Source of the DNA: Streptomyces sp. NBC_01454
Lineage (GTDB): Bacteria; Actinomycetota; Actinomycetes; Streptomycetales; Streptomycetaceae
Direction of reading: 5' to 3'
NCBI RefSeq assembly: GCF_036227565.1
Contig: NZ_CP109461.1
Location: 558,001 to 622,000, forward strand
Length of the DNA stretch: 64,000 nt
Every line of letters starts with the position of its first letter. Positions within the stretch are counted from its first letter, which is position 1. Below are positions 1-64,000 of the stretch, piece by piece. Below the pieces are notes generated by a model. That model ran no database searches. It was given only the letters and a program-made list of their open reading frames with translations, and was not told the origin of the DNA. The position numbers were made by a program, and so were the translations under genes.

Positions 1-191
1 CCCGCTCCATCGCGTCGCGGGCAGCAGCCCGCTCGTTCCGCAGTGCCTGCTTCTGCCCAGCTGCACCAACGAGGTGCAGCCTCTCGACGCCAGCGTTACC
101 ACTGCGTCGCGCAAGAACCTGGCGTCGCCATGGACATAGCCGATCAGGCCACCCGATCGCCCAGCTGCACGATTTCGTTCATCGTCCCCAT
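1..191 (-). pseudogene. Partial small gene below the topoisomerase, reading frame disrupted
   Basis: An ATG at 191 with a strong AGGAGG site about 5 bases upstream opens a 15-codon peptide (MGTMNEIVQLGDRVA) that stops at once. The neighbouring frame then reads LIGYVHGDARFLRDAV, and the third frame reads a charged helical stretch (QKQALRNERAAARDAMER) to the window edge. The best explanation is one small gene broken by two frameshifts and cut by the window end. No function is recognised. Confidence 0.3.
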
Positions 192-222
192 CACATCCTC
201 CTGTTGTCGCTGTCGTGAAAAG

Positions 223-270
223 GCAGCAGCGGGCCCCGAGGTCCGGTGACTGTGCGGGACCCGCTGCTGC
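223..270 (-). terminator. Terminator of the topoisomerase gene
   Basis: An 11-bp perfect inverted repeat (GCAGCAGCGGG at 223-233, CCCGCTGCTGC at 260-270) lies just past the topoisomerase stop. Read on the minus strand it is followed by CTTTTC, the order expected for a factor-independent terminator. Confidence 0.55.
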
Positions 271-291
271 TCGTCAGTGCCTGTCCGGGCA

Positions 292-2667
292 TCAGCCGAA
301 CGACGGCACGATCTTCTTCTTGCCGCCCTCTTCCTTCCAGGCAACCTTCGCGTCAAAGGTCTTACCCTTCGACGAGACGAACCCCGTGCCTTGGATGGTC
401 TTGCCGGCCGCCAGGTCACGCCTTTGCACATCGGTAAAAGTCACCTGGCACCAGGACCGCGGCGGCTCGTCGCCAGAGTCGAAGTCGGGGACGATCTTCT
501 TCGCCTTCGCGTCCCAGCTGACCTTGCAGCCGAAGGTCTTGCCGGTCCTCGCGCTGACGAAGTCGTTGATCTCCAGCGCCTGGCCCGCCAGGAGCGCCGT
601 GACCTCCGCCGGCGTGAACGTCCGGCCGGACCACTTCGTCGGCCTGTCGGGTACTGTCAGCTGGAACCCGACGAACTTGCGGCCCTTGAAGTCGCCGACG
701 CCGAGCGCACCGGTGGCCGTGAACGGCTTGTCCGCCGTGTTCGTGGCCTCGAACGTGATCGTCTCGCCCGCCAGCAGCTTCGCCACCTCGTCATCGCTGA
801 GCTCGTGGCCCGACCAGACCTTCTTGAAGGTGACCTTCTTCGGCCCGCCCGGAGCGGCCTGCCACACGCCCTCGGCGCGAGCGGCGATCTGGGTCTCACT
901 CAGGCCCAGCTCGGAGCGCATGGACGCGGCGTTCTTCGACATCGTGGCGATGTCCTCGCAAACCCAGTCGGCGACGACTGCGAGGCGCTCCTCGGCGGTC
1001 GCGGTCCCGGCTGCGATGTCGCGCATGTCGGCGTAGACCTTCTCGGTGAGCCCGAGGTCGCCGATGCGCGTGCCCGGCAGCAGCCGCCAGCTCATCTCGC
1101 CGGCCTGCGCGAGCCTGAGCTTCCGGCCCTTCTCCGAGAGCAGCGGGAACTTCGCCCTGTCGCTGGTGACCTCCGAGTACGTCGAAGTGCGGGTCGCGCC
1201 CGTGCCCACGTCGCGCTTCTCCAACTGCTTCATGAGCCACTTCATAGTCGGGTGTTCAGGGCGCTTGTTCGCACCCTCGAAGACGAACGGCGCCGCAGTT
1301 CGGCCCAGACCCTTGCTGCTCTCGTTCTCGTCGCCCTCGGCGGAGTCGTCGCCGGCGTCCGGATCGAACACGGCCCGCCAGCCAGGGCTCTTGGGCACGT
1401 TGGCGATGCCGACGAAGTCCGGGTACTTCTCCACGTGGCCCTTCTGCTGCTCGTAGAGGTAGTCCTCGGCGAGCATGGCCAGGTAGTTCTTCGCGAGCAT
1501 CTCGTAGATGAGGCGTCCGGCCTTGCCGTACTTGTGCTCGACCCCGTCCAGCGAGGAGGGCACCTTCGGTCCCGGACGATTCGCGCCGTGCGCGCCCTGG
1601 GGCTTCACGTGTGTGGACCGAGGCTGGCGGTGCGTCAGAAGCGCAGCGTCGACGCCGACCACGGCGGTGATCTTGTCGACCAGCGGGGCGAGGTCCTTGA
1701 ACTGCTCGGGCGTGATCGTCTTGTCCTCCGTGCGCGGGTACGAGACGACCTGGTCCTCGTACATCTTCTGGTAGGTCGAGAGCGTGAGGTTCGCCTTCAC
1801 GCCCTTGCCGACGAGCATCGAGGACAGGGACGCCAGGTCAAGCAGCTTCGGCGGCGCGGTCTTCTTGTCCGCCTTGCTGTCCAGGACCACAGGGGAGGGG
1901 CCGTACTGCTGCGGCACCTGACCCTTCTGGTCGAATCGCGGCTCGTCCGGGTTCGTGTACATGACGTCGTTCTCGTCGCGGAAGCGGTTCTGAAAGAACG
2001 GCTTCTTGACGTACTCGGCATAGGCCTTCTGCTGGTCGCCGACAAGAGAGACCATCGCCGACTTCAGCCGGCCCTGGCGCAGCACGAGGTCCTGGCCGGA
2101 CTGGCGGCCCATCGCTGTGGCGATGCGCGTGAACTGCATGGAGAGGAAGTCCCACTGCGAGCGGTACATCGCCTTGCGGTAGTCGCCCTCGTCCTGCATG
2201 GACTTCACCGGCCGGCGCTGTTCGAACGCCTTCTGGATCGACGCCTTCGACTCATCGGTGAACTCCATGCGGCTGAACTTCATGCCATGGAAGCCGAGTT
2301 CGTCGATCGCCTCCCAGAAGAGCAGGTCGCCCTCGCCGGACGGATCCAGGTCCGTGGCGATGACGATTTCGTCGCCGCGGCCGAGCGCCGCACGCAGAGC
2401 CTTGATGACGTCTGCGACGTTCTTCTGCGGCTCGCGCTTCCACGTCAGGTCTTCCGGGTTCCACGGCAAGTTGCCCAGGTCCCACTTCTGATAGGCGTCC
2501 GCGAGTGAGGAGTCCACCATCGCGTGCGGCTGGGCGAACTCGTAGAGATGACCCCTCAGGCTCGCCACTTCGTAGGCCGTGCCCTTGTAGCTGCCCTTCG
2601 TCCCGCCGAGGGCGCTGGCCATGTTCCTCGCTGCGCTCGGCTTCTCTGCGACCACGATCGCGACCAT
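292..2667 (-). CDS. Type IA DNA topoisomerase (TopB/plasmid type)
   Basis: A 791-aa type IA topoisomerase, which relaxes or decatenates DNA through a 5'-phosphotyrosine intermediate. The Toprim domain starts at residue 1: the conserved Glu is E8 in VVAEKPSAA, and the acidic triad lies in ATDLDPSGEGD (D106, D108, E112). The active-site tyrosine is Y310 in VVSYPRTED, matching the S/TYPR-S/T-D signature. From about residue 610 there are three repeats of the pattern T..EV..LLAG..I, ending in a GKTFDAKVAW-like unit, as in topoisomerase III C-terminal repeats. The ATG at 2667 has AAGGAG 8 bases upstream. Plasmid copies of this enzyme usually serve replication or conjugative transfer; that role is inferred. 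The gene is intact. Confidence 0.93.
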   Translation of the reverse strand: MVAIVVAEKPSAARNMASALGGTKGSYKGTAYEVASLRGHLYEFAQPHAMVDSSLADAYQKWDLGNLPWNPEDLTWKREPQKNVADVIKALRAALGRGDEIVIATDLDPSGEGDLLFWEAIDELGFHGMKFSRMEFTDESKASIQKAFEQRRPVKSMQDEGDYRKAMYRSQWDFLSMQFTRIATAMGRQSGQDLVLRQGRLKSAMVSLVGDQQKAYAEYVKKPFFQNRFRDENDVMYTNPDEPRFDQKGQVPQQYGPSPVVLDSKADKKTAPPKLLDLASLSSMLVGKGVKANLTLSTYQKMYEDQVVSYPRTEDKTITPEQFKDLAPLVDKITAVVGVDAALLTHRQPRSTHVKPQGAHGANRPGPKVPSSLDGVEHKYGKAGRLIYEMLAKNYLAMLAEDYLYEQQKGHVEKYPDFVGIANVPKSPGWRAVFDPDAGDDSAEGDENESSKGLGRTAAPFVFEGANKRPEHPTMKWLMKQLEKRDVGTGATRTSTYSEVTSDRAKFPLLSEKGRKLRLAQAGEMSWRLLPGTRIGDLGLTEKVYADMRDIAAGTATAEERLAVVADWVCEDIATMSKNAASMRSELGLSETQIAARAEGVWQAAPGGPKKVTFKKVWSGHELSDDEVAKLLAGETITFEATNTADKPFTATGALGVGDFKGRKFVGFQLTVPDRPTKWSGRTFTPAEVTALLAGQALEINDFVSARTGKTFGCKVSWDAKAKKIVPDFDSGDEPPRSWCQVTFTDVQRRDLAAGKTIQGTGFVSSKGKTFDAKVAWKEEGGKKKIVPSFG

Positions 2668-2829
2668 GTCGACTCCTTCTCGTCGTTGACTTGGAAACGA
2701 GTGTGAGCCTACTCGAAAAGGATGGATGAATGAGAGTCAAAAGGAGCCTGTAAAGACTTTGAATGGCGCAGGAGCATGCAGAGAGAGCCCGGCGCCGGCA
2801 CGCTGTTCGAGCAATCACCGCTCGTCGAA

Positions 2830-2867
2830 AAAAGAGAAGACCCCGAGAAGCTGTGCTTCTCGGGGTC
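2830..2867 (-). terminator. Strong factor-independent terminator
   Basis: A 13-bp perfect stem (GACCCCGAGAAGC at 2839-2851, its complement at 2855-2867) with a TGT loop. On the minus strand it is followed by a run of seven T. It ends the small minus-strand gene at 2886-3310. Confidence 0.85.
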
Positions 2868-2885
2868 GTCGTCTGTCCAGCGCCA

Positions 2886-3310
2886 TTACCGAGTCGGCAT
2901 CGCCACGCCGAGCCGGACACGGTACACCCGCAGCACCTTGCCGAGCGTCTCGAGTCCCTCCGGGTGCTTCAGGCATTCCTCCAGCTCCTTCAGCCGGACG
3001 GGCCGCACGCCTGCCACCTCGGCGACCTGCTTGCGCGTGGCCTGACCCTGAGCTTGATCAGCAGATCCGGCAGGTCCGCGGTCAGGTCCTCGAACATCCG
3101 GAACTTCTCCCGCTCGCCCATGCGCGTGTGGCCGACATGGATCGCGCCACAGCTCTCTTCGCACCAGTACCAGCTCGTCGACACGTCTTCCCGGAGCTTC
3201 GCGGGGGTCTCCTGCTGGCTCCGGTAGCGGCGCTTGAAGGCCCACGTCCCTTCGCGCTGTGTCCGGCATCCGCGCGGCGCGTCCTCGGGCCGCGAGGCCG
3301 GCGCGGCCAT
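2886..3310 (-). pseudogene. Small Cys-containing protein gene, single frameshift
   Basis: The ATG at 3310 (MAAPASRPEDAPRG) has AGAGAAG upstream. It reads WYWCEESCGAIHVGHTRMG and on to DLPDLLIKL, then loses sense near 3050. The adjacent frame continues with ATRKQVAEVAGVRPVRLKE and ends in VYRVRLGVAMPTR, just before a textbook terminator. One indel at about 3040-3055 would make a protein of about 140 aa whose C-terminal half resembles a helix-turn-helix (TRKQVAEVAGVR). Either the gene is dead, or this is a base-calling error or a programmed frameshift. Function is unknown; a DNA-binding role is a guess. Confidence 0.55.
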
Positions 3311-3367
3311 ACCCGCTTCTCTACTCTCTCGGCAGTTGTCGGATTCCGGGGAGCAGTGGGGGCCTGA

Positions 3368-4566
3368 GTGGGCGTTGAAAGTGGTGGCTGGCTTGTTGAG
3401 TTCTACGACCTGAAGCGACCTCTGGCCCCGCCGGGTGACGACTTGGCGGACAAGGTCGGCGACGTCCTGGCTCGGGCCCAGAAGAACGGCGCGCGCCATC
3501 GGACCCCGTTTCTGATCCCAGCAGACGATCGGCTGCCCGATCTGCGGGTCGACCTCTACTTCCGCAAGAGCAAGATCGTCTCGAAGCAACCGACGACCTG
3601 GCGCCGGTACGCCTACTCGCTCGCGGTGTGGCTCGGCTTCCTCGACACCCTCGGCGTCTCATGGGACGAGGCAGCGGGCGAGGACTACACGGACTTCAAG
3701 TTCTGGCGGATCACTGACGTCTCCAACGGTGAACGCATCGAGCCCACGTCGTTCGACACCGACCGGTCGGCGCTGAACTCCTTCTACACGTGGGCAGGAC
3801 CCCTCTACGGCTGCATCAACCCCGTGGCGACCGGCGACATCCTGGGTACCGCCGACCCGGTCGACATCCCTGCTGGACAGGGTCGGCGTGACCCCGCGCG
3901 CCCAGCCGGCTCAACTCGCCGGAGAGTGAAGTGGTTGCTGCGGGGTGCCTTCGAGCAGTGGCGGGACATCGGGTTCCGCGGCTACGGCTTCGACGGGCTG
4001 AGGGCCGAAGGGTGGCGGGGCGCTCATGAAGACCGGGACTGCGCGTTCGTCGACGGGTTGTACGGGACGGGGCTGCGGCTGGCGGAGTGGGGCAGCGTGC
4101 TGGATGTGGAGCTGCCCTCCGTTGACGCCGCCGGCCGGTTTCCCCGGGCGTACCTGGCGCGTGCCTGCGCCAAGGGCAAGCGGGAGGGACGCGAGTACCG
4201 GGTTCCCGTTGGCGTTCTGAAGTCCGTCACGGGATGCATGGACCCGATCGAGGGGTCCCGGGCGGAAGCAGTCCGCCGCGCGCGGCGGGCGGGCCGCTAC
4301 GAGCGGGTGGCCAGGCTGAAGATCGTCACGCGGTTCAGTCCTCAGGCCCGTACGCTGACCGTCCTGACGGCCGAGGGCAGCAGCACGCTGTCCCTGGACG
4401 GGCTGGATCCGGAGGAGCGGCTGCTGCGTTCCGGCAGACGCCCCAGGGCCTGGAACCGCTCGCGGTATGGCTCGGCGTGAACGGGTTGCCGATGCTCGCC
4501 CACAGCTGGGAGAAGCGGTTCACCGGCATCCGGCCGCCTGCCTCGGCCCACCAGGCCGCCGGGTAG
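3368..4566 (+). pseudogene. Tyrosine recombinase/integrase remnant
   Basis: The GTG-started frame gives 370 aa. The N-terminal part (PTTWRRYAYSLAVWLGFL, a SAM-like core-binding fold) and the first catalytic arginine region (YGTGLRLAEWGSVLDVEL) match actinobacterial site-specific integrases. Near 4435 the frame is lost. The next frame continues the family pattern (TPQGLEPLAVWLGVNG, then PMLAHSWEKRF) but ends at 4566 before the HxxR, H/W and Tyr boxes. The enzyme is therefore frameshifted and lacks its C-terminal active site. It is related to, but not the same as, the recombinase at 52612-55333. It is probably a relic of an earlier integration. Confidence 0.8.
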
Positions 4567-4628
4567 GGCGCATCGAACGCACGGTTGCACGGCCGGAGAG
4601 GCGTTGTCAGTGGGGGGTGAGATGCTGC

Positions 4629-4671
4629 GGCGGTGGTCTTCCCCCGGTTCGGTCGGGGGAAGACCACCGCC
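4629..4671. terminator. Bidirectional terminator between convergent genes
   Basis: An 18-bp perfect stem (GGCGGTGGTCTTCCCCCG at 4629-4646, complement at 4654-4671) with a 7-base loop. It lies between the integrase relic (plus) and the DUF397 gene (minus). There is no clear T run, but it is placed where both transcripts must end. Confidence 0.6.
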
Positions 4672-4682
4672 GTCTGCACTGA

Positions 4683-4904
4683 TCAGAGTTCTCCGCTCAC
4701 CATGGCCCTCCGGAACATGCTCCACTCGGTGGCCGTGTACCGCAGCGGCTCCAGGTGCGGGTTCTTCGAGTCGCGGACGGCGATGCCACCTCCGGGGAGG
4801 TCGGTGATTTCGACGCAGTTGTGCTCAGGACCGCTTTCCTTCGCCTTGCGCCAGTGGGCGGCGGAGAGGTCGTACTCGTACAGCTCCGCCTTCTGTTCGC
4901 TCAC
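4683..4904 (-). CDS. DUF397 small regulatory protein
   Basis: A 73-aa protein with the DUF397 pattern: W.K....E.NCVEI near the centre, then IAVRDSKNPHLEPL and a final W..F. DUF397 proteins are nearly always encoded beside an XRE/DUF5753 regulator in streptomycetes, where such pairs modulate development or antibiotic production (AbaA/WhiJ-type loci). Its GTG start overlaps the stop of the XRE gene by four bases (GTGA), so the two are translationally coupled. It ends at the hairpin at 4629-4671. Confidence 0.9.
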   Translation of the reverse strand: MSEQKAELYEYDLSAAHWRKAKESGPEHNCVEITDLPGGGIAVRDSKNPHLEPLRYTATEWSMFRRAMVSGEL

Positions 4905-5767
4905 TTGCGGTGCCCTTCTTCCAACTTGGTGATCCGTGCGAGTGTGTCCTCCACCGACAGGGCCGCGGCGCGGATGCGCTCGACCGCGTGGGCGAAGGGT
5001 TGCGCACCGTCGCCCTCAACGTAGGTAGCTCCGCTGAGGTTCTCCAACAGCACGACATCTGGGGTGGGGCCGGGGAAGCGGACCAGGCCGAAGCCGCCGA
5101 ACATCCCCGGATGGGCGGTGGAGTCCATCGGCATGAGCTGCACCGTGACGTTCGGCAATTCCGAGACGTCGAGGAGCTTGCGCAGCTGCTCGCGCATGGT
5201 GACCGGCCGGACCTCGAAACGGGTGTGCAGGGCGGCTTCGTGGATGATCGCCCACAGCTGCAACGGGTTCCCGGGCCGGGTCAGGACCGCCTGCCGGGCC
5301 TGGCGGACCTCGGCGAGGGCGACGATCTCCTCCGACGTGCGCGTCTCGCTGGTCGCGGTCATCGTCTCGCGTGCGTACGCGGCGCTCTGCAGCAGTCCGG
5401 GGATGGCCAGCGGCGCCCACTCCCGGATGTGCTCCGCGTCGTCCTCCAGCGAGATGTAATCCGCGTACGCCGGGGAGACGACACCGCTGTAGGTCTGCCA
5501 CCAGCCTTTCTTGCCCGCGTCCTTGGCGAGGTTCTCCAGCGCGGTGAAGACCTCCGGATCCGTGACGTCGTACGCCTTGAGCAGGGCGGTGACCTCGGCG
5601 GGGCGGATGTTCTGCCGGGCGTTCTCGATCTTGGAGAGCTTGGGCACCTTCCAGCCCATGGCGACGGCGGCGTCCTCGAGGGTCATGCCGGCGTCGTTGC
5701 GGAGCTTCTTCAGTGTCTGGCCCAGGCGCCGCCGGCGGACGGTGGGCTCAACAGGCTGGTGCGGCAT
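4901..5767 (-). CDS. XRE-family regulator with DUF5753 domain
   Basis: A 288-aa regulator. The helix-turn-helix spans about residues 13-70 (LGQTLKKLRNDAGMTLEDAA, then KVPKLSKIENARQNI). The C-terminal DUF5753 region covers about 95-285, including the typical PGLLQSAAYAR and QLMPMDSTAHPGMFGGF segments. The start is an ATG at 5767. It is divergent from the HATPase gene at 5966, and the shared intergenic region holds an 8-bp inverted repeat (5898-5924) that is a plausible operator. The set XRE + DUF397 + HATPase is a classic Streptomyces regulatory module. The ligand and targets cannot be read from sequence. Confidence 0.92.
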   Translation of the reverse strand: MPHQPVEPTVRRRRLGQTLKKLRNDAGMTLEDAAVAMGWKVPKLSKIENARQNIRPAEVTALLKAYDVTDPEVFTALENLAKDAGKKGWWQTYSGVVSPAYADYISLEDDAEHIREWAPLAIPGLLQSAAYARETMTATSETRTSEEIVALAEVRQARQAVLTRPGNPLQLWAIIHEAALHTRFEVRPVTMREQLRKLLDVSELPNVTVQLMPMDSTAHPGMFGGFGLVRFPGPTPDVVLLENLSGATYVEGDGAQPFAHAVERIRAAALSVEDTLARITKLEEGHRK

Positions 5768-5897
5768 ATGCGCAGTGTCGCACCGCCCTGGGCAGCAACA
5801 CGACCCAGTTCACGGGACTGCTTGGCGAGATTAGGCAGAAAGGTTGCGGCCTGCCCGCGAAAGGGTAGATGCTCGACAGCCGATGGACGCGCTCGGT

Positions 5898-5924
5898 CAA
5901 CTAGCCGTTGCGGTGCGCTAGTTG
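5898..5924. promoter_or_regulatory. Inverted repeat in the divergent regulator promoter region
   Basis: CAACTAGC at 5898-5905 and GCTAGTTG at 5917-5924 form a perfect 8-bp inverted repeat with an 11-base spacer, between the divergent XRE and HATPase starts. A TTGCGG...TAGATG promoter-like pair lies just before it on the plus strand. It is a likely operator for the XRE regulator; this is inference. Confidence 0.5.
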
Positions 5925-5965
5925 CTCGGCGCCGTGCGGCCTCGTGCCGCGGGTTGGAGGCAGCC

Positions 5966-6433
5966 GTGTTGGTGGAAGGATCGACAGGGTCGTCGACGCC
6001 CGGGTTCTACCTGCAAGTCCGTCAGGCCGGGTTCGCCGTCCACATGAACGCCTCGGCCGCCCATCTGCGGTCCCTGCGCGCCCTGGCTGACAAGACCCTC
6101 TGCGCGGCCGGCCTGGGCGGGGGCATCAGCGATGCGGCCCAGCTCGTCGCCTCGGAGCTGATCGGGAACGCGGTACGGGCCTGTGGGGACCACGTCCCCC
6201 TGGTCGTGGAGGTCGACGCCGAGGAAAGCGGCGTATCGGTGAAGGTCCACGACCCCATGGGGGACCGACTGCCCAGCCGCCGCCCGATCGCGCTCGACGA
6301 CGACAAGTCTGAAGGCGGGCGGGGGCTGGGGCTGGTGGACATCCTGGCACCCGGCTGGACCGTGCGCCCCACTCCGGTCGGCAAGCAGGTCGTGTGCAGA
6401 CTCCCGCACTCCGAAGGAGACCTCCGTGGGTGA
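5966..6433 (+). CDS. HATPase (anti-sigma/RsbW-like) protein
   Basis: A 155-aa GHKL ATP-binding protein of the kind that acts as an anti-sigma factor kinase or partner of XRE/DUF397 pairs. The N box is seen in AQLVASELIGNAVRAC (E..GNA). The G1 region is VKVHDPMGD, and the G2-like glycine loop is EGGRGLGLVDILA. The GTG start at 5966 is chosen because GGAGG lies 5 bases upstream; upstream sequence in the same frame is opposite the XRE gene and is not coding. The next gene starts inside its last codons, so it heads a coupled pair. Confidence 0.85.
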   Translation: MLVEGSTGSSTPGFYLQVRQAGFAVHMNASAAHLRSLRALADKTLCAAGLGGGISDAAQLVASELIGNAVRACGDHVPLVVEVDAEESGVSVKVHDPMGDRLPSRRPIALDDDKSEGGRGLGLVDILAPGWTVRPTPVGKQVVCRLPHSEGDLRG

Positions 6434-6779
6434 GACCCCGTCCGAGCAGATGCCCTTCCGGATCGCGTACGACGAGACGGCCCGACAGCTGGTCGTGTGG
6501 ATGACCTACGGCAGCGGCCCCAAGCAGACCACCCGGCGCAAGGAGGTCGGATCGGTGGAGGCTCTGGCTGTCACGGTGGCCCGCCACCGCTACGAAGCGT
6601 TCCTGCAGGGCCAGCTCGCCGACGAGCTCACCCGTGCCGGCGTCGACCACCTCGGTGCGGATCCGGCCCGGCTGGAGGCCGCCGTACGCGCACTGCTGGA
6701 TCCGGCCTGCTCCGTCTCGCTGAGCACCCTGCTGCACGGCCCGACACCGCCGCCCACGGCAAGCTCCCCGCCACCCTGA
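6426..6779 (+). CDS. Hypothetical protein coupled to the HATPase
   Basis: A 117-aa protein. The GTG start overlaps the HATPase stop by 8 bases and has GAAGGAG upstream. The first 55 residues look like a small beta domain (FRIAYDETARQLVVWMTYG, then TTRRKEVGSVEAL), followed by helices and a Pro-rich tail. The family is not recognised. Coupling to the HATPase suggests a role in the same regulatory unit. Confidence 0.7.
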   Translation: MGETPSEQMPFRIAYDETARQLVVWMTYGSGPKQTTRRKEVGSVEALAVTVARHRYEAFLQGQLADELTRAGVDHLGADPARLEAAVRALLDPACSVSLSTLLHGPTPPPTASSPPP

Positions 6780-6903
6780 ACCTTCGCCCCACGGCGGACA
6801 GCGATCCTGCTGCCGCACGCCTGAGCTGAATCGCGCCGCCGCAACGCCGCCCAGCCCGTGGGCTGGGCGTATCCACGTTGTCTGCCGATCGAAGGAGGGC
6901 ACC

Positions 6904-8331
6904 ATGCCCCGCTCCGCGCACACGCCAGACAGCGGCCGGATCGTCATACTCGGGGCCGGACCATGCGGTCTGTCCTGCGCCGACGAGCTGGCCCGCCTCG
7001 GCCATCGCGACTTCGTGCTGCTGGAGGCCGCCTCCGCGCCGGGAGGGCTCGCCTCCTCCGTGGTGGACGAGGCCGGCTTCACCTGGGACCTAGGCGGCCA
7101 CGTGGTCTTCTCCCACTTCGGCGAGTTCGACCGGTTGCTGGCCGGGCTCTTCACCGGCGAGGAGCTGCTGCGCCACGACCGCTCCTCCTACATCCGCTAC
7201 GGCGACGGATGGATGCCCTACCCCTTCCAGCAGCACCTCCATCACCTCCCGCCGAAGGACGCCGCGGCCTGCCTGCGCGACCTCCTCACAGCCCGCCCGG
7301 ACGCCCGCGGGGACTCCGCGGCTCCGGCGGACTTCGCGACGTGGCTGGTCACGGTGTACGGCCAGGCCCTGGTGGACCGCTTCTTCGCCCCGTACAACAC
7401 CAAGGTCTGGGCGACGCCGCTTGAGGACATGGGCTCGGCATGGGTGGCCGAGCGGTTGGCCCCCGTCGACGTCGAGGAGATCCTCGCTGCGTTCGTCGGC
7501 ACCGCGGCACCCGCGCGCCGGTGGGGCCCGAACGCCACCTTCGCCTTCCCCACGTCCGGCGGCACCGGCGAGATCTGGCACCGCATCGGCGCCGGCCGCC
7601 TGCGCACCCGGGCCCGCGCGGTTGCCGTCGATCCGGCGACCCGCGCCGTCACCCTCGCCGGCGGCGAGAGGATCGGCTACGACCGCCTTGTGGCCACCGG
7701 ACCGCTAGACCAACTCGCCGCCATGACAGCCACCTGCCCGGCCCCGCTCCGGAGGGCCGCCGGGAGCCTGCGGCACACCACCGTGGCCATGGTCGGCCTC
7801 GGCTATCGGACACCGACCACCGACGCGAGGTCGTGGCTGTACTTCCCGCAGCCCGACGTGCCCTTCTACCGGGCCACGAACTTCAGCAAGTACGCGCCCG
7901 CCAACGTCCCCGACGCCCAGGTGGGCGCCTACAGCGCCTGGATGACCGAGACCTCCCTCACCGCCGGCCAGGGCCTGGACCGCGATACTCTGGTCCGCTC
8001 GTGCGACCAGGCGCTTCGCCGTCACGGCCTGGTGCCTTCGCAGGCGCCGCTGGCCAGCGCCCATGTCGAGGTGATCCCGTACGCCTACCCGGTGCCCGCC
8101 CTGGGACGGGACGAGGTCCTGGCGCAGGTGATGCCGTGGATGGAAGAGCGCGACATCTACCCCCGGGGCAGGTTCGGGACCTGGCGCTACGAGATCGGCA
8201 ACATGGACCACGCGGTCAAGATGGGCATCGACATCGCCCGCCGGCTGGTGAACGGAACGCGCGAGGAACTCCTGGTCTCCGCACCCTCCGGTCTCTCCGT
8301 GTCTGCGGCCCGGGTGGAGTGCCGGTCATGA
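6904..8331 (+). CDS. FAD-dependent oxidoreductase, UDP-galactopyranose-mutase/amine-oxidase-like
   Basis: A 475-aa flavoprotein. The Rossmann fold begins at residue 12 (RIVILGAGPCGLSCADEL, GxGxxG). A GGLASS/GGHVVF region and a YPFQQHLHHLP segment resemble UDP-galactopyranose mutase-like proteins. The C-terminal FAD signature is GRFGTWRYEIGNMDHAVKMG. RBS GAAGGAG precedes the ATG at 6904. Its stop overlaps the next start (ATGA). UGM-like enzymes isomerise nucleotide sugars, and two glycosyltransferases lie downstream, so sugar chemistry is plausible. Relatives also oxidise amines or porphyrins, so the substrate is open. Confidence 0.82.
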   Translation: MPRSAHTPDSGRIVILGAGPCGLSCADELARLGHRDFVLLEAASAPGGLASSVVDEAGFTWDLGGHVVFSHFGEFDRLLAGLFTGEELLRHDRSSYIRYGDGWMPYPFQQHLHHLPPKDAAACLRDLLTARPDARGDSAAPADFATWLVTVYGQALVDRFFAPYNTKVWATPLEDMGSAWVAERLAPVDVEEILAAFVGTAAPARRWGPNATFAFPTSGGTGEIWHRIGAGRLRTRARAVAVDPATRAVTLAGGERIGYDRLVATGPLDQLAAMTATCPAPLRRAAGSLRHTTVAMVGLGYRTPTTDARSWLYFPQPDVPFYRATNFSKYAPANVPDAQVGAYSAWMTETSLTAGQGLDRDTLVRSCDQALRRHGLVPSQAPLASAHVEVIPYAYPVPALGRDEVLAQVMPWMEERDIYPRGRFGTWRYEIGNMDHAVKMGIDIARRLVNGTREELLVSAPSGLSVSAARVECRS

Positions 8332-9413
8332 CCGGCACGAAGACGGCCACGGCGCTGTTCGCCGGACACCGCTTCCACGTCGTCACCGACGCCGCCTTCG
8401 ACGCCGCCCAAGCGCGGTACCTTCGGGCCTTCGTCCCCGAACTCCAGCTCGCCCCATCGTGCGGGGAGGAGACGACAGTGCGGGTCCGTCGCGACGCGGG
8501 CCTCTTCCAGGACCGGATGGTCCGCGGCGCGGGCGCCGCGTCGCTGACCGTGGTGCCGTTCCGCGGCGAGCCGTACCTCCGCTGCCTGCTCGACGAGGTC
8601 ACCTGGTGGCGGCCCGCCCCCGACACGCACTTACCCCCCGACCACCTCTACTCGAGGGACGCGGCGGGCAGGCAGACGGTGCTGCTGAAACCCGGGGTCG
8701 AGCGCGGCGAGCGGTACCTGATGCGCGTCGTCCGCGAGGTCGTCCTGCGGTGTTCCGAGAGCCGTGGCTGGGCCTCCTTCCACGCCGCGGCCGCCGCTCT
8801 CGACGACCGCGGCGTGCTCATCGCCGCTCCCTCCGGGGCGGGCAAGACCACCGTGCTGACCGCGCTGGCCGCCCACCACGGGGCCGACCTGATCGCCTCC
8901 GACCGGGCACTGGTGACCGCCGACGCGGGGATGGTGGCCGGGGTGCCGATCTCCGTCCGGATCGGCGGGGGCACCCTGTCCGCACTGGCCCCGCGCGAGG
9001 GCCTGCCGAGCCCGCACAACCTGTCCGGAGCCTTCGGCAGCGCCCGCAAAGCAGCCCTGACCCCACACGAGTTCGCCCGCGCCTTCTCCTCCCGCGTGCG
9101 GGAGACAGCGCCGCTGCGGCTCGTCGTCGTCCCCCGCCTCCGCGACGACGACCAGGCCCTGAGCAGTCGCATCCTCAAGTCCGCGAGGGCCCGCACCGCC
9201 CTTGCCGCCGTGTGCTGCACCCCGCACGACGAGGACTGGCTCGAGCCCTGGTTCGCCGTCCGGACCCGGCCCGCGGACGACCTGGCCGACCAGGCCGCCG
9301 CCCTCATCGACAGCCTCATCGCCACGGTGCCCGTCCTCCAGGTCACGGCCGGCGTGCACAGCCCCGGCCTGGTGGAGAAGCTCGCCGACGCGGTGACGGG
9401 GAGGCTTACGTGA
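8328..9413 (+). CDS. HprK-like P-loop kinase/NTPase
   Basis: A 361-aa protein whose central P-loop reads APSGAGKTTV (about residue 165), preceded by GVLIA as in HPr-kinase-related and PqqD/lasso-cluster-associated kinases. An aspartate-containing strand (LIASDRALV) follows. The N-terminal 150 residues look like a separate beta-rich domain (VRVRRDAGLFQDRM and on). ATG 8328 overlaps the previous stop (ATGA), and its own stop overlaps the next start (GTGA). HprK relatives phosphorylate proteins or small molecules; the substrate here is unknown. Confidence 0.78.
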   Translation: MTGTKTATALFAGHRFHVVTDAAFDAAQARYLRAFVPELQLAPSCGEETTVRVRRDAGLFQDRMVRGAGAASLTVVPFRGEPYLRCLLDEVTWWRPAPDTHLPPDHLYSRDAAGRQTVLLKPGVERGERYLMRVVREVVLRCSESRGWASFHAAAAALDDRGVLIAAPSGAGKTTVLTALAAHHGADLIASDRALVTADAGMVAGVPISVRIGGGTLSALAPREGLPSPHNLSGAFGSARKAALTPHEFARAFSSRVRETAPLRLVVVPRLRDDDQALSSRILKSARARTALAAVCCTPHDEDWLEPWFAVRTRPADDLADQAAALIDSLIATVPVLQVTAGVHSPGLVEKLADAVTGRLT

Positions 9414-9706
9414 CTGTCAGCCGCATAGCCCTGGTCGGGCCGGTGGCCTCCGGAAAGTCGACGCTGTCCGCAGCGATCTCCGCCCACACCGCCCTGCCCC
9501 GCATCGACCTCGACGAGCTGTTCTGGGGGCCGAACTGGACACCCCTGGACACCCCCATCTTCCACAAGGGCGTCCGTGACCGCCTCGCCGGACCGGCATG
9601 GATCGCCGACGGCAACTACGGCGGCGAGGTCGCCGAGATACTCCTGGACCGCGCCGAGCTGGTCCTGTGGCTCGATCTGCCGCTGCGCGTGTGCCTGCCC
9701 CGGCTA

Positions 9707-10804
9707 GGGGGCGTATTGGGTTGTGATCAATTTGTGGGATTGGTCCTCGTGGCTGGGCCTGATCCGGTAGATCGTCTTGTATGACGCGGATGCAACTGAC
9801 GGATAGGGAATGGGAGTTCATCGGCCCGTACCTGCCGATCGGCGAGTACGGGCCGTACCCGGAACGGCTGCGGCAGCAGTTCGAGGGTGTGATCTGGCGG
9901 TTCCGGACGGGCGGGCAGTGGCGGGAGATGCCGCAGGAGTTCGGCGCCTGGCCGACCGTCCACAACCGCTTCCGCCAGTGGCGTGATGCAGGTGTCTTCG
10001 AAGCCCTGCTGGAGGGTCTGATCACGGAAGCCGCCAAACGGGGCGGGGTGGACTTGTCCCTGGTCAGCGTGGACTCCACCACCGTGCGGGCCCACCATGA
10101 CGCTGCCGGGATGCACCTCGGCCCGGACGTCATCACCGCCCTGGAGAAGGCGGCCGTCGAGGAGGAGAAGGCCCGGCAAAAGGGGGCGGCCCGGAAGGAC
10201 AAGACGGGCGGGAAGCCGAATACGACCCGGGGCAGGCAGAGCGGCGCCGAATCCGACGCCGACACAAACTCCGCCTGAAAGCCGCTCTGCTCGGACGCTC
10301 CAGGGGCGGGCAGACCAGCAAGATCCACCTCGCCGCCGACCGCGGGTGCCGCCCGCTGGCGTTCATCCTGACCGCGGGGCAGGCTGCGGACAGCCCGCAG
10401 TTCGTCCCCGTGCTCGAGAAGGTACGGGTCCGTGGGCCCGTCGGTCGCCCCCGCATCAGGCCCGGTGCAGTCGCCGGGGACAAGGCCTATTCATCCCGCG
10501 GCAACCGTTCCCATCTGCGTAAACGCCGCATCAGGGCAGTCATCCCGGAGAAGAGGGACCAGGCCGCCAACCGCAAGAGGAAGGGCCGCAGGGGCGGCCG
10601 GCCCGTCAGTCACGACACTGATCTCTACAAGGAGCGGAACACCGTCGAGCGCCTGATCAACAAGCTGAAGGCCTGGCGAGGCATCGCCACACGCTTCGAC
10701 AAAACGCCCGAGAGCTACCTCGCCGGCCTCCACCTTCGAGCCTCAATGATCTGGATCAAGGACCTCACCCAGACCACTCCTTGATCACGACCAAATACGC
10801 GGCC
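9707..10804 (+). mobile_element. IS5-family insertion sequence, copy 1 (1098 bp)
   Basis: The ends match 20 of 24 bases as inverted repeats (GGGGGCGTATTGGGTTGTGA against GGCCGCGTATTTGGTCGTGA, both followed by TCAA). They are flanked by a TA target duplication (9705-9706, 10805-10806) in a CTAG context, as in the IS427-type branch of IS5. The element is identical to copy 2 at 34510-35607 except G10404 against A35207. It interrupts the FlaR-like gene. One DDE transposase is encoded in two frames. Confidence 0.95.
9781..10784 (+). CDS. IS5-family DDE transposase made by -1 frameshifting, copy 1
   Basis: The first frame (9781-10278, 165 aa) carries the DUF4096-type N-terminus (LTDREWEFIGPYLP) and the first catalytic Asp in SVDSTTVRAHH. 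The second frame holds LLGRSRGGQTSKIHLAAD, the second Asp in AGDKAYSS and the Glu in YKERNTVERLINKLK. The -1 frame is open from the heptamer A AAG GGG at 10179-10185 through to 10784, so slippage there would give one full-length protein with all three catalytic residues. The copy therefore looks active. No other frame change is needed. Confidence 0.88.
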
Positions 10805-11066
10805 TAGTCAACCGCTCGCTGCGCCGGGCCGCCACCCGCGAGGAGCTGTTCGCCGGAAACCGGGAGAGCTACCGCCACCTGCTGGCTGCGGACTCCATCC
10901 TGCGCTGGGGCCCGATGCACCACCACCGTCACCGCCGCCGCTGGTCCGCCCGCCTCCACCCCGACCACACGCCCGGCCTGACGGTGGTGCGCATCGACCG
11001 GCCCGCCGCCATCACCCCGCAGCTGCGCCGGCTCGGCCTGCTGCCCGCAACAGGAAGGGGACGCGC

Positions 11067-12086
11067 GTGATCGCCTCCGTCGTCCGCGTGCCCTGGCACA
11101 CCGCCCACGGCGGCTACGACCGCCTCCTGGACCACCTGCCCGAAGTCCGCCGCATCACCACGCCCCGCCACCCGAATGCGAGACGAGCCTTCACGGCCGC
11201 CCACCGTGTACTCGGCCCCCGCTGCCCGCTGCCGTTCTACCCGCCCGAGCACTTCGCCACCGACCTTCGCGTCCTCGCCTCCCGCCAGCCGGCGCACGTC
11301 CTATACGGGGACGAACAGTTCTGGTTCTCCCGCCACCGCACCGGCCCGACCGCCGTCACCTACCACCAGCCGCCCGACCAGCTCGCCCGGCTACTGCCGA
11401 TCAAGGTCTGGCGGTCCCTGGCCCCGCAGGCCGAACAGATCATCGTCCTCGACCCTTACCAGCAGGCGTTCTTCTGCGACCTGCTCCCGGCCCAGCGGGT
11501 GCATCTGGTGCCACACGGCATCGACACCGCCGCCTTCACCCCCGCCGACGCACCCCTGCAGCCCGGCCGGCCGCTGGTGCTGACCGTCGGCTGGTGGCTG
11601 CGCGACTTCCACACCCTCGACGCCGTCCACGACCTGCTGCACCGCCGCCACGGCCAGGACATCGAGCTGACCGTCGTCACCCGGCAGGCCGCCTCGCGCC
11701 CCTGGCACCCGGCCGCCCGCATCCTGGAAGGGATCAGCGAACAGGAGCTGATCGCCCTGTACCGGCGGGCGGCGTTCCTGCTGCTGCCCCTGACCGGGGC
11801 GAGCGCCAACAACGCCCTGCTGGAAGCCCTCGCCTGCGGTACCCCGGCCGTCGTCACGGACATCGGCGGCATCCGGCACTACGCCGACGAGGGCCCGGCT
11901 GCCGTCCATGTCCCGCCCGGCGACGCGGCGGCCGCAGCCGACGCCGCCGACAAGCTCCTCGCCGAGCTGGGCACCGCCGACCACACCGTACGGCGTGCGG
12001 CGGCCCGCGCGCGTGCCGAGTTCTTCGCTTGGCCGCGGGTCGCCGACGACGTGCGCGCCGTCTATCAGCTGTTGGGGGAAGCGTGA
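11067..12086 (+). CDS. Glycosyltransferase, GT4-like (GT-B fold)
   Basis: A 339-aa GT-B glycosyltransferase. A donor-side domain begins at PLVLTVGWWLRDFHTLDAV. The loop LPLTGASANNALLEALACG followed by TPAVVTDIGG is the EX7E-like signature region of GT1/GT4 enzymes. The N-terminal acceptor domain includes VTYHQPPDQLARLL and HLVPHGIDTAAF. The GTG start overlaps the stop of the FlaR-like gene, and its stop overlaps the GTG of the membrane glycosyltransferase at 12083. It probably acts on a lipid- or protein-linked acceptor made within the cluster. Confidence 0.85.
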   Translation: MIASVVRVPWHTAHGGYDRLLDHLPEVRRITTPRHPNARRAFTAAHRVLGPRCPLPFYPPEHFATDLRVLASRQPAHVLYGDEQFWFSRHRTGPTAVTYHQPPDQLARLLPIKVWRSLAPQAEQIIVLDPYQQAFFCDLLPAQRVHLVPHGIDTAAFTPADAPLQPGRPLVLTVGWWLRDFHTLDAVHDLLHRRHGQDIELTVVTRQAASRPWHPAARILEGISEQELIALYRRAAFLLLPLTGASANNALLEALACGTPAVVTDIGGIRHYADEGPAAVHVPPGDAAAAADAADKLLAELGTADHTVRRAAARARAEFFAWPRVADDVRAVYQLLGEA

Positions 12087-13669
12087 GCGCCGCCCAGGTG
12101 TGGTTGGACGTCGTGGTGCCGGTTCTCGTGACCGGGCTGCTGGTCCGCGCGGTCTGGGCCGCCCTCGCGGTCGAGGCGAGTGCGCGGTGGCTGCTGTCCA
12201 CCCGCGCGCACCGCCCCGCCGACGTGGACGAACAGGCGCCTTGGCTGGTGGTGTTGCTGCCGATGCTCCGCGAGCAGGCTGTCGCCGCCGAGTCGATCGC
12301 CGCGTTCACCGGCCTCGACTACCCCGCCAGCCGCGCGGCCGTCGCGGTCATCACCACCGAACGCGAGCACACCGCCCGCGCTCAGCACCGCGTCCGCCTG
12401 CCGGAGCTCGCCGCGCTGCCCACGCTGACGGCAGCCGAGCTGCGGGGCCTGTTCCCCGCCTCGCGCTGCCGCGCCGTTGCCGAGCACGTGAATGCCACCC
12501 CGTGCGGCGAACGCCTGGCGGTGCTGACCAAGCTGTTCGACGCCGAGCCGAGCACCGCCGACATCGTGACCGCCCTGACCGCCAGTCACCTGCAGGGGCT
12601 GCCGCTGGTGCACCTGCACCAGCCCGACGTCGGCGGGCGAAAGCCCGGACAGCTCAACTTCGCCCTCGACCATCTGCCCGACGTACTCGGTCCGCTCGGC
12701 TGGCGCGAGGACGCCCACGTCCACGACACCTTCGTCCTGGTGTACGACGCCGATGCAGTCCCCGACCGGGCCACCCTGACCGCCTTCACCGACGCCGCCG
12801 CCGAACACCGGTCGTCTACCGGCCGGATGCCAGCACTGATCCAGCAGCAGCGGCTCCCGCTGCTGACCCGCCGCCCCTTCCCGCGCGGCCTGGCCGGCCT
12901 GCTGCTGACCGAGGAGTGGGTGTACCAACTGCGGCGCTCCCTCGGCATCGAACTTGCCCGCGTACGCCTCCACCAGTGGCTCACACGCTCCCGGCTCCCG
13001 GAGACGGTCCGGGTGTGGCTGCGGCCGATGGTCTACGCCGTCGGCTGCGGCATGGCCGTCCACCTCCCCGCCCTGCGCCGGCTCGGCGGCTTCCCCGAAC
13101 CGATGGAAGACCTCGGCAGCGGACACCGACTCTCCCTCCTCGGCGCCGACTTCGCACCGTCCGCCGCCCTGGTCCTGGACGAGCCCTACACCGACACCAC
13201 CGGACTGACCAACCTCCACGCGATCGCGTTCACCGCCTCCGCCCGACCTGACCGCCACGCCCGAGCCGTCGCCCAGCTGCCCAGCGGCCTCTCCCGCCCG
13301 GCCAGGACCGCCCTGATGCTGCGGGAGTGGGCGGACGAAGCCGCCTGGCTCCTCGGCGCCCCGCTGATGGCCGCCGCCGTAGCCAGCGCCTGGTGGGCCG
13401 GCCCCTGGTGGGCCGGGCTCGCAGTCGTCGGTGTCCTGTTGCACGGGCCCGTCACCACCGCCCGGCTGCTCGCCCTGGCACCGGCCCTGCACCACCGGGT
13501 CACCCCGCCCGCCACCACCGGACCACCGTCCCGCTCTACTGCAGCGCGGCCGATCGCGCTCGTCGCCGCCAGCCCCCTCCAGCCCTTCGTCCGGCTGGTC
13601 GGGCCCTGGCGGCTGATCTGCGCCAAGACCACTGGACGCCGCCTCGGCTTCGGTAAGACTGAACGCTGA
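12083..13669 (+). CDS. Membrane glycosyltransferase, GT2 family
   Basis: A 528-aa protein. An N-terminal membrane segment (about residues 6-32: VVVPVLVTGLLVRAVWAALA) is followed by the GT2 entry strand WLVVLLPMLREQ and the DxD-like VLVYDADAVPD. A long acceptor region contains TEEWVYQLRRSLG and GGFPEPMEDLGSGHR. C-terminal membrane segments lie at about 435-470 (LMAAAVASAWWAGPWWAGLA). The GTG at 12083 overlaps the previous stop; an upstream extension in the same frame would overlap the GT4 gene fully. Processive or polyprenyl-phosphate-dependent transfer is possible, but the product is unknown. Confidence 0.82.
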   Translation: MSAAQVWLDVVVPVLVTGLLVRAVWAALAVEASARWLLSTRAHRPADVDEQAPWLVVLLPMLREQAVAAESIAAFTGLDYPASRAAVAVITTEREHTARAQHRVRLPELAALPTLTAAELRGLFPASRCRAVAEHVNATPCGERLAVLTKLFDAEPSTADIVTALTASHLQGLPLVHLHQPDVGGRKPGQLNFALDHLPDVLGPLGWREDAHVHDTFVLVYDADAVPDRATLTAFTDAAAEHRSSTGRMPALIQQQRLPLLTRRPFPRGLAGLLLTEEWVYQLRRSLGIELARVRLHQWLTRSRLPETVRVWLRPMVYAVGCGMAVHLPALRRLGGFPEPMEDLGSGHRLSLLGADFAPSAALVLDEPYTDTTGLTNLHAIAFTASARPDRHARAVAQLPSGLSRPARTALMLREWADEAAWLLGAPLMAAAVASAWWAGPWWAGLAVVGVLLHGPVTTARLLALAPALHHRVTPPATTGPPSRSTAARPIALVAASPLQPFVRLVGPWRLICAKTTGRRLGFGKTER

Positions 13670-13705
13670 ACCGCCCCAACCCTTGATCACGAGTGGGAGC
13701 TACCT

Positions 13706-14176
13706 GTGACTGAACCCGCTACCGCGACCGTCCGCAACGCGGCCAAGGCCGTCGTTCTGAACGACGGCCGCGTCCTGCTCCAGCGCGCCCACTGGGAGGG
13801 ACAGGACTGCTACTTCCTGCCCGGCGGCGGCCAGCACCCCGGCGAGACCCTCGGCACCACGGTCCGCCGCGAGGTCCTCGAGGAGACCGGCCTGGACGTC
13901 ACACCCGAGCGTCTGCTGTGGCTGCGCGAGTACATCGGCGCCAACCACGGCGGCGCCCCCGAAGACCACCGGGTCGAAGCGATCTTCCTGTGCCGGCCCG
14001 AGGGCGACCCGGACAAGCTTGGCGGCCACGCCGAAGACGACGTGCAGACCGGACTGGAATGGGTGGAGCTGGAGAAGGTGCCCGGCCTCAACCTGCTGCC
14101 CCACGGCCTGCGCACCCTGATCGCCGACCTCACCCACGGCGAGCCCCCCACCCGCTATCTCGGCGACATCGCCTGA
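13706..14176 (+). CDS. NUDIX hydrolase
   Basis: A 156-aa protein with a complete Nudix box, GX5EX7REUXEEXGU, reading GGQHPGE, TLGTTVR, REVLEETGL at about residues 41-63. It hydrolyses a nucleoside diphosphate linked to another group. The GTG start has GGGAG 7 bases upstream. In this cluster it could trim a nucleotide-sugar or phosphorylated product. The next gene follows after 4 bases. Confidence 0.92.
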   Translation: MTEPATATVRNAAKAVVLNDGRVLLQRAHWEGQDCYFLPGGGQHPGETLGTTVRREVLEETGLDVTPERLLWLREYIGANHGGAPEDHRVEAIFLCRPEGDPDKLGGHAEDDVQTGLEWVELEKVPGLNLLPHGLRTLIADLTHGEPPTRYLGDIA

Positions 14177-14180
14177 CGCC

Positions 14181-14963
14181 GTGTCGAGGATCGACGGCCG
14201 CGTCCCCGACGGCGCCACCGAAATCACCACCGGCCAGGCAAACCGCGTCTGGTACATCGGCGGACGCGAGCCGTACGTCCTCAAGCACTACAGCGACCCC
14301 GCCCGTGCCGCCAACGAAGCCGCCGCCCTCCGACTCCTCACCCACCATCACGCCCCCAGCCCCCGCCTGCTCCACGCCGATGTGGAGGGACAGCCGGCCT
14401 GGACCGCGCAGAGCGCCGTCCAGGCCCAGCCTGGCCCCGCCGAACAGTTCCTGGATGACCTCGCCGGCCCGCTCGCCGCAGTTCACGCCATCGGCGGAAC
14501 CCACTTCGGGCGTCTCGCCGGAGCCACCCGCCACCCCACCTGGCGCGACTACCTCCACGACCGCCTGAACCTCTACACGGCCACAACACCCGATCTCGCT
14601 ACCGCTGCGGCAGCCCTCCGCCGAGACCTCGACCGAGTGAACCTCGACATCGAGCCGCGCCTGCTCCACCACGACCTCCAACCCGGACACCTCGTCCGCA
14701 CCACAGACGGTCTGCAGCTCCTGCTGGACTGGGAACTCGCCGCCTTCGGTGACCCGATCTCCGACCGCGCCCGCCTCGCCGTACGCCTATGCCTGCTCTC
14801 GCCGCAGGCCGTACTCGCCCCCGGGGCCGCTCCAGCTGCCCATCAGCGCCTGGACCTGTACTGGCGCCTCCACCTCCTCGCCGATGCGGCCCTGGCCACG
14901 GACCCAGCAGTCCGCGCACACGCCCTGTCCCTCACTGCTCGACCGCCCCGCCGCGCACAATGA
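14181..14963 (+). CDS. APH-family phosphotransferase
   Basis: A 260-aa protein-kinase-like small-molecule kinase. The ATP lysine is probably in EPYVLKHYSD, the catalytic loop is RLLHHDLQPGHLV and the metal-binding Asp is in LLLDWELAAFGDP. In the usual H.D....N loop the Asn is replaced by His, which is unusual because that Asn binds metal. GTG start, 4 bases after the NUDIX stop. The substrate may be the cluster's sugar product; an antibiotic-resistance role cannot be assigned. Confidence 0.82.
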   Translation: MSRIDGRVPDGATEITTGQANRVWYIGGREPYVLKHYSDPARAANEAAALRLLTHHHAPSPRLLHADVEGQPAWTAQSAVQAQPGPAEQFLDDLAGPLAAVHAIGGTHFGRLAGATRHPTWRDYLHDRLNLYTATTPDLATAAAALRRDLDRVNLDIEPRLLHHDLQPGHLVRTTDGLQLLLDWELAAFGDPISDRARLAVRLCLLSPQAVLAPGAAPAAHQRLDLYWRLHLLADAALATDPAVRAHALSLTARPPRRAQ

Positions 14964-14993
14964 CTTGCAGATCTTGACCAACCGGAGGCTGGC

Positions 14994-15593
14994 ATGGACG
15001 GCAAATGGCTCGTCGACTTCTTCAACAGGCCGGCTCGCTACCCGCATCACATCGTCCGCGGGGACGGGTCACTGGATCCGGTGCACATCGGGGACCTTAA
15101 TCGCGTCATCGAAGCGGTGAGCCGGCTCATAGACCAGCTGAAGATCCCCGAGTTCGCCATTCGATCGGAGAACTGGTCCGGCCTGATCGTGGTGTACGGC
15201 ATGGACGAACCGGAGTCTCGAGGCCGGCTGCGCGATGCCCTGGAGAAGGATGGGTTCACGGTGACGGTGCGGTGCAACGAATACGGCACCTCGCTGGAGG
15301 TCCACCCCCCGAAGGTCGACCTGATCATGACCAGGTACGACCTAATCGTGAATGTGATCGCTGAGGTACTACCGGAGGCGGCGACCATCACCGATCTTCA
15401 GGACGGCGTCACACAGCGTCTCGGCCACCCGGTGCCAACCGGTCTGCTTCGCACGCAGATAGAGATCTTCAACATGTCGCTGATGATGCGACGGAAGGGG
15501 ACCGAGCCGGCCGAGTCGACGGTCCCCGAGGGCCTGGTGACTGCTGCCTTCGAGAGCGATGTGATCCCGCCGCTGTGTACGCGGTTGCCGTGA
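14994..15593 (+). CDS. Hypothetical protein
   Basis: A 199-aa acidic soluble protein; ATG with GGAGG upstream. It contains MDGKWLVDFFNRPAR at the start and a mixed alpha/beta middle (WSGLIVVYGMDEPESRGRL, VTVRCNEYGTSLEV). No known motif is recognised. It begins 30 bases after the APH-like gene and may close that operon. Confidence 0.65.
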   Translation: MDGKWLVDFFNRPARYPHHIVRGDGSLDPVHIGDLNRVIEAVSRLIDQLKIPEFAIRSENWSGLIVVYGMDEPESRGRLRDALEKDGFTVTVRCNEYGTSLEVHPPKVDLIMTRYDLIVNVIAEVLPEAATITDLQDGVTQRLGHPVPTGLLRTQIEIFNMSLMMRRKGTEPAESTVPEGLVTAAFESDVIPPLCTRLP

Positions 15594-15648
15594 GCCGCTT
15601 CGTAGCGTGTTTGAGGCAGATTTCCGATGACCCTCCGCAAAAAATGAG

Positions 15649-16224
15649 TTGATCCGGGTGCGACCCAGCCAGCAGATGCGCGATCTCGGCGTCGTTCAAT
15701 ACGGCGCGCCCATCCTGGGTGAGCCGGCTCGCTACTTTGCACTCCCTGACGAGCGGGAGACCGCGGGTACCGTCGTCGGCCAACTCCTCGACGCTATGGA
15801 ACGCATCCGCCGCGCGCACGACTTCTCCGGCAAGGGCCTGGGCGTGGCCGCCCCACAGATCGGCATCGGCCGGGCCGCAGCGGTCATCCAGCGCCCTGGG
15901 GCCGACCCCATCGTGCTGCTCAACCCCGTCATCACCGCCGCCTCCGCGGAGATGGACGAGAAGTTCGAAGGGTGCCTGTCACTCTTCGACGTGCGCGTCC
16001 CGGTTCCCCGGCCGTTGCGGATCACGGTGGAGACGGTGACGCCGGACGGCAGTGCGGCGACTGCGGTCTACGAACGCGGCGAGGCGCGGCTCATCGCGCA
16101 CGAGATCGATCACCTTGACGGTCTCGTCCTGCTGAACCGCATGCGGCCCGGCGTGAAGCCGGTCCCCGTCGAGGAGTACCGCAAGAGGCCCGAAGCCACC
16201 GGTAGGGCCTGGTCGTACGAGTAG
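15649..16224 (+). CDS. def: Peptide deformylase
   Basis: Up to 191 aa. It removes formyl groups from nascent N-termini using a metal ion. All three signatures are present: GLGVAAPQIG, EGCLS (metal Cys) and AHEIDHLDG (HExxH). The start is uncertain: TTG 15649 is the longest, GTG 15658 and ATG 15676 are alternatives, and none has a strong RBS. It is a second-copy type of enzyme; extra deformylases in streptomycetes can give resistance to deformylase inhibitors such as actinonin, but nothing here proves that role. It lies 18 bases before the helicase gene. Confidence 0.9.
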   Translation: MIRVRPSQQMRDLGVVQYGAPILGEPARYFALPDERETAGTVVGQLLDAMERIRRAHDFSGKGLGVAAPQIGIGRAAAVIQRPGADPIVLLNPVITAASAEMDEKFEGCLSLFDVRVPVPRPLRITVETVTPDGSAATAVYERGEARLIAHEIDHLDGLVLLNRMRPGVKPVPVEEYRKRPEATGRAWSYE

Positions 16225-16242
16225 AGGAGAGGCAGCACGATC

Positions 16243-19200
16243 GTGGGTAGGCACGCCCGCCCAGGACCGCCGGACCAACCGTCCCGTGCGGTCCCGAGCA
16301 TCGACCCCGACGATCTGCTCGCCCCGTATCACCGGCGCAGGCGCGCACCGATGGACGTCTACCGTCGGCACCGGCCCGTCGGCGGCGGGGCCAGCCACGT
16401 GCGGCCCGAGGAACCGCGGGTTCTGGAGTCCTGGGACGGCTTCGCGTACCTACCCGAAGGCACCGCGCCGAACCTCGCGGCCGCGCAAGCCTGGGCGGCC
16501 GCGGGCCGGCGCAGGGCGGGTAGGCCATCGGCTCGATCGCCCCGTGGGGATCTGGGCGAAAACGGCCTCTCCACGGACGGGAATCCGGATCATGGAGGGG
16601 TGGAGGACTGGTACGACTGCAGCGACCCGGCCGAACTGCGCATCCGCCTCGATGTGGCGCTCGAGGAGAACGCCGAACTACGCGCGGAGCTCGCCGAGGT
16701 GCGCGCCGAGAACCTGCGCCTGCGCAGCCGCCCGGGAGTTCCCGCAGCCGACGCGCCGCGGGCGCTGCCACCGGTCCCCGAGCCTCCCGCACCGGTCATT
16801 ACGGAAGGCGGGCACGGGCTGCCGTACGCGGACGCGACCTCCGGCACGGAGGCAAAGATCGCGCTGTTCCGGGCCCTGTTCGCCGGCCGCGAGGATGTCT
16901 ACGCCACCCGGTGGGTGAGCGCGAAGACGGGCCGGACGGGCTGGAGCCCCGCAGAGGACAACCCGTTCGCAAAGAACAAGAACGATGCCGAGCGGGTGTT
17001 CTGGCCGCTGACCGACAGAGCCGTCTACAACCACCTCTCCCGCCCCGAGCCCGGCGCCCGGGAGACCCACCTGGGGCTGTACCCACTGCTGGCAGACGAC
17101 ACCTGCCGCCTCCTTGCCGTCGACTTCGACGGCAAGGACGGCAGCGACTGGCGCGGCGACGCGGCCGCCTACGCCTCCGCCTGCCACGACGCCGGTGTCC
17201 CCGCCCTGCTCGAGGTCTCCCGCTCCGGGGCCGGCGCCCACGTATGGACCTTCTTCACCGCCCCCGTCGCCGCGTTCACCGCCCGCACGCTGGGGATGGC
17301 GCTGCTGCGCCGGGCGATCGACGTCCGCGGACAGATGACGCTGTCCAGCTACGACCGGCTCTTCCCCGCCCAGGACCTACTGCCGACGAACGCCAAGGGC
17401 AACGCCCGGTTCGGCAACCTGATCGCGCTCCCGCTGCAGGGGGCTTCCCGACTCAAGGGCACCACGGTGTTCTGCGACCCGCAGACCTGGGAGCCGTACC
17501 CCGACCAGTTCGCCCGCCTGTCCCAGGTCGAGCGGCTCTCCCCGACCCAAGTCGAGGCGCTCGTCGGCAAGCTCGGCGAGGTCAAGGCGGGCCCGTCGGC
17601 GACCGCGCCGGTCCTGCCGCCCAAGCCCCGGCGGCGCGCTCTGGGCAAAGCCCCCGAGGTCGTCGAGGCGCGCTTGTCGGCGATGCTCGCGATCTCAACC
17701 AAGGGCCTACCGACAGCCTTGGTCGCCGCGCTCAAGCACACGGCGTCGTTCCACAACCCGGAGTTCTACCGCCGCCAGAGCCAGCGGTACTCCACCTGGG
17801 ACACCCCGCGCCTAGTCTGCTCCTTCGACGCCACCGACCCGGACTGGATCAAGCTGCCGCGCGGCCTGCGCGATGAAGCGGCCCAGCTCATCGCCGTCGC
17901 CGGCGGCACGCTCACGGTCACCAGCGAACTCCCGGACGTCGAGCCGATCAACGCCCGCTTCACCGGCGAGCTGACCGACGTGCAGGCCCGCGCGGTCGAC
18001 GCGGTCACGGACCACACCAGCGGGGTGCTCGTAGCGCCGCCGGGCTCGGGCAAGACGGTCATGGCCTGCGCGCTGATCGCCCACCACGAGACGCCCACCG
18101 CGATCATCGTCAACCGCTCCGAGCTGCTGTCCCAGTGGCAGGACCGCCTGGCCACATTCCTCGAACTCGACGAGGGCCGCGTCGGTTCCCTGGGAGCGGG
18201 CAAGGACCGCCGCGGCCACGTGGTCGACCTGATCATGCTCCAGACGCTCAGCCACCGCGACGCCCCAGACGGCCTGCTGAACGGCTACGGCCTGGTGGTC
18301 GTCGACGAGTGCCACGCCGTGGGCGCACAGGGCGCCGAAGCCGCGATCCGCAAGGCCCGCGCCCCACGCTGGATCGGCCTGTCGGCAACCCCATACCGGG
18401 CGGATCAGATGGATCCGCTGATCACCATGCAGTGCGGACCCATCCGGCACGAGATCGCCGACACCAGCACCTTCACCAAGCACCTCATCGTCCACCCCAC
18501 CCCGTTCACCACCGACGAGCCAGGCAACGACGGAGCCTCCTTCCAGGCGATCTACACCGAACTCGCCGCGAACTCCGACCGCAACACCCAGATCGCTGCC
18601 GACATCGCCGACGCCGCCCGGCGCGGACGATGCAGCCTGGCCCTGACCAACCGCGTCGAACACCTCCACCAACTCGCCACCGCCCTCGCCACACACGGCA
18701 TCGAACCCCTGCTCCTGCACGGCGGCATGCCGCCGGCCGAACGGGCCCGCGTCCGCGCCCGCCTGACCGACGAGGCGACTACCCCGCTGGTGCTGCTGGC
18801 CATCGACAAGCTCGCCGGCGAGGGCTTCGACGCCCCCAAGCTCGACACCCTGTTCCTCACCAGCCCGATCTCCTTCAAGGGACGCGTGATCCAGCAGGTC
18901 GGCCGGATCATGCGCAACACCGAGTCGAAGAAGTCCCACGTCGAGGCGCACGACTACATCGACGCGGACGTGCCCTGGCTGGAACGCATGCACCACAAGC
19001 GGCGCCGCATCCTCGAACGCCGCGGCTTCACCGCCACCACCCCCGAGAACCTGCCCCAGCCGCCCGCCTACCACCCCGTTGTCCCCGCACGCCGCCGACC
19101 AGAGCCCTCACGAACCGCGACGAGACCGCCGGTGGCCGAGGTGCGGCGGTGGGCCAAGGACCAGGGCATGGACGTGCTACCGCGAGGCCGACTCCGCAGC

Positions 19201-19254
19201 GACATCTGGGACACCTGGCATGAGGCCCATCCCCAGGCACAGCCGGTCAGCTGA
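16243..19254 (+). CDS. TOTE-type primase-helicase with an Lsr2-like C-terminal domain
   Basis: A 1003-aa fusion. Residues 1-150 are poorly conserved, ending in a coiled coil (RLDVALEENAELRAELAEVR). Residues about 200-400 form the archaeo-eukaryotic primase domain of TOTE-type conflict systems: FRALFAGREDVYATRWV, the metal motif LAVDFDGKD, then VSRSGAGAHVWTFF. A superfamily 2 helicase follows: Walker A APPGSGKTVMA (about 598-606), DECH box VVVDECHAVG, SATPYRAD, and motif VI QQVGRIMRN. The tail (VAEVRRWAKDQGMDVLPRGR, then LRSDIWDTWHEAHP) looks like an Lsr2 DNA-binding domain. GTG start with GAGGAGAGG upstream. TOTE proteins are proposed anti-mobile-element factors; here it may defend the plasmid or act in its replication. 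Confidence 0.88.
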   Translation: MGRHARPGPPDQPSRAVPSIDPDDLLAPYHRRRRAPMDVYRRHRPVGGGASHVRPEEPRVLESWDGFAYLPEGTAPNLAAAQAWAAAGRRRAGRPSARSPRGDLGENGLSTDGNPDHGGVEDWYDCSDPAELRIRLDVALEENAELRAELAEVRAENLRLRSRPGVPAADAPRALPPVPEPPAPVITEGGHGLPYADATSGTEAKIALFRALFAGREDVYATRWVSAKTGRTGWSPAEDNPFAKNKNDAERVFWPLTDRAVYNHLSRPEPGARETHLGLYPLLADDTCRLLAVDFDGKDGSDWRGDAAAYASACHDAGVPALLEVSRSGAGAHVWTFFTAPVAAFTARTLGMALLRRAIDVRGQMTLSSYDRLFPAQDLLPTNAKGNARFGNLIALPLQGASRLKGTTVFCDPQTWEPYPDQFARLSQVERLSPTQVEALVGKLGEVKAGPSATAPVLPPKPRRRALGKAPEVVEARLSAMLAISTKGLPTALVAALKHTASFHNPEFYRRQSQRYSTWDTPRLVCSFDATDPDWIKLPRGLRDEAAQLIAVAGGTLTVTSELPDVEPINARFTGELTDVQARAVDAVTDHTSGVLVAPPGSGKTVMACALIAHHETPTAIIVNRSELLSQWQDRLATFLELDEGRVGSLGAGKDRRGHVVDLIMLQTLSHRDAPDGLLNGYGLVVVDECHAVGAQGAEAAIRKARAPRWIGLSATPYRADQMDPLITMQCGPIRHEIADTSTFTKHLIVHPTPFTTDEPGNDGASFQAIYTELAANSDRNTQIAADIADAARRGRCSLALTNRVEHLHQLATALATHGIEPLLLHGGMPPAERARVRARLTDEATTPLVLLAIDKLAGEGFDAPKLDTLFLTSPISFKGRVIQQVGRIMRNTESKKSHVEAHDYIDADVPWLERMHHKRRRILERRGFTATTPENLPQPPAYHPVVPARRRPEPSRTATRPPVAEVRRWAKDQGMDVLPRGRLRSDIWDTWHEAHPQAQPVS

Positions 19255-19492
19255 TCCGGTGCGTCTCGACGAGTTCAGAGCCGATAGCGTGCCGAGATGG
19301 GCTCGCGGCGCCTCGTTCTGGAATCCGACAACGACCGTTCCGACAGAGGGCTTGACTAGTGAATGGTCCACACCGCGGAGTGCAGTACAGGCCGAAGTAC
19401 ACCGGGTCCTGGGCGCGGAGGCCCAGACCCTTGCCGCACGTCTTGCAGCGCTGCCGGGCGGGGGAGAGCTTCTCCTTGCTCGTCGTGGTCAT
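19247..19492 (-). CDS. Small zinc-ribbon protein
   Basis: An 81-aa protein with paired cysteines (RCKTCGKGLG at about 15, LYCTPRC at about 35) that can hold one zinc ion, and a basic, Arg-rich tail. ATG 19492 overlaps the stop of the upstream 389-aa gene (ATGA). It ends 8 bases inside the helicase gene on the other strand. It is the third member of a coupled minus-strand operon; the role is unknown. Confidence 0.6.
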   Translation of the reverse strand: MTTTSKEKLSPARQRCKTCGKGLGLRAQDPVYFGLYCTPRCGPFTSQALCRNGRCRIPERGAASPSRHAIGSELVETHRIS

Positions 19493-20658
19493 CGAATCGG
19501 CCGTCCTTCCCGCTCGCGTTCAAGCTTCAGCTGCTTCCTGGTCGCCTCCCGGGCCTTGTCCCGGAGGTAGATCGCCTCCTTGTGCGTGATCGGTGCGTCG
19601 TGGAGGTTGTGCGAGCCCCGCAGGAAGTTCTCCGTACGGTCGGCGATGGAGTACGCCAGCGCCTGCTCGACCACCGCGCTGGTCTGGCGCACCTCGCTCA
19701 ACTCGTCGCGCAGCTTGCGCAGCAACCCGTCCCGCTCGCGTTCAGCGGCCTCGATGTTCGCCAGGCGTGCCACCACGCTGCCCAGCAGCGGGTCGCGGGA
19801 GCGGAACAGCTCGACGGCACGCTCGGTGGCAGGATCGGCATCAAGGTGCAGGTCGAGCTGTGCCAGCAGGAACGCCGTCACCAGCGTGCCCTGGCTCAGC
19901 CGCTGGCTGAACTCCCGAGCAGTGCTGTCGCTCACGCCCAGCTCACGGACTGCGGCTGCTCGCAGCTGCTCCCGCAGCGCGTTCATGATGCTCTCGGGCA
20001 GTGCCTTGATGTGCGGCTGGCTCTGCACGCCGGCGAGCCGGAAGCCCGACTGGGGGAGCGTGGAGGTCTCGGCTGTGCTGCCCGAGCCCCCCTTCGAGGC
20101 CGCGCTCTGCACGGCGTCCTGATGGTCGGTGAGCTGCAGCGATCCGGGCGATACATGCTTGGGTTCATCCGGTGCGGCGGCGACGTCATGAGCAGCGACT
20201 TCGGCTGTAGCGGCGTCCTCGACGTCCGGCTGTGCCCCGGGAGCCGGAACAGCATCGGCCGCAGGGCCCGCTGGCGCACCGCCCGGGAGCACCCCTTCGG
20301 CGGCGTTCTGTCCGCCGCCGGCACCACCACGCTGACTGGATCCGCCGGCCCGCTCGGAGTCGCCGGCGTCAGGCTCGTAGTCCGGCTCCAGGTCCAGGCG
20401 ATCCTCTTCGGCGTCCTCATCGAGATCAGCCTGCAGACTTTCAAACCCAGGTTGAGAGTCGACGTCGCCGGCCTCATCAAGCTGCTCCTCCGGATCAGGC
20501 GTTGCCACCTCAGGCTCAGACTGTGCCGCCTGGGCCTGGACGCGCTTGAGCTCCTCGCTCCCGCCGCGCCGGTAGGCGTCGAGGAAGGACGTGTCCACCT
20601 CCATCACCTCGTCGGTGGGCGTGGCCGCTTCCAGCATCTCTGCGAAGTCCCGGCTCAT
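19489..20658 (-). CDS. Acidic/coiled-coil protein, second gene of the RHH operon
   Basis: A 389-aa protein. Residues 1-200 are acidic, Ala/Gly/Pro rich and probably disordered. Residues about 215-389 are helical with a coiled coil (VVARLANIEAAERERDGLLR, then KLRDELSEVRQTSAVVEQAL) and end in a basic helix (EAIYLRDKAREATRKQLKLE). It starts in the last codons of the ribbon-helix-helix gene (ATGA-type overlap). Together they resemble accessory proteins for plasmid mobilisation or segregation, but no relaxase or ParA is encoded nearby, so this is only a suggestion. Confidence 0.65.
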   Translation of the reverse strand: MSRDFAEMLEAATPTDEVMEVDTSFLDAYRRGGSEELKRVQAQAAQSEPEVATPDPEEQLDEAGDVDSQPGFESLQADLDEDAEEDRLDLEPDYEPDAGDSERAGGSSQRGGAGGGQNAAEGVLPGGAPAGPAADAVPAPGAQPDVEDAATAEVAAHDVAAAPDEPKHVSPGSLQLTDHQDAVQSAASKGGSGSTAETSTLPQSGFRLAGVQSQPHIKALPESIMNALREQLRAAAVRELGVSDSTAREFSQRLSQGTLVTAFLLAQLDLHLDADPATERAVELFRSRDPLLGSVVARLANIEAAERERDGLLRKLRDELSEVRQTSAVVEQALAYSIADRTENFLRGSHNLHDAPITHKEAIYLRDKAREATRKQLKLEREREGRPIR

Positions 20659-21062
20659 CCGGGCTCACCGTCCTCGTCGTCCAAGAGGTAGTTGTCGCCG
20701 CGGGTGAGTCCGATCAGCGAGTCGAAGCCCGTGGTGACGACGCGTTCGAGGTTCGCCGAGTTCTTTGCCAGTGCCGCGACCTGGTCGACGAGCTCGTTGA
20801 GGCGCGCGATCTCCAGGGTCGGCAGGTCATAGTCGAGGTTCTCACGCCGGATCTTCTCGACCACCGCCTCGGCCACGTATTCGTTCACCGAGGAGAACCC
20901 GCGCTTGCCAGCCCAGTACTCCGCGCGCTGCTTGTCGTCCGAGCTCAGCCGGACGAACATGCCCTGGCGGCCATTACTGCTGCTCTGCGTCGCGCCCGGC
21001 CGCTTCTTCTTCGTGCCGGGCACGGGCTGTGTCGTCTTCTCCAACTCCTGTGTGACGGTCAT
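20655..21062 (-). CDS. Ribbon-helix-helix / MobC-like DNA-binding protein
   Basis: A 135-aa protein from ATG 21062, chosen because AGGAAG lies upstream; a longer in-frame start at 21131 lacks one. A basic N-terminus is followed by GMFVRLSSDDKQRAEYWAG and GFSSVNEYVAEAVVEKIRRE, a ribbon-helix-helix pattern. The helix LNELVDQVAALAKNSANLER recalls the C-terminus of MobC-type mobilisation proteins. It heads a three-gene coupled operon and is likely autoregulatory. Confidence 0.65.
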   Translation of the reverse strand: MTVTQELEKTTQPVPGTKKKRPGATQSSSNGRQGMFVRLSSDDKQRAEYWAGKRGFSSVNEYVAEAVVEKIRRENLDYDLPTLEIARLNELVDQVAALAKNSANLERVVTTGFDSLIGLTRGDNYLLDDEDGEPG

Positions 21063-21309
21063 GCGCGACCACTTCCTGACTTGTTCAACTGATCTATGAA
21101 GCCATCTTGTCAATGTGACTCTATAAGTCATCTGTGCTCTTTGTGCTTCGGCTTAAATGCCAGTAGAGACACAGCCGCGCTCAGTCAGTCTCAGTCAGTC
21201 CCCCTGGTGGCGCATCGCCGCAGCAGGTGGCCCTGCTCGATTCCCTTCCTGCGGGCGGGGTCAGCTGCTGTGGACCACATCCACCTTCGCGTGACGGCGA
21301 GAAGGGAAT

Positions 21310-21339
21310 GGACCCGGTGCGACATGTCGCACCGGGTCC
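21310..21339. terminator. 30-bp perfect palindrome
   Basis: GGACCCGGTGCGACA at 21310-21324 is followed directly by its reverse complement to 21339. It lies just past the lipoprotein stop and also faces the RHH promoter region. It may be a terminator hairpin or, being a loopless palindrome, a protein-binding site. No T run follows. Confidence 0.5.
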
Positions 21340-21363
21340 TTCGTCTATCTGATGGACTCCCGC

Positions 21364-22197
21364 TCAGGAGCCGGGCGCGGGACTCGGCGTCGCGTTCGTC
21401 GTGCAGTCGGCAAGCCCCTGGGTGAACCTCGGCGACTGCCAGATCGCCTTGTCCTTGTCGTTCGGCAGGTGTTCGATGATCGACCCGGTGCCGAGGGGTG
21501 CGCCGCTGGCGAAGAAGTGCAGCGCCTCCTGACTGAAGCCCGCGTCGTAGACCAGAGTCGACAGGCACTGGCCGGCCGCCGCGTAGGCCTTCTTCTGGCT
21601 CTCGTCCCGGGCGTAGGAGGAGAACATCGAGACCAGGCCCTTGGTGAGCTCGATGGACGAGTTGACCGGCTGATCTGCGCGGACCGGGTAGGCCGGCTTC
21701 AGGTTCAGCTTGCCAGCCGCAGGCTTCGCGGCTGCCTTCGGCGGCATGTAGCTCTGAGCCTTGGGGCTGCCGCTGTTCGAAAGTACAGCCTTGTCGATGC
21801 ATGCGTCGAAGTCCCCACGCAGCGACCGCGAGGCCAGGAGTGCAGCGTCGTCCTTGCTCACCTTGTTCAGTCCGTCGATGGCTGAACCGGTGTCGTCACC
21901 GCCGGTCTTGACCAGGTAGGCCAGCGCTTGTTCCGACATGCCGGCCTTCCGCACGGCGGCGGCCAAGCAGGCTCCTCCGTCCTTGCTGGAACTCCCGGTG
22001 CCCTGGAAGGCGAGCTTGTCCAGCGCCTCGTCGAGGGCCTTGTCGGTGACCTTGGCGGTGCTCACAGTCGGACTCGGGGTGGATGACGGCTGTGCCTGGG
22101 GTGTGCCGCCGCCGGAACATCCAACGAGCCCAACGCCCGCGGCCACAGCCAGCGTCACAGCAGAGATCCCAGCCTTTCTCGTCCTCCAGGTCTTCAT
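21364..22197 (-). CDS. Secreted lipoprotein, unknown function
   Basis: A 277-aa lipoprotein. The signal peptide is MKTWRTRKAGISAVTLAVAA followed by GVGLVGC, with a lipobox LVGC at about residue 27. A Ser/Thr/Pro linker comes next, then two similar helical halves, each with a Cys pair (GGACLAAAVRKAGMSEQALA and AAGQCLSTLVYDAGFSQEAL). The internal repeat suggests a duplicated domain. Start at ATG 22197 rather than 22227 because the signal peptide begins there. It is probably anchored outside the membrane; partner unknown. Confidence 0.75.
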   Translation of the reverse strand: MKTWRTRKAGISAVTLAVAAGVGLVGCSGGGTPQAQPSSTPSPTVSTAKVTDKALDEALDKLAFQGTGSSSKDGGACLAAAVRKAGMSEQALAYLVKTGGDDTGSAIDGLNKVSKDDAALLASRSLRGDFDACIDKAVLSNSGSPKAQSYMPPKAAAKPAAGKLNLKPAYPVRADQPVNSSIELTKGLVSMFSSYARDESQKKAYAAAGQCLSTLVYDAGFSQEALHFFASGAPLGTGSIIEHLPNDKDKAIWQSPRFTQGLADCTTNATPSPAPGS

Positions 22198-22227
22198 CGC
22201 CTCTCGCCCCGCCCCTCCTGTAGCCAT

Positions 22228-22249
22228 CCAGTCAGATCGGATCGACTGG
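22228..22249. promoter_or_regulatory. Inverted repeat upstream of the lipoprotein gene
   Basis: CCAGTC (22228-22233) and GACTGG (22244-22249) flank a GATCGGATC core, about 30 bases upstream of the lipoprotein start. It could be an operator. The surrounding bases are the most A+T rich nearby. Confidence 0.3.
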
Positions 22250-22387
22250 CCTTCGAGGGCATCCTATCTAAACGCCTATTGAATGACAGCCTGCAATGAG
22301 TCAGAATGCCGCGAGATAGGGGGTGGAGAGGGCGCGCCAAGCGGGGCTCGGGCGCGTAAGGCGCCTGCGGGTCTGTTTGGCGCTGGG

Positions 22388-22408
22388 GGATCAACGGAGT
22401 TGATCCGG
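22388..22408 (+). repeat. GATC hairpin family, copy a
   Basis: GGATCAAC, GGA loop, GTTGATCC, then GG. It is a perfect 8-bp stem with a 3-base loop, 100 bases upstream of the gene at 22508. It is one of seven related hairpins in this window (see findings). Confidence 0.75.
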
Positions 22409-22507
22409 AGGACTCTGTGGCACGTCATGTGCGTCTCGGCTGCGGGTGCCCCCCTGCCGGGAGGTGCTCGTCGGCTTCTCATCTCATCCCACGAAGGATC
22501 GCTCGCC

Positions 22508-22786
22508 ATGACTGCTCTTGCTCCTGCCCCGGCCACCGTCGACGCCGACCTGGTGACGCTCACGCTGCACGTGAGCGATGACCAGAAGACCTGGCACCCG
22601 ATCGCCTTCGACGGCGAGAGACCGGCCTATGTCGACAAGCAGGCCGCCGCCTGGCTCAAGGAACGGCCGGACCTCGCCGTCGAGATCGACGATTCGACCT
22701 GCTACGGCGAGTTCCCCAGAACCTTCAACGAGATGCTCGCGTCCGTCGCCCGCGACCGGCAGCTCGTGCAGGTGCAGACGCTCTGA
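22508..22786 (+). CDS. Hypothetical protein
   Basis: A 92-aa acidic protein from ATG 22508 (GAAGGA upstream). The core reads DLVTLTLHVSDDQKTWHPIA and LAVEIDDSTCYGEFP, suggesting a small alpha/beta fold. Family not recognised. Confidence 0.6.
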   Translation: MTALAPAPATVDADLVTLTLHVSDDQKTWHPIAFDGERPAYVDKQAAAWLKERPDLAVEIDDSTCYGEFPRTFNEMLASVARDRQLVQVQTL

Positions 22787-22820
22787 CGCGCATCCGGCTT
22801 TCAGAACGAGAGGACCGACC

Positions 22821-23270
22821 ATGACTTTGTCTGCTGTGCAGGTCCCTGCGCCCATGAAGTCCGGGCCGGTCGTCTACGCCGACCAGCAGCTCCTGCATGT
22901 GCTCATCCGCCTGGCGCAGGGAGAGAACACCCTGGGACGTCGCACCTTCGAGCAGCGCCGCAGGGGCACCGACCCATCAGCTCCGCTCTACGAGCGCCGC
23001 TTCGGCAGCTGGAACCGCGCGGTGGAGCTCGCGGGTCTCGCCGTGACCGAACAACCCCAGCAGCTCCAGACTGCGACGACGAAGTGGACCCAGGAGCAGC
23101 TCATTGCCGCGATCCGGCAGTGCCTGCGGGAGACGGGATTCACGACGCTAGCGGCCTACGAGGCCTGGCGCACGGATCCGGCTGACCTGAAGGGTGATGT
23201 CCCGCCGGCCACCACCATCCGCTTCCGGATGGGCAGTTGGTCGCGGGCCACAGGGCTGGCTTGCGGCTGA
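22821..23270 (+). CDS. Protein with two homing-endonuclease-associated repeats
   Basis: A 149-aa protein from ATG 22821 (GAGAGGACC upstream). Two repeats of the 'homing endonuclease associated repeat' type (HNH_repeat) are seen: one ends RRFGSWNRAVELAGL, the other ends FRMGSWSRATGLACG, each preceded by an L..L..L helix and a T..(F/Y)E segment. Such repeats bind DNA and usually sit next to an HNH nuclease; no nuclease motif is present here. It may be a stand-alone DNA-binding factor. Confidence 0.72.
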   Translation: MTLSAVQVPAPMKSGPVVYADQQLLHVLIRLAQGENTLGRRTFEQRRRGTDPSAPLYERRFGSWNRAVELAGLAVTEQPQQLQTATTKWTQEQLIAAIRQCLRETGFTTLAAYEAWRTDPADLKGDVPPATTIRFRMGSWSRATGLACG

Positions 23271-23347
23271 GATCCATCGACATCTGCGACACCGTTCGGT
23301 CCCCGAATGGGGCGCTGAACCACAAGGATCTGGAAAAGGGAACTGTT

Positions 23348-23947
23348 ATGCCAACCGGAAAGCGGCCTCTCACGGGTCTTCGCGTACGAGTCCATGTGAA
23401 GGGTGAAACCGTGTATGGGCTCGCCAGGGTCCGCTACAGCGACGGTCACAAGCACGCTGGCCATTACGAGGTGGAGCGTGTCTCGGCTCCCCCGATTCTG
23501 GTTCCGTTCGGGGATGCCGAACCGGGGCCGAACGCCGATCAGATTCCGCCTGGGGTGGAATTTCCGGATCGTCGTGTGGCCTATCGCCCGCTGTTTGCTG
23601 AGTCGGGAGTCAAGGAGACATCCGCCAGAGTCTCTGGTGCAAACGTTATCTTCCCCGGAAACATGGAAAGCCTCCGGGAACTGATCGCGCTTGTCCAATC
23701 GGGCTGGACCGTGCACTGGACCAGTCACGAGGCCAACGAGTTCCGGGGGCAACTGAGCGTTGCCGAAGTCAGTGCATCCGAAGTGAGGGTGAATCCGACC
23801 AAGGGAGCGCCGAGCCGGTACACATGGCCACTGGAAGGTGACGATTTCACCATCGAGGGTACCGCCATCACCAAGTACAAGGCTGACCATGCGTACACCG
23901 GCGGTCGAGCGTCCACGCTGACGCTGCGGTTCGAAGCACCGCGCTAA
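23348..23947 (+). CDS. Hypothetical protein
   Basis: A 199-aa protein from ATG 23348 (GGAAAAGGGAA upstream). It is beta-rich: GLRVRVHVKGETVYGLARVR at the start and RYTWPLEGDDFTIEG near the end. Base composition is visibly less G+C rich than its neighbours, suggesting a different origin. Family not recognised. Confidence 0.65.
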   Translation: MPTGKRPLTGLRVRVHVKGETVYGLARVRYSDGHKHAGHYEVERVSAPPILVPFGDAEPGPNADQIPPGVEFPDRRVAYRPLFAESGVKETSARVSGANVIFPGNMESLRELIALVQSGWTVHWTSHEANEFRGQLSVAEVSASEVRVNPTKGAPSRYTWPLEGDDFTIEGTAITKYKADHAYTGGRASTLTLRFEAPR

Positions 23948-24048
23948 CCAACAGTCCTGGAGAGACATCAAGGTCTCCTAGTTCGGTGCGAGTCCGGCTA
24001 GGGAACTCAATCCCTCGATTTCCGGGGGCGATTGGAAAGGGGAGGAAC

Positions 24049-24810
24049 ATGTCCGAGGAAGTTCTCGAAGAGTGGGGCAGGCAGCAGCTTGGCTCCCTGC
24101 ACGACGAGCCTCCGTACCACGACAATCCGGATGGCGTGCCGGAGCCTGAACCGAGTACGGCTCAGGTGTGCTGGACCGAGAAGACCTCAAAGGGGAACCT
24201 TGTGTCCGAACGCGACATCATCGACGTCCGCAAGCTTCCGCCCTACTACAAGGCCGACCTCAACCATCTGCTGCCGGTGGAGCAGTCGTTGCACGGTCGC
24301 CATGAACTGATCATCGGCGGCATCACCCGGTACCGCGCAGGCATTGAGTACTACGCACCGATTGCCCCCACCGAAGACGGAAGGCTCCGGGGCGGCACAC
24401 TCACCCTGAGCGAGGCGCAGGCCCGCGATATCTACGCTCAGCTCGGCGAGCTGTTCAAGCGTTGGGACCTGGAGAACGAGCGTGAGGCCGAATGGTCGAG
24501 CCACCCACACTTCAGTGCCTGGATGACCTACGGCACCGGTCACCTCTCTCAGCCACACATGGATGTTTCGGTATGGCAGGACAAGCTGACCGGCGAGCAC
24601 CCGGGGGACGAGCGGGCATGGTCGCCCGACTATGACATGCCTGCTACGTTCAGCGAGCGCACCACGATCGCCGCCAAAGGCGGAGACCCCGAGGACGGCA
24701 GGCGCGAGGCTGAGCTGCTTCTGAGCGATGCCGGGTGGCGAGTGATCGGCGAATGGCGAGACGCCGACGACATGGCGCTGATCGTTAGCGTCGCCCGCAC
24801 AAAGGACTGA
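24049..24810 (+). CDS. Hypothetical protein
   Basis: A 253-aa acidic protein from ATG 24049, chosen for the GGGGAGG directly upstream. The middle (VEQSLHGRHELIIGGITRYR, ALSEAQ-like helix, SWMTYGTGH region) has no motif I recognise. The C-terminus is DAGWRVIGEWRDADDMALIV. Weak G+C bias like the preceding gene. Confidence 0.6.
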   Translation: MSEEVLEEWGRQQLGSLHDEPPYHDNPDGVPEPEPSTAQVCWTEKTSKGNLVSERDIIDVRKLPPYYKADLNHLLPVEQSLHGRHELIIGGITRYRAGIEYYAPIAPTEDGRLRGGTLTLSEAQARDIYAQLGELFKRWDLENEREAEWSSHPHFSAWMTYGTGHLSQPHMDVSVWQDKLTGEHPGDERAWSPDYDMPATFSERTTIAAKGGDPEDGRREAELLLSDAGWRVIGEWRDADDMALIVSVARTKD

Positions 24811-24919
24811 ATCGCCACTTCTAGGAGCTCGCAGCCTCTCTCCCGATCCGGTCGGGCATCCGAGCCATGGCAGGGCGACCAGCCTGCTCGGTGGGGCGCA
24901 TCCGCCGCGCCTCCAGCGG

Positions 24920-25057
24920 CTACACCCAGGAGGCGCCGCCGCCCCAGCCGATGCCGACCAGAACGTTGTAGTGCCAGCCGGGCAGGAAAATGTCCGGCCC
25001 CTTGGTGCGGACCTTCCGCAACGCCAAGAACCAGCGACTACGGACACGCTGTGTCAC
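24920..25057 (-). CDS. Possible 45-aa gene in an otherwise empty 360-base gap
   Basis: The 24811-25170 gap holds no clear gene. The best reading is a 45-codon minus-strand frame from GTG 25057 that ends FLPGWHYNVLVGIGWGGGAS followed by WV. Its composition is protein-like but the RBS is weak; it may be the tail of a lost gene. Nothing else is seen in the gap. Confidence 0.25.
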   Translation of the reverse strand: MTQRVRSRWFLALRKVRTKGPDIFLPGWHYNVLVGIGWGGGASWV

Positions 25058-25170
25058 CGCCCGCCGAGCCCGCGGACACCTCCGCACCGCTCAACTTTGA
25101 AGACCCCTCTTTTCGCGCTGTGCGCTGTCCAGCCCTGCGCAAATCCCACTACGACCGAGCCGAGGACCCC

Positions 25171-25521
25171 ATGACTTTCATCGCCGCACCGATCGCTGAC
25201 CTCCTCCTGACCGACGCCGCGTCGGCCGAGATGGTCCGTACAGTCACCGCACCTGAACTGCTCGGTGTCGCCGCGCAGCCGCCCGAGCTGGAGTGGTGCC
25301 CCTTCTGCTCCTACGACGAGACCAGCGAGCCGGGCGTGCCCCGCGACATCGTCAAATGCACCGTCGAACCAGCCCTGCCGCCCGAGGACTGGGACCCGGG
25401 CTGGGGTCAGGGCCCGCTGTACGAGGTCACCTACCTCTCCTGCGGCCACACCCTCGCCGAGCTTTGCGAGTCGGCGGCTTCATGCTCCACTCACCGAGGA
25501 CCTTCCCCATGTATCCCCTGA
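25171..25521 (+). CDS. Small zinc-ribbon-like hypothetical protein
   Basis: A 116-aa protein from ATG 25171. It contains WCPFCSYDE and later YLSCGHTLAELCESAASC, which could form a zinc site. Its last codons overlap the start of the next gene. Confidence 0.6.
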   Translation: MTFIAAPIADLLLTDAASAEMVRTVTAPELLGVAAQPPELEWCPFCSYDETSEPGVPRDIVKCTVEPALPPEDWDPGWGQGPLYEVTYLSCGHTLAELCESAASCSTHRGPSPCIP

Positions 25522-25724
25522 CGCCATTACAGAGCCTGGCGCTCCTCTTCATCGTGCTGGCCATCTTCGCCTGCATCCTCTGGATCGCCCGTGAGATCAG
25601 CACCCAGACCCGGACGCCGGCACCGGCCGCGCAGCGCCCGGAGACCGACGGGTCCACACCCATCGTGCGCATCGCGGTCCACGGGCCGAACGAGCCCTAC
25701 GACCACGAGAAGCACGGTCTCTGA
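25509..25724 (+). CDS. Small single-span membrane protein
   Basis: A 71-aa protein from ATG 25509 (GAGGACC upstream). Residues about 8-27 (QSLALLFIVLAIFACILWIA) form one membrane helix; the polar C-terminus is likely cytoplasmic. The function is unknown. Confidence 0.6.
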   Translation: MYPLTPLQSLALLFIVLAIFACILWIAREISTQTRTPAPAAQRPETDGSTPIVRIAVHGPNEPYDHEKHGL

Positions 25725-25797
25725 AGACCAGCACTCCATTCGTCTTACCGCCCTCAACTCCCGCGCCTGGGGCCGCCCTTGAAAGAGAGAACCACCA

Positions 25798-25926
25798 TGA
25801 CCCTGACCCGTGCCCGCCTCGAAAACCGCTACTTCCACTGCGTGGCTGCTGCCGTTCTGGGTGAGCGAGTTCGCCGGCCGACCGCACACGGTGTACCCGG
25901 ACGGCAGGGTCGTGCCGGACAACTGA
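25798..25926 (+). pseudogene. Tiny gene with an apparent frameshift
   Basis: ATG 25798 follows a good RBS (GAAAGAGAGAACC) and reads MTLTRARLENRYFHCVAA. The frame then overlaps the next gene badly. The adjacent frame reads WLLPFWVSEFAGRPHTVYPD and stops at 25926, one base before the next GTG, as expected for the true gene end. One indel near 25850 joins the two parts. Confidence 0.4.
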
Positions 25927-25927
25927 C

Positions 25928-26236
25928 GTGGAGCAGTATTTCTTCATGCTCCAGCAGTACGAGGGCCAGGGCGCGTGGACCGATACCGCGACCCGGTACG
26001 TGCAGCTCAAGCCCCGCCGAAGTTCTGGTGAGTTGGACCCGGTCGCAGCGTGGGCGGTCCGTCACATGAACAGCCGCAAGGGCGGCCCGTTCCGCGTCAA
26101 GGTTCGGGAATATCTCAGCCGTGAATTCCGGCAGACATTTGCCGTGCACAGCGATGGAACGCGCACAGTAATCCAGGATGCAGCAGCAACGGCGGCCACG
26201 TCGCAAGCGATGCTCGATTTCAGGAAGGAATTATGA
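25928..26236 (+). CDS. Hypothetical protein
   Basis: A 102-aa protein from GTG 25928, with a basic middle (VRHMNSRKGGPFRVKVREYL) and a helical end. Its stop overlaps the next ATG. Unknown family. Confidence 0.55.
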   Translation: MEQYFFMLQQYEGQGAWTDTATRYVQLKPRRSSGELDPVAAWAVRHMNSRKGGPFRVKVREYLSREFRQTFAVHSDGTRTVIQDAAATAATSQAMLDFRKEL

Positions 26237-26796
26237 GCTTGCACTACAAGAGGCCCGAGAATCATTACGTCACCTACGCCGAGCATCTCTTCGGCCGCGA
26301 TGGACTGATCAGGCTGCTCGCCCTGTACCGCCAGCTCGTCAAGGTGGACGTGGAGGCTGACATCCCGGTCCGTGTCCGCTACGTGCACGAGTCCGGCCAC
26401 CGGCTCTCGAACACTGGCCGCTCGTACAAGAACCTGCGCAGCGGGGCGTATTTGTTCAGGTGCGTCGACTGCAAGCGCGTGGCACGCCTCGCCGAATTCC
26501 GCAAGCACGACTGCTGGATTCCCATGTTCGTCGACCGGGAGTACCGCGAGAACTACCGGCAAATCTCCTGCCACTTCGCTGGCCCGCAGCGGGTGAACAA
26601 GTACAGCAGCCCCGACTTCGCGATCTGGCACCGGGGCGCTACGACCGTCGCGTTGTACGAGGCCAACGGATTCGACCGGGGCACCCTCGACGTGGCGGAG
26701 GGCATCCAATTCGACGACCTGTTGGCCGCGATCATCGACAAGTGGGGCAACCTCTCCACCGTCCAGTTCTCGATGCGGCAGTACCCGAGCATATGA
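26233..26796 (+). CDS. Hypothetical protein with a Cys pair
   Basis: A 187-aa protein whose ATG overlaps the previous stop (ATGA), with AGGAAGG upstream. It has an FRCVDCKRVARL motif near residue 75 and a later HDC, possibly a zinc site. C-terminal helices follow (FDDLLAAIIDKWGNLSTVQF). Not recognised. Confidence 0.62.
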   Translation: MSLHYKRPENHYVTYAEHLFGRDGLIRLLALYRQLVKVDVEADIPVRVRYVHESGHRLSNTGRSYKNLRSGAYLFRCVDCKRVARLAEFRKHDCWIPMFVDREYRENYRQISCHFAGPQRVNKYSSPDFAIWHRGATTVALYEANGFDRGTLDVAEGIQFDDLLAAIIDKWGNLSTVQFSMRQYPSI

Positions 26797-27050
26797 CCGA
26801 GCCGCAGCTTCCCTTCAGGTTCGTGCGCCGCACGATCAGGTCTGTCAGCGGCTACGAGATCCAGCACCGGGCCGATCCGCTGATCTCCTACGGCTTCGTG
26901 TGGGAGCACATCAGCGGCTCGAACTGGGTCGCCGAGTACCTCCCCACCCTTTGCAACGGCGGCGGAATCCCCGGATTCGCGAGCCGCAAGATGGCCGCCT
27001 ATTTCGTCTACCGCTACAACAAGCCGGAGCCGTCCGGCCGGAAGGACTGA
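26793..27050 (+). CDS. Hypothetical protein
   Basis: An 85-aa basic protein; ATG overlaps the previous stop by four bases. It contains YGFVWEHISGSNWVAEYLP. A 15-codon reading frame (27053-27100, MPEPKFRIYWKEAEK) lies between it and the next gene and overlaps that gene's GTG; it may only set translational coupling. Confidence 0.55.
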   Translation: MTEPQLPFRFVRRTIRSVSGYEIQHRADPLISYGFVWEHISGSNWVAEYLPTLCNGGGIPGFASRKMAAYFVYRYNKPEPSGRKD

Positions 27051-27096
27051 GCATGCCGGAGCCGAAGTTCCGTATCTACTGGAAGGAAGCGGAGAA

Positions 27097-27549
27097 GTGA
27101 GCCTGGCTCGAACGGTTGAAGTGGTCTGGTACTACCGGGACCCGCGCGGCAGCCTGGAACAGGACGAGACCGCGGAGCGCAAGACGGACGTGGTCCTGCT
27201 GGAGAAGTACGCCGACGAGCACAACATGTCACTGGACGTGTTCGGCGAGGTCCGTCGCTCCCTGGCCGTGACGTACTTCGGAGAGAGCCTCAAGGGCAAC
27301 AACATCTTCGCCGACAGCATCACGAGCGTCTGCAACTGCGAGTCGACCGAGGCGTGCGAGTACGCCAAGTTCGACGGCCGCCGGTTCAGCCTCAGCGACG
27401 GCTCGCGTATCGGCGGCATGACGATCCGCGAGAACGTGCCGAACCCGCGCGAGGGCTACCCGAATTCCAAGCTCGGAGTAGGGAACGTCAAGAAGCGGTG
27501 GGCCGAGCTGACGCTGGCCGCGATCACCGAGCAGGAGGGGCACCGGTGA
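27097..27549 (+). CDS. Hypothetical protein
   Basis: A 150-aa protein from GTG 27097 (GAAGGAAGCGGAG upstream). It contains SVCNCESTEACEYAKFDGRR, which holds three Cys, and a charged C-terminus. Its stop overlaps the next GTG. Unknown family. Confidence 0.6.
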   Translation: MSLARTVEVVWYYRDPRGSLEQDETAERKTDVVLLEKYADEHNMSLDVFGEVRRSLAVTYFGESLKGNNIFADSITSVCNCESTEACEYAKFDGRRFSLSDGSRIGGMTIRENVPNPREGYPNSKLGVGNVKKRWAELTLAAITEQEGHR

Positions 27550-27773
27550 GCGACGTGCAGGAGCACTTGGCGAAGATGCTGCGGATCGTCGGCAGACGAC
27601 CGAACCCCTCAGGCGGCAGGAATACCGCAGCCGCTCCACGGGCCGGCCACATGATCAACGGCGCCCGCAGGGCTGGACAGTTGAGCGCTTCGCAAGCTGG
27701 TAACCGTACTGGCCGATACCCTGGATACGCTCTCCTTGCCCGGAATCCGAAACCGCCGGGCACACGACAATGA
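27546..27773 (+). CDS. Small basic hypothetical protein
   Basis: 75 aa from GTG 27546 (GTGA overlap with the previous stop). Arg/Gly/Ala rich, with EHLAKMLRIVGRRPNPSGG near the start. It may be a small nucleic-acid-binding protein, but this is only from charge. Confidence 0.45.
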   Translation: MSDVQEHLAKMLRIVGRRPNPSGGRNTAAAPRAGHMINGARRAGQLSASQAGNRTGRYPGYALLARNPKPPGTRQ

Positions 27774-27834
27774 ACGGGCGCCGTCCGGCGTCCGCACCGA
27801 CATTGCCCGGACGGCCCGGGGAGCGGGGGAGCAG

Positions 27835-28221
27835 ATGGCGGGGGAGATCCCAGCGAGCACCGGCCGCAGAGTAGAGCGCGACCAGCTCTACCGCGACCTC
27901 GACCCGTACATGGCCGGCCGGGACCGCCAGCTGCGTGTCACCGGGATCGAGCTCGGCGACCGCGCGGTCTGCCTCGTCGAGCACGACCTGGGCGGCACCG
28001 CCGGCAACTCCGCCCGCATCCACGTCCGCAACCTGGCCAACCCCCGCAAGTTCGAGCTGCTGACCGAACCCGCCGGGGTCACCGCCGATCCGCGCTACAC
28101 CCTGCTGCTCACCGCCATGGCAGCCGTGCACAGTACCGCGGCCACCCCTCGCGACTACACCCGCGCCGCCTACGACGCCCTCGATCTCGACGCCACCCCA
28201 CAGACTGGGGCGGACCGATGA
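27835..28221 (+). CDS. Hypothetical protein
   Basis: 128 aa from ATG 27835, chosen for GGGGGAG upstream over an earlier in-frame start at 27736. Alpha/beta pattern (QLRVTGIELGDRAVCLVEHD, RYTLLLTAMAAVHS). Four-base overlap with the next gene. Confidence 0.55.
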   Translation: MAGEIPASTGRRVERDQLYRDLDPYMAGRDRQLRVTGIELGDRAVCLVEHDLGGTAGNSARIHVRNLANPRKFELLTEPAGVTADPRYTLLLTAMAAVHSTAATPRDYTRAAYDALDLDATPQTGADR

Positions 28222-28409
28222 CGACCACAACGCCCGCCCCCGACGTGCCGATCGAGTACGGCATCGCCTCCACCCAGGCCCCCGACATCGAGAACCTGGG
28301 CTGCATCTCCCGTGAACGGGCCGAGTGGACCGTTGCCGACAGCGCCGAGTGCCACGAGGGCGTCTACCTCGTCGCGCGCCACCCCGGCAGCCCGGGGGAG
28401 CGGGCATGA
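28218..28409 (+). CDS. Small hypothetical protein
   Basis: 63 aa, coupled at both ends by ATGA overlaps. Contains IENLGCISRERAEWTVADSA. Unknown. Confidence 0.5.
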   Translation: MTTTTPAPDVPIEYGIASTQAPDIENLGCISRERAEWTVADSAECHEGVYLVARHPGSPGERA

Positions 28410-28972
28410 GCACCGGCCAACCGGCCGAGAGAGCCGCGGTCGACGACCCGGTGAACCAGCTGCGCGCCGGCATCGACTTCTACCTCCCGCTGGCACTCGA
28501 CCACTGCCGCGACTGGGCGTACCCCACGTTCGCGGCTCTCGTGCTCGCGCACGGGCGGCTGTACGCCCCGACACCCTGGCCCGGCGGCCCTCAGTATCCG
28601 GGGGAGTGCTTCGCGGCGGCCCACGCCTGGGCCGACCGCGAGGGCTGGACCTACTGCGAGGGCTACGTCCTCGTCCCCTCCGCCGCCGACCACACGCCCT
28701 ACGGCGCCGTCGAGCACGCCTGGTGCCTGACGACGGACGGCCAGGTCGCCGACCCCGCGCTGGTGGACGGCTACGCCGCCCTCTACTGCGGCCTGCCGCT
28801 GACCGAACCTTTCCGTACCGCCCACCGCAGGGTCCGGGGGGACGACGCCGTCCTCACCTACGGCACCCACCCTTTCCGAGCCCAGCTCAACGAGGTGCTG
28901 CGCGAAGGCCTGCCCCCCGGCGCCCTGATACCGAAGCCCCACGATGCCCTGCAGATCCATGAGGAGACGTGA
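28406..28972 (+). CDS. Putative cysteine-peptidase-like protein
   Basis: 188 aa, ATG overlapping the previous stop. The pattern GECFAAAHAW (Cys68), WTYCEGYVLV, VEHAWCLTTDG (His104) and QVADPALVDG (Asp116) matches the Cys...EG...HAW...DP layout seen in small phage and plasmid proteins with a papain/transglutaminase-like fold. A Cys68-His104-Asp116 triad is therefore possible. The substrate is unknown; assignment rests on motif spacing only. Confidence 0.5.
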   Translation: MSTGQPAERAAVDDPVNQLRAGIDFYLPLALDHCRDWAYPTFAALVLAHGRLYAPTPWPGGPQYPGECFAAAHAWADREGWTYCEGYVLVPSAADHTPYGAVEHAWCLTTDGQVADPALVDGYAALYCGLPLTEPFRTAHRRVRGDDAVLTYGTHPFRAQLNEVLREGLPPGALIPKPHDALQIHEET

Positions 28973-29211
28973 CGATGCTTGCCACAGCCGAACGCGTACA
29001 CCCGGCCGGAGCCCTCGGGCCCGTGGAGATCGTCTGGCACACGCCGACCGACCCCGACTCGTGCGACGGCAACTGCGACCACCACACCGTCGCGTGCGGG
29101 GATCCAGGCATCAGCGTGCCAGGCGGCATCCGCGACGTACCGGAAGACCTGAAGGAGCCCGGGCAGCGATGGTGTGCCGTCTGCCTGACCGGCAGGCGGC
29201 AGACGGCATGA
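28969..29211 (+). CDS. Small zinc-binding-like hypothetical protein
   Basis: 80 aa. GTG 28969 overlaps the previous stop; ATG 28975 is an alternative and GAGGAG serves both. Cys/His rich: DSCDGNCDHHTVACGDPG, then WCAVCLTG. A zinc site is likely. An 18-codon frame (29208-29264) links it by overlaps to the next gene. Confidence 0.55.
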   Translation: MTMLATAERVHPAGALGPVEIVWHTPTDPDSCDGNCDHHTVACGDPGISVPGGIRDVPEDLKEPGQRWCAVCLTGRRQTA

Positions 29212-29263
29212 GCGAAACGCGAGGAGCCGTGCGCCCCACCGACGAGGCGAAGGACGTCCTCTA

Positions 29264-29926
29264 ATGAGCGCGGCCGCGAACCTCCCCTACAGCGACGACA
29301 CCGAACACGACCTGCGAGTCCGCACCCGGCTGGCCGAACTCGCGGCCGAGCGGGGCCTGACCGCCGAGGAACTACTGGCCGAGCTCAACGCCAGCCTGAA
29401 GGCCGGCCAGAGCCTGCTCCCCGCCGATCGGACGCCCCCGGTGTCCGAGGCCCTGCCCCTCCCGGCCCCGCGCCCCACGGCCGTGCTGGCCCGACGGCCC
29501 GCCGACGACGTGTGGGAGGTGATCAGCGTGTACGAAGACGTGCCCACCGCGCCGCGGCGGCCGTGCGGCGGGGCGGAGCCGTGCCCCTGGCGGCGCGACG
29601 CGCCGCGCGGCCAGTTCCCCGCCGCAGCGTTCGAGCTCAGCGCCCCCACCAGCCAGCCCGGCTCCACCCGCAGGTTCGGCTGTCACTCCTCCACCCCGGC
29701 CCGCCCCCAGATGTGCGCGGGATGGCTGCTGCGTGGCGCCGACGGCAACGAGCAGATTCAGGACCTCCTGGCCAGCGGCCGTCTCGCCCATCCCGAACTC
29801 CCCTACGGTGTCGAGCTGTACGACTCCTACGCCGAGATGGCCATCGCCAACGGCGTCGACCCGGCCCATCCGACCATGCACGGGCGGCCTGCCAGCTGCG
29901 CGGCACCGGCCAAGGAAGAGCCATAG
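29264..29926 (+). CDS. DUF6283-like protein
   Basis: 220 aa. An N-terminal helix (RTRLAELAAERGLTAEELLA) and a Pro-rich linker precede a Cys-rich domain: RPCGGAEPCPWRRDAPRGQF, then FGCHSSTPARPQMCAGWLLR. This spacing (PC..CPW...D.P.G.FP...F.CH....CAG) fits DUF6283, a family common in actinobacterial plasmids and phages, of unknown function and probably zinc binding. ATG overlaps the stop of an upstream mini-frame (TAATG). Confidence 0.72.
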   Translation: MSAAANLPYSDDTEHDLRVRTRLAELAAERGLTAEELLAELNASLKAGQSLLPADRTPPVSEALPLPAPRPTAVLARRPADDVWEVISVYEDVPTAPRRPCGGAEPCPWRRDAPRGQFPAAAFELSAPTSQPGSTRRFGCHSSTPARPQMCAGWLLRGADGNEQIQDLLASGRLAHPELPYGVELYDSYAEMAIANGVDPAHPTMHGRPASCAAPAKEEP

Positions 29927-29929
29927 CCC

Positions 29930-30142
29930 TTGACGTCGACCGACCTCGCCCCCCCCGCAAGGGGAACGCCCGGCGACACGCCGCTCCGCCGAGCCACCGG
30001 CAGGAGCCGCTGCTCCAGGTGCGGTTGGCCGAAGCACCCCGCAGGTTGCTGGCCAGCGCCGGCCCGGCGGAGAGGGGCTGTGCCGGGGCCGGCTCGGCCA
30101 CTTCGTCCGACTGCGGGGATCCGTCCTGGTGCGGGCAGGTGA
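29930..30142 (+). CDS. Possible small Cys-containing protein
   Basis: 70 codons from TTG 29930, three bases after the DUF6283 stop, with GGAAGAG upstream. RCSRCGWPKHPAGCW could bind zinc, but the rest is low-complexity Arg/Pro/Ala. Nothing convincing lies between it and the IS end at 30231. Confidence 0.3.
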   Translation: MTSTDLAPPARGTPGDTPLRRATGRSRCSRCGWPKHPAGCWPAPARRRGAVPGPARPLRPTAGIRPGAGR

Positions 30143-30230
30143 CGTCAGCGCGGATACGTCTATCTCGGAACCGTCACGGTCGCGACCCTCATGATCTGAC
30201 CCCGAACATGATCCGAGAAACAGTGCCTAG

Positions 30231-31905
30231 CCTCGCCGTTTCACTTGGGTACGGCTGGCTTTGGGGTGGAAACGCGAAAGTGCCTTCCTGACCTGGGACG
30301 ATGAACCTTGCTGAGGGGTTCTGTCGGTCCAGGCGGAGGGCACTTTCTACGTGCAGGCTATCGGGTTGCGTCCCAAGGTCCATGTCAGTGCCGATGGTTC
30401 GGGGGTGGTCGGGCATGCCGGGACACGGTTGCTGGCAGATCTCGCTGATGCCACCGGGCTGACCGCCGCGTACTCCGCCGCTCTCAGGCCGCTTCGGCCG
30501 CGCGGGAGCGGGCATGATCCGGGCCGGGTCGCCACCGACCTGGCGGTGATGCTCGCCGAGGGTGGTGAGGCGATCGCGGATCTGGCCGTGCTGCGGGACC
30601 AGGCAGGGGTGTTCGGCCCGGTCGCCTCCACGCCCACGGCTTGGCGGTTGCTCGCCGACACCGACGAGGCTGCACTCGCTTCGCTGTGAGCGGCCCGCGG
30701 TTCAGCCCGGGAAGTCGCCTGGATGCAGTCCGCCGAGACCGGCGAGGGCATACCTGCTGCTCGGGCCGGCGGACGAGAACTTCCCGGCCTGGTTCTGGAC
30801 CTCGACGCCACGCTGGTCACCTGCCACTCCGAGAAAGAGCAGGCCGCACCCACCTACAAGGGCGGCTTCGGCTTCCACCCGCTGCTGTGTTTCCTCGCGA
30901 ACACCGGCGAAGCCGTGTCGGGGCGGCTGCGGCCCGGAAACTCCGGAGCCAACACTGCCGCCGATCACATTGCGGTGCTCGACCAGGCGCTCGCGCAGAT
31001 CCCCGACGCTCACCGGCACGGCACCGACATCCTCATCCGCGCCGACAGTGCCGGATCCGCGAAAGCCTTCCTCGCCCACGTCCGCGACCTGCGGAAACGA
31101 GGAATTCGTACCTTCTTCTCGGTCGGATACGCAATCACCGAGCCGGTCCGCCGAGCTGTCCGGGCCATGCCCGACCGCCTGTGGCATCCCGCCCTGGACC
31201 AGGACGGAACGCTGCGTGATGGCGCCGAGGTCGCCGAACTGACTGGCATGGTCGATCTGCACGGCTACCCGGCCGGCACCCGCATCATCGTGCGCCGCGA
31301 GCGGCCGCACCCCGGCGCCCAGCTGTCTCTGTTCGACCAGGACGAGGGCTGCGGCATCAGGTGTTCCTCACCGACACCCCGTACTCCGGGGGCGGATCCG
31401 TCCAGTTCCTGGAGGTCCGCCACCGCGGGCATGCCACCGTCGAAGACCACGTCCGGTGCGGCAAGACCACCGGCTTCGGCCGCTTCCCCTCCCGCGACTT
31501 CAACGTCAACGCCGTCTGGCTCGAACTCAGCCTCGCGGCGATCGATCTGCTGGCCTGGACGCGCGTCCTGCTGCTGGACGGGGAGCTGGCCACTGCCGAG
31601 CCGAAGAAGCTCCGCTACCGGCTGCTGCACGTTGCCGCCCGCCTCACCCGCGACGGCCGACGCCTGCGCTTGCGGATATCGGCGACCTGGCCCTGGAGAA
31701 ACGAACTGGCCACGGCCTTCCATCGCCTTGCAGCACTGCCCCGTCCCGCCGGCTGACCGGCAAACCCCTGACCGACCACGACCGAAGGACCCTGGAGAAC
31801 CCGACCACCGCGCCGGGTCTCCGCCATGTCCGAACACCGAAATCGCGTCGGCCACCCGACAGTTACCCCTCAACGACACCTCATCGCCCCAACCGACAGG
31901 CGAGG
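30231..31905 (+). mobile_element. IS1380-family insertion sequence, degraded (about 1.68 kb)
   Basis: Imperfect terminal inverted repeats CCTCGCCGTTTCACTTGGG (30231) and the complement of CCCCAACCGACAGGCGAGG (ending 31905). The flanking bases are CTAG and TTAG, close to the 4-bp duplication of this family but not identical, which suggests age. The single transposase gene inside carries a nonsense codon and a frameshift. It truncates the gene whose 3' end is at 31906-32304. Confidence 0.85.
30351..31756 (+). pseudogene. IS1380-family transposase, inactivated
   Basis: Reads as an IS1380 transposase throughout: HVSADGSGVVGHAGTRLLAD, then PGLVLDLDATLVTCHSEKEQ, KGGFGFHPLLCFLANTG, ILIRADSAGSAKAFL and YPAGTRIIVRRERPH. 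Two lesions are visible. An in-frame TGA at 30687-30689 stands where the family has Arg (CGA to TGA). A one-base loss near 31352 turns the expected DEGMRHQVFLTDTP into a frameshift. The last part resumes in another frame with FLEVRHRGHATVEDHVRCGK. Confidence 0.9.
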
Positions 31906-32304
31906 TTAGGGCATCTCCCCGGCTGGCAGCTCCCGGACAGCATCGAGGGCGTCTTCGACGCGGTGCTGCTCGGATACAAGGACACCACCGTCGATCTGAA
32001 CGCGCACTGCACCATCGAGCACCGCATGCGCCGGGCACTCAACCGGGCGGTGACCTTCAACCTGGACCTCGACGAGGTCAACGGCATCAGCAGAGTGCTG
32101 ACCCGCAACAGGCGTATCGAGCGCGCGATCGAGCTCTACCTGAGCACTGCCGACGGAGCAGCGATGGTCCGACCTCAACCGTTGCCGGATGCCCGAGACC
32201 TCGACATCGCAGTCAGCGAGCTGCCGCCGGTCTATGAGCCTCCAGCTGAAGCCGTTGCCCGGATCAGCGAGCTGTATCGCGAACAGGTTCCGGTCGGTGA
32301 CTGA
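31906..32304 (+). pseudogene. 3' fragment of an unknown gene cut by the IS1380 element
   Basis: An open frame begins at the IS edge (LPGWQLPDSIEGVFDAVLLG) and stays protein-like to 32304 (RISELYREQVPVGD). There is no start codon with an RBS in it. The sequence left of the IS does not obviously supply the 5' end, so that part may be lost. Function unknown. Confidence 0.6.
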
Positions 32305-32307
32305 TCT

Positions 32308-32328
32308 GGATCGACGCGGTCGATCCGG
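32308..32328 (+). repeat. GATC hairpin family, copy g
   Basis: GGATCGAC, GCG loop, GTCGATCC, then GG. A perfect 8-bp stem with a 3-base loop, 4 bases after the stop of the truncated gene. Confidence 0.75.
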
Positions 32329-32383
32329 AAGTAGATCTGCAGAGGCATCGGCATTCCCCCTCGCCCACGGGCGCGATCGCTTC

Positions 32384-32400
32384 GTGGGTTCGAATCCCAC
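32384..32400 (+). other. Orphan tRNA T-arm
   Basis: GTGGGTTCGAATCCCAC is a perfect TpsiC arm (5-bp stem, TTCGAAT loop). The following 7 bases (CGCTGTG) find no complementary 5' acceptor arm upstream and no anticodon arm folds, so it is not a complete tRNA. It may be a tRNA 3'-end remnant, the usual target of integrase attachment sites. Confidence 0.4.
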
Positions 32401-32514
32401 CGCTGTGCCGGAGCCATGAGGTCGGTTGTCTTCCTGCCGCTATGAGCTCAACGCCGGCGCCGCCGCAGTCGCTCACCCCATCGGACAGATCACCTTCTGA
32501 ACCAGGAGCACGTC

Positions 32515-32713
32515 ATGTTCCCGGTCATTCGCACCCGCACCAACCGGTCAGCTCAACACCGCGATCCAGGAGCTGCACGACCGTGCTGAGTCCGAGCGAC
32601 GCTGGCGCCTGACGACCGAGCAGCGCATCGAGCGGGCCCTGGCGCTGCTGGAGGGTCAGGACACCGACCTGGCCCCCCGGCTGCGCGCCGTACTCCAGGG
32701 AGACCAGCCGTGA
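32515..32713 (+). pseudogene. Small coiled-coil gene with one-base frameshift
   Basis: ATG 32515 (ACCAGGAGCACGTC upstream) reads MFPVIRTRTN; the next frame continues GQLNTAIQELHDRAESERRW and on to a stop at 32713. The total length is 199 bases, one too many for a whole number of codons, so a single inserted base near 32545 explains it. The product would be a 65-aa helical protein. Confidence 0.45.
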
Positions 32714-32849
32714 CCGCGAACCGCCACCAGTCTGCCGCCCCCGCCTTATCACTCGTGCTTCAGGCCCACGGAACATGCGAAAGCGGAGGCATCAGCTGAT
32801 CGCTCCCGTGGGCGTCCCTAATCCACATCACGAGAAGAGAGAGGCCATC

Positions 32850-33167
32850 ATGGCTGAGTCCACGACCGCCGTGAAGCACGACGTCACCGTCGACTTCGGC
32901 TGCATCGAGCTGACCGGAGCGCTCGTGCACGACGACGGGAACCGTGTGCTGGAACTCGAAAACGCAGAGGGCCCCGCCGAGCCCATCTCGATCAGCCTGC
33001 AGGGTTACGGTCTCACGCCCGAGCCCGGGAACGTCTTCATCAAGGACTGGTCTGAACACTCGGGCTTGACGGCTCGCCTGGCTCAGGCGGGTCTGGTGAA
33101 GCCCATGCACGCACTCACCGTTGGGCCTTACCGCTCGACGGCCTACGAAGTTCAGGTGACGCTGTAA
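32850..33167 (+). CDS. Hypothetical protein
   Basis: 105 aa from ATG 32850 (AAGAGAGAGG upstream). Beta-rich: HDVTVDFGCIELTGALVHDD and ISISLQGYGLTPEPGNVFI. Not recognised. Confidence 0.6.
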   Translation: MAESTTAVKHDVTVDFGCIELTGALVHDDGNRVLELENAEGPAEPISISLQGYGLTPEPGNVFIKDWSEHSGLTARLAQAGLVKPMHALTVGPYRSTAYEVQVTL

Positions 33168-33406
33168 GGACTCCCGCCTCTGAGTTCCTCGGGCCGTTCC
33201 TCGTAGGGGCCCTCATCATCTTCGCAATGGTCCTGGTGTTCTGGTTCACCACCGCAACGCTCCACCGGGCCAAGATCGCGGATCTCGAACACTCCTACCG
33301 GCTTGCCTGCAAGGTCGGCGACACCGCCAGAGCAGGCCAGGCAGAAGCCGACCTGTGGGACATCCGGACATCACGTCGGGGGTCTGGTCGGGGAAGTGGC
33401 CGGTAA
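33164..33406 (+). CDS. Small membrane protein frame with no clear start
   Basis: An open frame reads FLGPFLVGALIIFAMVLVFW and then HRAKIADLEHSYRLACKVGD, ending at 33406: one membrane helix followed by an amphipathic helix. The only ATG (33227) lies inside the membrane helix, and no ATG, GTG or TTG precedes it in frame. Either an unusual start is used or the 5' end is damaged. Confidence 0.4.
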   Translation, partial: VRTPASEFLGPFLVGALIIFAMVLVFWFTTATLHRAKIADLEHSYRLACKVGDTARAGQAEADLWDIRTSRRGSGRGSGR

Positions 33407-33425
33407 ACCAGCGAGAAACACGAGT

Positions 33426-33536
33426 CTGATCGGCGAAGCCGATTCGGGCCTCGGAATGACAAAGCATTCGATCAGCACAGCTGATTCGGAAGAAGCATTG
33501 AAAGAAAACATCATCTGATCAGCGAAGCTGATCCGG
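33426..33536 (+). repeat. Cluster of three GATC hairpins upstream of ssb (copies b, c, d)
   Basis: Three copies in 110 bases: ATCGGC-GAA-GCCGAT at 33429-33443, ATCAGC-ACA-GCTGAT at 33471-33485, and GATCAGC-GAA-GCTGATC at 33517-33533. Each is followed by CGG or TCGG. Spacings are 42 and 47 bases. They fill the leader before the SSB gene at 33641 and could be binding sites, a stem-loop attenuator or iterons. Apart from these, the 33407-33640 gap holds nothing I can call. Confidence 0.7.
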
Positions 33537-33640
33537 ATGGTGGCATGACAGACAACTGAACATCTCAGCTCAACCCACCCACCTGCGCGCGGACGACGAC
33601 ATCGATCCGGGCGCTGTGCTGCATTCGAGGAGAAGAACTC

Positions 33641-34138
33641 ATGTCGAACCCCCGCAACAACGGACAGCTCATCGGCCGCCTCGCGAACGACCCCAAGGTC
33701 TTCGAGAACAAGGACGGTTCCAAGAAGGTCCTCTTTACGGTCTTCACCGACCGCGCCTACACCAACGCACAGAACCAGCGCGACTCGGACGCCGTGCCGG
33801 TCGAGGCCTTCGTCCGCGCACAGACCCAGGGTCTGGGTCCGTACTCGAACATCCACAAGGGTGACCTCGTCGCCGTCGGCTACACGCTCCGGATGGACCG
33901 CTACTCCAAGAACGGCGAGCGGGTCTTCGACCTCAAGGTGATCTCCGAGGACATCACCTTCCTCGAGCCGCGCTCGGTGACCCAGGCGCGCTTGAACGAG
34001 CGCGTGCAGGCCGTCGAGGCGCAGAACCAGGCCATCAAGCAGGAGCAGGCTGCGCCCGTCGTTGCTGCCGCTCCGGTCATCGCGCACGCCAGCGCCGTAC
34101 AGGACGAGCAGCTGCCCTTTGGTCCCGGGCCGCGCTAG
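33641..34138 (+). CDS. ssb: Single-stranded DNA-binding protein (plasmid type)
   Basis: 165 aa. The OB fold starts with the SSB pattern NNGQLIGRLANDPKVFENKD and continues LFTVFTDRAYTNA, VEAFVRAQTQG and GDLVAVGYTLRMDRY. The tail (DEQLPFGPGPR) has the LPF core but not the last acidic residues of chromosomal SSB (DDDIPF), so interaction with host repair partners may differ. ATG with GAGGAGAAG upstream. It supports replication or transfer of the element. Three GATC hairpins lie in its leader. Confidence 0.9.
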   Translation: MSNPRNNGQLIGRLANDPKVFENKDGSKKVLFTVFTDRAYTNAQNQRDSDAVPVEAFVRAQTQGLGPYSNIHKGDLVAVGYTLRMDRYSKNGERVFDLKVISEDITFLEPRSVTQARLNERVQAVEAQNQAIKQEQAAPVVAAAPVIAHASAVQDEQLPFGPGPR

Positions 34139-34214
34139 TCGCTCCGGCCGGGGCCGTTCTCGACCAACGTCGGTTCAGCCGCGCATCACCCCGCACGAAC
34201 CCCTCTCGTGTGCT

Positions 34215-34400
34215 GTGAGGGACCGGCACCAGCCGGGCCGCGCCAAGCGCAGCACCCCGGCCGCGCACCGCGTGACCCCGCCCGCCCTGGTCCGGCACCC
34301 ACGCAGTCGCCCGACCCCACGGAGTCGACATCCCTGGGGCCCCGGACCGACAGTGACCTCCGTGAAGAAGCCCACCCGCCGCACCCGAAAGGCGAGCTGA
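34215..34400 (+). CDS. Possible 61-aa basic protein
   Basis: GTG 34215 opens a frame rich in Arg, Pro and His (TPAAHRVTPPALVRHPRSRP) ending KKPTRRTRKAS, two bases before the next ATG. The phrase around its start (CGTGTGCTGTGAGGGACCGG) resembles that at 38945-38964. It may be a spurious frame. Confidence 0.3.
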   Translation: MRDRHQPGRAKRSTPAAHRVTPPALVRHPRSRPTPRSRHPWGPGPTVTSVKKPTRRTRKAS

Positions 34401-34509
34401 CATGGACGACGCGACCCGGGCCGCGATTGAGGACCCGCACCGCTCCGAAGAAGCGCTGACCTCCGCCGCGTACGAGGCCAACCGGCTCATGGGCGCTGCC
34501 GGACTACTA

Positions 34510-35607
34510 GGGGGCGTATTGGGTTGTGATCAATTTGTGGGATTGGTCCTCGTGGCTGGGCCTGATCCGGTAGATCGTCTTGTATGACGCGGATGCAACT
34601 GACGGATAGGGAATGGGAGTTCATCGGCCCGTACCTGCCGATCGGCGAGTACGGGCCGTACCCGGAACGGCTGCGGCAGCAGTTCGAGGGTGTGATCTGG
34701 CGGTTCCGGACGGGCGGGCAGTGGCGGGAGATGCCGCAGGAGTTCGGCGCCTGGCCGACCGTCCACAACCGCTTCCGCCAGTGGCGTGATGCAGGTGTCT
34801 TCGAAGCCCTGCTGGAGGGTCTGATCACGGAAGCCGCCAAACGGGGCGGGGTGGACTTGTCCCTGGTCAGCGTGGACTCCACCACCGTGCGGGCCCACCA
34901 TGACGCTGCCGGGATGCACCTCGGCCCGGACGTCATCACCGCCCTGGAGAAGGCGGCCGTCGAGGAGGAGAAGGCCCGGCAAAAGGGGGCGGCCCGGAAG
35001 GACAAGACGGGCGGGAAGCCGAATACGACCCGGGGCAGGCAGAGCGGCGCCGAATCCGACGCCGACACAAACTCCGCCTGAAAGCCGCTCTGCTCGGACG
35101 CTCCAGGGGCGGGCAGACCAGCAAGATCCACCTCGCCGCCGACCGCGGGTGCCGCCCGCTGGCGTTCATCCTGACCGCGGGGCAGGCTGCGGACAGCCCG
35201 CAGTTCATCCCCGTGCTCGAGAAGGTACGGGTCCGTGGGCCCGTCGGTCGCCCCCGCATCAGGCCCGGTGCAGTCGCCGGGGACAAGGCCTATTCATCCC
35301 GCGGCAACCGTTCCCATCTGCGTAAACGCCGCATCAGGGCAGTCATCCCGGAGAAGAGGGACCAGGCCGCCAACCGCAAGAGGAAGGGCCGCAGGGGCGG
35401 CCGGCCCGTCAGTCACGACACTGATCTCTACAAGGAGCGGAACACCGTCGAGCGCCTGATCAACAAGCTGAAGGCCTGGCGAGGCATCGCCACACGCTTC
35501 GACAAAACGCCCGAGAGCTACCTCGCCGGCCTCCACCTTCGAGCCTCAATGATCTGGATCAAGGACCTCACCCAGACCACTCCTTGATCACGACCAAATA
35601 CGCGGCC
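34510..35607 (+). mobile_element. IS5-family insertion sequence, copy 2 (1098 bp)
   Basis: Same element as 9707-10804, same orientation, flanked by TA (34508-34509 and 35608-35609) within CTAG. One base differs (A35207 for G10404, Val to Ile in the transposase). Confidence 0.95.
34584..35587 (+). CDS. IS5-family DDE transposase made by -1 frameshifting, copy 2
   Basis: Two frames as in copy 1: 34584-35081 and its -1 continuation to 35587. The A AAG GGG slippery heptamer is at 34982-34988. All three acidic catalytic residues are present. The only difference from copy 1 is Val to Ile in the segment ending SPQFIPVLEKVRV. Confidence 0.88.
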
Positions 35608-35968
35608 TAGGCCGCCTGCAGGACGAGATCACCGCGCTCGTCCGCGAGGTCAACCAGGCCAAGTACCCGCACGAGCCCGCTTCGGAGCCGCCGCCGACCA
35701 CCTGGCTCGTCACCCGGGGCGAGGACCCCGGCGCGATCCCGTGCGAAGACGAAGCAACCGCCCGCGCGTACGCCGAGGAGCGGTACCGCCAGGACGAGCA
35801 CCCCGACGACCCCGCCGTCCTGCGCTGGGACGAGGACGGGGAGCTGATGGACGACTCGATTCCCGGGAGCTACCAGGGCACGGGCACCGGTTGGAGCATT
35901 ACCGAAACGCCCGTGATTCGCCCCGCCGACCTCCCCGACACCGACTAGGAACACCCGAGCAAGCAAGC

Positions 35969-36002
35969 AGCGCCGGCCCCGCATCCGTACGGGGCCGGCG
36001 CT
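35969..36002 (+). terminator. Hairpin after the IS-split gene
   Basis: A 13-bp perfect stem (AGCGCCGGCCCCG at 35969-35981, complement 35990-36002) with an 8-base loop, 20 bases past the stop. No T run. Confidence 0.55.
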
Positions 36003-36145
36003 GGCCTACCTCAAGACCAGACCCGCCGTGCAACGTCAACTGCACTCATGGCGGGGCCTGTTGCGTGTACTGCACCGCCGATGGCCAGGTGCACCCACCA
36101 TCCCAGACGGCCAGCCCAGGACCCCGTCAACTCACCAGGAGTGTC

Positions 36146-36352
36146 ATGACCTCTCCAGTTCCCCGTGCCCCGACCCTCACTGTTCCCTCTGCCCAGTGCG
36201 GCGCCCCTCCGGCCGCCAGGGTCGAGGAAGTCTGGCGTAGCCAGGGCTCCGACGACCCGGACCTCCTCATCGTGTGGCACGATTCGGACGCAGCACGACC
36301 GGGACCGCGGAATGACCACCGCGGATGTCGTCGCACGCTACCCCGAGGCTGA
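36146..36352 (+). CDS. Small hypothetical protein
   Basis: 68 aa from ATG 36146 (CCAGGAGTGTC upstream). Reads VEEVWRSQGSDDPDLLIVWH and overlaps the next gene by 41 bases in another frame. That long overlap hints that its real end, or frame, differs. Confidence 0.4.
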   Translation: MTSPVPRAPTLTVPSAQCGAPPAARVEEVWRSQGSDDPDLLIVWHDSDAARPGPRNDHRGCRRTLPRG

Positions 36353-36596
36353 GTTCGTCATCGCCGACCTCGCTTGGTTCCCCAGCGAGGCCGAACACCA
36401 CAGGTTCTACCTCACCGGGTACAGCGCACCCGAACCAGTCGCCTTCCCCGAAGACACAACCGCCGTCGCGATGTGGGCACACGGCTACCTCAGCGCCGCG
36501 AACGCGATGGGCGGATGGGGAACGTTCGCGGCGGGAATCGAGGACCGCGAGGCCGCCGACTGGGCCGACGAGGCTTCCCGCAACCCCCACCTGTAA
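36312..36596 (+). CDS. Hypothetical protein
   Basis: 94 aa from ATG 36312. Acidic, aromatic: ARYPEAEFVIADLAWFPSEA and AVAMWAHGYLSAANAMGGWG. Family unknown. Confidence 0.55.
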   Translation: MTTADVVARYPEAEFVIADLAWFPSEAEHHRFYLTGYSAPEPVAFPEDTTAVAMWAHGYLSAANAMGGWGTFAAGIEDREAADWADEASRNPHL

Positions 36597-36905
36597 CCGC
36601 AGCCCCCGCAAGAAGACGAAGCGTCCCGGCAGCCACCTTCCGGGGCACGCCCCGCGGTTCGCCGCGACTTCGTTCCGGCGCCGCATCCGTGCCCCCTTGC
36701 AGCTCCCCCCTTACGCAGGCTCACCCCGCCGCTCTCCCAGGCCGGGTGGGCCTGCGCGTACCTGCCTCGCCCGGCCCGGTACCCAGACCCCCGCCCGCCC
36801 GCTTCCCCGGCTGGCTTGGCGCTGCAGAGCGCCGCGCCTGAGGCTCTGAGCGCCTCTGCGGCAACGCACCGGCCCGCCTGGGTCAACATTCCAATGGAGC
36901 ACCGA
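36597..36905. other. Gene-free stretch before the SsgA-like gene
   Basis: About 300 bases, C-rich on the plus strand, with open frames only because of base composition. No motif, hairpin family copy or promoter could be supported. Confidence 0.5.
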
Positions 36906-37316
36906 ATGGAAACGCAGTTCTACGTGCACCTCGGCTTCCCGGCAGCCGCGTGTGTCCTGGCCCGCCTGTCCTACTCGCCGGACACCCCCCACTGCATTGA
37001 GGTCACCTTCGACCGGGGCGGTGACCAGGCCCCAGTGATGTGGACCCTCGGGCGGGAGCTGCTGAGGGACGGACTGAGCGGGCCCGCGGGAATGGGTGAT
37101 GTGCAGATCGAACCAACCGATCTGCCTTCGCGCACACTGCGCCTCCGCCTGCATTCCCCGCACGGGACCGCCGAGTTGAGTCTGCCTGGTCAGGCGCTCG
37201 GCGACTTTCTCCGACGGACCGCGAAGGCCGTCTCCTACGGCCGCGAGGCGGAATCTCCCGGGTTCCTCACGAACCTGGACCGCGCGCTGGCCAGCATGCT
37301 CGCCGAGCCCTGCTGA
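36906..37316 (+). CDS. SsgA-like (SALP family) protein
   Basis: 136 aa. The pattern RLSYSPDTPHCIEVTFDRGG, VMWTLGRELLRDGLSGPAGM, GDVQIEPTD and LGDFLRRTAKAVSYGREAES matches the SsgA/SsgB family (VTWAFGRELL.DGL..P.G.GDV...P). These actinomycete proteins control septum placement and sporulation. ATG 36906 is preferred over ATG 36894 because GGAG sits 6 bases before it. A plasmid copy could alter host differentiation. No WhiB- or BldD-like partner is adjacent. Confidence 0.85.
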   Translation: METQFYVHLGFPAAACVLARLSYSPDTPHCIEVTFDRGGDQAPVMWTLGRELLRDGLSGPAGMGDVQIEPTDLPSRTLRLRLHSPHGTAELSLPGQALGDFLRRTAKAVSYGREAESPGFLTNLDRALASMLAEPC

Positions 37317-37678
37317 CCGGGCCACCCTCGAGACCGCATTGCACGCCAACGCCGTCACCGTCGGCCTCGACTAACACCCCCGGCGTGTGCTCGGCCCAGC
37401 AAGCAGGGCCTGCAGCCGGCCACAAGCCAACTTGTTGGTACGTTCAAGGTCCTGACCCGCGGACATGGAGACGATCCACGAGGCCATCGCGGCACAGTCT
37501 TCACCAACGGCTGTTCCAGCCCGCTATTTTGAGTAGTACGGCGCGCGGCCTCAACCAGCGGGCCGATTGTCCCCGCACTGGCGGGTTCTCGACGGGCAAG
37601 GTCCCGGCTTCCCCGCACGCGGGGATGCCTCGCATGACGGCGATACATGAACCACTCGCAGCGTGAAAGGTCCCTGGC
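37317..37678. other. Gene-free stretch
   Basis: About 360 bases without a credible gene. It contains two CCCCGCAC...GGGG-type short palindromes (37571 and 37611) that recall type I-E CRISPR repeats but do not form an array. A good RBS (GAAAGG) appears at its right end for the gene at 37679. Confidence 0.45.
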
Positions 37679-37888
37679 ATGAGCACGCCCGTCGTCACCC
37701 GCGCCGACATCCAGCAGCGTCTCACCAGCCCGACGAGCGTGGGCCCCTGGAGGCCGACGTGTGGGTGTCGGCGTACGTCCCCCCGGGCCAGCCCTCCCTG
37801 CCTGGATGCGAGAGACAACCGTTTTTCAACCAAAACGAAGTCGCGGGGACGGAACGTCAAGCGGACTTGGTCGCTACGCCGCTACTGA
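37679..37888 (+). CDS. Small basic protein, middle possibly out of frame
   Basis: 69 aa from ATG 37679. The start (STPVVTRADIQQRLTSPTSV) and the end (FSTKTKSRGRNVKRTWSLRR followed by Y) look natural. The middle does so only in the neighbouring frame (LEADVWVSAYVPPGQPSLPG). Two compensating indels near 37750 and 37805 would explain this. Function unknown. Confidence 0.4.
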   Translation: MSTPVVTRADIQQRLTSPTSVGPWRPTCGCRRTSPRASPPCLDARDNRFSTKTKSRGRNVKRTWSLRRY

Positions 37889-37912
37889 CCCGACGAGGAT
37901 GAGGAGTTGCCC

Positions 37913-38659
37913 ATGCCCCGTGCCCTGACCATCGGTCTGCGCGCCAACACCATCACCGACCCGCCTGGCCCGTCGCTTGAAGCCATACGCCACCTCGTCG
38001 AGCACCCCGAGTACGCCGTGCACGTCCTCACCCCCCGCACCCAGATCGACGACGTCCTCGCTCTCCTCACCACCCACGGCATCCCCGCCGAGGCCAACAC
38101 CGACCCCGATCGGCAGTTCTGGAACGAGACCGCCGCGGTGCTGGTGACCGACAGCGTCGTCCAGGGCGACGTCCGCATCGGACGCGGCATCGCCCTCTAC
38201 CAGGGCGACTGGCAGCAAACACTCCGCCAGCTCGCCGCCTACGCCGACGACAAGTCCCGCCAGATTCTCTCTCGCTACGACGGGGTCATCCACGACCGCC
38301 AGGGCTGGCAAGAAGGGCGCCTCCAGGAGGCTGTCGCCGGCGCCCCCGAGGCGCTGCGGGCCCTGCTCGACGCTGGCCACATGGTGCACATCTCCACCCA
38401 GCGGTCCGTCGCCCAGCTCCCCGAGATCGCTCGGTGGTTGGCCGCCCGTGATGTCCCCGCTGAGGCGGCCATCGGCCTCGACACCTGGAAGCGCACCGGC
38501 ACCGTCCTCGTCACCAACGGAGTCCTGCCCGCCGATCTCGAGATCGAGAACCGCGCGGTCAACCTCGCCGGGGGCGACTGGGAGCCCGTGATGGAGGAGG
38601 TCAGGCGCCGCCGAATCGCTCGCCTGGAGCACCTGGACCGCCGCGACGCTGGCGAGTAG
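37913..38659 (+). CDS. Duplicated HAD-like protein lacking catalytic acids
   Basis: 248 aa from ATG 37913 (GAGGAG 6 bases upstream). Two halves repeat the same plan. First: VHVLTPRTQIDDVLALLTTH, GIPAE, AAVLVTDSVVQGDVRIGRGI, LYQGDW. Second: VHISTQRSVAQLPEIARWLA, DVPAE, GTVLVTNGVLPADLEIENRA, NLAGGDW. The second resembles the C-terminal half of HAD-type phosphatases (VTN.K..AD.YIDDRA..F.GDW), but the usual paired Asp is replaced by ENR or GRG and the nucleophile DxD motif is absent. It is likely a binding protein or pseudo-enzyme. Confidence 0.6.
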   Translation: MPRALTIGLRANTITDPPGPSLEAIRHLVEHPEYAVHVLTPRTQIDDVLALLTTHGIPAEANTDPDRQFWNETAAVLVTDSVVQGDVRIGRGIALYQGDWQQTLRQLAAYADDKSRQILSRYDGVIHDRQGWQEGRLQEAVAGAPEALRALLDAGHMVHISTQRSVAQLPEIARWLAARDVPAEAAIGLDTWKRTGTVLVTNGVLPADLEIENRAVNLAGGDWEPVMEEVRRRRIARLEHLDRRDAGE

Positions 38660-39166
38660 ACCGCCGCCCAGCCTCGCGTCGACGCCGTCATGGAGCATCG
38701 TGCCTGACGCTCACCCGCCTGCCTCGGCCCTGGCTCCTCCCCATACGGAGCCGGGGGCCGCCTCATGAAAGCGCGTCGGCTACGCCGCTGACCGCACCTA
38801 TCCCTGCGAGGCGTCGGAGACAGGCACCCGTGTCCGCCCATCACGGCGGTTGCGCACCCTGCCGGCCGCCGCGCCAGAGTGCGGACACGAGCCCGGGACA
38901 GCGGTGCCCCTGCCGCCGATGGCATCGCCACGGAAACCCCCGTCGTGCGCTGTGAGCGACCGGCCAACCGAGCCGCACTCCGCAGGCACCCTCGTCTGCC
39001 CCTGGGCAGGCCGTGAACATCTGGCTCAACGGCGGGCGCCCGCCAGCAGCAGCCATTCTGGCCGGAGCGTGCCTGACGTGCGAGCGACACGCAACCCAAG
39101 GGCCGTGACATCGGGCTGGAGGGCTGGCATTCCTCCCGCCGAACCCATCCAAGGAAAGGGACCTGT
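38660..39166. other. Gene-poor stretch with weak short frames
   Basis: About 500 bases. Two weak plus-strand frames exist: GTG 38952 to 39179 (75 codons, starting SDRPTEPHSAGTLVCPWAGR) and GTG 39013 to 39108 (31 codons, IWLNGGRPPAAAILAGACLT then CERHATQGP). Neither has a strong RBS. The CGTGCGCTGTGAGCGACCGG phrase at 38945 parallels one at 34208. No gene can be assigned firmly. Confidence 0.35.
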
Positions 39167-39355
39167 ATGGCCGTTGTAGATCTGACCCCGGACGAGGTGC
39201 GTGCGCTCATCGACGCGGCCATGGCTCGGGAGCTGTTCATCATCGAGCAACTCGTCCCCGGCACTCTGTGGGGCACCGACAAGGTGCGTAGCGGCGAGTT
39301 GCAGTCTGCTTTCGACAAGCTCTCTGCCGCGCTCGACATCGACCAGGGCGACTGA
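39167..39355 (+). CDS. Small helical hypothetical protein
   Basis: 62 aa from ATG 39167 (AAGGAAAGGGACC upstream). Predicted helices (TPDEVRALIDAAMARELFII, SAFDKLSAALDI). Unknown. Confidence 0.6.
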   Translation: MAVVDLTPDEVRALIDAAMARELFIIEQLVPGTLWGTDKVRSGELQSAFDKLSAALDIDQGD

Positions 39356-39578
39356 CTGCAACCAGCCCACTCACAGCGGACGGCCGCCTTCGGGCGTCCT
39401 ATGACAGACCGTCACGACTTCTGCACGGAGCGGTTCGAACCCGTAGTGCGTCGACTGATTCCTCGGCGTACGCCAGTGGGCACACCGTGCAGACCGACCG
39501 CGGAACAGGTTCGATTCCTGAGCGCTGCAGCTGATCCCTGCGGCGCGTCCCTGGAGATCTCCGCGGCTCCGGCTTGCC

Positions 39579-39643
39579 CAGCACCCCGGTGCGCGCTCTG
39601 CCTTCGGGCAGCAGCTGCGCCGGGGTGCTGTGTTTCTTCTTCG
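39579..39643 (+). terminator. Terminator in the gene-free region
   Basis: CAGCACCCCG (39579-39588) pairs with CGGGGTGCTG (39621-39630), extended by GCGC/GCGC and an inner CTGCC/GGCAG hairpin. TGTTTCTTCTTC follows. Good plus-strand terminator geometry. Confidence 0.65.
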
Positions 39644-39683
39644 TGGCTCGCCTTGCTCGTCCCGTGAAGGCAGTGAGCACAAG

Positions 39684-39704
39684 GGATCAGCGGAGCTGAT
39701 CCGG
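39684..39704 (+). repeat. GATC hairpin family, copy e
   Basis: GGATCAGC, GGA loop, GCTGATCC, then GG; perfect 8-bp stem, 44 bases before the ATG at 39748. Confidence 0.75.
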
Positions 39705-39747
39705 ATCTGGCGTCGAAGGACACCATCGTCATGCCAGGAGATGCGCC

Positions 39748-39867
39748 ATGAACTGCCCGAACTGCACCGTCGACATGGAGTCGAACGCCTATGGCGTCCG
39801 CGGCGGCAAGAAGGCCAAGAAGGTCACGCACACGTGCTCCGAGTGCGGCTACAGGGAGACGCGCTGA
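39748..39867 (+). CDS. 39-aa zinc-ribbon protein
   Basis: A complete small protein with two Cys pairs, MNCPNCTVDM and THTCSECGYRETR, separated by a basic glycine loop. This is a minimal zinc ribbon. A GGAG lies upstream, and the stop overlaps the next start. Confidence 0.7.
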   Translation: MNCPNCTVDMESNAYGVRGGKKAKKVTHTCSECGYRETR

Positions 39868-40109
39868 GCAGCGGCTACCTCGAGTACGAGTTCGGTGCAG
39901 TCCCCGGCAGCAGCATCGGCGTCATCGTCCGGCATTCCAAGAACGGCCATGACGACACCGGGGTGTTCGTCCACTGGCTGACGAAGCCGGACGACCTCGT
40001 ACACCAGGACCTCGCCGCCCTGGCGGCCGCACATATCTACGGCGTGCGCTGCGAGCTCGACGAGCTCGCCTTCTTCGAACCCATGCCGGCTGCCCGGACC
40101 AAGAACTGA
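39864..40109 (+). CDS. Hypothetical protein with a probable CTG start
   Basis: 81 aa. The frame (SSGYLEYEFGAVPGSSIGVI, VRHSKNGHDDTGVFVHWLTK) has no ATG, GTG or TTG near its 5' end. CTG 39864 overlaps the zinc-ribbon stop as CTGA, the same geometry as the ATGA/GTGA couplings elsewhere here, so a coupled CTG start is likely. Function unknown. Confidence 0.55.
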   Translation: MSSGYLEYEFGAVPGSSIGVIVRHSKNGHDDTGVFVHWLTKPDDLVHQDLAALAAAHIYGVRCELDELAFFEPMPAARTKN

Positions 40110-40128
40110 CTCAGGAGCACTGATCACC

Positions 40129-40533
40129 ATGAGCTTCCTCAGCCGCATCGGCTTCATCGAGACCGAAGAACAGGAGCGGGCCCGGCTGGCCCAGGCCCCC
40201 GAAGGCTCGCTGAACCACTACCTGTCCACCCTGCCCGTGACCATCGACGAGTGGCCCAAGGACCTGCTCGTCGAGCTGCCCTGGGAGCCGCCGCTCACGA
40301 GTCAGTCCTACCGCGTCGTTGTGGTGCCGATCGAGTTCCGGAAGGACGCTCTGCCTGAGGGCGTCGAGGAGGAGCCGCTGCCGCGCAAGCGCCACTCCGG
40401 CTCCTGGATGTGTGCCGTGGTGTTCTCCGATCACCCAAGCTACCCGGTCGGCGGCTTCCGTATCGACGTCCCGGCCGCCGAGATTGCCCGAGGCCGGAAG
40501 GTCGACCTCGCTGGGGTGCCGGCCCAGGCCTGA
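40129..40533 (+). CDS. Hypothetical protein
   Basis: 134 aa from ATG 40129 (CAGGAGCACTGATC upstream). Beta-rich: SQSYRVVVVPIEFRKDALPE and SWMCAVVFSDHPSYPVGGFR. Not recognised. Confidence 0.62.
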   Translation: MSFLSRIGFIETEEQERARLAQAPEGSLNHYLSTLPVTIDEWPKDLLVELPWEPPLTSQSYRVVVVPIEFRKDALPEGVEEEPLPRKRHSGSWMCAVVFSDHPSYPVGGFRIDVPAAEIARGRKVDLAGVPAQA

Positions 40534-40562
40534 CCCGACGAGCGCAACGCATTCGCTCCATC

Positions 40563-40594
40563 AGCCCCCGCAGGGATCACGCCGTGCGGGGGCT
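40563..40594 (+). terminator. Hairpin terminator
   Basis: AGCCCCCGCA (40563-40572) pairs with TGCGGGGGCT (40585-40594), 30 bases past the preceding stop. Confidence 0.6.
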
Positions 40595-40637
40595 CCTCGT
40601 TCTCGCCCCCACTCGACGGAAGCGGAAAGCAGACGCC

Positions 40638-40759
40638 ATGTCCCGCACCAGAACCTCTCCCGTCCTCCTCGTCCTCCTCGTCCTCGTGGCGCTGGGCTCT
40701 GTTCCCTGACCGCATGCCCTCAACACCACCCAGCAGAGGCCACCGTCAGTGAAGAGTAG
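40638..40759 (+). pseudogene. Tiny lipoprotein-like gene, possible frameshift
   Basis: ATG 40638 opens a 23-codon hydrophobic peptide (SRTRTSPVLLVLLVLVALGS). The next frame supplies a lipobox, LCSLTAC, and a short tail ending at 40759. One indel near 40700 would create a classic small lipoprotein. The Leu/Val stretch is coded by a 9-base near-repeat (CTCCTCGTC) prone to slippage, but whole-unit slippage would keep frame. Confidence 0.35.
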
Positions 40760-40789
40760 AAGATCGACGCCGTCCACCGGCTGGGCGTG

Positions 40790-40993
40790 ATGTCCGAGCG
40801 GCACCCCGAGCTGAAGCGCCGCGTGGCGGACGCCCGGCTCGAACTCGCTGCCGTCATTCTCGCCATGAACGCCGTCGACGAGCGCATCCAGGCGGGGGAA
40901 GAAATCCACTCTCTCCAGGAGCAGGCCGCCGTCGAACAAGCCAAGAACGCCCACGCTCAGGCCTTGGCGGACCTCCTGCGAGGCGAGCACTGA
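40790..40993 (+). CDS. Small helical protein
   Basis: 67 aa from ATG 40790 (GTG 40787 also in frame). Strongly helical and charged: LKRRVADARLELAAVILAMN, then LQEQAAVEQAKNAHAQALAD. It may form a coiled coil. Unknown role. Confidence 0.5.
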   Translation: MSERHPELKRRVADARLELAAVILAMNAVDERIQAGEEIHSLQEQAAVEQAKNAHAQALADLLRGEH

Positions 40994-41048
40994 GCCGCAC
41001 TGGCTCGTCCCCGCAATTATCACCGAACCGCACATAGGAGGCCCCGTC

Positions 41049-41573
41049 ATGCCCGATGCACCCGAATACACGCCCCGCAGCGTCTACACGCTGGAACCGC
41101 ACGCTGATCTCGTGACCGCCGAGGGTGGATACATTGCGATCGAGGCCATCGCCGAGCGCGTCTACGGCAAGCCGTACAGCTCGCTGCGCGGATGCCAGCG
41201 GGACGACGAGCACATCGGCAATGACAGCGCGAAGCTCTACGAGCTCACCTCCGACGGGGACTACCTGCAGGCACTCGGCGACCTCGACGACGCCGAGATC
41301 TACCTGGGCTGGGACTCCCGCACCGGCGAGAGCGCCTTCAAGACCGGCATGACGGAGCTGGACTACTGGCTGAGCATCCGCGTCTCCGACGGAAACACAA
41401 CAGCCACCGTCGAGGCAAACCCGCCGGCGACGCAAGACCTTGAGAATGCCGTGTTCGAGGACCGGTTCTTCGCCGATCGCGCCTTCTCGCCGTCGCTGCG
41501 GCTGGTCCTGGCCGATCTGATCCGCTGCGGCGAACTGCCGCGCGGCGACTACCTGTTCCGGCACTGGTGGTGA
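41049..41573 (+). CDS. Hypothetical protein
   Basis: 174 aa from ATG 41049 (AGGAGGCCCC upstream). Acidic; contains DLDDAEIYLGWDSRTGESAF and RLVLADLIRCGELPRGDYLF. No recognised family. Confidence 0.62.
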   Translation: MPDAPEYTPRSVYTLEPHADLVTAEGGYIAIEAIAERVYGKPYSSLRGCQRDDEHIGNDSAKLYELTSDGDYLQALGDLDDAEIYLGWDSRTGESAFKTGMTELDYWLSIRVSDGNTTATVEANPPATQDLENAVFEDRFFADRAFSPSLRLVLADLIRCGELPRGDYLFRHWW

Positions 41574-41583
41574 TCGCAGCGGA

Positions 41584-41894
41584 ATGAAGGTTGGAACCAT
41601 CGCTCAGTCTCAGACATCCGTCTTCGACGTCGCCGAGTACATCCTGCAGAAGCACGCCGCGGCCGAGCCCGATCGGTCGGCGATGACCGCGATGAAGCTC
41701 CAGAAGCTCGTCTACTACTGAGATGTCTGACACCTCGCCTGGGAGGGAAGAGCCCTCTTCCCGGAAGCGATCCAGCCCTGGCCTCCGAACCCGTCTGCCC
41801 TGAGCTCTACGAGCTGCACCAGGGCTACTTCACCGTCCAGGCCGGCTTCTTCGCCAAACGGCTGCGCGTGCGCAGCGACGTCGAAACCACCTGA
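41584..41894 (+). pseudogene. Panacea/SocA-like (DUF4065) antitoxin relic
   Basis: ATG 41584 reads VFDVAEYILQKHAAAEPDRS, then TAMKLQKLVYY and a stop. The family normally continues C-QAWHLAWEGRALFPE...W.NGPVCPELY. Here TGA GAT GTC TGA CAC replaces the Cys-Gln-Ala-Trp-His codons, followed by HLAWEGRALFPEAIQ in the same frame. After a frameshift near 41775 comes EPVCPELYELHQGYFTVQAG and KRLRVRSDVETT. Panacea domains neutralise many toxins (SocA-type). The toxin partner is not visible, so the module is dead or incomplete. Confidence 0.8.
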
Positions 41895-41924
41895 CCACGC
41901 CCAGAACGAGAGAGACCTAGCACC

Positions 41925-42542
41925 ATGTACAACACCCCCTTACGCCAACGCCTGCGTGACTGGGCGATCTCGATCGCGATAGTTGCCGCCCTGGTCGCAG
42001 GCGTGCTCCTGTGGCTCAACCACATCAAGGAGCAAGACGCACAGGATCGCGCTGCCATGGCGAACACGAAGATCGTCTACGTCCCGGATCCCGTGCAGAA
42101 GCTCGTCAAGCGCACTGACGGCTCCTACTACAAGGCAACCCCCGAGGCGGAGACTCCGTACACCGGCGCATACGACTACACGACCATCGATGACCACGAC
42201 GTCGTCGTGCCCAGAAGCGTGTCGGTAGAGGAGCGCAGAGCTCAGCCGTCGTTCCTGTGGCACCGCTCGACGTTCATCAACGACATCACGGTCCGAGTCA
42301 TCGATCCACACGAAGCAGACCAGACGCCGCGCGTCGAGCGGCTGCGCTGCACGGTCGAGCCCGTCGATGCGTCGAAGCCGAGCTACACCGGCGACCCGCA
42401 CGACAGGAGGCGGCTGAAGATCGGGCCCGACCAGGAAGGCATGGACGCAGGAAGCCTGAGTGATCTCTTCTCGAACGGCGGCCAGCAGCTGTGCCAGGAC
42501 CGGATCACGATCCTCGTGCCGGACGGCAGCATCCAGCCGTAG
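41925..42542 (+). CDS. Single-span membrane protein
   Basis: 205 aa from ATG 41925 (GAGAGAGACC upstream). One N-terminal membrane helix at about residues 14-32 (ISIAIVAALVAGVLLWL), then an extracytoplasmic polar domain with two Cys (LRCTVEPVD and QLCQDRITIL) that could form a disulfide. Family not recognised. Confidence 0.65.
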   Translation: MYNTPLRQRLRDWAISIAIVAALVAGVLLWLNHIKEQDAQDRAAMANTKIVYVPDPVQKLVKRTDGSYYKATPEAETPYTGAYDYTTIDDHDVVVPRSVSVEERRAQPSFLWHRSTFINDITVRVIDPHEADQTPRVERLRCTVEPVDASKPSYTGDPHDRRRLKIGPDQEGMDAGSLSDLFSNGGQQLCQDRITILVPDGSIQP

Positions 42543-42600
42543 CCGACTGGGGCTCACCTCTGGGCGTCGGCAGGTGAATTCCGCGGAGCCCCCGTCGGCT
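42541..42600 (+). terminator. Two-part hairpin terminator
   Basis: AGCCGACTGGGGCTC (42541-42555) pairs with GAGCCCCCGTCGGCT (42586-42600), one mismatch in 15. An inner CACCT/AGGTG stem and a following GAGCATGATGCTC palindrome precede a pyrimidine run (TCTCTCTTTGTCT). Confidence 0.6.
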
Positions 42601-42641
42601 GAGCATGATGCTCGCCGGGCGGGGGTCTCTCTTTGTCTGCC

Positions 42642-42662
42642 TGATCAGCGGAGCTGATCCGG
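42642..42662 (+). repeat. GATC hairpin family, copy f
   Basis: TGATCAGC, GGA loop, GCTGATC, then CGG; 7-bp perfect stem, just past a terminator. Confidence 0.75.
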
Positions 42663-42687
42663 TCTGGTCTTCAGGGCATGAGGGCCC

Positions 42688-42993
42688 ATGCACGGCGCGC
42701 GGCAAGGCGGCCCGCGTCGCGGCGGTCGCCGAGCTGCACGACGGCAACGCCCTGAGGCTCCGGCTCCGGCGGAGTACCGCAACGGCGCGGGTGGCACTCT
42801 CGGGCAGACGGAGGCCGCGCTGGTCGAGGTGGAGGCCACCCAGGCGCAGGAGACGGCCCCCACGGCGCGCACGCAGGTGACGCAGGACGCCGCAGCGTCC
42901 CGACCCGCGTCCGCCGAAGGGCTCCAAGACTCCCGCACGGCGTCAGGCGCGGCGCCGACCGGCGGGGGACGACGGACCGGCCGTACTGCGTGA
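42688..42993 (+). CDS. Doubtful low-complexity protein, maybe frameshifted
   Basis: A 101-codon Ala/Arg/Gly/Thr frame from ATG 42688. The start reads better in another frame (GKAARVAAVAELHDGNALRL) and the middle better in this one (EYRNGAGGTLGQTEAALVEV). The 42543-43118 interval otherwise holds only the terminator and a GATC hairpin. Confidence 0.3.
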   Translation: MHGARQGGPRRGGRRAARRQRPEAPAPAEYRNGAGGTLGQTEAALVEVEATQAQETAPTARTQVTQDAAASRPASAEGLQDSRTASGAAPTGGGRRTGRTA

Positions 42994-43118
42994 CCTGCTA
43001 CGGCTCGACGGCATCTGATCACCCGGCGCCACCCTGAATGCCCAGGCAGCCCCCGTTCGAGTCGGGCCGGTCGCACTCAGCACGAACCCCACCCTCCACA
43101 CGCGAGAGGCCCCCCGAC

Positions 43119-43400
43119 ATGGGCCAGCACGCCGCCCCCGAGATCACTCCCGCCCCCGAAATCCTCGCTCGCCTGGACCGCATCGCCGCCGAACGGCACG
43201 TGACCGGCCCCGGCTTGTCCCACGCCGAGCACACCGCCGTCGCCCTGGTTATCGCCGACCACTACACCGACGGCGGCACCCGCAAGACCACGACCGGCCG
43301 CGACCGTGACGAACTCTTCTGGTGGTACCGGCTCGGCTCCACCTGGGACCTGATCCCCGCCTACTGCACCGCACGCGGCCTGACCGGCCAGGGCGCCTGA
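43119..43400 (+). CDS. Hypothetical protein
   Basis: 93 aa from ATG 43119 (GAGAGGCCC upstream). Reads EILARLDRIAAERHVTGPGL and RDELFWWYRLGSTWDLIPAY. A 9-bp inverted repeat (43389-43397/43418-43426) follows the stop and may end the transcript. Unknown. Confidence 0.58.
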   Translation: MGQHAAPEITPAPEILARLDRIAAERHVTGPGLSHAEHTAVALVIADHYTDGGTRKTTTGRDRDELFWWYRLGSTWDLIPAYCTARGLTGQGA

Positions 43401-43483
43401 CACCCCAACCCCCTTACGGCGCCCTGCACCTGGGCGGGGCGCCCACGGCCACGGAACCCGAACCAACCCGAGGAGAACCCCGA

Positions 43484-44239
43484 ATGTCCACGCTCACCGC
43501 ACGCCCCAGTCTCACCAAGACGCGCCCCGCGTACGACGGCCACACCGGCGCCATGCTCCGTGACGCGCTCGAAGTACTCGGGATGGTGCACCACGTGGAC
43601 CAGCCGTGGCGCGGGCTGCCTACGGAGTACCTGGTGTGCAGCGTGCCGGGGCGTGCGCGGGTGTGGATCCACTGTGTAGCCGACCCGTCCGCCCGCACCC
43701 CGGAGGGCCGCCGGTTCGCCGATCACTACGACCTGCCCACGGTCGCACTGTGGGCCGTGGCCGCCATGGTCACCGACGACGAGTCAACCCGGTTCGTGTT
43801 CAACGGGTTTGGCGACGAGCACAAGCCCACGGCGAGCGCTGGCATGCAGGCCGGGCAGTGTGCTGCCGCCGTGGCCGAGCACTTCGGGCTGACGGTGCCG
43901 GAGCCTGAGTACACCTGTCTGCACTGCGCGCGCGCTATCGAGTGGATCGAGGCCGACGGGCAGGGCGCTTGGTACGACTCGTCCAACTGGATCGGGTGCG
44001 TGGACGGCGAAAGCCTGCACGCCCCGGAGCCGCTGTGCGGCTGGTGCGAGGACTACGGGTTGATCGAGGTCTTCGACGACTCCACCGACGCCCTGAAGGG
44101 GCACACCACGTGCGACAACGCGCCCTGTGTCGCCCGACGCATTATGCGCAGCGATCAGGCCGAGCGCGAGCGCCAGGCCGCGCAGGCGCAGGCCGCCGCG
44201 CACGAGTGCACCGGCCCCCTGTGCTGCCCCCCGTTCTAG
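43484..44239 (+). CDS. Hypothetical protein with zinc-type Cys pairs
   Basis: 251 aa from ATG 43484 (GAGGAGAACC upstream). The N-terminal half is alpha/beta (LEVLGMVHHVDQPWRGLPTE). The C-terminal half has YTCLHCARAIEW and PLCGWCEDYGL, then CDNAPC and a final CTGPLCC, so one or two zinc sites are likely. A CxxC reading (RPCDECGRVGRFETGRGHSA) also lies in the 115 bases after its stop, in frame with the next gene. Confidence 0.62.
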   Translation: MSTLTARPSLTKTRPAYDGHTGAMLRDALEVLGMVHHVDQPWRGLPTEYLVCSVPGRARVWIHCVADPSARTPEGRRFADHYDLPTVALWAVAAMVTDDESTRFVFNGFGDEHKPTASAGMQAGQCAAAVAEHFGLTVPEPEYTCLHCARAIEWIEADGQGAWYDSSNWIGCVDGESLHAPEPLCGWCEDYGLIEVFDDSTDALKGHTTCDNAPCVARRIMRSDQAERERQAAQAQAAAHECTGPLCCPPF

Positions 44240-44354
44240 CCCTCATGGCGCCCCCCGACCCTGCGACGAGTGCGGGCGGGTCGGCCGGTTCGAGACCGGC
44301 CGGGGGCACTCAGCACACACCCGACCACGGCAGCAACCCGAGAGGAAACCCAGC

Positions 44355-45488
44355 ATGACCACGCAGGCCCGCAGCATCGTCCGGGAGACTGTCAAGCCCG
44401 AATACACCCGGTACACGCCGACCAACGGCAAGAAGCCTGACGGCGCCGGCTTCGGCGTTGACGGCTGGCTGTTCGCGCTGCCCGGCGAGACGCTCAACGG
44501 GCGCCGGTTCCCGCAGGCCATGTACGCCGCCTTTCAGGTGAGCGAGCGCGGCGCGCTGTTCTGGAGGGTGCGGGAGGTGGGGGGCGAGCGCAGGCAGGCC
44601 GGATCCGACAGCACGACGCGTAAGGGCGCGCTCGCGCTCGCGGTGACCACGGTTGCCCAGCAACGGGAGAAGGCCGCCGCGCCGGCAACTCGCGACCAGG
44701 GCACCCGTGCACACGGCGCCGCGTGGCGTATGGCCGCCGAGGGCGACGAGCGTTCCCAGGTGTCGGCCACCATGATCGAGCGGCTAGAGCGGATGCGTGC
44801 GGGCCAACTCGCCGCCCTGCCGACCGTCGCGGAAATCCGGATGGCGTACCCGCTCGCCGGCGGGGGCGCCACGCTGCGGCTGATGACCGCCGAGGGCAGT
44901 ACGGCGGAACGCCACATGATCCTGCTCACGGAGCGGGGCGCGGCCGGTCGGGAGAACGACCCCGCCGGTATCTACCTGGACGCCATCACCGACGGCGCGA
45001 ACACGGAAGGGCTGAAGACCGCCGCCGGATGGCACCTGATGCGGCTTGGATTCAACTACGCGCGCGGCGCGGCCTGGGCGCCGTACACCGGCAGCGCGAG
45101 CAGCGAGGCGCAGTGGAAGGAGTGGGCGCCGATGCTGCCCGAGGGGCACCGGTGGCCGCACACGGTGCGCGTCGCCATCACGGCGACGGCCGAACACCTC
45201 GCCTACATAGACCGCGCGTACGGTCCCGCGCCGGAACTGCCGGACCTTCCGGCCGGTGTGAGCGCGCACCCGTCCGGGCCGCGTTCCTGGCAGATCAGCT
45301 ACGCCAACCGCCGGTTCTGGCAGCTCTCCTACTGGCCCCGTATGGGCGGCGACGTGTGGACCCTGTACGCCGACCCGGCCCGTACCAAGTCCCTCGCCAG
45401 GGCCGACAACCCGGGCGGCATCATCGCCACCATCCCCGACCGTGACGCCGAAGCCCAGTCCCGCGCGGCGGCCCGCAAGGGTTACTGA
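44355..45488 (+). CDS. Hypothetical protein
   Basis: 377 aa from ATG 44355 (GAGAGGAAACC upstream). It has two similar segments resembling a WH1/AP2-like beta sheet: LFWRVREVGGERRQAGSDST near residue 70 and FWQLSYWPRMGGDVWTLYAD near 335. A helical middle (MIERLERMRAGQLAALPTVA) separates them. No named family fits. An upstream in-frame extension with CxxC cannot be ruled out. Confidence 0.62.
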   Translation: MTTQARSIVRETVKPEYTRYTPTNGKKPDGAGFGVDGWLFALPGETLNGRRFPQAMYAAFQVSERGALFWRVREVGGERRQAGSDSTTRKGALALAVTTVAQQREKAAAPATRDQGTRAHGAAWRMAAEGDERSQVSATMIERLERMRAGQLAALPTVAEIRMAYPLAGGGATLRLMTAEGSTAERHMILLTERGAAGRENDPAGIYLDAITDGANTEGLKTAAGWHLMRLGFNYARGAAWAPYTGSASSEAQWKEWAPMLPEGHRWPHTVRVAITATAEHLAYIDRAYGPAPELPDLPAGVSAHPSGPRSWQISYANRRFWQLSYWPRMGGDVWTLYADPARTKSLARADNPGGIIATIPDRDAEAQSRAAARKGY

Positions 45489-45499
45489 GGGGCGGCACC

Positions 45500-45800
45500 A
45501 TGACTGCCACGACCACCCGTAGCCGCCTGATGCGGCAGCACCCGGCAGGCTTCCGCCACAGGGTTAACGGCCGCCACTGGCTGCGCGCCACCGTCTACGA
45601 CTGGCGCAAGCCGGTGCTGGCAGGCGCCCACGGACGCCCCGCCACCCGCCTGACCGGGCGACGAGGACAACTGGCTCGTCACGAATATCCAGTGGGACCT
45701 GCGCCCCGACGAGGAACCGCGCGTCAACGTGCTGTGCGATCCGGCTGACGAGTACAGCAACTGGCTCGGCGTCAATCGGCCGACGCCCAACGAGAGGTGA
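45500..45800 (+). pseudogene. Small gene with one frameshift
   Basis: ATG 45500 reads HRVNGRHWLRATVYDWRKPV in the first frame. From about 45660 the adjacent frame continues EDNWLVTNIQWDLRPDEEPR and DEYSNWLGVNRPTPNER to a stop at 45800, which overlaps the next GTG. The length, 301 bases, shows a one-base gain. The full product would be about 99 aa. Function unknown. Confidence 0.5.
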
Positions 45801-45816
45801 CGCTGACGATCGGCCC

Positions 45817-46228
45817 CCCGCCAGCGTCCGCAACCACCTCAACCGACGATGCAAGAACAAGGAGGACTGAGATGCCCGCTCGTTTCCGTGCCGCCGATGC
45901 CACGATCCGCTGGCACGGCGTCGATGACGACACCCGGCCCGGCTACAGCACTGCGGTCGGCACCGACAGCCTGGGATCCACCTGGCTGTGACTGTTCAAG
46001 GGCGACCAGCCCACCGACAAAGCGTTCGTCGGCTCGATCGAGATCCCGACGCAGGCAGGCCGGATCCCGGGCATTTACGGTCAGGGCGGCGGCTTCGTCG
46101 GCTTGGCGCATAACACGAAGGACGCTCTGGCCAAGCTCGTGCAGCGCGCCGCAGCCGAGACCTGAGCCCCCGCCAGCGTCACCAACCACATCCGCAAGCA
46201 CTATCCGAGCAAGGAGAGTTGAGCCATG
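45817..46228 (+). repeat. Imperfect direct repeat of a gene-junction leader
   Basis: CCCGCCAGCGTC...AACCAC...AAGGAG...TGAG...ATG occurs at 45817-45874 and again at 46168-46228, about 350 bases apart. In one frame both code for PASV(R/T)NH(L/I) and end KE(D/S)-stop, with AAGGAG as the RBS of the following ATG. A shortened version (AAGGAGAGTTGAGCATG) stands at 46672-46688. Confidence 0.6.
45872..46165 (+). pseudogene. Small gene with an in-frame stop codon
   Basis: ATG 45872 (AAGGAGGAC upstream) reads FRAADATIRWHGVDDDTRPG to STWL, then TGA at 45989-45991. The same frame continues LFKGDQPTDKAFVGSIEIPT and GGFVGLAHNTKDALAKLVQR to 46165. The stop most likely replaced TGG. The intact product would be about 97 aa. 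No function recognised. Confidence 0.55.
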
Positions 46229-46447
46229 CGAACCATGAATCAGATCCGCCGCGAGGCGATGGAGCAGTACGGCGACGCGCCCGCCACCCCGGTCGAGGCG
46301 CTGGCCCACGTGCTCGCCGTGTACGCCGACGAGCCCGACGGCTGCCTGATGATCGAGGCCACGAACAACATCTACGGCCAGGGCGTGCGCACCGGCCTCA
46401 CCATGGGCGACCTCCGGGCGCTCGCCGCCAGCATCAAGGAGGGCTGA
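46226..46447 (+). CDS. Small hypothetical protein
   Basis: 73 aa from ATG 46226 (AAGGAGAG upstream). Reads VEALAHVLAVYADEPDGCLM and helical flanks. Stop overlaps the next ATG (TGATG). Confidence 0.55.
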   Translation: MRTMNQIRREAMEQYGDAPATPVEALAHVLAVYADEPDGCLMIEATNNIYGQGVRTGLTMGDLRALAASIKEG

Positions 46448-46683
46448 TGAGCCATCCCCTACAGCCCGGCGACCGCGTGTATCACGGCAGTCAGATCTGG
46501 GCTCGGAGTCTGCCTGGCGGCACCGGTGAGGTGCTGCGGGTCGAGGGCCCGGACCATCGCGGCGACTACGAGTACCTCGTCCGCTGCGGCCAGGACTTCT
46601 CGCGGCGCACCGGCGCCGACAACCCGGAGACGTGCGAAAGGTTGTGGTCGTCGTACCACACCAACCGTGCGAAGGAGAGTTGA
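46447..46683 (+). CDS. Small hypothetical protein, SH3-like
   Basis: 78 aa; ATG inside the previous stop. QPGDRVYHGSQIWARSLPGG and GEVLRVEGPD suggest a small beta-barrel (SH3-like) fold. Ends KES-stop, the junction signature seen twice upstream. A terminator follows. Confidence 0.55.
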   Translation: MSHPLQPGDRVYHGSQIWARSLPGGTGEVLRVEGPDHRGDYEYLVRCGQDFSRRTGADNPETCERLWSSYHTNRAKES

Positions 46684-46735
46684 GCATGTAGACGAAGCCC
46701 CGTAAGGAACGGTGTGCCTGACGAACAGCACAGCC

Positions 46736-46777
46736 AAGACCCCCGCAGGGACCGTCGGCCGGGGGTCTTCCTTTTTT
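46736..46777 (+). terminator. Strong factor-independent terminator
   Basis: AAGACCCCCG (46736-46745) pairs with CGGGGGTCTT (46760-46769), followed by CCTTTTTT. It ends the 46.2-46.7 kb gene run. The 220 bases after it, up to the PcfJ-like start, hold a GAAAG-AC-CTTTC palindrome near 46833 and presumably that gene's promoter. Confidence 0.85.
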
Positions 46778-47003
46778 GCACGCTCAGCCCCGGCTTCTCA
46801 CTCCGAGTCAGTCGGGCTGTGCAATCCCTGTCGAAAGACCTTTCAAATGACATGGCCTTTCATTGGCGGGTGGTCCCGAATGCCCTGACAGGGGGGCGAG
46901 TTGGGGAGGAAGAGGCAATCGGATGAGACGCGGGCAGTGCGCTGCAAGGCAGCGCCGGGGGTCTCACTGCCGAATCCATCACATCTTTCCGGGGGAGACC
47001 GCC

Positions 47004-48683
47004 ATGCACGAGCGCACCGAGCACGCCCTGCTCTACATCAAGTATGTCGACGACGCCCTTGCCGAGCAGGGTGTCGCCGCAGTCGAAGGCGCGATCTCCG
47101 GCATCAGCCTGAGGATCCTGGCGCGGGCTCTACCTGACGGCCGGACGTCCGTCGCCGTCTCGCTCTACAAGCGCGTGCACCGCATGCGCGCCTCGGGCAA
47201 GGTATTCCACTACTGGACCTCCGAGAAGCTCACGTCGATGGCTCGCACGAAGAAGGACCTCGTCGTCCTGCGCGAGATCGACCGCCGCACCGGCAAATCC
47301 ACCACCCGCCATGTCTTCTCCGAGACCGTGGTCGAATCCTGGACCCACGGGCTGTCCAGGACACTGCAGCTGTGGATGCGCAGCAACCCAAAGGCCCGCC
47401 GGCTCGAAGGACCGGAGCCCGGCGGAGTCGACAACGCCGTGGACCAGGCGATCGCCGCGATCCGCGAACACATCGGCGAGCTGCCGAACTGGAACGACCG
47501 CTTCCCGCTGCTCAAGGACGACCGGCAGGATCGTCCGGCCGCCGCCTACCTGCCCTATCTCGATGCCCACGACCATGCGCAGGTCGCGAAGAACCTCTTC
47601 GGCGTGCGCGCCTACCGTCGGCCGCTGGCCCGCGAGGTGGAGCGTCTGGACACCAGCACCCTGTGTTGGTTCGCCATGTTCCGCGGGCTGGTGCCGGTGG
47701 ACTGGCTCATCGACGCAATGCGCACCACGAAGACGGCCAGCGGCCGCGACCTGATGCGCCAGCCGTCGCTCACATCCCTACAGCAGCGAGGCATCCGCTC
47801 GATCCTGCGCCGGACTCCGCAGCCGGTGCTGCGGCGGATCCTCAAGGAACCCGTCCACCAGGCGCGGCGCACGCTGGCCGATGCAGCCGACTGCACGGCT
47901 CACCGTTTGGCCGTCACCCGTGACCTCGACCTCCTTCCGGAGATCATCGCTGCCCGCGGGCAGCGTCGGGTCCGCGGCTCCCGTGACCTCGAGCACCTGG
48001 TCCGGGACCTGCCCGCAATCGAGCGCTGGCACGACCCCCGGGGCCGCGCGGCCCAGCGCGTCATACAGGAGGAGATCTACGCCCTTCGCGAGATGGAGCA
48101 CTACAACCGCGAGATCCGGCTGCTTCCCGAGGGCGCGGCCCAGGTCGCTGACTGGGGCCTCTGGAAGGACGAGGCGTTCCGCGTGCAGGCGTTGGGTCTG
48201 ATCGAGGACCGTCGGCGCGAGCTGATGGCTGCCCGCGATCGTGAGCGCTACGAACGCGAGGAAGCTCGCCGCCTTGAGCGGATCGCGAGGCAGGCCCAGC
48301 GCCATCAATGGGCACTGCAGACGGCCGCACTGCTGGATGGTCGGGAAGCAGCCCCCGGTCTGAGCCTCGTCGTCGCCCGAGATGCCGAGACGCTCTCGCG
48401 CTGGGGTGCGATGCTCAACAACTGCATCGGAGGGTACGCCGGCGAGTTGGAGCTGGATGTGTTCGCCGCGGTCTGCGAAGCGGACGGCCGCGTGCGTCTG
48501 AACCTGCAGATCACGCAGTCGCATGGCGTAGAGCAGATCCTCGGGAAGAACAACCGCGACGCCGTGCGTGAGCTCGGCGAAGCGGCCCAGCAGGTCGTCG
48601 ACGGGCTGGGTGCCATGGAAGTCAGCTTCCACTCGGATGCTCTGGGCATGGACGGGCTGCGACTGTCTCAGAGGACTCACTGA
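47004..48683 (+). CDS. PcfJ-like protein
   Basis: 559 aa from ATG 47004 (GGGGGAGACC upstream). The C-terminal third matches PcfJ, a protein of conjugative plasmid pCF10 and many mobile elements: LVVARDAETLSRWGAMLNNC, IGGYAGELE, then VRLNLQITQSHGVEQILGKN and NRDA (the .L.HC.G.Y....G...N..I and Q..GKNN pattern). The N-terminal two thirds are helical and Arg rich. Members are linked to conjugation or plasmid maintenance, but their biochemical role is not established. Single-gene transcript closed by a strong terminator. Confidence 0.8.
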   Translation: MHERTEHALLYIKYVDDALAEQGVAAVEGAISGISLRILARALPDGRTSVAVSLYKRVHRMRASGKVFHYWTSEKLTSMARTKKDLVVLREIDRRTGKSTTRHVFSETVVESWTHGLSRTLQLWMRSNPKARRLEGPEPGGVDNAVDQAIAAIREHIGELPNWNDRFPLLKDDRQDRPAAAYLPYLDAHDHAQVAKNLFGVRAYRRPLAREVERLDTSTLCWFAMFRGLVPVDWLIDAMRTTKTASGRDLMRQPSLTSLQQRGIRSILRRTPQPVLRRILKEPVHQARRTLADAADCTAHRLAVTRDLDLLPEIIAARGQRRVRGSRDLEHLVRDLPAIERWHDPRGRAAQRVIQEEIYALREMEHYNREIRLLPEGAAQVADWGLWKDEAFRVQALGLIEDRRRELMAARDRERYEREEARRLERIARQAQRHQWALQTAALLDGREAAPGLSLVVARDAETLSRWGAMLNNCIGGYAGELELDVFAAVCEADGRVRLNLQITQSHGVEQILGKNNRDAVRELGEAAQQVVDGLGAMEVSFHSDALGMDGLRLSQRTH

Positions 48684-48697
48684 CGCCAAACCTCTAC

Positions 48698-48744
48698 AAG
48701 GACCCCGACCTGGTGCCAGAGCACCAGGTCGGGGTCCTTCTCTT
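48698..48744 (+). terminator. Terminator of the PcfJ-like gene
   Basis: A 19-bp perfect stem (AAGGACCCCGACCTGGTGC at 48698-48716, complement 48721-48739) with a 4-base loop, followed by CTCTT. Confidence 0.8.
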
Positions 48745-48953
48745 GCTGGGGCTACCGTCGCTGCTCGTGGATCTACGGGCCAACGTTCGTACCGACTCCG
48801 CCCACCGTAAGCGGCACCGATTACGCCCATGCGAAGCACCCTGGCAGGCTCACCCCTAAGCAGGTCATGGACCTCCGCCACACCATCGTTGACGAGCCGA
48901 TGCAGCACTGGCTGGACTGGAAGGCCGCCCACCCGGAGGCGTTCCCCGCATGA
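48745..48953 (+). pseudogene. 3' remnant of a small gene
   Basis: An open frame with no early start reads GTDYAHAKHPGRLTPKQVMD and DEPMQHWLDWKAAHPEAFPA, stopping at 48953 inside the next ATG. The coupled stop shows it was a real gene. The 5' end seems lost beyond the terminator; ATG 48870 would give only 27 codons. Confidence 0.4.
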
Positions 48954-49100
48954 CCGAGCTTCGTGTCCCCGCCGACGAGTTCCGGGTCGGCGACCTGGTC
49001 CACATCAAGCAGCACACCGTCGAGGTGCGGCGCGCCCGCACACGACTACCCGGCTACTGGCCTCGCGCGCTGCCACCGCTGCGGCGCCACCGAGAAGTAA
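48950..49100 (+). pseudogene. Small zinc-ribbon gene, frameshifted
   Basis: ATG 48950 reads ELRVPADEFRVGDLVHIKQH. Near 49035 the adjacent frame takes over with PAHDYPATGLARCHRCGATE and K, then TAA at 49098-49100. That stop lies in the junction motif GAGAAGTAAGGACACCAACC that precedes the GTG at 49112, so it is the true end. The first frame itself runs on into the next gene, which hides the boundary. Confidence 0.55.
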
Positions 49101-49111
49101 GGACACCAACC

Positions 49112-49369
49112 GTGACCACCAGGAAGCCGTCGAAGCCGTGGCGGGTCACCCTGACCGGGCCGGGGGTGGAGGTGGAGGTGGAGGTGACGTCGTTCACGAG
49201 CGAGGCGAAGACCTACGCCTTCGTCCTCGCCACACTCGGAGCCGACAGCCCGACCACCAGCGCGAAGATCGACCACTGGGAGGGCGGACGTTGGTGGTGG
49301 TTCGAAACCGTCACCGCCGACGAGATTCGGGCGGCGCAGGCTGCCGCCGACCGCGCCACCGAGAAGTGA
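49112..49369 (+). CDS. Hypothetical protein, first intact gene of the repeated-junction run
   Basis: 85 aa from GTG 49112. The start is fixed by the AAGTAAGGACACCAACC junction upstream. Beta-rich: RVTLTGPGVEVEVEVTSFTS, then a Trp-rich GGRWWWFETVTADE and a helix ending RATEK. It may be a small binding domain; family unknown. Confidence 0.58.
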   Translation: MTTRKPSKPWRVTLTGPGVEVEVEVTSFTSEAKTYAFVLATLGADSPTTSAKIDHWEGGRWWWFETVTADEIRAAQAAADRATEK

Positions 49370-49379
49370 GGACAGTGAC

Positions 49380-49628
49380 ATGCAGGCCAGGAGCCACAAG
49401 GAACAGGTAGCACAGGAGTTGATTGACGGCGCTGCTGCTGTCCTCCGACCCAACGACAAGACCATCGCCCCCGACCTCCGCGAGGCGGGCGCGAAGCTGT
49501 TGCGGTCCTCGGCCGTGTACGCCAGGGCGGTCGGGGACGAGCCCATCACGGTAAAGGACGCGCTGCTGGTCGCCCGAACCGTGACCTCCACTGGCCGCGA
49601 CAGCGAGAAGGGAGGACACCGAGCATGA
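49380..49628 (+). CDS. Hypothetical helical protein
   Basis: 82 aa from ATG 49380, directly after junction GAGAAGTGAGGACAGTGAC. Helical (KEQVAQELIDGAAAVLRPND, DLREAGAKLLRSSAVYARAV). Its end (DSEKGGHRA) contains the next gene's RBS; stop overlaps the next ATG. Confidence 0.55.
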   Translation: MQARSHKEQVAQELIDGAAAVLRPNDKTIAPDLREAGAKLLRSSAVYARAVGDEPITVKDALLVARTVTSTGRDSEKGGHRA

Positions 49629-49789
49629 GTACCAACATCGCATCGTTGGCCGCCGCCCTTCAGGACCAGGCCGACAAGAACCGGCAACTCCGCCAGGACA
49701 TCAGCCGGGCTGTCAACCTCATCGACAGAGGCGACATCGACCAAGCACGAAGCCTCCTCCGCCGACTGTCACGCACCACCGGGAAGTAA
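49625..49789 (+). CDS. 54-aa helical protein
   Basis: ATG 49625 overlaps the previous stop. Reads SLAAALQDQADKNRQLRQDI and DRGDIDQARSLLRRLSRTTG, a two-helix hairpin, ending GK-stop within the junction motif. Confidence 0.5.
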   Translation: MSTNIASLAAALQDQADKNRQLRQDISRAVNLIDRGDIDQARSLLRRLSRTTGK

Positions 49790-49800
49790 GGAAAGCGACC

Positions 49801-50100
49801 ATGAGCACCCCGACCGAACTCCGGGCCCGCGCCGCCGAACTGGAGCAGCGTGTGCCGCCGGCCATCGCCGGGCCCCGTACCGACGACGAGCGGATGTGGC
49901 TGGAGAAGGCCGCCGCCCTCCGCGACGAGGCCGACCTGCAGGAGGAACGGGAGTGGCAGCGCACCGGCCGGATCCGCTGCTCCGACTGGGGAACGATAGT
50001 CCGCACCGAGACGCTGGAGACCCTGCCCGACCACCGTTGCAGCCAGCGGCAGCAGGCGCGCCGCGAACACGAAGCCGCCGAGCGCACCACCGAGAAGTGA
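49801..50100 (+). CDS. Hypothetical coiled-coil protein
   Basis: 99 aa from ATG 49801 (AAGTAAGGAAAGCGACC upstream). Heptad-like helices (ELRARAAELEQRVPPAIAGP, MWLEKAAALRDEADLQEERE) and RIRCSDWGT. Ends AERTTEK-stop within the junction motif. Confidence 0.55.
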   Translation: MSTPTELRARAAELEQRVPPAIAGPRTDDERMWLEKAAALRDEADLQEEREWQRTGRIRCSDWGTIVRTETLETLPDHRCSQRQQARREHEAAERTTEK

Positions 50101-50111
50101 GGACACCAACT

Positions 50112-50543
50112 ATGAGCGCTGCCGCCATCTACGCCGACGCCGAAGTCTTCGAGCGCAAGGCTCGCGAACTGCTCGACACCATGGACCTGGCCGCGCCGTG
50201 GGAGCGCCGCCTCCAGATCGAGGACCAGGTCGAGGAACTGCGTGAGGACGCCCGGAGCATCCAAACCCGTGTCGAGAACAGCATCACCCACATCCGGAAC
50301 TACTACGGCCTGAACCTTCGTGTCGGCCTGGAAGTGAAGCACGAGGGGATTCCGGGCCGGATCGTCGGGTTCGCTGGCCAGTACGTGGCAATACACCGGG
50401 ACGGTGACGAGACCTACGTCATCTGCCACGCCACGGCTGAGATGGAGTACCCCGAGGGCGTCCAGATCGGCCCTGGCCCCGACGAGCGGTTCGCTCACCT
50501 GGTTCAGGTTCCCTCAGGCGCCAACCGCGACGACGAGAAGTGA
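50112..50543 (+). CDS. Hypothetical protein, coiled coil plus beta domain
   Basis: 143 aa from ATG 50112 (junction GAGAAGTGAGGACACCAAC). A long N-terminal helix (ERKARELLDTMDLAAPWERR, LQIEDQVEELREDARSIQTR) leads into a KOW/SH3-like barrel (GLEVKHEGIPGRIVGFAGQY, VAIHRDGDETYVI). Ends DDEK-stop. Unknown. Confidence 0.58.
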   Translation: MSAAAIYADAEVFERKARELLDTMDLAAPWERRLQIEDQVEELREDARSIQTRVENSITHIRNYYGLNLRVGLEVKHEGIPGRIVGFAGQYVAIHRDGDETYVICHATAEMEYPEGVQIGPGPDERFAHLVQVPSGANRDDEK

Positions 50544-50554
50544 GGACACCAACC

Positions 50555-50749
50555 ATGAGCGTGGAACGAGCAGTTCGGGCTCGCCACGCACACCGAAGAC
50601 GGGCACGGCTACGCGATCACCGACGCGGGCCGGAGCGCGTGAAACCGTCCACGCCGCGACGGCGCAGACCCGCGGCGGAATCAACCAGGGCACGGCGACG
50701 CAAGGAGCGCGGCGCCGTGAATGAGCATCAGCGCCAACAGTACGAATGA
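50555..50749 (+). CDS. Doubtful basic protein at the end of the run
   Basis: 64 codons from ATG 50555 after a full junction motif. This frame is Arg-rich and unconvincing. One base over, the sequence reads WNEQFGLATHTEDGHGYAIT and DAGRSA-stop, which looks more natural, so a one-base indel just after the start is likely. Confidence 0.35.
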   Translation: MSVERAVRARHAHRRRARLRDHRRGPERVKPSTPRRRRPAAESTRARRRKERGAVNEHQRQQYE

Positions 50750-50979
50750 CGAAGATCCCCGTGGAGACGTGTGCTCCACGGGGATCTTCTTTTCTCGCTT
50801 GCGACCGGCGGTGTGCCTACTTCTCCAGCTTCCAGGCGCTCGTACTCGGCAACGGCCATCATGACGTCATCGACGACAGCCCCTCGGTCCTCGCCGATGC
50901 ATCGCGAGTGCACGCGTCAGGCCGGCGCGTCGTCGCTCTCGACGTCAGAGAGATCGGTTCGTTCTTGCATGATCGTCAT
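50728..50979 (-). pseudogene. Small minus-strand gene after the methylase relic, frameshifted
   Basis: ATG 50979 overlaps the methylase stop (ATGA) and reads TIMQERTDLSDVESDDAPA before a stop. A neighbouring frame continues DDVMMAVAEYERLEAGEVGT. One indel near 50900 would join them into a protein of about 80 aa. Function unknown. Confidence 0.35.
50751..50795 (+). terminator. Strong terminator closing the plus-strand gene run
   Basis: A 16-bp perfect stem (GAAGATCCCCGTGGAG at 50751-50766, complement 50774-50789) with a 7-base loop, followed by TTTTC. It lies between convergent genes. Confidence 0.82.
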
Positions 50980-51733
50980 CGCTGCACCTCCAGAGCATCA
51001 GCGGGTTTTTCGGTGGTCTCCTGAGGCGGGGCGATGATCAACCGCCGTGATCCATTGATCGCCCGGACCTCCCTGAGCTTCCGGCCCCAACCGCCCAGGA
51101 CATGAGCGAGAGCGGGCCACGACTCGAAGGTCTCCAGCGTGAGGACATCGCGGCGGCGTACCACCGCGGGGATGTGCAGCAGCGTCAGTTGGACGTAGAT
51201 CATGTGCATGGCCTGCGGTGCTTTTCCTCTGCCGTCACATGCAGCTGCGTCTGCGGATTTAGGCCGTGCTCGAGCATCGCCTGCGACAGAGCAACCATGA
51301 ACGCGCCCGCGCCGCAGCTGGGTTCATACACATTGGCGAAGCCGTCCCTCTGCACCTGCTCGACCACCGAGTCGATCTGCATCTCGGCCATCAGCTGGGC
51401 GATGTCGTAGGGCGTGTAGTACTGGCCGAGCCGCTCGTTGCCGAGCTCCAACTCCATGTAGAGGCGGCCGAGTACGTCGCAGGGCTCGCGCTCCATCTCC
51501 GCGGTCACCAGCGCCAGGGCGTGCCCGAAGCGGTCCAGCTCTGTTCTGCTGTAGCGGCCGGCGATCTGGAGGTACCGCCCTTCGCGCGCTTCCCAGGCCT
51601 CGCTCCCGCGGACGTCCACGGCGTTGCGCAGAGCCAGCGCCGCCATCTCGACGAAGTCGTCGAAGACTTCGCTTATCCGGTTCGCGCCGGTGCGCCGCCA
51701 GCAACTTCACGATTTCTCGCGGTAGCCGTTCAT
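50976..51733 (-). pseudogene. N6-adenine DNA methylase relic
   Basis: The middle frame (51200-51646) has the type I-like layout: GRLYMELELGNERLGQYYTP followed by YDIAQLMAEM, then the SAM motif YEPSCGAGAFMVALSQAMLE and LHVTAE. The frame then breaks near 51205 and resumes as HMIYVQLTLLHIPAVVRRRD and LETFESWPALAHVLGGWGRK to 50976. Upstream, REIVKLLAAHRR and ISEVFDDFVEMAALALRNAV lie in two more frames. At least three indels separate it from a working gene. The catalytic NPPY/DPPY loop is not reached, so it may also be naturally truncated. Confidence 0.8.
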
Positions 51734-51866
51734 GCGCCCGGCACCACAATGGCCGGAGCCTCGGAGGTCCTGACGACACGGTGGACCTCCGGATCGAAAG
51801 GAAAGACGCGCAGGTTCCAGGAACCCTGAGCGGCGGGCCGCAGGAACCCGTACGGGCGTCCGTGAG

Positions 51867-52259
51867 TCATACGGTGCCCTCGGCTGTTGTGGCTGATTCC
51901 GCAGGAGACTGTGAGTCGTCCTTCTTCGTCTGCTCGGCGAGGATCTGTTTCACCAGCCAGGCCGGTGCCCGTGTTGCCAGGGCGATGTCGTGCCGCGTGG
52001 TACGGCGCAGGGCCAGGGAGTGCACCGCGGCACGCAAGGCCTGTTCGCGGGCGTCGTCGGCGGCCCGGAGCGTCTCCAGCTCCGGTGTCACCGGGGTGAG
52101 CGTGACCTCTGCCCTCACGCCGACGAGTTCGAGCCCCTCCACGGCGTTCGCCTCCGTCGCCCTCAGCGTCCGCCCGTGTGCATAGACACCGTGCTCGGCA
52201 AGGTGCGTCACCCAGGTCCGGCCGCGCCGGTGGGCCTGGCCCATGATGATTTCGCTCAC
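51867..52259 (-). CDS. Hypothetical protein
   Basis: 130 aa from GTG 52259, overlapping the previous stop (GTGA). Contains TWVTHLAEHGVYAHGRTLRA and a helical, Ala/Arg-rich C-terminus ending in an acidic tail. Not recognised. The 51734-51866 interval is empty. Confidence 0.55.
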   Translation of the reverse strand: MSEIIMGQAHRRGRTWVTHLAEHGVYAHGRTLRATEANAVEGLELVGVRAEVTLTPVTPELETLRAADDAREQALRAAVHSLALRRTTRHDIALATRAPAWLVKQILAEQTKKDDSQSPAESATTAEGTV

Positions 52260-52480
52260 GCCGCGCTCCCCATGTCCTCGATGACCTGCTGGACGAGCGT
52301 GTCCGGCACCGGCGCGGGTAGGACGATCTGCCGGTTCCCGATCAGGTACAGCGTGTGCGTGGTGCTGCTGCTGACCGCGGTGACGGTGAGCCCGAGCCGG
52401 GAGGCCGCGGTACGGATCCGCAGCAGCGGGCCGCCTTCGACACCCGCGCGCAGTCCCGCGGTGACCTCCTGGGCCTGCAT
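52256..52480 (-). CDS. Small hypothetical protein
   Basis: 74 aa from ATG 52480 (CTGGAGGAGTGG upstream). Alpha/beta: LRIRTAASRLGLTVTAVSSS and LYLIGNRQIVLPAPVPDTLV. First gene of a two-gene coupled operon, reading away from the recombinase trio. The A+T-rich 52481-52611 stretch must carry both promoters. Confidence 0.55.
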   Translation of the reverse strand: MQAQEVTAGLRAGVEGGPLLRIRTAASRLGLTVTAVSSSTTHTLYLIGNRQIVLPAPVPDTLVQQVIEDMGSAA

Positions 52481-53374
52481 CCACTCCTCCAGGCTTTCTC
52501 CGCATAGTTCTGATCTGTCTCACCGCAATGAGTGGTTTGATCAACTATCTCTAGATCATTCACTTCTGTCCTGTTCTTCTCTGTTCTGGGTGGTATCTCA
52601 GGGGAGGGAAGATGGACCTGTTCTTCGTGAAGCGGCCGTTGGTGGACCGGTACGGCGATGGGCTCCCGGGCGGTACGGCGGTGGCTCTGCTGGACCGCCG
52701 GGTGATCCCGGACGGCACCCCGGTCGTGCTGGGGCCGGACATGCGGCCGACGGAGCCGTTGTGCTCGTGGTTCCGGCATCTCGCCTATCTGGGGCGGGAT
52801 CCGGAGACGATGCGTTCGTACGCGTACGTCGTGCTGAGGCTGGCCGAGTACCTCGTGTCGCGGGGGACCGATCTGCTCGCGGCGGGCGAGGTCGACCTGC
52901 TTGCCTATCGCCGGCAGCGGCTCGACGTCCAGGCGGTCCCGATCGATCCGGTGACGTGGGACCGGGAGGCGGCGACGGTCAACGGTCTGTTCGCGTGGAT
53001 GACCGAGGTCGGGCACCGGCGGCACGGGCCGCTGCGGATGCCGAAGGCATACGGCTCGGGGATGGCGCACGGCATGCAGGTGCGGCACCTCACGCTGGAG
53101 CAGTACCTGTTCTTCCGTGATGTCGGGCTGGGCGGACAGTGCCCGGGCGGCGAGGTCGACGGTGGCTTCCGGGGCGGGTTCCCGCACCGCAACCGGGCGG
53201 CGGCCGAACTCGCGCTGATGACGGGGATGCGCAAGCGGGAGTGGTCGACGGTGCTGCTGCCCGAGCTGGCCCGTCGCCCCGGAGGGGAGGCGGGGTTCAC
53301 GTTGCAGGCGTGCGCGAAGTACAGGCGGCGCCGGGAGATGTAGGGGCCTTCCCCGTGATCGTGGACACCGGTTG

Positions 53375-54271
53375 TCATGCGGCGGTGGCCAGCGTAGTTG
53401 ATCGCTGTTCGTAGGTGATCGGGCTGATCTGGCCGAGGCGGGAGTGCCGTCGGCGGGTGTTGTAGCGGGTCGCCCAGCGGAAGACCGCGGGGCGGGCCTC
53501 ACTGGCCCCGTTCCACCGCTTGCGGCCCTGGAGCGTTTCGCGCTTCATGGTCGCGTTCAGACTCTCCGCGGCGGCGTTGTCCGCACTTGTGCCGACCGTG
53601 CCTCGCGATCTGGTCACGCCCAGCTCCGAGCAGACCTGGGCGAACTCCTTCGACACATATTGCGCCCCGTTGTCGCTGTGAAATATCGCCCCGCGCAGGC
53701 CGTCCCCGCCGCGGGCCCTCGCTGCGGCCCTGAGCGCGTCGGTGACCAGCGAGGTCCGCATGTGGTCGGCGATCGACCAGCCCGTCAGGCGTTTCGAGCA
53801 CAGGTCCAACACCGTTGCCAGATAAAGGAATTGGCCGTTGCCGATCGGGAGATAGGTGATGTCGCCCACGTACTTGGTGTTCGGCACCGGGGCAGCAAAG
53901 TCCCGCTGGAGCAGGTCCGGCACCGGTGTCGCCGACGGCTCGGGAATGGTGGTGCGGACCTTCTTGCGCAGGTGCAGCCCGACGATGTGGAACTTGCGCA
54001 TGACGCGCTCGACCCGCTTGTGATTGACCGGCTTCCCGGCCTCCTTCAGCTCGGCGGTGACGCGCGGAACCCCATAGGTGCCGTCCGATTCCTGATGGAT
54101 CCGGTTGATGCGCTCGGCGAGCTCGGCATCCGCCCTCGCCCGGCTGGCCCGCGCGGATGCGCCGGCCAGCCACCGGTAGAAGCCGGAACGCGAGACCGCG
54201 AGTATCCGGCACAGCCGCTTGACGCCGAAGGCGCCACGGTGATCCTCGACGAACTGGAAGCGGCTGCTCAC
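53375..54271 (-). CDS. IS3-family transposase OrfB
   Basis: 298 aa, rve integrase fold. HTH_21 region FQFVEDHRGAFGVKRLCRIL and SGFYRWLAG, then the DDE residues: Asp in VGDITYLPIG, Asp in IFHSDNGAQYVS, Glu in TSADNAAAESLNATMK, 35 residues later. GTG 54271 overlaps the OrfA stop (GTGA). A fusion by -1 frameshifting inside the overlap is usual for IS3 and is possible here. Confidence 0.92.
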   Translation of the reverse strand: MSSRFQFVEDHRGAFGVKRLCRILAVSRSGFYRWLAGASARASRARADAELAERINRIHQESDGTYGVPRVTAELKEAGKPVNHKRVERVMRKFHIVGLHLRKKVRTTIPEPSATPVPDLLQRDFAAPVPNTKYVGDITYLPIGNGQFLYLATVLDLCSKRLTGWSIADHMRTSLVTDALRAAARARGGDGLRGAIFHSDNGAQYVSKEFAQVCSELGVTRSRGTVGTSADNAAAESLNATMKRETLQGRKRWNGASEARPAVFRWATRYNTRRRHSRLGQISPITYEQRSTTLATAA

Positions 54272-54555
54272 CAACTGGTCTCCGCCGCAAAATACTTCGC
54301 GGCCCTCCGCAGGATCTCCCGCTCGAGCTCGAGTTCCTTCACCCGCGCCCTCAGCTGCCGGTTCTCCTTCTCCATCGCGGTGGCCTCCACCGCCCCGGGC
54401 CGGGCGGCCTGCTCGGCATCCCGCACCCACGTGCGGAGCGTCTCGTGGTTGACGCCCAGGTCCTTGGCCACCGACGCGTACGTCCCACCCGGGCTCGAGT
54501 GATACAGCGCGACGGCATCGGCCCGGAACTCAGGCGAGTACTTCGACGTCCCCAA
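54268..54555 (-). CDS. IS3-family OrfA
   Basis: 95 aa from TTG 54555 (CAGGAG 7 bases upstream). Helix-turn-helix SPEFRADAVALYHSSPGGTY, then LGVNHETLRTWVRD and a leucine zipper (EKENRQLRARVKELELEREI). Binds the inverted repeats and partners OrfB. Confidence 0.92.
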   Translation of the reverse strand: MGTSKYSPEFRADAVALYHSSPGGTYASVAKDLGVNHETLRTWVRDAEQAARPGAVEATAMEKENRQLRARVKELELEREILRRAAKYFAAETSW

Positions 54556-55316
54556 CGGGAACTCCTGTCCTATGGATCATCACGATCCAATGATCAGGGT
54601 GTCCACGCTCAAGGGGAAACGCCCGTATGTCCCGGCCGCGCCGCTCGACCTGGTCGACACCTACCAGCTGCTGGAGCGGGCGGAGATCGTCGAGCGGGCG
54701 GCGGCCCGGCTCGCCCACCGTCACCGCGAACTGTTCGTCGTCGACTCCGTCGACGAGGCCCGCGGCCGTCTGTCGGGGGTGCTGGGCGGCCGACGCCGGG
54801 TGTTCGCCATGGCCCAGATGCCCGCCGGACTGCGGCGGATCACGGTCCGCGAGTGTCCCGGAGGGCTGGAGGCGATGGCCGTCTTCCTCGGCCAGGGCGG
54901 GCTGATGCTGGGCGCCTCGTCCTGGGACCGGATCCGGCGCCATGCCTGGGAGAGGATGACCGCCTCCGCCGAGCGGGGTCCGGCGCCGGTGCTGCCGCGC
55001 AAGCCCTACCGCTACCACGATCTTCGCCACACCTACGCCCTGCGGCTCCTCAAGCACCTCACCGAGATGCTCATCGAGACTGAGCTGCGGCGGGCCGACC
55101 AGCGACCGCTGGTGACTTTGGCCGAACACATCTCGATGAACCCCCTGCTGGTCGTCCAGCGGGCCTTGGGACACGCCAGTCCACGCACCACCTACGAGTA
55201 CCTCGCCTACCTGGAGGACCCGATGACCTACGTGGACCAGGCATTCAGTGCCTGGGCGGACAGCGACGGCGCCTCCTACGCGGAGATCGCCATCCGACTC
55301 CTGGAGGCGGAGCGGC

Positions 55317-57251
55317 ATGCCGCGCAGGGGTGAACGCACGCGGGACTTCACCGAACCCGCAGAGGAGATGCGTCCGCCACGGCTGGGCGGGCTCTGGGAA
55401 CTGGAGGCGTCCACCGCGCACGGACGGAAGGCCACGGTGAGGGTGGACACGACCGGGTTCGCCTGCCGCCGGCTGGCGGACGAGCTCGCGGCCGAACTCG
55501 CCGATTACGTCGAGCTGAAGAGGCCGCACCCGACCGGGGTGTTCACCTACCGGCGCGGACTGCTGGAGCTGTGCTCGTTCGTGGACCGCGAGGCGGGTGA
55601 TCAGGCGGCGGCGTGTTCGCTGGCACTGGACGAGCCGGACGTCAGCTTCTACATCCGGGAGTGGATCAGGGCCCTGCCCGGCCAGTTCGAGGAGAGCTCG
55701 ACCAGGCCCTACTTCCTGGCCGCCGATGTCCTGTCGCTGATCCGTTTCCGTGGTCAGCACCCGGAGCGGGCCCTGGCGCCGGCGGTCCAGCGGGTGCTGA
55801 CGACCGCCGTCCCTGTCAACCGCGGCGGGACGCGGGAGCTGGAGGAGTTCACCCGGGCGGAGAAGCGCCAGCTGGTCAGGGCCGCTTGGAAGGACATCCG
55901 CGGGCTCAAGGAACGGCATGCGCGGGGCCGGGAGTTGGTGGCGGCGGGCGCCGATCCGCGCACGGTAGGCTGGACCGACCCGGCGAATCTGGCCTTCGGG
56001 CTGGCCCATGGGCTGGTCTGTCCGCTCGACATCTGGTCGGCGCTGCCGACGCACACCGCCTGGCCGTCCGAGCTGAAGGACATCTTCGAGGTCGCGGGAG
56101 TGCGGTTCAACCCGAACCAGGGCCGCTACCTGCTGACCATTGCGCTCGCCTCGCTGCTTTATCCGCGCAACATCGACTTGCAGTCGTTCCGGGTGCTGCT
56201 GGTCGCCGCGACCGGCCATGCCCCGGAGGAGGTCGCCTACCTGACCGAGGACGACGTGGAGTTCGTTCCTGGCGGAGTACGGCTGCGGCTGGTGAAACGA
56301 CGCGCTCACAAGATCCGCTACCGCGAGTTCAAGGAGATGGGCGACGAGACCCGGATCATGCACCCGGACCGGGCCGGGCTCAGGACCAGCGAGATCCTGC
56401 GGACCTTGTTCGAGGTCACGGCCGGGGCCCGGCGCCGCAGCACCGTCAAGAAGCCCTACCTGTTCATCCGCGCCAACGTCATCCCGAACACGCACGGCTC
56501 CCACCAGCGCGGGGAACTGTCCTTCAGGCCCTTCGAACCGGTCGGCCGGGGCGGCGGCCTGGATGAATGGGTGGAACGGACCGGCGTGGTGGTCGCCGGG
56601 AAGATGGACATCCGCCGGTTGCGGAAGTCGGCCAAGGTCGAGAAGACCATCGCGTTCCGCGGCCTGGTCAGCGACGCCGCCGACGACCACACGGAACAGG
56701 TCTTCTGGGGCCACTACGCGCACGGCACCACGCTGCGGACCATGGCCGGACACACCATCACCCGCGCGCAACAGGACTGGCTGGAGCGGGCCCTGGCCGG
56801 GCCGGTGGTCCTGGACGAGAAGGCCGCCGTCCACCTCGGCGAGCCGGAGGTCCTCGACGGTCTCGGCCTGGACACGCAGCAAGCCGAATCGATCGTCCAG
56901 GGAGAGCTCGACATGGGCGTCAGCAGTTGCCGCGATCCCTACCAGTCGCCCTACAGCCCGGCCGGCGAGCTCTGCGCGGTCGCCCCGTTGCGCTGCCTGG
57001 AATGCCGCAACGCGTTCATTCTGCCCTCCAACCTTCCCCAACTCCTTCTGTTCGCAGAGCACTTGGAGAATCTGGCGGCCCGGCTCGACCCGCGGGTCTT
57101 CCACCAGAGTTGGGGGCAGAGCCGCACCAACCTGCGGGCAGTGCTGGCCGACGTCCTGCCCGCCGACATGGAGCGGGCCCGCCGGCAGATCGCCGACCAG
57201 GGCCTGCGGCTGCAACTTCCCCTGTCCTCGTTCACGGAGTTCGACTCATGA
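55317..57251 (+). CDS. Tyrosine recombinase 2 of the trio
   Basis: 644 aa from ATG 55317 (GGAGG 8 bases upstream), overlapping recombinase 1. Large TnpB-like recombinase. The box II-type region is MDIRRLRKSAKVEKT, the box III-like region WGHYAHGTTLRTMAGHTI. Box I seems altered: VAATGHAPEEVAYL has His where Arg is expected. A Cys-rich end follows (PLRCLECRNAFILP), perhaps a zinc ribbon. This layout resembles the second recombinase of Tn554/RIT-type elements. Whether it is catalytically active is uncertain. Confidence 0.8.
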   Translation: MPRRGERTRDFTEPAEEMRPPRLGGLWELEASTAHGRKATVRVDTTGFACRRLADELAAELADYVELKRPHPTGVFTYRRGLLELCSFVDREAGDQAAACSLALDEPDVSFYIREWIRALPGQFEESSTRPYFLAADVLSLIRFRGQHPERALAPAVQRVLTTAVPVNRGGTRELEEFTRAEKRQLVRAAWKDIRGLKERHARGRELVAAGADPRTVGWTDPANLAFGLAHGLVCPLDIWSALPTHTAWPSELKDIFEVAGVRFNPNQGRYLLTIALASLLYPRNIDLQSFRVLLVAATGHAPEEVAYLTEDDVEFVPGGVRLRLVKRRAHKIRYREFKEMGDETRIMHPDRAGLRTSEILRTLFEVTAGARRRSTVKKPYLFIRANVIPNTHGSHQRGELSFRPFEPVGRGGGLDEWVERTGVVVAGKMDIRRLRKSAKVEKTIAFRGLVSDAADDHTEQVFWGHYAHGTTLRTMAGHTITRAQQDWLERALAGPVVLDEKAAVHLGEPEVLDGLGLDTQQAESIVQGELDMGVSSCRDPYQSPYSPAGELCAVAPLRCLECRNAFILPSNLPQLLLFAEHLENLAARLDPRVFHQSWGQSRTNLRAVLADVLPADMERARRQIADQGLRLQLPLSSFTEFDS

Positions 57252-59410
57252 CCTCACCAGCCGGCTTCGGGCACGAGGCCGTACACGTCTCCGCTTCGGA
57301 AGAAGTACGCGGATTCCTCACCGCTCCGCTGGGCCTGTCGGCCCTGTTCCGCCAGGACGAACCGGTCCTGCAAGGTCGGCCGCTGCTGCCCGAAGCAGAG
57401 GTTCCCTGCTTCGGCCGCACGGACCGGTGGGCCTTCACGGCACAGCGGCGGCCAGCGAACATCGTCCCGTCCAGCTGGGGCGCCGTGTTCGACAACTTCC
57501 CCAAACAGTGGAACCTGCGGGTCCGTGAAATCAGCATGGCCGTGCTCAACCCACAGCACCCGGCTCTGATCGCGGCCGGTGTCTGCCTGGACCGCGAGCC
57601 CTACCAGCCCGGCACGCTGATCGGACTGCTGTCCGAGCTGCGGATCCTGATCGACTGGGCCCGTGAAGCGGGCCTGAGTCTGCACCCCGCCCGCTGGACC
57701 AGCAGCGACATGCACCGCTACATCGCCGAGAAGTCCGAGATCCGGTCGGCAGGGATGGTCCGCAACTACGTCGGCTCCGTCCGACTGCTGCACGAACTCT
57801 CCCCGGCGCTGACCGGAGGCGGCCTGGCGGCCGATCCCTGGCCGGGACGCTCGGCCCGCACCGTCGCCAACAACCCCGGAACCGATGAAATCTCCACCCC
57901 GAACATCCGACCCGAAATGTGGTTTCCGCTGATCAAAGCCGCCTGGACCTACATCGACACTTTCTCCGCGAACATCCTCCAGGCCCGCGATACTCACCTG
58001 AGGCTCTCGCCCCGGCCGACTGGCTCGCTGGAGCCGCTGCCCGACCACACCCGGCGCTGGCTAGCCGATCCCGCCCACCCTGTTCCCCTCCACCACGGCG
58101 GTTCCGGCCCGGTCGGCCAGCCGAACTGGAGCCTGCTGGGCGAGCTGATGGGTCGCGGCAGCGGCAACTACTTCACCTCCGGCGGCAGCCAGGGGCCGAA
58201 GCTCAGCATGGCCAGGAGGATCGTCTTCAACGCAGTACCTCTCCAGGGCCGGCCGGGCAGTCTCATCGACCACGACGACATCCGCGAAGTGACCCGCCCC
58301 GACGGCACCACTGGCCCCTGGCATCCGGGCCTGGACCCCCGGGCCCTCGGGCACGAATGCCGGGCACTGCGGGCTGCCTGCTACATCCTCGTCGCGGCGA
58401 CCTCGATGATGCGCGACAGCGAAATCCGCGAGATCGTACGCGGCAGCGTCGTCACCGAGTTCTACGGAGCCCCGGCCGTCGTCTCCCGCAAACGCAAGCA
58501 GGACCCCGGCCGGCCCCTGGAACACTGGTGGATCATCGAGCCGGTCGCCCGCGCGATCCTCGTCGCCGAAGAACTCTCCGCCCACCCCGAACTCGTCTTC
58601 GCCGACCCCGGCCTGCCCGGCAGCACAACCCAGGCCAACCGCTACGAGCACAGCATCAGCCGCAAGCTGATCGAGAAGTTCATCGAGCACGTCAACGAGC
58701 ACACCGACCGCACCGGCCTGGACGAGATCCCGGCGGACCGGGTCGCACCTCACATGTTCCGCAAGACGATGTCCATGCTGGTCGGCACCGAGCCCGGCTC
58801 CGAGATCGCGCTCGGACTGCAACTCAAGCACGCGGCCACCAGGGCACTGGCCAACCGGTCCACCCAGGGCTATGCCGCCTCCGACGCGAACTGGGCTCGG
58901 CTCCTGGACACTGCGATCGAGGACGCCCGCTTCATCCGACTGCGTGACCTCTACGACCAGCACCACGCAGGCCGGACGATCGGCTACGGCCCCGGCGCCG
59001 ACAGACTCACCGAGACCTTCGACACCGTCAAGAAGACTGCCATCGAGGTGACCCGCACTGCGAAGACCGGCGACAAGCGGACCGAATACGACCTGCTGCG
59101 CAAGACCCGGATCTCGCTCCGCTTCGGCAAGCTCAACCACTGCACCTTCGACCAGAACCACCCCGCCGGCGCGAAGTGCATCGAAAAGGCGATCATTCCA
59201 CCTGGCCACACCGGCCCGCTGATCGACCGTTGTCAGCCCGGCCGCTGTCCCAACAGCATCATCACCCCCGACCACCTCAAAATCTGGCAGAGCGAGGAGA
59301 CCAGCCTCCTGACCCTGCTGGACACCCCCAAGATCGCCCCCTGCCGCCGCGAACAGCTCAACCACCAGCTCGACGACGTCCGCTCAGTGATCCGAAGGGC
59401 CCAGACTTGA
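57248..59410 (+). CDS. Tyrosine recombinase 3 of the trio
   Basis: 720 aa; ATG overlaps the previous stop (ATGA). Box I ILVAATSMMRDSEIREIV (Arg), box II ADRVAPHMFRKTMSML (HxxR), box III LQLKHAATRALANRSTQGYA (His and probable nucleophile Tyr). The C-terminal 120 residues include Cys/His patches (NHCTFDQNHPAGAKC, then DRCQPGRC) that may bind zinc. Third of three overlapping recombinases, the signature of RIT and Tn554-like transposons. Confidence 0.85.
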   Translation: MTSPAGFGHEAVHVSASEEVRGFLTAPLGLSALFRQDEPVLQGRPLLPEAEVPCFGRTDRWAFTAQRRPANIVPSSWGAVFDNFPKQWNLRVREISMAVLNPQHPALIAAGVCLDREPYQPGTLIGLLSELRILIDWAREAGLSLHPARWTSSDMHRYIAEKSEIRSAGMVRNYVGSVRLLHELSPALTGGGLAADPWPGRSARTVANNPGTDEISTPNIRPEMWFPLIKAAWTYIDTFSANILQARDTHLRLSPRPTGSLEPLPDHTRRWLADPAHPVPLHHGGSGPVGQPNWSLLGELMGRGSGNYFTSGGSQGPKLSMARRIVFNAVPLQGRPGSLIDHDDIREVTRPDGTTGPWHPGLDPRALGHECRALRAACYILVAATSMMRDSEIREIVRGSVVTEFYGAPAVVSRKRKQDPGRPLEHWWIIEPVARAILVAEELSAHPELVFADPGLPGSTTQANRYEHSISRKLIEKFIEHVNEHTDRTGLDEIPADRVAPHMFRKTMSMLVGTEPGSEIALGLQLKHAATRALANRSTQGYAASDANWARLLDTAIEDARFIRLRDLYDQHHAGRTIGYGPGADRLTETFDTVKKTAIEVTRTAKTGDKRTEYDLLRKTRISLRFGKLNHCTFDQNHPAGAKCIEKAIIPPGHTGPLIDRCQPGRCPNSIITPDHLKIWQSEETSLLTLLDTPKIAPCRREQLNHQLDDVRSVIRRAQT

Positions 59411-59868
59411 CCTCGACAACCACCTGCCAGACGATCACGGACCACGTCTCAGCCGAGACCGCGAAGGCCCTGCGAGCCGCGATGGAACGACTCCTCACCG
59501 GCCGTCCCTCCCGGACCGACGGACGGCTGACCAAGGAGAACCTCTACCGGGAAGCCGACGTCAGCCGGGCCACCATGAACCGGGCACACAAAATCCTCGC
59601 CGAATGGGACCGGCGCACAGCCGCCACGGACGCTCGCACCCCTGGTGAAGTCAGGCGTGATGACGAACTCCGGCAACTACGTGCCGAGTTGAAGACGATC
59701 AAACGCGAGCGCACCCAGCTGCAAGGCCGGCTCGACGCTTCCGCCACCGTCATCGCGGCCCTGCATCACGACAACGCAGCCCTCCGCGAAGAACTCGGCG
59801 GCCGCGGAGCCGTCGTCGCCCTCGACGAACACCGGGCGTCCCGAACCGACGTCATCGGCCCCTGCTGA
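59407..59868 (+). CDS. TnpC-like small coiled-coil protein
   Basis: 153 aa from TTG 59407, overlapping the recombinase 3 stop (TTGA). Winged-helix-like region (RLTKENLYREADVSRATMNR) and a C-terminal coiled coil (DDELRQLRAELKTIKRERTQ, VIAALHHDNAALREEL). Position and shape match TnpC, the helper that orients Tn554 insertion. Its end overlaps the serine recombinase stop by 17 bases. Confidence 0.7.
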   Translation: MTSTTTCQTITDHVSAETAKALRAAMERLLTGRPSRTDGRLTKENLYREADVSRATMNRAHKILAEWDRRTAATDARTPGEVRRDDELRQLRAELKTIKRERTQLQGRLDASATVIAALHHDNAALREELGGRGAVVALDEHRASRTDVIGPC

Positions 59869-60961
59869 CTGTCTCAGCCGCAGCCGAACCCTCGCGGATC
59901 AACCCCACTCGCGACGGCATCCCATCAGCCCAGGCCAACCCCTCTCCGGATGTCTCATGAGACAGCGAAACGGTGGAGAACACTTTCACCACCGGCTTGT
60001 GCACGACCTTCGGCGACCACACCCACTGGGAAATGGGGTTGCGCCGCGAGAACCCGGCGCGGCCCGTCCTGCTCGACTTGCGGTTGTACACCTGATAGCC
60101 GCTGAGCTTCGGGTTCGCGATCAACCCCTCCACACGGTTGTGCGTCCATCGGCCCTCGATCGGATACCGGTCGGGATCCGACTCCAAGATGGTGATGATG
60201 TCCGCGGCCTTCAAATGTTCCTCGCACCGTAGACGGCACAGCTCCCGGGCGGCGTCGAACCGGTGCTCGTCGGGGTGCGGGACGAGCTTCTTCTTCGGCC
60301 GCAACTCCCCGAACCGGCCCTGCCCCCGAACCGGGGCATCGTCGTCGACCACCGCAACATAGGGGTAGGGCGGGTAGCCGTGGTTCCATCCGCCGATTGC
60401 ATGCTGGAACTGGCCCCCCATCGACATCTCGATCATCGTCGCGCGGTAGATCTCCGCCTCGGCCTGCCCGTACCTGCGGGTACGCAGCCGGCCGGACTCG
60501 GTGCCGCCCGTCGGCTCGTTGGCGTAGATCACCTCTGCCCCGAGGCGCTCCAGCTCGTGCTCCACGGTGAGGCTGGTCAGCATGGCGCGTGCCACGCGGT
60601 CGGAACGCTCGGCCAGGACGTGCGTGATGCCCATCTGCTCGGCGTGGTCCACGAGGTCCTGGAGGCCGCCGTCCCGGGGCGTCGGCACGCCGAGCCCGTC
60701 GTACATCTCCTGCGGTCCCAGGCCCCTTAAATGCGCGGGCAACATCCCGGACTCCACATCCCAGAAGTGCGCTATGAACTCTTCACCCGGGTCGAGGCGT
60801 TCGGCAGCGAGGACAACCTGCCGCGGGATGGACGAGGCGGGAAGCTGCCGGTCCTTGGTGGAGACACGGCCGAGGAACACCGCGCGGCGTGGACGCGCGT
60901 CGGCCTGCCGGTAGTTCGGCAGATGACTGAGGTCGATGGGCGGGGCGAACGGATTGCTCAT
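59852..60961 (-). CDS. Serine recombinase
   Basis: 369 aa from ATG 60961 (TAGGAACG upstream). Resolvase domain with the catalytic Ser in FLGRVSTKDRQLPASSIPRQ, a THVLAERSDRVARAM segment, and the recombinase domain (YPIEGRWTHNRVEGLIANPK, then LSGYQVYNRK). The usual C-terminal zinc ribbon and coiled coil of large serine integrases are absent, and the length is short for that class, so it may be a truncated integrase or a compact invertase-like transposase. No attachment site recognised beside it. Confidence 0.85.
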   Translation of the reverse strand: MSNPFAPPIDLSHLPNYRQADARPRRAVFLGRVSTKDRQLPASSIPRQVVLAAERLDPGEEFIAHFWDVESGMLPAHLRGLGPQEMYDGLGVPTPRDGGLQDLVDHAEQMGITHVLAERSDRVARAMLTSLTVEHELERLGAEVIYANEPTGGTESGRLRTRRYGQAEAEIYRATMIEMSMGGQFQHAIGGWNHGYPPYPYVAVVDDDAPVRGQGRFGELRPKKKLVPHPDEHRFDAARELCRLRCEEHLKAADIITILESDPDRYPIEGRWTHNRVEGLIANPKLSGYQVYNRKSSRTGRAGFSRRNPISQWVWSPKVVHKPVVKVFSTVSLSHETSGEGLAWADGMPSRVGLIREGSAAAETVSRGR

Positions 60962-61028
60962 GACGTTCCTAAGGACTCGGAGCGGACAGTGGTGCTCTGG
61001 AGGGGCTCGGCGGCTCCCCGGGGAGCGT

Positions 61029-61302
61029 TCACCGCGCGGCGTGCTCGTTGTCGAGGGTGGCGGCCTTCTTCCACCGGGCCTCGTGCACGTCGACTTCATC
61101 GCGGGCTCGCGCGCACTGGCCGCGCTGGTCGCCCATGCCGCCGGTCAACGACGCGTGCAGGTGCTGGACGGACGGCAGAAGCAGCGCGGCGCTGAGCGGG
61201 GGTGATGAGGAGTCTGGAGGCTCCGGCCTGACGCGGCCGGTCCGGGGCGCCGGGCGAATGGGACGTGCCCGCGGCGCTGTTGCGGGGGTGATCGGCGGTC
61301 AT
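61029..61302 (-). pseudogene. Small gene upstream of the serine recombinase, frameshifted
   Basis: ATG 61302 (GAGGAACACG upstream) reads TADHPRNSAAGTSHSPGAPD. A neighbouring frame supplies the natural end LLLPSVQHLHASLTGGMGDQ, RGQCARARDEVDVHEARWKK and AATLDNEHAAR-stop at 61029. One indel near 61195 would join them. It overlaps the 3' end of the zinc-ribbon gene. Confidence 0.4.
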
Positions 61303-61660
61303 CGTGTTCCTCGTGATGGGGGCGGCGCCGGTTGGGTGTCGCCCAGCGGGCGGGCAGGGTGGTGTCGCCGTCTTCCTCGCGGCGCGGATTTTCCAGGTCG
61401 GCGGCGCAGACGCGTCTGCGGTGCCACTGCTCAGTGGTGTGGCCGCTCGGTCGGCGGCACCGCTGTCGGGGCGCGGCTTTGCACGTGGGGCAGGTCAGGG
61501 ACGCAGGGCAGGTGTCTCCGAGGTTCTCGCCGTCGCAGAAGGTGCAGGGCTGGACCGTGGCCGGCAGAACGCGCCCGGCGACGTCGACGAGGAGACCGGC
61601 CGCGCGCCAGGCGCATTCCTCGGCTCTCCTCGTCGGAGGCCCGAAGCTCTGGCGGTTCAC
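61145..61660 (-). CDS. Actinobacterial zinc-ribbon protein
   Basis: 171 aa; ATG overlaps the previous stop (ATGA). The motif TFCDGENLGDTCPASLTCPT, then CKAAPRQRCRRPSGH and TEQWHRRRVCAA is the CPxCxAxPGxxCxxPSGHxxxxxHxxR pattern of small actinobacterial and phage zinc proteins. The last 60 residues are low-complexity and partly out of phase with the overlapping start at 61302, so the true C-terminus may be shorter. Confidence 0.65.
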   Translation of the reverse strand: MNRQSFGPPTRRAEECAWRAAGLLVDVAGRVLPATVQPCTFCDGENLGDTCPASLTCPTCKAAPRQRCRRPSGHTTEQWHRRRVCAADLENPRREEDGDTTLPARWATPNRRRPHHEEHDDRRSPPQQRRGHVPFARRPGPAASGRSLQTPHHPRSAPRCFCRPSSTCTRR

Positions 61661-62106
61661 GCCCTGCCTGTCTGGGCTGCCGGGTTCGCGCGGACGAAAG
61701 ACTCGCCCTCGGGCCAGATCGCGATGATCTTGTGGTGGGACAGGAACTCCCGTGCGATCGGGCCCGGCTCATCGGTGAACAGCAGTGCGTGGCGGGACGG
61801 GGGAAAGAGCCGCGCGCAGTCGCTGATCACTCCGTACGCGGCGATGAGCGCGGCGTAGTGGGAACGGTGACAGGCCATCACCATTTCTCCGGCTGTCGCG
61901 TCGAAGAGGTCGGTGGATGCCAGGACGGGATCCGTGACGACGCGGTGCTGCAGGACACGGTGTCCCTTGGCCGTCAGGTAGAAGAGGTAGGCGGTCAGGA
62001 CCGCGTTCTCCGAGCGGTCGGCCTCCTCGTCGTTGGCCCGGCCGGGCTGGGGGCGGGCGGGGGCGGAAGGGGCCAGGTAGGCGACGTGAGGGCGGTCGGT
62101 GGTCAT
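61657..62106 (-). CDS. Hypothetical protein
   Basis: 149 aa from ATG 62106. Helical centre (ENAVLTAYLFYLTAKGHRVL, EMVMACHRSHYAALIAAYGV) and a beta end (LLFTDEPGPIAREFLSHHKI). Three 16-bp repeats lie 25-70 bases upstream. Unknown. Confidence 0.6.
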   Translation of the reverse strand: MTTDRPHVAYLAPSAPARPQPGRANDEEADRSENAVLTAYLFYLTAKGHRVLQHRVVTDPVLASTDLFDATAGEMVMACHRSHYAALIAAYGVISDCARLFPPSRHALLFTDEPGPIAREFLSHHKIIAIWPEGESFVRANPAAQTGRA

Positions 62107-62130
62107 GGTGTGGACGCTTCCGGAGTCGGG

Positions 62131-62175
62131 TGATGGAGCGGCGGTGTGATGGAGCGGCGGTGTGATGGCGCGGCG
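62131..62175. repeat. Three tandem 16-bp repeats upstream of a minus-strand gene
   Basis: TGATGGAGCGGCGG, TGTGATGGAGCGGCGG, then TGTGATGGCGCGGCG, spaced 16 bases. They lie between the ParM-linked small gene and the gene starting at 62106. They could be operator repeats or iterons (for example, ParR-type centromere repeats). Confidence 0.55.
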
Positions 62176-62196
62176 CAGCATCGCTGAAGGGGAAGG

Positions 62197-62407
62197 TCAG
62201 TTGGGCAGCGGAACAGTCGTGGTGCCTGTCCGCGGCTGTGCTGTGTGGGGACGAAGGGAACCCGGCGCGGGCCGCGGGCGAGAAGACCCGAACTGGCCGA
62301 GGCCATCGCGGGGGCGGAGCCCTGACCGTGGCCGTAGACGTGGCCGACGTGTCGGCATCACGTACAACGGGCCGTCGGCCGTAGGAGTCCTCCAGTGCCT
62401 CACCCAT
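62197..62407 (-). pseudogene. Small gene coupled to parM, possible partner, frameshifted
   Basis: ATG 62407 lies inside the parM stop (TGATG) and reads GEALEDSYGRRPVVRDADTS. Another frame gives the natural end GLRPRDGLGQFGSSRPRPAP to PLPN-stop at 62197, just before the repeats. One indel near 62315 joins them (about 70 aa, basic and Pro rich). By position it could be the ParR-like adaptor of the ParM system; no ParR motif is visible. Confidence 0.4.
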
Positions 62408-63705
62408 CAGGCCACCTCTTTACTGCGCTTGCCCGCGGGCTTCGCGGCGAGGGCCTGCTGCTCGACGTGGCGCGCCGCGATGTACAGCCCCTCGCGGTTC
62501 AGGTGCCGCGAGTAGCTCGAGTCGAGGTAGAGCACGGGCACGTCGCCTGCGGCCTTCAGCAGCGCCGGGTGCAGCAGGTGCTTGATCGGACCCGAGCCAC
62601 CGCCGTAGACGTAGACGACCTCGGTCGTCGCGCCGGCCTGCGAGAGAACATCACCGAAGGAGGAGACGATCTCGTCGACCAGGTAGCCGGCCTCGTCCTC
62701 GACGAAGCCGGCGGCGCGCTGGTGACGGTTCTTCACCAGCACCGACGGCTCCGCGTGGAGGAAGTCGGCCAGCTGCTTGCGCGAGGAGAACTGCAGCGTG
62801 GCGTCCGACTCGCTCATGCGCTCCATGGCGTTCATCAGCGCGGTGCCGTAGCCCTCGTCGAGGGTGTCGGCCGCCTCGGGGTTGAACCGCCCGTCGGTGA
62901 AGACCGGGAAGTTCACAGTGCCCTCGCCGACGTCGACGCCGATGGTGTTGTGCACCGCCACCAGGTCAGACGCCGAGACGCCCTCCACGAGGGACGCGTC
63001 ACGGGTGCGCAGATCATCGAGCAGGGCCTGTGCGAGCGGCTCGCCCTTGTCGGTGATGGCGAACTGCGCGGAGGCACCCTCGGCCATCACCTGGACGTCG
63101 ACGAACTCCAGGCGCACCGAGACCGGGGTGCTGAAGTTCTTGATCGTCACCAGGTGCACCGCGGGGTCGGAGCTGCCCAGCAGACCGATGAACTCGGCGG
63201 CGTAGGCGTGGCGGCGCGCGACGAACTCGGAGATCGGCAGCGCCAGGCCGGCACGCACCTGCACGCGCAGCTCGTGATCGGGCAGCGCGCCGTTCTCGCG
63301 GACGTAGTCGCGCAGGGTCTTCGCGGCGAAGACACCCAGGACCAGAACCTTGCTCAGCTCCTGATCGGCCTTGGAGTGCTTGCCCAGCACCTCGAACTCG
63401 GTGAACTTCGAGCCGCGCACGCTCAGCGCCGCGCGGCCGAAGATCCGGCGGTCGGACGCCGCCACCAGGGAAGTGGTGAGCGAGCAGTCAATCTGGTTGT
63501 AGAAGTCGCCGGCCAGCACGGAGGCTGCATCCGAGTCGGGGAGTGGCACCTTCGGCGAGGTGCGAGAGGTCGAGACGACCGCGCTGGGTAGATCGATCTC
63601 GTCGAAAGTCCCCTGCTTCGTGTTCTGGATGACGCCCTTGACGTAGCCGTTGCCGACGTCGATGCCGCCGGTGAGAGTGATGATGTCGTTGCTGTTGGCG
63701 CTCAT
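62407..63705 (-). CDS. parM: Actin-like plasmid segregation protein (ParM/StbA-like)
   Basis: 432 aa from ATG 63705 (GAGGGAC upstream). Actin-fold motifs: phosphate 1 GIDVGNGYVKGV (about 14), the connecting region ALPISEFVARRH, phosphate 2 IGVDVGEGTVNFPVF (about 255), and the adenosine motif VYVYGGGSGPIKHLL (about 380). ParM-type proteins polymerise and push plasmid copies apart. Longer than R1 ParM (320 aa) but in the range of actinobacterial and phage actin-like proteins. Intact, and the best evidence that this is a plasmid. Confidence 0.9.
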   Translation of the reverse strand: MSANSNDIITLTGGIDVGNGYVKGVIQNTKQGTFDEIDLPSAVVSTSRTSPKVPLPDSDAASVLAGDFYNQIDCSLTTSLVAASDRRIFGRAALSVRGSKFTEFEVLGKHSKADQELSKVLVLGVFAAKTLRDYVRENGALPDHELRVQVRAGLALPISEFVARRHAYAAEFIGLLGSSDPAVHLVTIKNFSTPVSVRLEFVDVQVMAEGASAQFAITDKGEPLAQALLDDLRTRDASLVEGVSASDLVAVHNTIGVDVGEGTVNFPVFTDGRFNPEAADTLDEGYGTALMNAMERMSESDATLQFSSRKQLADFLHAEPSVLVKNRHQRAAGFVEDEAGYLVDEIVSSFGDVLSQAGATTEVVYVYGGGSGPIKHLLHPALLKAAGDVPVLYLDSSYSRHLNREGLYIAARHVEQQALAAKPAGKRSKEVA

Positions 63706-63763
63706 GAATTCAGTCCCTCGGTGTCTGTGTTGTCTGCCTGGAAAATGAAATTCACCGCGTCAC

Positions 63764-64000
63764 TCAGCGCCGAGTACTCGCCATGATTTCGTCGATGGAT
63801 GCCTGCTTCGGCGGCTCCGGCGGTGCGCTGGGGGCGCTTGCCGCGGGCTCCTCGGCCGTCTCAACCGGTGCGGGAACCGGCTCGGGCTGGGCTACCGGCG
63901 CTGTCTTCTCGACGACGGCGTCCGGGTCGACCTCGGCCTCGTCGGCGACTGCGGGCTGTGGCTGAACCGGCCTGACGGCCGGACGGCGCTCGGTGACCGC
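63764..64000 (-). CDS. 3' end of a Pro/Ala/Glu-rich protein (runs off the window)
   Basis: 79 codons of the C-terminus, disordered (EKTAPVAQPEPVPAPVETAE), ending in a short conserved-looking helix (KQASIDEIMASTRR). It lies 58 bases upstream of parM in the same direction and may belong to the same unit. Start and function are outside the window. Confidence 0.7.
   Translation of the reverse strand, partial: AVTERRPAVRPVQPQPAVADEAEVDPDAVVEKTAPVAQPEPVPAPVETAEEPAASAPSAPPEPPKQASIDEIMASTRR

Follow-up and report, generated by a model that had tools for sequence, protein, structure and literature searches.

A mobile seven-gene cassette of Streptomycetaceae carrying a gene classed by sequence as a eukaryote-type UDP-galactopyranose mutase, with a proposed phosphorylated galactofuranosyl product

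Results

A seven-gene cassette interrupted by an insertion sequence

The window analysed here, a 64,000-nucleotide stretch of the Streptomyces sp. NBC_01454 genome, contains seven co-directional genes at positions 6904-14963, designated A to G and located as in the original prediction. The features of this region are as follows.

6904..8331, + strand: A, eukaryote-type UDP-galactopyranose mutase (UGM), as judged by profile search against PDB UGM chains and by active-site residues
8328..9413, + strand: B, P-loop kinase with predicted PEPCK/HprK fold
9410..9706, + strand: C, 5′ part, FlaR-like P-loop kinase cut by an insertion sequence (this piece by itself matches PRK08118 at E 4.5e-18)
9704..9707, no strand: CTAG target duplication, left copy
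9708..10803, no strand: recent IS4/IS5-type insertion sequence, 1096 bp (DUF4096, ends and duplication, second copy)
10804..10807, no strand: CTAG target duplication, right copy
10804..11070, + strand: C, 3′ part, with 80% identity to the L021 orthologue over its residues 99-185
11067..12086, + strand: D, GT4-type glycosyltransferase (Glyco_trans_1_4, E 1.4e-16; PDB GT4 relatives)
12083..13669, + strand: E, membrane-anchored GT2-type glycosyltransferase, without a Pfam match
13706..14176, + strand: F, NUDIX hydrolase (PF00293, E 4.7e-18)
14181..14963, + strand: G, APH-type small-molecule kinase (PF01636, E 4.7e-20)

Direct reading of the sequence confirmed the start-stop overlaps from A to E that had been taken as the sign of a unit built together (ATGA at 8328, and GTGA at 9410, 11067 and 12083). 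The 4-base gap predicted for the last two genes was found between F and G, but E and F are separated by 36 bases. The families originally proposed, namely a sugar-mutase-like flavoprotein, HprK-like and FlaR-like kinases and two different glycosyltransferases, were upheld, as was the claim that one member is broken by an insertion sequence, this member being C. The transposase piece of the element matched Pfam DUF4096 ('putative transposase of IS4/5 family'), and the insertion into C is recent, since a second full-length copy, reported to be 100% identical, is located at G000:C2:592511-593606 (window 34511-35606). In the host genome no second C-like gene was found beyond a match at E 4.7e-4 that is itself limited to the P-loop, and the pathway is probably incomplete in this strain due to the loss of C.

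Gene A resembles eukaryotic UDP-galactopyranose mutases

In a profile search against PDB, A matched UGM chains over profile positions 8-464 (E 1e-112 to 2.4e-112), including 4dsg and 3ute, which we take to be the Trypanosoma cruzi and Aspergillus fumigatus enzymes. These matches were full length and scored ~380 bits, compared to 21-31 bits for amine oxidases and related FAD enzymes in the same search; a grouping of the flavoprotein with porphyrinogen or amine oxidases, which would have counted against the original prediction, was rejected on this basis. The accessible part of PMC4192007 lists ten active-site residues for TcUGM (His62, Val63, Arg176, Asn201, Tyr317, Arg327, Tyr395, Arg423, Tyr429 and Asn433), and all ten are identical in A and invariant in 10 cassette proteins, although they discriminate weakly, as three more distant PRK07208-type proteins keep nine, six and eight of them. 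The two-glycine histidine loop, GGH, given as a trait of eukaryote-type UGMs in the available text of PMC3624792, is present in A as the invariant G64-G65-H66. Scores fell below the cut-offs of the bacterial-type UGM model TIGR00031 (23.2 bits, cut-off 303.75) and of the PRK07208 group models (169.9 bits at best, cut-off 389), the latter proteins being named 'hypothetical protein' by NCBIfam. From its sequence, A is classed as a eukaryote-type UDP-galactopyranose mutase. Its two closest outgroup relatives (G1024 and G1059) adjoin GT4-like and galactose genes, and in G1024 these galactose neighbours (galactokinase signature, GalT and GH2) were confirmed by Pfam. The host genome contains no second A-like gene at E <= 1e-5.

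Three kinases and a NUDIX hydrolase

A model of B, built from 10 sequences, has a PEPCK/HprK-like fold, and is predicted to contain the C-terminal kinase domain of HprK/P with its P-loop as well as the overall fold of PEP carboxykinase. Against the equivalogs for HprK-related kinases A and B, the protein scored 33.1 and 30.7 bits (cut-off 200). The C orthologue at L021, an undamaged cassette in Streptomyces sp. NBC_01334, is 186 aa long. F and G exceeded the cut-offs of the NUDIX (65.9 bits, cut-off 21.1) and APH (72.8 bits, cut-off 23.2) Pfam models, respectively.

Two glycosyltransferases of different type

D exceeded the cut-offs of both Glyco_trans_1_4 (61.4 bits, cut-off 27) and Glycos_transf_1 (49.7 bits, cut-off 26.4). 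EX7E is a GT4 motif, and a conserved Ala is found in D at residue 245, the position of its first Glu. E had no Pfam match and no PDB sequence match; its model, built from 9 sequences, has a GT2 fold of cellulose-synthase/hyaluronan-synthase type with a DxD and a catalytic acid motif. The C-terminal helices of the model are only possibly membrane helices, because hydropathy analysis gave a single strong membrane segment. Structural neighbours of E include TarP/TarS and RmlT, which we take to be wall teichoic acid transferases, and none of the 50 structural matches listed is named as a galactofuranosyltransferase (GlfT). A distant relative of E (27% identity, 58% coverage) was seen on a Gloeothece plasmid, where the 17 annotated genes around it include no other member of the cassette.

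Flanking genes and a larger sister cluster

A regulator module lies upstream of the cassette, and a peptide deformylase region lies downstream.

4683..4904, - strand: DUF397 protein of the regulator module (PF04149, E 2.3e-16)
4901..5767, - strand: XRE/DUF5753 regulator (PF19054, E 6.2e-49; HTH_31)
5966..6433, + strand: HATPase_c_2 regulator, start codon uncertain (PF13581, E 1.2e-9)
6426..6779, + strand: small ORF of the module without a Pfam match, 55-65% identical in L065 (54 residues), L066 and L067
15649..16496, + strand: peptide deformylase and the start of a DUF6087 protein (PF01327, E 4.5e-29)

Counterparts of the DUF397 protein adjoin the cassette in L039, L040, L066 and L067 (82-89% identity across 73 residues), and L038 has a 37-residue match. 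The XRE/DUF5753 regulator is full length and 88-89% identical in L066 and L067 and persists as a remnant of ~40 residues in L038-L040. The HATPase_c_2 regulator is 71-76% identical in L066 and L067, and proteins of this family also precede the cassette in L022, L023, L024, L028 and L041. Only two further loci, L021 and the G009 remnant L045, have the deformylase region (84-85% nucleotide identity) as a companion of the cassette. A larger sister cluster, termed type II (the seven-gene cassette being type I), has relatives of A, B, E, F and G and the DUF397-XRE-HATPase regulators in common with the cassette, and also holds PLP, GHMP-kinase, methyltransferase and PrnB-like genes.

The cassette moves as a unit and is under purifying selection

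The order and single strand of A to G are conserved at 16 Streptomyces and Kitasatospora loci, including the window, with lesions in three; this count pools a search with B in family genomes and a search with A in Streptomyces genomes. The conserved gene order sought to follow up the original prediction was thus found, and the homologues co-occur outside the window. B was present at E <= 1e-100 in 7 of 297 family genomes, all seven carrying A to G. At E <= 1e-10 it was present in 16 family genomes, comprising seven with type I clusters, two with type II, and seven with no match to A or E near B at 1e-5. A was present at E <= 1e-40 in 12 of 392 Streptomyces genomes (eight in type I and four in type II clusters), with a relative of E nearby in all 12 and a relative of B in all 11 regions fetched (G952 was left out). 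Partial loci consist of a shortened E with F and G in G009, and of 170 residues of A alone on an S. halstedii plasmid. Wider scans, loose first looks that may miss distant relatives, returned the host genome and the G009 remnant with E (E <= 1e-8, 396 phylum genomes), and the host genome and two galactose-operon relatives with A (E <= 1e-60, 296 class genomes).

Pairwise identities of D and E are strongly correlated (Spearman 0.90), whereas those of rpoB correlate poorly with D (0.17) and E (0.12; 66 pairs from 12 genomes). Relative to the host, G154 and G217 share 97.4 and 97.1% identity in rpoB and 73.2 and 73.7% in D, and G964 shares 87.8% in rpoB and 90.4% in D. Since similarity between loci stops near the cassette edges, and D and E diverge together rather than with rpoB, the cassette moves horizontally as a unit, in keeping with its description in the original prediction as cargo of a mobile element. 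Its genes are under purifying selection: dN/dS was 0.16-0.43 for the six window genes that are unbroken, when compared with two sets of orthologues, and 0.28 and 0.29 for C, compared between other loci only.

Discussion

The original prediction recognised no pathway that matches this gene combination, and no matching pathway was found; a literature search, mostly outside subscription papers, returned no description of the cassette, and the accessible portion of PMC13118837 does not name it. From the computed cassette, its mobility, selection, families and folds, and the sequence identity of A, we infer substrates, an order of steps, a transferase using UDP-galactofuranose and a product. A would convert host UDP-galactopyranose to UDP-galactofuranose, phosphorylation of the acceptor or growing product would fall to the kinases B (PEPCK/HprK fold), C (NMP/shikimate-kinase type) and G (APH type), two sugars would be added by the GT4 enzyme D and the membrane GT2 enzyme E, and F (NUDIX) would trim a nucleotide or pyrophosphate intermediate. 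E is the most likely candidate to attach galactofuranose, because only A and E, with relatives of B, F and G, are common to the type II cluster. The product would be a phosphate-bearing galactofuranosyl glycoside with a small molecule or a surface glycan as acceptor. We hold with about even confidence that this is a mobile cassette making UDP-galactofuranose and such a glycoside, a metabolite being likelier than a wall polymer; a specialised metabolite is somewhat likelier than a surface glycan given the PLP, GHMP-kinase, methyltransferase and PrnB-like genes of the sister cluster. Against the preferred reading counts the lack, within A to G, of a dedicated exporter and of acceptor-making and lipid-carrier enzymes. 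A wider proposal, offered tentatively and with rather less than even confidence, is that types I and II represent the two branches of a so far undescribed family of specialised metabolites in Streptomycetaceae, all phospho-galactofuranosyl compounds, with PEPCK/HprK-fold small-molecule kinases and a UDP-galactofuranose-using membrane GT2 as the common core, and type I as the minimal seven-gene version spread by plasmids and islands.

The reading first proposed for this locus, in which D and E make a galactofuranosyl phosphoglycan, teichoic-acid-like polymer or glycolipid at the membrane to decorate the cell surface, is rather unlikely, though not without support. E has a membrane segment and a cellulose/hyaluronan-synthase-type fold, as is usual where wall or capsule polymers are made, its structural neighbours include TarP/TarS and RmlT, and mobile variation of surface glycans is common in bacteria. 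However, A to G lack a flippase, a polymer exporter, an undecaprenyl-phosphate sugar transferase and a ligase; three kinases and a NUDIX hydrolase are rarely devoted to a wall polymer, and the sister cluster resembles a small-molecule pathway. It is improbable that the substrate of A is some NDP-pyranose different from UDP-galactose, so that another furanose or an open-chain sugar is made with the remaining model unchanged: the ten residues are largely kept in the PRK07208-type 'hypothetical' proteins, but A is very similar over its full length to characterised UGMs and its outgroup relatives adjoin galactose genes. A role in anti-phage defence or conflict, exerted by way of a modified nucleotide or an altered surface, is very improbable. 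The cassette rides plasmids and islands, a TOTE-type primase-helicase lies downstream of it in the window, and defence genes were seen near three loci, without a background rate (PglZ at L021, Cas5e/Cas7e at L023 and a DNA cytosine methylase at L026); against this, PADLOC returned only generic weak FAD, P-loop and NUDIX matches for A to G (E <= 0.01), two of the seven flanking proteins picked as suspects gave no match, and viral contigs, when scanned with E, gave 15 pattern matches and no relative. Chance adjacency on a plasmid, which would suit a cassette found in only a few percent of genomes and damaged in the window and some other loci, was rejected as contradicted by the shared order in 16 loci, the four start-stop overlaps, the common D/E phylogeny and purifying selection.

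If the preferred reading of a phosphorylated galactofuranosyl glycoside is true, galactofuranose, a rare sugar absent from humans, would be tied to a mobile pathway so far unrecognised in bacteria that produce antibiotics, eukaryote-type UGM would be placed in a new bacterial context, and small-molecule kinases with a PEPCK/HprK fold that are as yet uncharacterised would be indicated. Heterologous expression offers a direct test, as intact copies of the cassette exist on plasmids already sequenced.

Among known systems, A is like the eukaryote-type UGMs (4dsg, 3ute) in its full-length match, ten active-site residues and GGH loop, and differs in its bacterial host and in belonging to a kinase-rich cassette rather than a wall-glycan locus. 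B has the P-loop and predicted overall fold in common with HPr kinase/phosphorylase and the PEPCK fold family, the NCBIfam HprK-related kinases A and B and FomB-type kinase, but falls far under the HprK-related equivalog cut-offs; its match to PEPCK includes the N-terminal half, which the HprK/P matches do not span. C is, by sequence, a P-loop kinase like the FlaR-like 'DNA topology modulation protein' (PRK08118/PRK07261), but its 5′ piece scored 65.9 bits against a cut-off of 215, and a role in DNA topology found no support. E resembles the processive GT2 synthases (BcsA, hyaluronan synthase) and PcManGT in modelled fold and membrane anchor, a likeness by model and not by Pfam or PDB sequence match, and its processivity is putative. 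In the available text of PMC11959488, AvpGT/NucGT are nucleoside GT2 enzymes of Streptomyces, and AvpGT uses UDP-Glc/UDP-Gal and is of soluble length, unlike the membrane-anchored E, a comparison by description and not by sequence match. XRE-DUF397 pairs influence antibiotic production in S. coelicolor, according to the accessible part of PMC10364602, and the upstream module, which has both of these domains plus HATPase_c_2, is a candidate regulator of the cassette.

Conservation of a seven-gene cassette

Seven plus-strand genes occupy window positions 6904-14963: A (flavoenzyme resembling UDP-galactopyranose mutase, UGM), B (HprK-like kinase), C (FlaR-like kinase), D (GT4), E (membrane GT2), F (NUDIX hydrolase) and G (APH-like kinase). 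Consecutive genes from A to E overlap by 4 bases each, with gaps of 36 bases between E and F and 4 bases between F and G. Pfam and NCBIfam assigned A to FAD amine-oxidase-like proteins, C to FlaR-like P-loop kinases, D to GT4, F to NUDIX, G to APH and, by a weak match, B to HprK-related kinases; E matched no model in either collection. A tblastn search with the seven proteins identified 16 loci carrying A-G in the same order on one strand (window counted, three duplicate records merged, further same-strain pairs possible).

Loci carrying A-G
Window: Streptomyces sp. NBC_01454
L021: Streptomyces sp. NBC_01334 plasmid
L022: S. cellulosae plasmid
L023 (= G229): Streptomyces sp. BHT-5-2 p1
L038 (= G964): Streptomyces sp. 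ST2-7A
L039: S. alkaliphilus
L040: S. calidiresistens
L041 (= G147/L027): Kitasatospora humi
Further loci: L024-L026, L028, L065-L068

A-G are free of lesions in 13 of the 16 loci, the others having an insertion sequence (IS) in C (window), an in-frame stop in G (L038), or a split A and shortened F match (L068); a stop in C of L065, near the very end by coordinates, was left out of this count. The IS in C is flanked by a CTAG duplication and is young, because a near-identical second copy (reported as 100% identical) lies at window 34511-35606. Partial sets were seen in genome G009 (E from residue 159, F and G) and an S. halstedii plasmid (A residues 6-175 only). The dN/dS values of 0.16-0.43 indicate purifying selection on the cassette genes, and A-G almost certainly form a functional cassette. 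It is rare among sampled genomes: searches for B (E <= 1e-100) hit 7 of 297 family genomes, and those for A (E <= 1e-40) hit 12 of 392 Streptomyces genomes, 8 of them with the seven-gene (type I) cassette.

Mobility of the cassette

The cassette moves between genomes. Nucleotide similarity to the window starts between 6611 and 6937 in loci without the upstream DUF397-XRE-HATPase regulator module, and stops between 14564 and 14971, beyond which most loci have unrelated sequence. Exceptions on the left involve the module, with L066 and L067 also matching window 4614-6612 or 6740 at 81-82%, and L038-L040 matching 4605-5017 at 93-94%; on the right, L021 and L045 also match the window's deformylase-DUF6087 stretch. 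Distances for D and E correlate at 0.90, but hardly with rpoB (0.17 and 0.12; 66 non-independent pairs from 12 genomes). Close to the cassette are relaxases (L025, L028) or resolvases (L067, L068). The host genome (9.46 Mb) comprises five contigs, and the window's 639-kb contig is probably a plasmid, since rpoB sits on the 8.36-Mb contig and the 639-kb contig gives only a 22-bit partial match.

An extra peptide deformylase lies shortly downstream of the cassette (window 15649-16224; also in L021 and the G009 remnant). At 16243-19254, a single 1003-aa ORF combines DUF6087, a TOTE-conflict-system archaeo-eukaryotic primase, a DEAD/ResIII helicase and an Lsr2 DNA-binding domain, and was scored as PrimPol by PADLOC. 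By eye, we take a large minus-strand ORF at 292-2667 to resemble a type IA DNA topoisomerase, genes for which are frequent on conjugative elements, and L038:887-6369, upstream of the cassette, to hold a conservon-like set and a P450-like protein.

Gene A is a probable UDP-galactopyranose mutase

A profile built from 10 A proteins of the cassettes matched PDB chains of UGM with E-values from 1e-112 to 6.6e-111; these account for 14 of the 38 listed sequences, all 14 labelled UDP-galactopyranose mutase, after which other FAD enzymes fall to 1e-6. All ten active-site residues named for TcUGM (PMC4192007) are kept and invariant in cassette A proteins, as they are in the four type II (see below) and two outgroup A proteins tested. 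Three PRK07208-type controls (Pantoea, Bacteroides, Azospirillum) keep 9, 6 and 8, and therefore this set of residues is not enough to pin down the substrate of A. Judged from sequence, A is very probably a UGM, in which, as established in the literature, reduced FAD N5 attacks the anomeric carbon before the ring opens and re-closes (PMC4192007, PMC3624792).

The two outgroup A relatives (another family of the same class) adjoin GT4-like, GalT-like and GH2-like genes; in one of them, G1024, galactokinase, GalT, GH2 and GT4 domains were verified with Pfam. Eukaryote-type UGM relatives at L072 and L073 lie within actinobacterial galactose operons that have GT4, GalT and GH2, and in L073 also galactokinase.

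A sister cluster and the proposed product

A larger type II cluster was found in G293, G205, G812, G868 and G952. Downstream of its A relative (59-63% identity) come genes for a DSPc-like protein, an E relative (about 30%), PLP decarboxylase, APH, NUDIX, a PrnB/IDO-like protein, GHMP kinase, methyltransferase and a protein of unassigned family. The four clusters (of five) whose ends were fetched continue with a B relative (about 30%), a further APH and a HAD phosphatase. The F and G relatives are weak (37-44%, and about 32-37% over part, respectively). Upstream, Pfam identified DUF397, XRE-DUF5753 and HATPase_c_2 in G205, and the latter two in G812.

In a third architecture (L032-L036), HprK-like kinases lie close to a FlaR-like P-loop protein (37% identity in L032, about 25% in L033-L036), and L033-L036 each have two such kinases; in L036, Pfam matched AAA_18, APH, PHP, archaeal-type AdoMet synthetase and myo-inositol-1-phosphate synthase.

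In the proposed pathway A would make UDP-galactofuranose, with even chances that E uses it; D would attach another sugar, B, C and G would add phosphates, and F would take off a nucleotide or pyrophosphate group. What chiefly speaks for a small-molecule pathway is the core of A, B, E, F and G common to both types, and in our judgement a specialised metabolite is somewhat favoured as the product, a surface glycan being less likely. XRE-DUF397 pairs are reported to influence antibiotic production in S. coelicolor (PMC10364602), a precedent that fits possible regulation of the cassette by its upstream pair. The literature searches made turned up no account of the seven-gene, mobile, kinase-rich form or of its type II relative; galactofuranose pathways built on UGM are already known.
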